Program-made: the position numbers and the translations under genes
Source of the DNA: Thermoplasmata archaeon
GTDB taxonomy: Archaea; Thermoplasmatota; Thermoplasmata; GCA-020350865
Assembly: GCA_020351895.1 (NCBI GenBank)
Contig: CP070672.1
Coordinates: 488,759 to 503,511 of the forward strand
Length of the DNA stretch: 14,753 bases
Reading direction: 5' to 3'
The notes under the pieces: model-generated
Told to the model about the DNA's origin: nothing
Databases searched by the model: none
The model's input: only the letters and a program-made list of their open reading frames with translations
Shown: piece after piece, positions 1-14,753 of the stretch
Layout of the letters: the number at the start of each line of letters is the position of its first letter
How positions within the stretch are numbered: the first letter of the stretch is position 1

Positions 1-793
1 CGTAGACAGATATTCCTTCAATGTTCTCTGATGCGTTATTTTTATGAATGAAGTTACCGTTAGATAAACGAATTCTGATTCCATAGTCATTGTTTAAAGC
101 TTCGTTAAAAGAGATATTATTATCATGAGAAATTGTAAAACAAGATCCATACCGAGAATTATACAAGATATTATTTCTAGATACCAGATTGTTGCTGGAA
201 TTATATAAATACAAACCAGTGCTGGACATGCCTTTCTCGTTGTGAGAAAAATTATTTTCTGTAATGTTATTCCCATTGCATGAATCAAGATACAGTCCGT
301 AATCATTATTTGAGGCGGTATTATTTGTAATATTATTTCCAGAGGAACCAGACAAATAAATTCCGTAAATATTATCAGAAGCATTGATTTCTGTCACACT
401 GCAATTAAGCACATTTTCCATTCTTAATCCCGAGCCTCCTCCGGTAACACTGAATCCCGTTATATTCACCCAATCCGCCTCGATCCTCACGGCATCTCCC
501 GACCCACTCCCATTGATCATTGTCGCGATTTGATTTTCCCCAGCCAAGTTTAGAGTCTTATTAACAATCACATTCTCGTAATAAGTCCCGTTGTAAACGT
601 AAACAGTATCTCCATCACTGGCGTTGTCTATGGCATCCTGTATTTTGGTGTATGCTCCACCACTTCCAGTTGTGTTGACATAGAGAGTGGTGCCTTCAGC
701 ATTTACTGAAAAGTCCACAGTAAACTCTACGATCACGATTAGGCTGAGAACCATGACCAGGCTCAGCCAGATTGAGATTACCCTCCTACTCAT
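1..793 (-). CDS. NosD-like parallel beta-helix surface protein, 5' part (runs off left edge)
   Basis: Reading complement from the ATG at 793 gives 264 codons without a stop up to the window edge, so the gene is cut by the window, not broken. The protein opens MSRRVISIWLSLVMVLSLIV, a basic start plus hydrophobic stretch typical of a signal peptide. It continues with TTLYVN, GGAYTKIQDAI, GDTVYVYNGTYYENV and WVNITGF, the usual entry to a NosD/CASH-type right-handed beta-helix. From about residue 120 come coils of roughly 23 residues with NN, GIYL/GLYL and many N-x-S/T sequons. It is a close paralogue of the N-terminus of the 9907-12738 protein. Likely role: secreted, glycosylated surface protein; ligand unknown. 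No Shine-Dalgarno sequence precedes the ATG. The AGGAGGG just inside the gene lies after this ATG, and the paralogues support the chosen start. NosD in the strict sense (copper insertion into nitrous oxide reductase) is not implied. Confidence 0.88.
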   Translation of the reverse strand, partial: MSRRVISIWLSLVMVLSLIVIVEFTVDFSVNAEGTTLYVNTTGSGGAYTKIQDAIDNASDGDTVYVYNGTYYENVIVNKTLNLAGENQIATMINGSGSGDAVRIEADWVNITGFSVTGGGSGLRMENVLNCSVTEINASDNIYGIYLSGSSGNNITNNTASNNDYGLYLDSCNGNNITENNFSHNEKGMSSTGLYLYNSSNNLVSRNNILYNSRYGSCFTISHDNNISFNEALNNDYGIRIRLSNGNFIHKNNASENIEGISVY

Positions 794-816
794 GAGGGGA
801 TGTGATAGCTTGGCCA

Positions 817-824
817 GATTTATG
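817..824 (-). promoter_or_regulatory. TATA box of the left-edge NosD-like gene (leaderless)
   Basis: On the minus strand CATAAATC lies with its near edge 24 bases before the ATG at 793. Archaeal transcription starts about 25 bases downstream of the TATA box, so the transcript should begin at or next to the ATG. The 943-residue paralogue has the same spacing. Confidence 0.5.
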
Positions 825-900
825 TGTTACGCTTTTGCGGTGAGTGTGGAGGTGGTATTTATTATGGATATTAGGATTCGTGTAAAGATAGTTTTCAGTC

Positions 901-932
901 ACTTACAAAAAGTGTACAAAACAGTTTATATA
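901..932 (+). promoter_or_regulatory. Shared promoter element, copy 1 (no obvious gene)
   Basis: TTACAAAAAGTGTACAAAA is followed by TTTATATA at 925-932. The first 21 bases (901-921) are identical to the copy at 3330. The core is two TACAAAA repeats 11 bases apart, with the TATA box 24 bases from the start of the element, as in the other copies. No convincing coding region follows before the next copy at 1127. It may be a tandem distal promoter for the 1244 gene, drive a short RNA, or be left over from a lost gene. Confidence 0.6.
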
Positions 933-1126
933 CTTATTATACCATGATTTTATGGATCAGGTTTTGGCGGGAAGGGTGGGAAATTGGGACCATGTGCAAG
1001 ATATGAACCTACTTGATATGATGGAATAACTCGAATAATCTTAATGAAAGCTTAGGTCACATGTCTTATTTTTACATGAAACAAAAGATATGGTTCTAAT
1101 GTAAATCTATATTCTCCCATTCTTCT
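933..1126 (+). other. Intergenic stretch without a recognisable gene
   Basis: Between promoter copies 1 and 2 only tiny reading frames occur: 944-1006 (20 codons) and 1003-1029 (8 codons). The first starts upstream of the expected transcription start near 953, and neither has a convincing ribosome binding site. An ACATGT/ACATGA pair near 1059 and 1074 is a weak repeat. I see no gene here. Confidence 0.5.
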
Positions 1127-1160
1127 ACTTACAAAAAACGTACAAAAGACTTTATATATA
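1127..1160 (+). promoter_or_regulatory. Shared promoter element, copy 2 (upstream of the membrane regulator)
   Basis: ACTTACAAAAAACGTACAAAA is the same element with AC in place of GT in the centre, followed by TTTATATATA at 1151-1160. The two TACAAAA repeats and the 24-base spacing to TATA are kept. Transcription should start near 1180, leaving an AT-rich leader of about 60 bases before the ATG at 1244. If the downstream regulator binds this element it would control its own gene. Confidence 0.75.
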
Positions 1161-1173
1161 ATAAAAAAACGGA

Positions 1174-1209
1174 AATAATATTATATCATAAGTATATATA
1201 TATATTATT
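1174..1209 (+). repeat. AT-only inverted repeat in the leader of the regulator gene
   Basis: AATAATAT (1174-1181) and ATATTATT (1202-1209) are perfectly complementary, with a 20-base AT-rich loop. The right arm ends three bases before the purine run GGGGGAG (1213-1219). In such AT-rich sequence this could be chance. It is listed because other plus-strand genes here have a hairpin at the same place. Confidence 0.25.
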
Positions 1210-1221
1210 ATAGGGGGAGTA

Positions 1222-1242
1222 ATGAACAAGGCGGGAGCGTGA
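1222..1242 (+). CDS. Possible six-codon leader ORF (MNKAGA) before the regulator gene
   Basis: ATG AAC AAG GCG GGA GCG TGA follows a good Shine-Dalgarno-like GGGGGAG at 1213-1219. Its stop lies one base before the ATG of the regulator at 1244. A second purine run, GGCGGGAG (1230-1237), lies inside the mini-ORF and is correctly spaced for the 1244 start. Translation of the mini-ORF could therefore be coupled to the main gene, or the GGGGGAG may simply be unused. Chance occurrence cannot be excluded. Confidence 0.25.
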   Translation: MNKAGA

Positions 1243-1243
1243 T

Positions 1244-3241
1244 ATGGGAATTAGAGGTAATGGGTTAACAGAAGAAAAGTATTTTCGACATTCAATTCCA
1301 GCTGTGTGGATTGTATGTTTCCTGGCCTTTTTTGGGCTGATGATGAGCCAGGCAAGCGCAGGCCCCATAATTAAAGATGAAGAAACCTGTGGAAGCTGGT
1401 GCGATGATTTTCGGAATGAGGAGGGATTGGATAACCACTTCAATTTAACCTGCGAACCGGGAAATATTGGACTTATAAATACACCTGATGCAACAAAATG
1501 GGTAAATAAATCAATAGCCGTGGACAACGGGGATCCCTTTGATCTCTTTTTAGCAAAAAGACCCTCAGTATTGAAGGAAGATGGTGTATACAAGATGTGG
1601 TACTCGGGCTTCAATGGTAGAAAAAGCAGGATCTTATATGCCACATCAACAGATGGAATAGAATGGTTAAAGAATCCGGCTCCCGTAATTAATGTGGGCC
1701 CTCCAGGAGCTCCAGATGATACACATTTGAATAATCCGATAGTGATGAAGGACGATGGGATCTACAAGATGTGGTATGCCGGTAACGATAGCACTACCGA
1801 TAGAATCATGTACGCCACTTCCTCCGATGGATTCGAATGGACGAAACATGATGTGATCTTCCCGGACCTGGATGTCCATCCAAACACAGTCATGAGGGAC
1901 GGATCACTTTATAAGATGTGGTACCACCAGCTTGTGGGTGGCCACCATAGGATATTCTATGCAGTTTCATTAAACGGAGAAAACTGGATAAAAAAAGGCA
2001 TGGCACTCGATCTGGGTGATCAGGACCAACTTGATGACATGCATGTAAGCGGTGCGTCTGTCCTCAAAAATGACGAAGGTAGATACAGAATGTGGTATTC
2101 CGGTCACGATGAAGAAACAGGTTACAGAATTTTCTATGCAGAGGCTATTGATGAGAGAACCTGGATAAAGCATGGAATGGTAATAGATATTGGAAAGCCA
2201 GGTACACCAGATGATCAAGCTGCATCCTACCCTTTCGTAATAAAAGATGATGACATTTACAGGATGTGGTATATGGGGACATCAGGTGATCTTGAAACGC
2301 AGATAATGCATACGATAAGCCCACCCAGGTTCGCGGAAACCGGGAGCCTCGTATCAGTCACAATAACTTTACCATCCAGCCAATCCTGGAGTAATCTCGA
2401 GATCGATAAGATGGAACCCAGTGAGGATAACCGAATCCATGTTACAATATTGGATGGAATAACAGAGGAACCGATTTTAGGATTCGAGAAAATATTCGAA
2501 TCTAGTATTGACATCTCATCAATTGACAATAATAGTCATCCCACAATCAAGTTGAAGGCGACCTTTGTGGGATCGGGTGATGCTACTCCGATTCTGAAGG
2601 GATGGAGCGTAACGTGGGTCCTTTCAGGGGATAAACAGATCACACCCCAAGGTATTCAATTAGCAGACATTCCATGGGCTACAGTCATGATGGCAGCATC
2701 TGCGGGAGTGATCCTCTTTTCCCTCGCATTCGCAGGAGGAACAGAAGTGGGTAAGTACAAATTCTTCCCTGTTATCTTTCCCCTTTACTCGAGATTGAAA
2801 AGAAAGGAGCTTCTTAACTTGGTTACCCGAAGCAAGATCTTCGAATATATAATGGAACATCCAGGGGATCATTACAGCTCGATCAGGCAGGAGCTGAATC
2901 TAAACAACGGCGTTCTAGCCTACCACCTCAAGACTTTAGAAAGGGAGGAATACATCAAATCCATGCGTGACGGAGTCTACAAGAGGTTTTACCCGGTGGA
3001 TATGGATGTCCAGAGGGTGAACGGCTTTGGGACCCAGTCAATCCAGGGTCAATTAATTATTCATATTATTAACAACCCGGGATTGACCCAGAAGGAGCTC
3101 TCCAAGGCATTGGGTATAAGTCAGCAGGTTGTGAGCTACCATTTGAATCTCTTGATGGAGACGGGGCATGTGAGAGCTGAGAGGAGGGGGAAGGTGCTCA
3201 GGTATTATGTTAAAGGGGCGGTTCCCTGGGGTAATGTTTGA
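1244..3241 (+). CDS. Membrane-anchored regulator: beta-propeller ectodomain, TM helix, two cytoplasmic winged-helix domains
   Basis: 665 residues. A hydrophobic segment near 19-38 acts as signal peptide or first membrane helix. Residues about 90-365 carry five blades marked by Y(K/R)MWY motifs near 115, 174, 222, 280 and 339, each followed by RI.YA.S.DG..W, as in the five-bladed propellers of the GH43/GH32/GH130 type. A beta-sandwich-like stretch (about 365-470) leads to a transmembrane helix at about 476-499. The rest is cytoplasmic: one winged helix around 520-585 (SSIRQELNLNNGVLAYHLKTL) and a second at 598-658 (TQKELSKALGISQQVVSYHL). This tail resembles the two-HTH predicted regulators of COG3398. 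The likely role is direct transmembrane signalling from an outside carbohydrate or surface ligand to DNA; the ligand is unknown. The 1244 start is supported by GGCGGGAG six bases upstream and the hydrophobic segment that follows. Whether the propeller is catalytic cannot be told from sequence alone. Confidence 0.85.
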   Translation: MGIRGNGLTEEKYFRHSIPAVWIVCFLAFFGLMMSQASAGPIIKDEETCGSWCDDFRNEEGLDNHFNLTCEPGNIGLINTPDATKWVNKSIAVDNGDPFDLFLAKRPSVLKEDGVYKMWYSGFNGRKSRILYATSTDGIEWLKNPAPVINVGPPGAPDDTHLNNPIVMKDDGIYKMWYAGNDSTTDRIMYATSSDGFEWTKHDVIFPDLDVHPNTVMRDGSLYKMWYHQLVGGHHRIFYAVSLNGENWIKKGMALDLGDQDQLDDMHVSGASVLKNDEGRYRMWYSGHDEETGYRIFYAEAIDERTWIKHGMVIDIGKPGTPDDQAASYPFVIKDDDIYRMWYMGTSGDLETQIMHTISPPRFAETGSLVSVTITLPSSQSWSNLEIDKMEPSEDNRIHVTILDGITEEPILGFEKIFESSIDISSIDNNSHPTIKLKATFVGSGDATPILKGWSVTWVLSGDKQITPQGIQLADIPWATVMMAASAGVILFSLAFAGGTEVGKYKFFPVIFPLYSRLKRKELLNLVTRSKIFEYIMEHPGDHYSSIRQELNLNNGVLAYHLKTLEREEYIKSMRDGVYKRFYPVDMDVQRVNGFGTQSIQGQLIIHIINNPGLTQKELSKALGISQQVVSYHLNLLMETGHVRAERRGKVLRYYVKGAVPWGNV

Positions 3242-3271
3242 GTTGGGAGATTTTCATTGGTCTATTTCTAC

Positions 3272-3292
3272 ATGTGATTCACATCAGTGAAT
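3272..3292. repeat. Overlapping inverted repeats between the regulator and adhesin genes
   Basis: ATGTGA-T-TCACAT (3272-3284) is a perfect 13-base palindrome with one central base. It overlaps a second perfect hairpin, ATTCAC-ATCA-GTGAAT (3277-3292). Both lie 30 bases after the regulator's stop codon and about 38 bases upstream of promoter copy 3, so they could be an operator for the adhesin promoter or a 3' end structure of the regulator transcript. Confidence 0.4.
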
Positions 3293-3329
3293 TGTCTTTA
3301 CCAACTTTATCGAAAACCATTTTAAATCT

Positions 3330-3363
3330 ACTTACAAAAAGTGTACAAAAGAGTTTATATATA
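3330..3363 (+). promoter_or_regulatory. Shared promoter element, copy 3 (upstream of the adhesin-protease pair)
   Basis: The 21-base core (3330-3350) is identical to copy 1, and TTTATATATA starts at 3354 at the same 24-base offset. Transcription should start near 3382, giving a leader of about 30 bases. This carries GGGGGA at 3402-3407, a suitable ribosome binding site for the ATG at 3414. Confidence 0.75.
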
Positions 3364-3413
3364 TTTTAAACGAATTAGAAGGTGAATATTACGCGATATT
3401 TGGGGGAATAGAA

Positions 3414-4853
3414 ATGGAAAAAAGAATTAAGAGAAGATTAGGTGCCTTGGCAATTTTGGGAATACTTGTGATGGTTTCATTAATACCAATGGTTCTCGCT
3501 ACACCCAAGTGGGGCGAAGATCCCAATGATATTAATGATACCGGGAGCTATTATATTGACATCGATTCAAATAATGATGATGAAGATCAGGCATTTGCAG
3601 TAACAAAGCATGGATTATCAGGTGTTGGTACGGAACTCTTTAGAGTTCAAGAAGATGGCAATGTTGGTATCGGGACCCAAAATCCTCAAGCAAAATTGCA
3701 TGTGATGTCTTATGAAGATCAAATTAGGGTAAGTTATCCAGGTGGAATGCCTTATATGAACCTCATGGCTGGTGGAGCTTGGTGCGGTATTGAAGTCCAT
3801 TATTCATATGATAATCTTTTTTCGATATGGGATGGCGATTGGGAAACTGGCGAAGTTAGGTTGAATATCAAGGAGGATGGCAGAGTAGGGATTGGGAAAC
3901 TCGAGCCAGCCACGGAGCTTGATGTGGATGGTGTCATAACAGCCACAGGAGGGAATTCCGATAATTGGAACACAGCCTATCAATGGGGAGATCATGCATT
4001 AGCAGGCTATCTCACAAGTGAAAGCGATCCAATATTCGGTGCAAGTGCGGCAAGTGGAATCACAAGTGGAGACATTACCAACTGGGATACGGCTTATGGC
4101 TGGGGAGATCATGCATTAGCAGGCTATCTCACAAGTGAAAGCGATCCAATATTCGGTGCAAGTGCGGCAAGTGGAATCACAAGTGGAGATATTACCAACT
4201 GGGATACGGCTTATAGCTGGGGGGACCATGCCCTAGCAGGTTATGATCCAAGTTCAACTAACGAGTTACAAAGTCTTGCAGATGCTTACGCATTTGGCGG
4301 ACCAAGTGGAAATTCTATACAGCTTACTCAAATAAGCGGAAGTATCCATATTTTCAATGATGATCCAATCAATAAACCTATTCTCTGGTTAGATGAAAGA
4401 ACAGGCAATGTTGGTATGGGAACGACAGCCCCATCAGCAAAACTAGATGTTGAAATTCCACAAAATCCTACTGGCCTAGATGGAGCAGCGGAGATAGGTA
4501 TTAACAATTTAGCAACAGGATATTGCGCAATCGCGATGGGACAAAGTAGTACTGCTTCTGGAATGGGCTCAATCGCAATAGGAAGTAGTTTAACTGCAGG
4601 TGGAAGTTTTTCAATCGCGTTGGGAAAGTCAATCTTGATCGAGCCTAGTGCAACTGACAGTATTGGGATTGGTTTAAATTTCGATCCCACACCACCAATA
4701 TTAACACAACCTCACACAATGGCAATTATGAATGGCAATGTTGGCATTGGAACGACGACTCCAACCGAGAGCCTAGAAGTCAATGGTAATATCAAACTGT
4801 CTGGAGATATAACCTCCGATGGAGAAATTTGCATAGGGAGCGGTTGTCCATGA
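3414..4853 (+). CDS. Secreted trimeric-adhesin / tail-fibre-like stalk protein with YadA-type head repeats
   Basis: 479 residues. The signal peptide spans about 1-29 (basic start, hydrophobic core, cleavage near VLA-TPK). There are four copies of the fibre motif VG(I/M)GxxxPxxxLxV, near residues 84, 160, 340 and 443. Residues 191-277 hold the WGDHALAGYL repeat with a WNTAY/WDTAY partner, known from phage tail fibres and bacterial surface fibres. Residues about 362-412 show YadA/Hia head-type repeats (ATGYCAIAMG, TASGMGSIAIG). Such modules form long trimeric stalks and heads, so the protein is probably an extracellular adhesive fibre. There is no C-terminal S74 chaperone, membrane helix or beta-barrel anchor; it ends in SDGEICIGSGCP. 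How it stays on the cell is unclear. It shares a promoter with the downstream protease, 33 bases away. An integrated viral tail fibre is an alternative, but no other virion genes are nearby. Confidence 0.82.
   Translation: MEKRIKRRLGALAILGILVMVSLIPMVLATPKWGEDPNDINDTGSYYIDIDSNNDDEDQAFAVTKHGLSGVGTELFRVQEDGNVGIGTQNPQAKLHVMSYEDQIRVSYPGGMPYMNLMAGGAWCGIEVHYSYDNLFSIWDGDWETGEVRLNIKEDGRVGIGKLEPATELDVDGVITATGGNSDNWNTAYQWGDHALAGYLTSESDPIFGASAASGITSGDITNWDTAYGWGDHALAGYLTSESDPIFGASAASGITSGDITNWDTAYSWGDHALAGYDPSSTNELQSLADAYAFGGPSGNSIQLTQISGSIHIFNDDPINKPILWLDERTGNVGMGTTAPSAKLDVEIPQNPTGLDGAAEIGINNLATGYCAIAMGQSSTASGMGSIAIGSSLTAGGSFSIALGKSILIEPSATDSIGIGLNFDPTPPILTQPHTMAIMNGNVGIGTTTPTESLEVNGNIKLSGDITSDGEICIGSGCP
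3984..4244 (+). repeat. 117-bp in-frame tandem repeat in the adhesin gene (2.2 copies)
   Basis: Units at 3984-4100 and 4101-4217 differ at only two positions (gacatt/gatatt and ggc/agc). A diverged partial third unit runs from 4218 to 4244. Each unit encodes 39 residues beginning WGDHALAGYLTSESDPIFG. The near identity, including third codon positions, points to a recent duplication or ongoing homogenisation. Confidence 0.95.
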
Positions 4854-4886
4854 GATCCTCCGAAATGACCCATGGGGTGAAATAGA

Positions 4887-6815
4887 ATGCAACAGAAATG
4901 GTTGGAGATGGTGGCCATACTGACAACCTCGATAGTCGTAATGTCTCTACTATATCCTGCCGATCTGATCTTAACTCGGGATGAGGTAAGTGTAAGCGCC
5001 CAGAGTTTTGAAATTCTTCAAGATGAACATGTTGAATCATATATCCTTGATGGAATGCGTGTCAATAGAGGCACAGGGATGCCAATTGCTGTCTATAGTG
5101 CCGATTACACCGTAGCTCCAAGCGATCCTGAAAAGATGGCACGCCAGTATCTCGCAGAGAATGCGGAATTGTTTGGTATGCCAGATGATTTGAACGATCT
5201 AGTCCATAGAGTAACGGTAGAAACCCCTGGAGGCTACCATGTCCGATTTATTCAGATGTTAGATAGCTATCAGGTTTACGAAAGTGAGACAGTGGTTAAT
5301 ATTAATCCCCAAAATAAGGTTATGTTCGTTGCTAATGGGTATAATCCCTTTGTGACACTTCCACATGGATCTATCTCCCTGTCAGCTTCAGAGGCGCTAG
5401 AGGATGCAAAGAATTACTTGAAAGTTGATGGAAAGATTCAATATGAAAATACAGAAACTATTGTCTATTATAATAGTGGGGAGTCTCGATTGGCACACAA
5501 AATCAACGTTGTCCCAGCTGAAACCCCCCTTGGAGACTGGGAAATCTTGATAGATGCTTACACTTGTGAGATATTCAGGGTTGAGGATAAGGCAGTTTAT
5601 CAAAATCATGTAGATGGTACAGGTACGGTATTTGATCCAGATCCCCTTACAAGAGCTGGTGCCACTTATGGCGATCCGGGTTTCGTGGACAATGATGATG
5701 CTGACAGTCCCCAATTGACCAATCAACTGGTGAACGTTGTACTTCCTGACATTACGCTCGATGGGGGTACTCATTTCCTTACGGGACCTTGGGCCGAAAT
5801 TGTGGACTTTGAGGCGCCGTTTGATGGAGTTTTTTCCCAGCCAGGTTCAAATTTCGACTTTACCCGTGGGGATGACGAATTTGAAGCAGTGAACGCCTAC
5901 TATCACACTGACAAATCAATGCGTTACATTAACAATGAATTGGGATTCACTGTGACACCTACCCAATACGTTGGGGGAGTTCAGGTTGACCCCCACGGAG
6001 ATAATGGTGATGGTGGTTCACATTATAATCTTAATACAGGAAGAATTGCACATGGAGAGGGGGATGTTGATAATGCTGAAGATCCAGATGTTTTGCTTCA
6101 TGAATTGATGCATGGTGTCCATGATTGGCTTACTGGTGGAGGTGGTGTGGGCTTTTCGAATATCGAGGGGCTAAGTGAAGGCTCAGCAGATTATTGGGCA
6201 GTCTCTTATAATCGGGCTCAATTGTTCTGGGACCCAACTGATGCGGAATATAATTGGTTTGGACATTGGGTTGGCCATAACCCATTTTGGGCTGGGCGAA
6301 TTACAAACGATCCTGGAACTTATCCAGATGATTTGGATGGAGATGACATTCATTCCTCGGGTCAGCTATGGTCTTCCACACTAATGCAAATATGGGATGA
6401 TATTGGAAAAACAAAGACTGATAGACTTCTACTCGAAGCTTTATCAAATTTGAATGCAGCTTCCGATCAGAATGATGCTGCCGTGGCTTTCACCATCGCT
6501 GATGCTACATTGTATGGCGGGGACAATCTCGCAGCAATAATACATTGGTTTAATGCGAGAGGCTATACCGTCCCCGGAGGTAATGATCCACCACCATACG
6601 TCGAAGCTACGCCTCCGTCATCAGGCGACTGGTGGATCACCCAGGATTGTTACCTTCATAATGACGTCGTAGCTCCAGCCAATGTTATTGTAGCGGATAA
6701 CGTCGACCTTACTATTACAGCATTCGCATCTTTAGATATCGATTTGTTAAATCATCATATTAGGATTGGTGTTGGATCTCGGGTAATGATACTCCATGGT
6801 GCAAGGTTACACTAA
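4887..6815 (+). CDS. Secreted zinc metalloprotease, M36 (fungalysin)/M4-like, with FTP/PepSY propeptide
   Basis: 642 residues. A hydrophobic N-terminus (about 8-27) suggests export. Residues about 40-240 resemble the FTP and PepSY propeptide domains of thermolysin- and fungalysin-type proteases, which keep the enzyme inactive until cleaved. HELMH at 405-409 supplies two zinc ligands and the catalytic glutamate. Glu431 in LSEGSADYW, 22 residues further on, is the likely third ligand with Asp435 in the usual supporting place. This is the gluzincin arrangement. The last 70 residues, with repeated V/I-D-x pattern and ending in MILHGARLH, look like a short beta-rich appendage and may aid attachment. 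The gene begins 33 bases after the adhesin stop, with GGGGTGA at 4872-4878 as ribosome binding site and no TATA box between, so the two are probably one operon. Likely substrates are extracellular proteins or surface proteins of the cell itself; the sequence does not decide. Confidence 0.85.
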   Translation: MQQKWLEMVAILTTSIVVMSLLYPADLILTRDEVSVSAQSFEILQDEHVESYILDGMRVNRGTGMPIAVYSADYTVAPSDPEKMARQYLAENAELFGMPDDLNDLVHRVTVETPGGYHVRFIQMLDSYQVYESETVVNINPQNKVMFVANGYNPFVTLPHGSISLSASEALEDAKNYLKVDGKIQYENTETIVYYNSGESRLAHKINVVPAETPLGDWEILIDAYTCEIFRVEDKAVYQNHVDGTGTVFDPDPLTRAGATYGDPGFVDNDDADSPQLTNQLVNVVLPDITLDGGTHFLTGPWAEIVDFEAPFDGVFSQPGSNFDFTRGDDEFEAVNAYYHTDKSMRYINNELGFTVTPTQYVGGVQVDPHGDNGDGGSHYNLNTGRIAHGEGDVDNAEDPDVLLHELMHGVHDWLTGGGGVGFSNIEGLSEGSADYWAVSYNRAQLFWDPTDAEYNWFGHWVGHNPFWAGRITNDPGTYPDDLDGDDIHSSGQLWSSTLMQIWDDIGKTKTDRLLLEALSNLNAASDQNDAAVAFTIADATLYGGDNLAAIIHWFNARGYTVPGGNDPPPYVEATPPSSGDWWITQDCYLHNDVVAPANVIVADNVDLTITAFASLDIDLLNHHIRIGVGSRVMILHGARLH

Positions 6816-6898
6816 ACAGGCTCGTGAGCTTTACTCGAGCAGATAGGGCATGGCAAGCACGCCGATCCTGGTGCGAGCCGGAAGGATGCTCATGACCG
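6816..6898. other. GC-rich stretch after the protease gene, no gene recognised
   Basis: Bases 6819-6905 are about 62% G+C (54 of 87), clearly above the AT-rich surroundings. A short hairpin GCTCG/CGAGC (6820-6824, 6836-6840) follows the protease stop codon. Only short reading frames are present, such as 20 codons on the minus strand ending at 6835. It adjoins the decayed NosD-type 5' module and may be foreign or scrambled sequence. Confidence 0.35.
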
Positions 6899-6968
6899 TC
6901 ACGCCATTATTACCTTCCTAACCATGAATTAAAGTTAATACCCGAAGCCAGTTAAATACCTCCGATTA
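6899..6968 (-). pseudogene. Decayed 5' module of a NosD-like gene (promoter plus first codons MVRKVI)
   Basis: Reading complement from 6968: TAATCGGAGGTATTTAACTGG, then after a short stretch TTTAATTCATG and GTTAGGAAGGTAAT. This matches the sequence around the start of the 943-residue NosD-like gene (12780 to 12719) base for base over most of its length, including the AT-rich TATA-like GGTATTTA and the ATG context. The reading frame MVRKVIMA stops after eight codons at 6899. It is a relic of the family's promoter and signal-peptide start, oriented against the neighbouring genes. Confidence 0.7.
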
Positions 6969-7045
6969 CCACGTGTCCCCCAACCACTCTTGATGCGCTT
7001 TGATGGATACGAATGTTGAGATGTAGGTAAGGTTATTTCCTATGA

Positions 7046-7079
7046 ACTTACAAAAAGTGTACAATAAACTATATATATA
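7046..7079 (+). promoter_or_regulatory. Shared promoter element, copy 4 (upstream of the beta-sandwich gene)
   Basis: ACTTACAAAAAGTGTACAATA differs from copies 1 and 3 by one base. The TATA box (TATATATATA from 7070) keeps the 24-base offset. Transcription should start near 7097, just before a double hairpin in the leader. Confidence 0.75.
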
Positions 7080-7101
7080 AAATACACCCTAAAAGGAACA
7101 G

Positions 7102-7131
7102 CGGGAAAATCTGATTTTTCCCGAATCAGAT
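7102..7131 (+). promoter_or_regulatory. Two overlapping, mutually exclusive leader hairpins next to the ribosome binding site
   Basis: Hairpin A: CGGGAAAA (7102-7109) pairs with TTTTCCCG (7116-7123), loop TCTGAT. Hairpin B: ATCTGATT (7109-7116) pairs with AATCAGAT (7124-7131), loop TTTCCCG. Both are perfect 8-bp stems and share bases, so only one can form at a time. Hairpin B ends exactly one base before the Shine-Dalgarno AGGAGG (7132-7137) of the 7146 gene. The expected transcription start lies just upstream. This is the layout of a two-state leader, but no known riboswitch class is recognised. Confidence 0.5.
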
Positions 7132-7145
7132 AGGAGGCGATAAAC

Positions 7146-8777
7146 ATGGTTAGAACAAACTTGGAAGAAATTAAATTTGATTGTGTATTGAAGAAAATTG
7201 GAGTATATTTTACTACGCTTATACTGATAGGGATGACGTTCTCTGTCTTACTCACCCCTTCAGTGGAAGCTGATGAAATTGCAGATGTAGAAGTTCAAAT
7301 AGCCGATGTCGTATTTGAAGTCAAGAATGTAGCAGATCCGCCTTATTATAACCAAAAATGTTATGTTACCATTACTACGCTGGAACCTCCACTCCAAAAT
7401 TATATTTCTACGGGAACCGATGAAGACGGAAAGGTGACTTTTTATATTCTCTGGTCGTACCATGATTATTTAGATGATTGTAGTGGGGATTTATATATTA
7501 CAATATTTGAGTATAAGTTGAGAAGAGATATCGGTGAATGGGAGCAAACAAGATGGAAACATTGGCAAAAAACGGACATTGACGATGATTTTGAAGGGGC
7601 ATATATAGATCAGCGTGTTGTATATCCAGAGGATTTGGATTTTACAGTTGATGTTGAACCAGATGAGGTGCCTGTTTATCGATATATGATATATGCAAGG
7701 ATAATTGTACGAAATGCTGGATCTAATCCCACTAAAGGGAAAGATAATACTACAGATCTCAAAGATATATTGGTTGTTATTAATAGTGCGGTACTGTACC
7801 AGCAAACGATAGAAATTACACACGTGATTCCACCCGAAGAAGCATATACCGGTGGTACAGTTACTGTTGAAGGCTATGTTGGCACAGAAGAGAGCCCTGC
7901 CGGAGAACCAGTTATAGGTGTAAAAGTGCTTGTAGAGATTGTTGTTGAGTCTATGGTTGAGGGACAGGCTTCCGCATATAAGAGCAGACATGTATATACA
8001 GATTTACATGGGCAATTCACATGTACTTTTGATATTCCAACCGATCCCAGATGGGCAGGTGATGCTAAAATTTATGCAACAGATGCAACACGTATGGCCG
8101 ATTGGTATATGTTAAGTGGAGATACAGCCAAGTATTATGGCCCCCATATAAATCATGTAGCCGGTGGTGGCACTGCTAGAGGCCAAGTAGTTACAATATA
8201 TGATATTGCAGACCCGGATAATGAATATAAAGTAGGTGATACTGTTCCAATATATGGTAAAGTTGAATGGTTTCATCTAAATGCGCCAGGAGGATTTCAT
8301 GACCTTGAAGGAGCCACGGTCCATATAGATTTAGAAAAAAATCGTCATATTACTCTGTTGGGCCCACTTACCACGGATTCAAATGGATGTTTCTCAACTT
8401 CATTTTGGGAACAACCTGAAGCAGAGAATGTTGGTTGGGCATTTGTCAGAGCTTGGGTTAATGCATGGGTAGATGATGGTCACTTTTATATGCCATCCAA
8501 TTTAGCCAAGGATGATTTCTATTACGCTCCTCTTGGTGACCCAGAAATTCCTCCCCGTGATATTCCAGTTACCTATCAATGGCCTGATGGTTGGGAACTC
8601 GGATACCCGGTAATAAATTGGATCGGGGAAGTCGAGGTTTCGATTTTTAATGATGTTTCCTTTAAATATATAGAGGACCACGTAGAATTTGTGCCTGAAA
8701 CATATATAGGTACAGCTTATGTAACGGGAGAGAATCCCCCATTTGTCTATAGAGGGCCAGTAGCAAATCTGGCATAG
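7146..8777 (+). CDS. Secreted beta-sandwich (Ig-like) repeat protein of unknown function
   Basis: 543 residues. After a basic start, a hydrophobic segment (about 18-36) ends in SVEADE, a likely signal peptide. The rest is acidic and beta-rich. Three stretches resemble Ig-like or carboxypeptidase-regulatory-type domains, with hallmarks such as STGTDEDGKVTF (about 79-90), the YTGGTVTVEGYV...GVKVLVEI...TDLHGQFTCTFDIP block (about 236-300) and VGDTVPIYGKVEW...GATVHIDL...TTDSNGCFSTSF (about 361-420). These turn-plus-strand patterns are common in extracellular proteins that provide stalks or substrate contact. There is no C-terminal membrane helix or catalytic motif, so release or non-covalent attachment is likely. 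It has its own copy of the shared promoter element and an excellent AGGAGG eight bases before the ATG, which fixes the start. No specific family could be named. Confidence 0.8.
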   Translation: MVRTNLEEIKFDCVLKKIGVYFTTLILIGMTFSVLLTPSVEADEIADVEVQIADVVFEVKNVADPPYYNQKCYVTITTLEPPLQNYISTGTDEDGKVTFYILWSYHDYLDDCSGDLYITIFEYKLRRDIGEWEQTRWKHWQKTDIDDDFEGAYIDQRVVYPEDLDFTVDVEPDEVPVYRYMIYARIIVRNAGSNPTKGKDNTTDLKDILVVINSAVLYQQTIEITHVIPPEEAYTGGTVTVEGYVGTEESPAGEPVIGVKVLVEIVVESMVEGQASAYKSRHVYTDLHGQFTCTFDIPTDPRWAGDAKIYATDATRMADWYMLSGDTAKYYGPHINHVAGGGTARGQVVTIYDIADPDNEYKVGDTVPIYGKVEWFHLNAPGGFHDLEGATVHIDLEKNRHITLLGPLTTDSNGCFSTSFWEQPEAENVGWAFVRAWVNAWVDDGHFYMPSNLAKDDFYYAPLGDPEIPPRDIPVTYQWPDGWELGYPVINWIGEVEVSIFNDVSFKYIEDHVEFVPETYIGTAYVTGENPPFVYRGPVANLA

Positions 8778-8802
8778 AACCATGATAGACCCAGAGCACC
8801 AC

Positions 8803-8845
8803 ATCCTTTATTTAAAAGATAAGATAATAGTGTTAGATAAAGGAT
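8803..8845 (+). repeat. 13-bp hairpin downstream of the beta-sandwich gene
   Basis: Bases 8803-8815 pair with 8833-8845: ATCCTTTAT with ATAAAGGAT perfectly, then one G-T and three more A-T pairs, around a 17-base loop. It lies 25 bases past the stop codon at 8777 and may mark or protect the transcript's 3' end. No T-run follows it. Confidence 0.5.
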
Positions 8846-9060
8846 ATAAGCCCACCTGCCCAGAATAAAACAGTCAAGCTTAGACCCAACCTCCAAAACA
8901 CAATCGACTCAGGGAAGAGGATAGTATCTTATGCCTCATCTCAAATAAAAGTCCTCTAAGGCTGGAACGAATTATTGAGAACCATTGAGACTTGGGCCGA
9001 CTATAACGTGGTAGCTAATTATAGAATTTTTAGTTTGAAATCAAAGACAGATAAATGGTA
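8846..9060 (+). other. Intergenic stretch, possible decayed coding remnant
   Basis: In one plus-strand frame the stretch 8837-9061 has 75 sense codons interrupted by a single TAA at 8957. It has no start codon or ribosome binding site. The translation (for example GWNELLRTIETWADYNVV) looks protein-like and reminds me loosely of a transposase tail, but I cannot assign a family. It may be chance. Confidence 0.15.
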
Positions 9061-9103
9061 GGGAACTCGAGATACTTATCATGGTACTCAAGTTCTCTTT
9101 TTT
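9061..9103 (+). terminator. Hairpin followed by T6, intrinsic-terminator-like
   Basis: GGGAACT (9061-9067) pairs with AGTTCTC (9091-9097, one G-T). One mismatch then separates a second stem, GAG/CTC and TAC/GTA with a bulged A, closing an eight-base loop. TTTTTT follows at 9098-9103. A long stem followed directly by a T-run is the bacterial intrinsic-terminator form; archaea also terminate at T-runs. It would end transcripts coming from the 7146 gene and isolate the small gene at 9164. Confidence 0.5.
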
Positions 9104-9113
9104 ACATATTTTA
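9103..9113 (+). promoter_or_regulatory. Probable TATA box of the small basic protein gene
   Basis: TACATATTTTA lies about 51 bases before the ATG at 9164, so transcription should start near 9135. The shared TACAAAA element is absent, so this gene appears to be outside that set. Confidence 0.35.
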
Positions 9114-9131
9114 CATTAACATTAAGTACTA

Positions 9132-9156
9132 ATAACATGATTAGATGTTATGGAGG
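9132..9156 (+). promoter_or_regulatory. 7-bp hairpin abutting the Shine-Dalgarno site of the small gene
   Basis: ATAACAT (9132-9138) pairs perfectly with ATGTTAT (9145-9151), loop GATTAG. GGAGG follows at once (9152-9156), seven bases before the ATG at 9164. The placement mirrors the leader of the 7146 gene. Confidence 0.4.
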
Positions 9157-9163
9157 ATAAGAT

Positions 9164-9421
9164 ATGACAGATATTGGGGAATGGTTTAAAAGAGAATGGT
9201 ATGATATTCATGAGATGTTAAAAACAATGAAAAGAGAAACAATTGAGAAACAAAAACCCATTTATGCAGAAAGATTTGTTTGGAGGGGATCGTTGGTTAT
9301 GGTTAAAAAAAATGGAAATGTTCAAATAAATACTATGACAGATGAAAAAATGGAATTTCTTAATCAATTTAAAAAAAGACAAAAAAAACAAGAACAAAAA
9401 ACTTTATTTTCAACCGAATAG
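9164..9421 (+). CDS. Small basic cytoplasmic protein of unknown function (85 aa)
   Basis: The start is fixed by GGAGGA seven bases upstream. The protein has no signal peptide or membrane helix. Its first third (GEWFKREWYDIHEMLKTMKRE) looks like an amphipathic helix. A middle part (about 34-57, FVWRGSLVMVKKNGNVQINTM) looks like a beta hairpin. The C-terminus is a lysine- and glutamine-rich helix (FLNQFKKRQKKQEQKT). This could suit nucleic-acid binding, but no family motif is recognised. Codon use is strongly A-rich compared with the neighbouring surface genes. The gene stands alone, with hairpins before (9061-9097) and after it (9435-9520), which fits a recently inserted unit. Confidence 0.65.
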   Translation: MTDIGEWFKREWYDIHEMLKTMKRETIEKQKPIYAERFVWRGSLVMVKKNGNVQINTMTDEKMEFLNQFKKRQKKQEQKTLFSTE

Positions 9422-9434
9422 AAAAAAATTGTTA

Positions 9435-9520
9435 AAACGAGAGGGTACACGTAGAACCTCTAGCGATTACTTGTATAAGACTTTCTCCGTGAGGTAACCT
9501 CTGGTTTTATTCTCTCGTTT
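9435..9520 (+). ncRNA. Structured 86-base element after the small gene (candidate RNA or terminator)
   Basis: AAACGAGAG (9435-9443) pairs perfectly with CTCTCGTTT (9512-9520). Inside, TAGAACC (9452-9458) can pair with GGTTTTA (9503-9509, one G-T), and GAGG-TAA-CCTC (9491-9501) forms a further small hairpin. Three nested or adjacent stems in 86 bases suggest a real RNA fold. It begins 14 bases after the stop codon of the 9164 gene, so it may be that gene's 3' end or a separate RNA. No known RNA family is recognised. Confidence 0.3.
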
Positions 9521-9643
9521 CAAACCTTTATTGTTTTCAGAAATGTATATAATTATCGTATAACCGATACTTTAAAATCTGTTACATCCCTACCGATATA
9601 TCACATAAAGTTATCAATGCTTTTGGTTTTCTCACCTAACTTT

Positions 9644-9843
9644 TCAACCCTCTGCATTACTTTTATAACATCTTATATCTTTCAGATTACTGAGAATACC
9701 TATTGTTCGAGTAAGGGGTCGATTGAATGATATCAATTGATTAAAGATTATGCTGAATACCATCGCAATGCTAAACCATAATGAAATTACCTTCCTACCC
9801 ATGAATGAATGTTATTACCTAAACCAGTAGAATACCTCCGATT
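9644..9843 (-). pseudogene. Truncated NosD-like gene: intact promoter module and signal peptide, body lost
   Basis: Complement 9843-9788 repeats the family's 5' module (TAATCGGAGGTATTC, then ATTCATTCATGGGTAGGAAG). From the ATG at 9802 the frame reads MGRKVISLWFSIAMVFSIIF, matching the signal peptides MGRKVITILLSLVMVLSLIL and MSRRVISIWLSLVMVLSLIV of the two NosD-like genes. It then continues as 32 unrelated residues and stops at 9644. No beta-helix sequence follows. It is best read as the 5' stub of a deleted surface gene, though a short secreted peptide is possible. It lies just downstream of the 3' end of the 943-residue gene. The rest of the 9521-9906 gap holds nothing I recognise. Confidence 0.65.
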
Positions 9844-9906
9844 ACTTCAATCCTCGCTTTTGATGCGTACCGGTGGTGAAAAGGAATTAGGGGATGGGGC
9901 AACCCT

Positions 9907-12738
9907 TCAAAACGGAACATCCCACTCGCATTTGGACTTGGCATGAACCCAATACCCTCTCCCTGGCTCAAAATAATCATTCTCGCCAAGGTCATGCCAA
10001 GTTTTGGTTTCAGCATCATACCATTGAATTAAATCAACTTGGATTCCGAAAGTTAGGTTATTCAATCCCTCTGTTCTATTATAGCTTCTGAGAGATGGGT
10101 ACCCAACCATGTTCCAGCCCTCCTGCAAAGTAATTGTTTGATTCGTTGTTGGCTGGCTCCCCTGATATTGGAAAAGCACTCCGCCGGGCGCGGTAATGTG
10201 CACCCAAAATCCCATGATATTCTGGATACTGTCTAAATCATTTAATGGATCTGGCTTTCTCGTATTATTGTGTTTCCAAGGATCGGACATATCGCTGGCA
10301 TTGTACCACTGCACAGCATCATAGGCTCCGCTTATACTTTTTAAAACAGAACCAACATTTGGATCATATTGAATATACGGTATGAAGATAAGGTTCCATC
10401 CAGGGTACAGATAAATAAAACCAAAAGGATCGATTAAGGGAAAGTTGTCCAGCTGGAAATACCCGTTTCCCTGGTCGATTTCGGGATGTGGAATCTCGGT
10501 ATCCCCTACACCGTCACCTGCTATGCGGCCTCCGCTTCCGTCATCCAATCCTGTATAATCGCTCCAGTAGTTTCCCTTACCCTGGCCATCGTCCCACTCG
10601 TGATCAACGGAGGTTGTATAGTTCAGAAAGACCTGATTTGTGTTGAACATGATGTTGTTGTGGTAGAAAGTGTTGTTATTGCTTGTATTCAATAAAGATA
10701 TCCCCCACATATTGTTCTCTGAAATTATATTGCCCTTAAAGAGATTGTAGCGTGTATCCTCGGTAAGATTGATACCACATTCATTGTTTGAAATATTGTT
10801 ATTAATTATGGTATTGTTTCTGGCACCCCCTTCAAAGCGGATTCCATCTGCTTTGTTGTGCGATATATTATTACCTCTTACCTGATTGAAATAACCTGGG
10901 GAAATTAAGAGTCCAGTTCTATTATTGTTTACGATTTCGTTTTCTCTTATCACAATGGAGAGTGTGAATAGGATGAGTGCTATTCCGTATTCATTACTTG
11001 ATACATTATTCCCTATAATATTGATATCATCACATGGTCCAATCGAGATACCATACATTTTGTTCATTGTAACATTGTTCTGAATTATATCATTGAACTC
11101 GGAAGATTTAATGTATATTCCATCTTTTGTATTGTTAAAAACTGTATTGTTTGCAATAGTGTTTCTATCTGAATTCTCCAGAACGTAGATTCCATGGAGT
11201 ATTTTAGATTGATATACAACATTGTTCGTAACATTGTTAAAATCGGAGTTCTGAAGTTCAATTCCATTGAAATTACTATTATGCACTTTATTGCTCCTTA
11301 TCGTACATTCATCGCTTTTATACAAATGTATCCCCGATGTACTACTGTTATGGACGTTGTTGCCTTCAATTGTGTTTTTATTAGATGATTCACGGAGTAC
11401 TATCCCATATGGATTTCTGTATACAGTATTGCTTCCAATAAAGTTTGAGTTTGAATTACGAGGGAGATAGATCCCCACAAATGAATTCTCGAAGACAGTG
11501 TTATCCGTTATATTGTTATAGTTGCATCTTAGGAGATGGATCCCATCATCAACGTTTGAGAAAGCAATATTTTTAGTTATATTGTTCCCGAAGGCTTTCT
11601 CCAGATAGATACCCATTTTACTGCTATCAGAAACGTTGTTATATGAAACAGTGTTTGAGTCCGATAAAACAATAGCAATGCCATGCAATTGGTTCGAGAT
11701 AATGGAATTGGATGTGAGGTTGTTTCGTTCGGATGAAGTCAATCCGATACCTGTATTGGTATTCAATGATACATTATTGCCAGTAATTATGTTATCATTG
11801 GATGTGGTAAGATTGAAACCATTTTCATTATTCCAGCATGCTGTATTGTTGATTGCACTGTTATTGTTCGAGGTCTCGAGTCGTATTCCATAATCACTTT
11901 CTGATATGTTGTTATCCTTCATCATGTTCCAATCAGAAAAAGCAAGGTGGATGCAAACCCTGTCATTCGAGGATGCATTGTTATCTATTATAGTGTTATT
12001 GGAAGAAAAACCAAGATCGATGCCGATGTCATTATTCAAAGCATCGTTATCTGTTATTGTGTTGTTTGACGCCCATGAAAACGAAAGACCATAACCACCG
12101 TTAAAAGAAACATTGTTGTTTGTTATACTACTGTTTCCTGACGCAGCGAACCAGATACCGGTATCCTCATTGGAGGATATATTGTTGCCCTCTATGATGC
12201 AGTTTGACGATGATCCCAGATAGATACCGTTATCGTTGTTTGACACATTATTGTTTATTATTACGCTGTTAGATGAGATATCGCATACCATGCCCCAACC
12301 TGTGGGGAGCCCCCTGTTCGAATTAATATTGTTGTTTGTTACGCTATTGTTTGATGAAGATTCAAACAACATACCATGGGTTCCATTTGTAATAGTGAAT
12401 CCCGTGATGTTTACCCAATCTACATTCACATATACAACATTTCCACTTCCTTTTCCGTCGATGATTGTGGCATCCCTGTCCTCCCCAGTCAAATTGATGG
12501 TCTTATTCACCACCAAATTCTCGTAATAAGTTCCATTATACACAAAAACCGTATCTCCATGGAAACTGTCATTGATGGCATCCTGTATTTTCGTGTAGGC
12601 TCCATCACTGCCAGTTATATTGACATAAAGTGTGGTCCCTGAAACAGTGGGTGCAAAATCCATAGTCACATCCACAATCAAAATCAAACTAAGTACCATG
12701 ACTAAGCTCAATAAGATGGTAATTACCTTCCTGCCCAT
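9907..12738 (-). CDS. NosD-like parallel beta-helix cell-surface protein (943 aa) with duplicated C-terminal module
   Basis: Starts MGRKVITILLSLVMVLSLIL (signal peptide). TTLYVN, GAYTKIQDAI and WVNITGF lead into over twenty beta-helix coils of about 23 residues (roughly 105-690), with NN ladders, GI-L and S-x-N-x-I/T motifs. N-x-S/T sequons are abundant, pointing to N-glycosylation outside the cell. The NosD-type closing motif GNYWSDYTG with GDGVGDT follows near 723. The last 168 residues are a two-part module: PGWNLIFIPY...YDAVQWYNA...GFWVHI and EGWNMVGYPS...VDLIQWYDA...PGRGYWVHAK, ending CEWDVPF. The module recurs in the 13206 gene and may anchor or cap the protein. The helix often binds carbohydrate in CASH families; the ligand here is unknown. 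The ATG at 12738 is chosen because of homology with the 793 gene and the TATA box 25 bases upstream. Confidence 0.9.
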   Translation of the reverse strand: MGRKVITILLSLVMVLSLILIVDVTMDFAPTVSGTTLYVNITGSDGAYTKIQDAINDSFHGDTVFVYNGTYYENLVVNKTINLTGEDRDATIIDGKGSGNVVYVNVDWVNITGFTITNGTHGMLFESSSNNSVTNNNINSNRGLPTGWGMVCDISSNSVIINNNVSNNDNGIYLGSSSNCIIEGNNISSNEDTGIWFAASGNSSITNNNVSFNGGYGLSFSWASNNTITDNDALNNDIGIDLGFSSNNTIIDNNASSNDRVCIHLAFSDWNMMKDNNISESDYGIRLETSNNNSAINNTACWNNENGFNLTTSNDNIITGNNVSLNTNTGIGLTSSERNNLTSNSIISNQLHGIAIVLSDSNTVSYNNVSDSSKMGIYLEKAFGNNITKNIAFSNVDDGIHLLRCNYNNITDNTVFENSFVGIYLPRNSNSNFIGSNTVYRNPYGIVLRESSNKNTIEGNNVHNSSTSGIHLYKSDECTIRSNKVHNSNFNGIELQNSDFNNVTNNVVYQSKILHGIYVLENSDRNTIANNTVFNNTKDGIYIKSSEFNDIIQNNVTMNKMYGISIGPCDDINIIGNNVSSNEYGIALILFTLSIVIRENEIVNNNRTGLLISPGYFNQVRGNNISHNKADGIRFEGGARNNTIINNNISNNECGINLTEDTRYNLFKGNIISENNMWGISLLNTSNNNTFYHNNIMFNTNQVFLNYTTSVDHEWDDGQGKGNYWSDYTGLDDGSGGRIAGDGVGDTEIPHPEIDQGNGYFQLDNFPLIDPFGFIYLYPGWNLIFIPYIQYDPNVGSVLKSISGAYDAVQWYNASDMSDPWKHNNTRKPDPLNDLDSIQNIMGFWVHITAPGGVLFQYQGSQPTTNQTITLQEGWNMVGYPSLRSYNRTEGLNNLTFGIQVDLIQWYDAETKTWHDLGENDYFEPGRGYWVHAKSKCEWDVPF

Positions 12739-12762
12739 GAATTAAAGTAATTGCTAAAGTCT

Positions 12763-12770
12763 GATAAATA
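12763..12770 (-). promoter_or_regulatory. TATA box of the 943-residue NosD-like gene (leaderless)
   Basis: On the minus strand TATTTATC sits 25 bases before the ATG at 12738, preceded by the conserved ATCGGAAGG. There is no Shine-Dalgarno site upstream of the ATG, so the transcript probably begins at the start codon. The same module occurs as relics at 6911-6968 and 9788-9843. Confidence 0.6.
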
Positions 12771-12817
12771 CCTTCCGATTGCCTCGATTGTTCGCCATGC
12801 TCCTTATTGATAGTATA

Positions 12818-12828
12818 GAAATTATATT
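12818..12828 (+). promoter_or_regulatory. Probable TATA box of the zinc-ribbon membrane protein gene
   Basis: The AT-rich run GAAATTATATT ends about 42 bases before the ATG at 12871. Transcription would start near 12850, leaving room for the GGAGGAGA ribosome binding site (12860-12867). It is divergent from the promoter of the 943-residue gene. Confidence 0.4.
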
Positions 12829-12870
12829 AAGGTTTGAAAAAAATCACCATATTGTCCATGGAGGAGAAAT

Positions 12871-13161
12871 ATGACCGATTTATCGGAACCCGGGATTACT
12901 TTTATAATTATAGGAGCAATCATGATGTTTGCAGGAGTGTTTTTTCCTTTTCTTGGAATTATTTGTTTCTTTGGCTTTTCTTTAGCTTTCATCGGCCTTA
13001 TCTTTTTGATTGTGGGATTTAGACAGAGTGAAACACCTTCTTATCAGCAGTATCCTCAGTATCCCCCTCCACCAAGGCGAATATGTCTCTCATGTGGAAG
13101 AGAAATAGGTTTTAATGCGAAAGTCTGCCAGTATTGTGGATATGATTTTCAACAAAATTAA
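12871..13161 (+). CDS. Small membrane protein with C-terminal zinc ribbon (96 aa)
   Basis: Two hydrophobic helices (about 9-28 and 29-50) form a hairpin in the membrane. A Pro/Tyr/Gln-rich linker (55-68) leads to a four-cysteine zinc ribbon with CLSC (72-75) and CQYC (86-89), each followed by glycine. This layout is widespread among small archaeal membrane proteins annotated only as zinc-ribbon domain proteins; the exact role is unknown. The ribbon most likely faces the cytoplasm and may bind nucleic acid or protein. The start follows GGAGGAGA by three bases. The longer-looking frame from 12834 is a shadow, because it loses the ribbon. The gene runs divergent from the 943-residue gene and convergent with the 13206 gene. 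Confidence 0.82.
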   Translation: MTDLSEPGITFIIIGAIMMFAGVFFPFLGIICFFGFSLAFIGLIFLIVGFRQSETPSYQQYPQYPPPPRRICLSCGREIGFNAKVCQYCGYDFQQN

Positions 13162-13176
13162 AAAGTCCTTATTGTT

Positions 13177-13198
13177 TCCTCGTCTATTTTAAAGAGGA
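13177..13198. terminator. Small inverted repeat between convergent genes
   Basis: TCCTC (13177-13181) pairs with GAGGA (13194-13198) in the 44-base gap between the stop codons of the zinc-ribbon gene and the 13206 gene. T-rich sequence lies around it on both strands, so it could help end transcription both ways. The stem is short, so the call is weak. Confidence 0.25.
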
Positions 13199-13205
13199 TT
13201 ATCAT

Positions 13206-14753
13206 CTACATTGGAACATCCCAGGTTGTCTCAACTTTTGAATGAATCCAATACCCTCTTCCTGGAACAAAATAATCATTCTCACCCATATCATGCCAGG
13301 TCTGCGTTTGGGCATCATACCACTGGATGAGGTCAACCTCCTGTCCGAATGTGAGGTCGTTCAATCCTTCTGTCCTTGTATAGCATGTCAATGAAGGGTA
13401 ACCTACCATGTTCCAGCCAGAATAGAGGGTGATGGTTTGATTCTCTATTGGAGCCATGCCCCTGTATTCAAACATTATTCCATTGGCTTTCGTAATGTGT
13501 ATCCAGAAGCATATCATATGATTGATGTCATTCAAATCATTTAGATTCAGAGCTTTTGAGACTTGATTATGTTTCCAGTGATCGTCTGTGTCCGTTGCAT
13601 TGAACCATTGGACTGCATCATATGAACCTTTAATGGGCTCCAGAAGCGTGCTCAATTCGGTGTCATACGGGATGTAGGGAAGCGATATGAGGTTCCAACC
13701 TGGATAAAGATATAAATTTACGTGAGGATTCATTAGCGGATAGTGATCCTGAACACCAGCACCTCCGAGAATGTAAACATAGGGTGTATCTCCAATCCCA
13801 TCAGAAGGAGGAACATCCTGACTTGGAGTGCAGTTCAGATCCACACCATCGTAATCAAGCCAATAATTTCCACCCGAGGGATAGGTATTATTCCAGAAGC
13901 TCAAGTTGAGGTCATCATAGGCCTGGATATGATCGGGACTGTAAATTTCAGTGGACCCATTGTTATAGGCTATGTTATTATGATGAATGGTATTATTATG
14001 GGAATTGTTTATATAAATGCCATAATAGGAATTTGAAGTGATATTATTATAGATGATATTATTTCTATTTGATGCACGTAGGTATGTTCCGTTCCCTGAA
14101 TTAGAGCTTATGTCATTCCTTAAAATATCATTTTTAGAGCTGGATTTTAAATAAATCCCGTACTTAAGATTTGAATTTATTACATTGTCAAAGAGATCAT
14201 TGCTTGAACTGGACTCTATATATATTCCATGTCCGGTATTTGAAAGGATATTGTTATTGTCTACTGTATTAATTGAGGTTGATTTTAGATGAATTCCAAT
14301 ATTACCATTTGAATATATGTTGTTATAGGATATTGTAATGCTATAACCCTTATCTATAATCAATCCATTGTTATTATTTGAATAAATATTATTATGGGAT
14401 ATAATATTGAGTCTGCTATCTCTAAATTGTAGGCCAATGTTTGAATTGGAAAAGATGTTGTTATGGGATATCTTGTTCTCACCATCGGCATTACCGGGAA
14501 CGACATCAATACCGATTGCGTTTTTTGAAATATTATTATGATCCACTATGTTCCTGTTGGAGGTGAAGTAGAGATATATGCCAACACTATTATATGTTAT
14601 ATTATTTCTTGATATGGTATTGTCCGGGCTTCTGTCAACCCACATCCCAAAATCATTGTTCGTGATATTGTTTTCTGATATGATGTTATTTGAGCTTTGA
14701 TATGGATATATACCACAGGTTCTGAAAGGAAAAACGGGGGCCCTGTTATTGAA
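13206..14753 (-). CDS. NosD-like parallel beta-helix surface protein, 3' part (runs off right edge)
   Basis: The frame is open from the right edge (14753) to the stop at 13206-13208, 515 codons. The methionine at 14645 is internal: the 36 codons before it continue the same repeat (NNIISENNITNNDFG), so the true start lies outside the window. Beta-helix coils of about 23 residues with NN ladders and YYGIYI or GIYLKS motifs fill the first 65%. GGNYWLDYDG with DGIGDTPYVYILG is the classic end of the NosD repeat region. The final 168 residues repeat the two-part GWNLISLPY / GWNMVGYPS module and end TTWDVPM, closely similar to the end of the 943-residue protein at both protein and DNA level. It is probably a glycosylated surface protein; ligand unknown. 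Confidence 0.9.
   Translation of the reverse strand, partial: FNNRAPVFPFRTCGIYPYQSSNNIISENNITNNDFGMWVDRSPDNTISRNNITYNSVGIYLYFTSNRNIVDHNNISKNAIGIDVVPGNADGENKISHNNIFSNSNIGLQFRDSRLNIISHNNIYSNNNNGLIIDKGYSITISYNNIYSNGNIGIHLKSTSINTVDNNNILSNTGHGIYIESSSSNDLFDNVINSNLKYGIYLKSSSKNDILRNDISSNSGNGTYLRASNRNNIIYNNITSNSYYGIYINNSHNNTIHHNNIAYNNGSTEIYSPDHIQAYDDLNLSFWNNTYPSGGNYWLDYDGVDLNCTPSQDVPPSDGIGDTPYVYILGGAGVQDHYPLMNPHVNLYLYPGWNLISLPYIPYDTELSTLLEPIKGSYDAVQWFNATDTDDHWKHNQVSKALNLNDLNDINHMICFWIHITKANGIMFEYRGMAPIENQTITLYSGWNMVGYPSLTCYTRTEGLNDLTFGQEVDLIQWYDAQTQTWHDMGENDYFVPGRGYWIHSKVETTWDVPM

Follow-up and report, generated by a model that had tools for sequence, protein, structure and literature searches.

A repeated fixed-spacing promoter element near genes for putative surface proteins in a Thermoplasmata archaeon, and its candidate reader

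A short sequence recurs at a constant distance from the TATA box ahead of a regulator gene and neighboring genes for putative surface proteins in a Thermoplasmata archaeon, which raises the question of whether it marks a local regulon and which protein reads it. We analyzed the surrounding 14,753 nt, hereafter the window.

Structure and distribution of the element

The element, 32 bp in length, has the consensus ACTTACAAAAA(GT/AC)GTACAAWA-NAS-TWTATATA and occurs four times in the window, always on the (+) strand (Table 1). A sequence-only reading of this DNA had proposed four copies with fixed spacing, starting at 901, 1127, 3330, and 7046, and all four were recovered. Specifically, TTACAAAA is found at 903, 1129, 3332, and 7048, the conserved block opens 2 bases further upstream (AC in all four copies), and the distance from the first T of TTACAAAA to the literal TATA is invariably 24 bases. 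The spacing of 11 bp, i.e., one helical turn, that the same reading had assigned to two direct TACAAAA repeats also applies to every copy, but the copies are not identical, as the proximal repeat of copy 4 is TACAATA and copy 2 carries AC instead of GT between the repeats. The TAC ahead of each A-run and the G ahead of the second TAC are invariant.

Table 1. Element copies and associated genes in the window
Feature	Position	Strand	Details
Element copy 1	901..932	+	Repeats 904-910 and 915-921; TATA octamer 925-932; 343 nt upstream of the regulator ATG
Hypothetical leaderless ORF, 25 codons	952..1029	+	Copy 1 predicts a start site (951-955) that coincides with the ATG
Element copy 2	1127..1158	+	Repeats 1130-1136 and 1141-1147; TATA octamer 1151-1158; proximal promoter of the regulator, predicted leader ~65 nt
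Candidate reader, membrane-anchored regulator, 665 aa	1244..3241	+	From sequence and model
Element copy 3	3330..3361	+	Repeats 3333-3339 and 3344-3350; TATA octamer 3354-3361; fibre/protease promoter, predicted leader ~32 nt
Secreted fibre-like protein	3414..4853	+	Hydrophobic N-terminus; repeats resembling the YadA head (25.2 bits, cut-off 25) and phage tail fibres
Secreted M36-like metallopeptidase, HELMH motif	4887..6815	+	33 nt downstream of 3414..4853; no element of its own
Element copy 4	7046..7077	+	Repeats 7049-7055 and 7060-7066; TATA octamer 7070-7077; promoter of the 7146 gene, predicted leader ~48 nt
7146 gene product	7146..8777	+	Hydrophobic N-terminus

The TATA octamer begins 3 bp downstream of the proximal repeat. 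Relative to this octamer, the proximal repeat occupies positions −10 to −4 and overlaps the outer half of the BRE (three of its six positions), which refines the overlap proposed earlier, while the distal repeat, at −21 to −15, falls outside the BRE and is equally conserved; TFB at its usual site therefore does not account for the distal repeat. Across the four copies, the BRE reads C, G, G, and A at position −3 and G, C, G, and C at position −1. Compared with the BRE consensus RNWAAW, which may not be the preference of this host, position −1 mismatches in all four copies and position −3 in three.

Neither the strict pattern (with up to three mismatches) nor the degenerate pattern (exact) occurred in any of 200 dinucleotide shuffles of the window. 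Markov models of order 1 to 3 predicted 4e-9 to 8e-9 occurrences of TTACAAAAARYGTACAAWANNNTWTATA and ~0.001 of TACAAAANNNNTACAAWA, compared with four observed in each case. TACAAAA words number eight on both strands of the window, with seven falling within the elements and the remaining one at 11131 on the (−) strand. All four copies are intergenic, in a window of which 13.8% is intergenic. A repeat finder stretched the family to 44 nt, with copies 68-86% identical to its reference copy. When the flanks of the six site pairs were compared (200 bp upstream and 200 bp downstream), 11 of 12 comparisons fell within the range of 100 shuffles, the marginal exception being the upstream flanks of 903 and 7048 (score of 24 versus a shuffle maximum of 22). 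With flanks at shuffle level in all but this comparison, recent duplication of a larger segment was ruled out as the origin of the element.

Beyond the window, the strict pattern, which fits three of the four window sites, gave a single match among the scanned species genomes (in coding sequence from an Epsilonproteobacteria MAG, taken as chance) and was absent from any related genome in that set. No match to the strict pattern was found across viral contigs. A relaxed pattern that fits all four window sites returned seven stretches in four sequence groups of the viral collection (G+C of 0.28-0.37), each locus having one paired repeat; two are within ORFs of at least 80 aa, two are in no such ORF, and three (one group) are directly ahead of a long ORF that starts 2 bases past the match. 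We took these seven as chance matches. BLAST with copy 3 yielded two weak phage records (E = 0.4; a single phage under two accessions) and no match among plasmids. On these grounds, a mobile or viral origin was rejected. A structured RNA was rejected as well, as no Rfam family reached its gathering score in the window and a hairpin in the leader of the 7146 gene lacked significance (z = −1.4), with folds of equal quality arising in 16 of 200 shuffles. Among the literature matches listed, no title or abstract opening concerned this element.

Genes behind the element and the 1244 product

The element had been placed ahead of the regulator, an adhesin-protease pair, and a beta-sandwich gene; these genes hold up, with the correction that two of the four copies lie upstream of the regulator gene, 1244. 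The outer one, copy 1, may serve the tiny leaderless ORF. The fibre-like gene contains two tandem 117-nt copies and is likely cotranscribed with the metallopeptidase gene, and the 7146 product has no Pfam, NCBIfam, or PHROGs match and retrieved only itself in a large protein search. NosD1, NosD2, the 4887 gene (which is internal to what looks like an operon), the 9164 gene, and the zinc-ribbon gene all start without the element. Its claimed absence before the zinc-ribbon gene was thus borne out, while that before the NosD-like genes stands for two of three, the start of the third being outside the window. A different promoter block, AATCGGA(A/G)G(G)-TATT, is common to NosD2 and two relic NosD N-termini.

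Hydropathy, models, and Pfam place a sensor-like domain, a membrane helix, and two wHTH domains in the single chain of the 1244 product. Specifically, an N-terminal hydrophobic helix (residues 18-38) is followed by a glycosidase-like beta-propeller (~60-360), a beta-sandwich (~361-460), a membrane helix (478-499, from hydropathy, with low model confidence), wHTH1 (~526-584; HTH_HVO_0163_N), and wHTH2 (~600-656; HTH_24/MarR_2), an arrangement in which the propeller would be extracellular and both wHTH domains cytoplasmic. The match to HTH_HVO_0163_N (PF24266) spans residues 528-588 at 64 bits (curated cut-off, 31), and none of the 11 NCBIfam families returned for this protein reached its cut-off. 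HVO_0163 is reportedly named in what is, by its title, an acetylome study.

The two wHTH domains are internal duplicates: their ungapped alignment over 55 residues scored 69, compared with a mean of 23.6 (SD, 4.6; maximum, 42) for 1,000 shuffles, and their recognition helices are alike yet different (NNGVLAYHL in wHTH1 and SQQVVSYHL in wHTH2). This similarity lends some support to the earlier suggestion that two direct repeats would suit a reader carrying two winged helices. In a PDB sequence search, the sole relative of wHTH1 at E ≤ 0.01 was 5duk_A (E = 7.7e-8). Structure matches of the C-terminal pair were to general wHTH folds (TFIIIC, RNA polymerase III subunits, ESCRT-II, SelB, ArsR, and MarR), which are uninformative on DNA specificity, and most VIA-align matches cover wHTH2 alone.

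Regulators with similar DNA-binding domains are present in other archaea, where HTH_HVO_0163_N and a MarR-like wHTH form the same C-terminal pair as in the 1244 product and the attached domains differ from case to case (propeller, WD40/PQQ-like, NosD beta-helix, PKD, and PF10633). In word-based, length-limited searches, which covered the best 120 of 877 matches in one case and all 84 in the other, the 4,229,406-base contig yielded no regulator of this type other than P0001, the window's own protein. A viral scan for relatives gave 46 stretches fitting the peptide pattern, none of which was confirmed.

Candidate readers of the element

We consider it about an even call that the element is a transcription factor site marking a local regulon of surface genes, with the 1244 product as its most probable reader. 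The element would then be a bipartite site on the core promoter, with two TACAAAA half-sites arranged as a direct repeat 11 bp apart, and the 1244 product would be a one-component regulator that uses its extracellular glycosidase-like propeller as a sensor, perhaps of a surface glycan. Each of the duplicated winged helices could occupy one half-site at the regulator's own promoter(s), the fibre/protease operon, and the 7146 gene, and contact of the protein with TFB at a poor BRE would switch on the set of secreted proteins together. Activation is favored over repression only slightly, because a protein over the BRE could also block TFB. The earlier interpretation is partly supported, but both parts of this proposal, "regulon" and "read by 1244", draw on four sites in 14.7 kb.

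Several observations speak for it: the four near-identical, fixed-spacing sites, whose flanks exceed shuffle level in only one of the 12 comparisons; the linkage and possible autoregulation implied by two of four sites ahead of the regulator gene; the two similar wHTH domains per chain, which match two like half-sites; the BRE departures at −1 and −3, subject to the host's own preference; and the hydrophobic N-termini in the products of every element-led unit. Other observations speak against it. The recognition helices of wHTH1 and wHTH2 differ, whereas both half-sites are the same word. ArsR/MarR-type wHTH domains, the nearest solved folds to the 1244 pair, usually bind inverted repeats as dimers, whereas the repeats here are direct. 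Finally, similar regulators exist in other archaea, yet no relative's genome among those scanned contains the strict element.

The main competing explanation, possible though clearly less probable, keeps the element regulatory and assigns it to another, probably soluble, factor encoded elsewhere, such as an EarA-like protein, with 1244 merely a target; proximity of a site to a gene is no proof of binding by that gene's product. In PMC5512572 and PMC10665913, EarA sites are given for Methanococcus as TACATA directly followed by a seven-adenine BRE and for Thermococcales as A(C/G)(C/G)TACA(T/C), in up to three repeats. Like these archaellum promoters, the promoters described here carry short, repeated TACA-containing words ahead of a TATA box and an A-rich BRE, which is putatively weak here. 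However, the two kinds of site share no more than TACA, the half-site is TACAAAA (one TACAATA) and not TACATA, the proximal repeat overlaps the BRE, and the genes driven are non-archaellum genes, with no archaellum family among the nine window proteins scanned. Unlike EarA, the candidate reader is membrane anchored and has two wHTH domains.

A core-promoter variant, in which a dedicated TFB (or TFB/TBP pair) recognizes an extended BRE including the proximal repeat, is unlikely. The constant distance to the TATA box and the overlap with half of the BRE agree with it, and an extended BRE of 9-10 nt, as quoted for Methanocaldococcus in PMC5512572, would span the entire proximal repeat, but the equally conserved distal repeat lies outside even that extension, and the same word used twice fits a single domain type used twice. 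We give slightly less credence still to the element being simply a general strong promoter of the organism: its TATA box is of the ordinary archaeal type, but several gene starts in the window are without the element, the NosD block serves instead at NosD2 and the two relics, and the species-genome scan gave no related match. Least probable, and very doubtful, is that A-tracts phased at one helical turn assist TBP/TFB by bending the DNA, without any dedicated protein. A-runs 11 bp apart do precede the TATA box in three of the four copies, but copy 4 has AATA for the second run, and curvature alone would have no need for the invariant TAC and G bases.

Among other known systems, TFB-RF1 (PF1088) activates by recruiting TFB and is reported, in PMC5937170, to bind a palindrome, TCTG-N5-CAGA, just upstream of a weak BRE. 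A putatively weak BRE also adjoins the element, and TFB recruitment is the mode proposed here as well, but the TFB-RF1 site is a palindrome and not a direct repeat. That both of these published archaeal activators, EarA and TFB-RF1, bind just upstream of weak BREs is a further point for reading by the 1244 product. ArnR and ArnR1 of Sulfolobus are likewise membrane-bound one-component HTH regulators that govern surface structures via promoter boxes, but they have an N-terminal HTH and inverted repeats (the ArnR box is TCGAC-N5-GTCGA, as quoted in PMC6396743), unlike the C-terminal tandem wHTH and direct repeats here. Direct-repeat half-sites in an 11-bp register are shared with KdpE of the OmpR/PhoB family, which reads them through wHTH domains, as is proposed here, and whose site is described as two 6-bp repeats with 5 bp between them, and the membrane-anchored ToxR reportedly reads a direct repeat; however, OmpR/PhoB systems act on bacterial promoters, and there is no OmpR-type DNA-binding domain among the 11 Pfam hits of the 1244 product.

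Implications for archaeal tandem-wHTH regulators

A bolder proposal, which we advance tentatively and hold to be improbable overall, is that this locus represents a new type of archaeal control. A single membrane-anchored chain bearing a glycosidase-like sensor outside the cell would couple a polysaccharide signal there directly to TFB recruitment, its two duplicated wHTH domains would clamp an 11-bp-phased direct repeat fused to the BRE, and it would command a private regulon made up of fibre, protease, and orphan surface proteins and have a doubled autoregulated promoter, the outer one driving a leaderless micropeptide. More generally, a common box ahead of the regulator and the neighboring surface genes probably allows their joint switching by one protein, with the 1244 product as the putative reader. 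If the link between 1244 and the element holds, the locus offers a test system in which a single 32-bp element, present in four natural promoters, can be paired with one candidate reader whose domains are separable. Among related tandem-wHTH regulators, the sensors vary and the recognition helices stay alike, and this link could provide an initial lead on which DNA sites these proteins use.

Element copies and their anatomy

Shuffles and Markov models excluded a chance origin of the four element copies. Of 12 comparisons between their 200-bp flanks, 11 fell at shuffle level and one lay marginally above it. Window G+C is 39.9% (14,753 bases), and all four copies lie on the (+) strand with the consensus ACTTACAAAAA(GT/AC)GTACAAWA-NAS-TWTATATA. 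Specifically, the TACAAAA word occurs twice per element, 11 bp start-to-start (the second word of copy 4 is TACAATA); the distal word occupies −21 to −15 and the proximal word −10 to −4, with 3 bp between its end and the TATA octamer. The fixed geometry claimed in the sequence-only reading was thereby confirmed, as was the claimed overlap of the proximal repeat with the BRE, half of whose six bases it covers. The classical BRE pattern is RNWAAW, from which the element deviates at −1 in all four sites and at −3 in three.

Coordinates of the element copies, the genes behind them and the second promoter block
Feature	Position	Strand	Remark
Element copy 1	901-932	+
Element copy 2	1127-1158	+
Regulator gene	1244-3241	+	behind element
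Element copy 3	3330-3361	+
Fibre-like protein	3414-4853		YadA-head and tail-fibre repeats; behind copy 3
M36-like peptidase	4887-6815		HELMH; 33 nt downstream of 3414-4853
AATCGGA(A/G)G(G)-TATT block	6965	−
Element copy 4	7046-7077	+
7146 protein	7146-8777		543 aa; behind copy 4
AATCGGA(A/G)G(G)-TATT block	9841	−
AATCGGA(A/G)G(G)-TATT block	12778

Genes with and without the element

As had been claimed, the element precedes the regulator (copies 1 and 2), the adhesin-protease pair (copy 3) and the 7146 gene (copy 4). With transcription predicted to start 26-30 bases past the first base of the TATA octamer, the leaders would measure ~65 nt for the regulator (from copy 2), ~32 nt for the fibre-like gene and ~48 nt for the 7146 gene, each with a G-rich, Shine-Dalgarno-like stretch before the ATG. 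The predicted start from copy 1 (951-955) is distant from the regulator ATG, and a 25-codon frame (952-1029) opens with an ATG at that very start. Copy 1 would be either an outer regulator promoter or the promoter of this tiny, predicted leaderless frame, possibly a micropeptide. All four proteins (1244, 3414, 4887 and 7146) have hydrophobic N-termini. Neither Pfam nor NCBIfam nor PHROGs gave a match to the 7146 protein, and a large protein search returned only itself. In the leader of its gene (7102-7130), ahead of the Shine-Dalgarno stretch, lie two stems that exclude each other, CGGGAAAA/TTTTCCCG and TCTGAT/ATCAGA; the folding of this leader was not significant. The fibre-like gene carries two 117-nt tandem copies (3963-4196, 92% identical), a possible site of length variation.

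We found no element before NosD1 (793, minus), NosD2 (12738, minus), the 9164 gene or the zinc-ribbon gene (12871); the absence claimed for the NosD-like genes and the zinc-ribbon gene therefore stands, except that NosD3 starts beyond the window. A different block, AATCGGA(A/G)G(G)-TATT, is common to NosD2, where the extra G occurs, and to two NosD relics, N-termini that start near 6925 and 9802 on the minus strand and whose frames open with MVRKVIMA and MGRKVISLWFS. The block was not seen before NosD1. At least two promoter classes thus lie side by side in the window, and the block in front of relic N-termini suggests that NosD genes were lost or truncated at this place with their promoters retained. 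Upstream of the 9164 gene, 9103-9130 reads TACATATTTTACATTAACATT, with TACAT words 9 bp apart, and differs from the element.

The regulator and its relatives

The regulator matched the Pfam families HTH_HVO_0163_N (64 bits; cut-off 31), HTH_24, MarR_2 and Glyco_hydro_32N (35.2 bits; cut-off 22.1), with Glyco_hydro_130 under its cut-off (22.7 against 26). Its structure model (mean pLDDT 79.7, pTM 0.54, from 15 sequences) opens with a helix at the N-terminus (18-38); an all-beta region up to residue 460 follows, then a helix (478-499) within a low-confidence stretch and two winged helices, wHTH1 and wHTH2. The DNA-binding part modelled alone reached a mean pLDDT of 87.8. Foldseek neighbours of the propeller were GH130-kind mannoside phosphorylases and GH32/GH43 enzymes, and this propeller suggests a glycan as the signal sensed. 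wHTH1 and wHTH2 align without gaps over 55 residues (score 69; 1000 shuffles, 23.6 ± 4.6), and both recognition helices contain V-x-x-YHL. This likeness somewhat strengthens the geometry of the earlier proposal, in which a protein with two winged helices would read the two repeats 11 bp apart.

The protein cluster of the regulator itself lies on a contig of 4,229,406 bases. Among the matches listed, relatives with the same DNA-binding pair and a taxon name (P0006, P0127, P0131 and P0133) are all from Thermoplasmata, which makes such an archaeon the likely source of the window. Metagenome proteins P0118 and P0119 are listed with sigma-70 region families as well as glycosidase-like propeller families, possibly a parallel case of outside sensing joined to transcription, possibly gene-prediction fusions.

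Candidate reader of the element

The distal word beyond the BRE and the repetition of the same word in one helical phase suggest recognition by a dedicated protein whose two similar DNA-binding units lie on a single face of the DNA. With two such units in one chain, the linked regulator would be the most likely reader, and the four-copy element as its regulatory site is plausible from the sequence. An EarA-like factor encoded elsewhere is a real alternative. Two observations speak against the regulator as reader: its two recognition helices are similar, not identical, and a search of the species collection with the strict element, in a pattern that fits three of the four window sites, found it in no related genome, the single match being unrelated. 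The QQ...YH motif of wHTH2 recurs in 17 of 42 aligned relatives (18 of 43 rows including the window's own), so similar sites could be anticipated in some of their genomes.

By analogy with EarA and TFB-RF1, archaeal activators whose sites lie just upstream of weak BREs (PMC5512572, PMC10665913, PMC5937170), the regulator would recruit TFB at a BRE that may likewise be weak. A protein sitting over the BRE might instead repress; we lean modestly towards activation. In Methanococcus the EarA site is TACATA, directly upstream of a BRE of seven adenines; in Thermococcales it is A(C/G)(C/G)TACA(T/C), nine nucleotides ahead of the BRE and in up to three repeats (PMC5512572, PMC10665913). It is the closest DNA relative of the element among those compared: both have a repeated TACA and an A-rich BRE, which in the element may likewise be weak, but the element differs in word (TACAAAA, not TACATA) and in target genes. 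The 11-bp direct-repeat register is that of the bacterial KdpE site, in which 5 bp separate two 6-bp repeats (PMC3264566). The archaeal membrane-bound regulator ArnR has inverted boxes and an N-terminal HTH (PMC6396743); here the element is a direct repeat and the regulator's winged helices are C-terminal.

These comparisons would place the element among shared regulatory boxes before weak archaeal core promoters, a kind already known; what is unusual here is the candidate reader. Regulator-type wHTH pairs are joined to varied domains (propeller, WD40/PQQ-like, PKD and PF10633, with NosD PF05048 in 7 of 84 rows), and because the same pair occurs with such different attachments, these proteins suggest a modular family of archaeal sensors.
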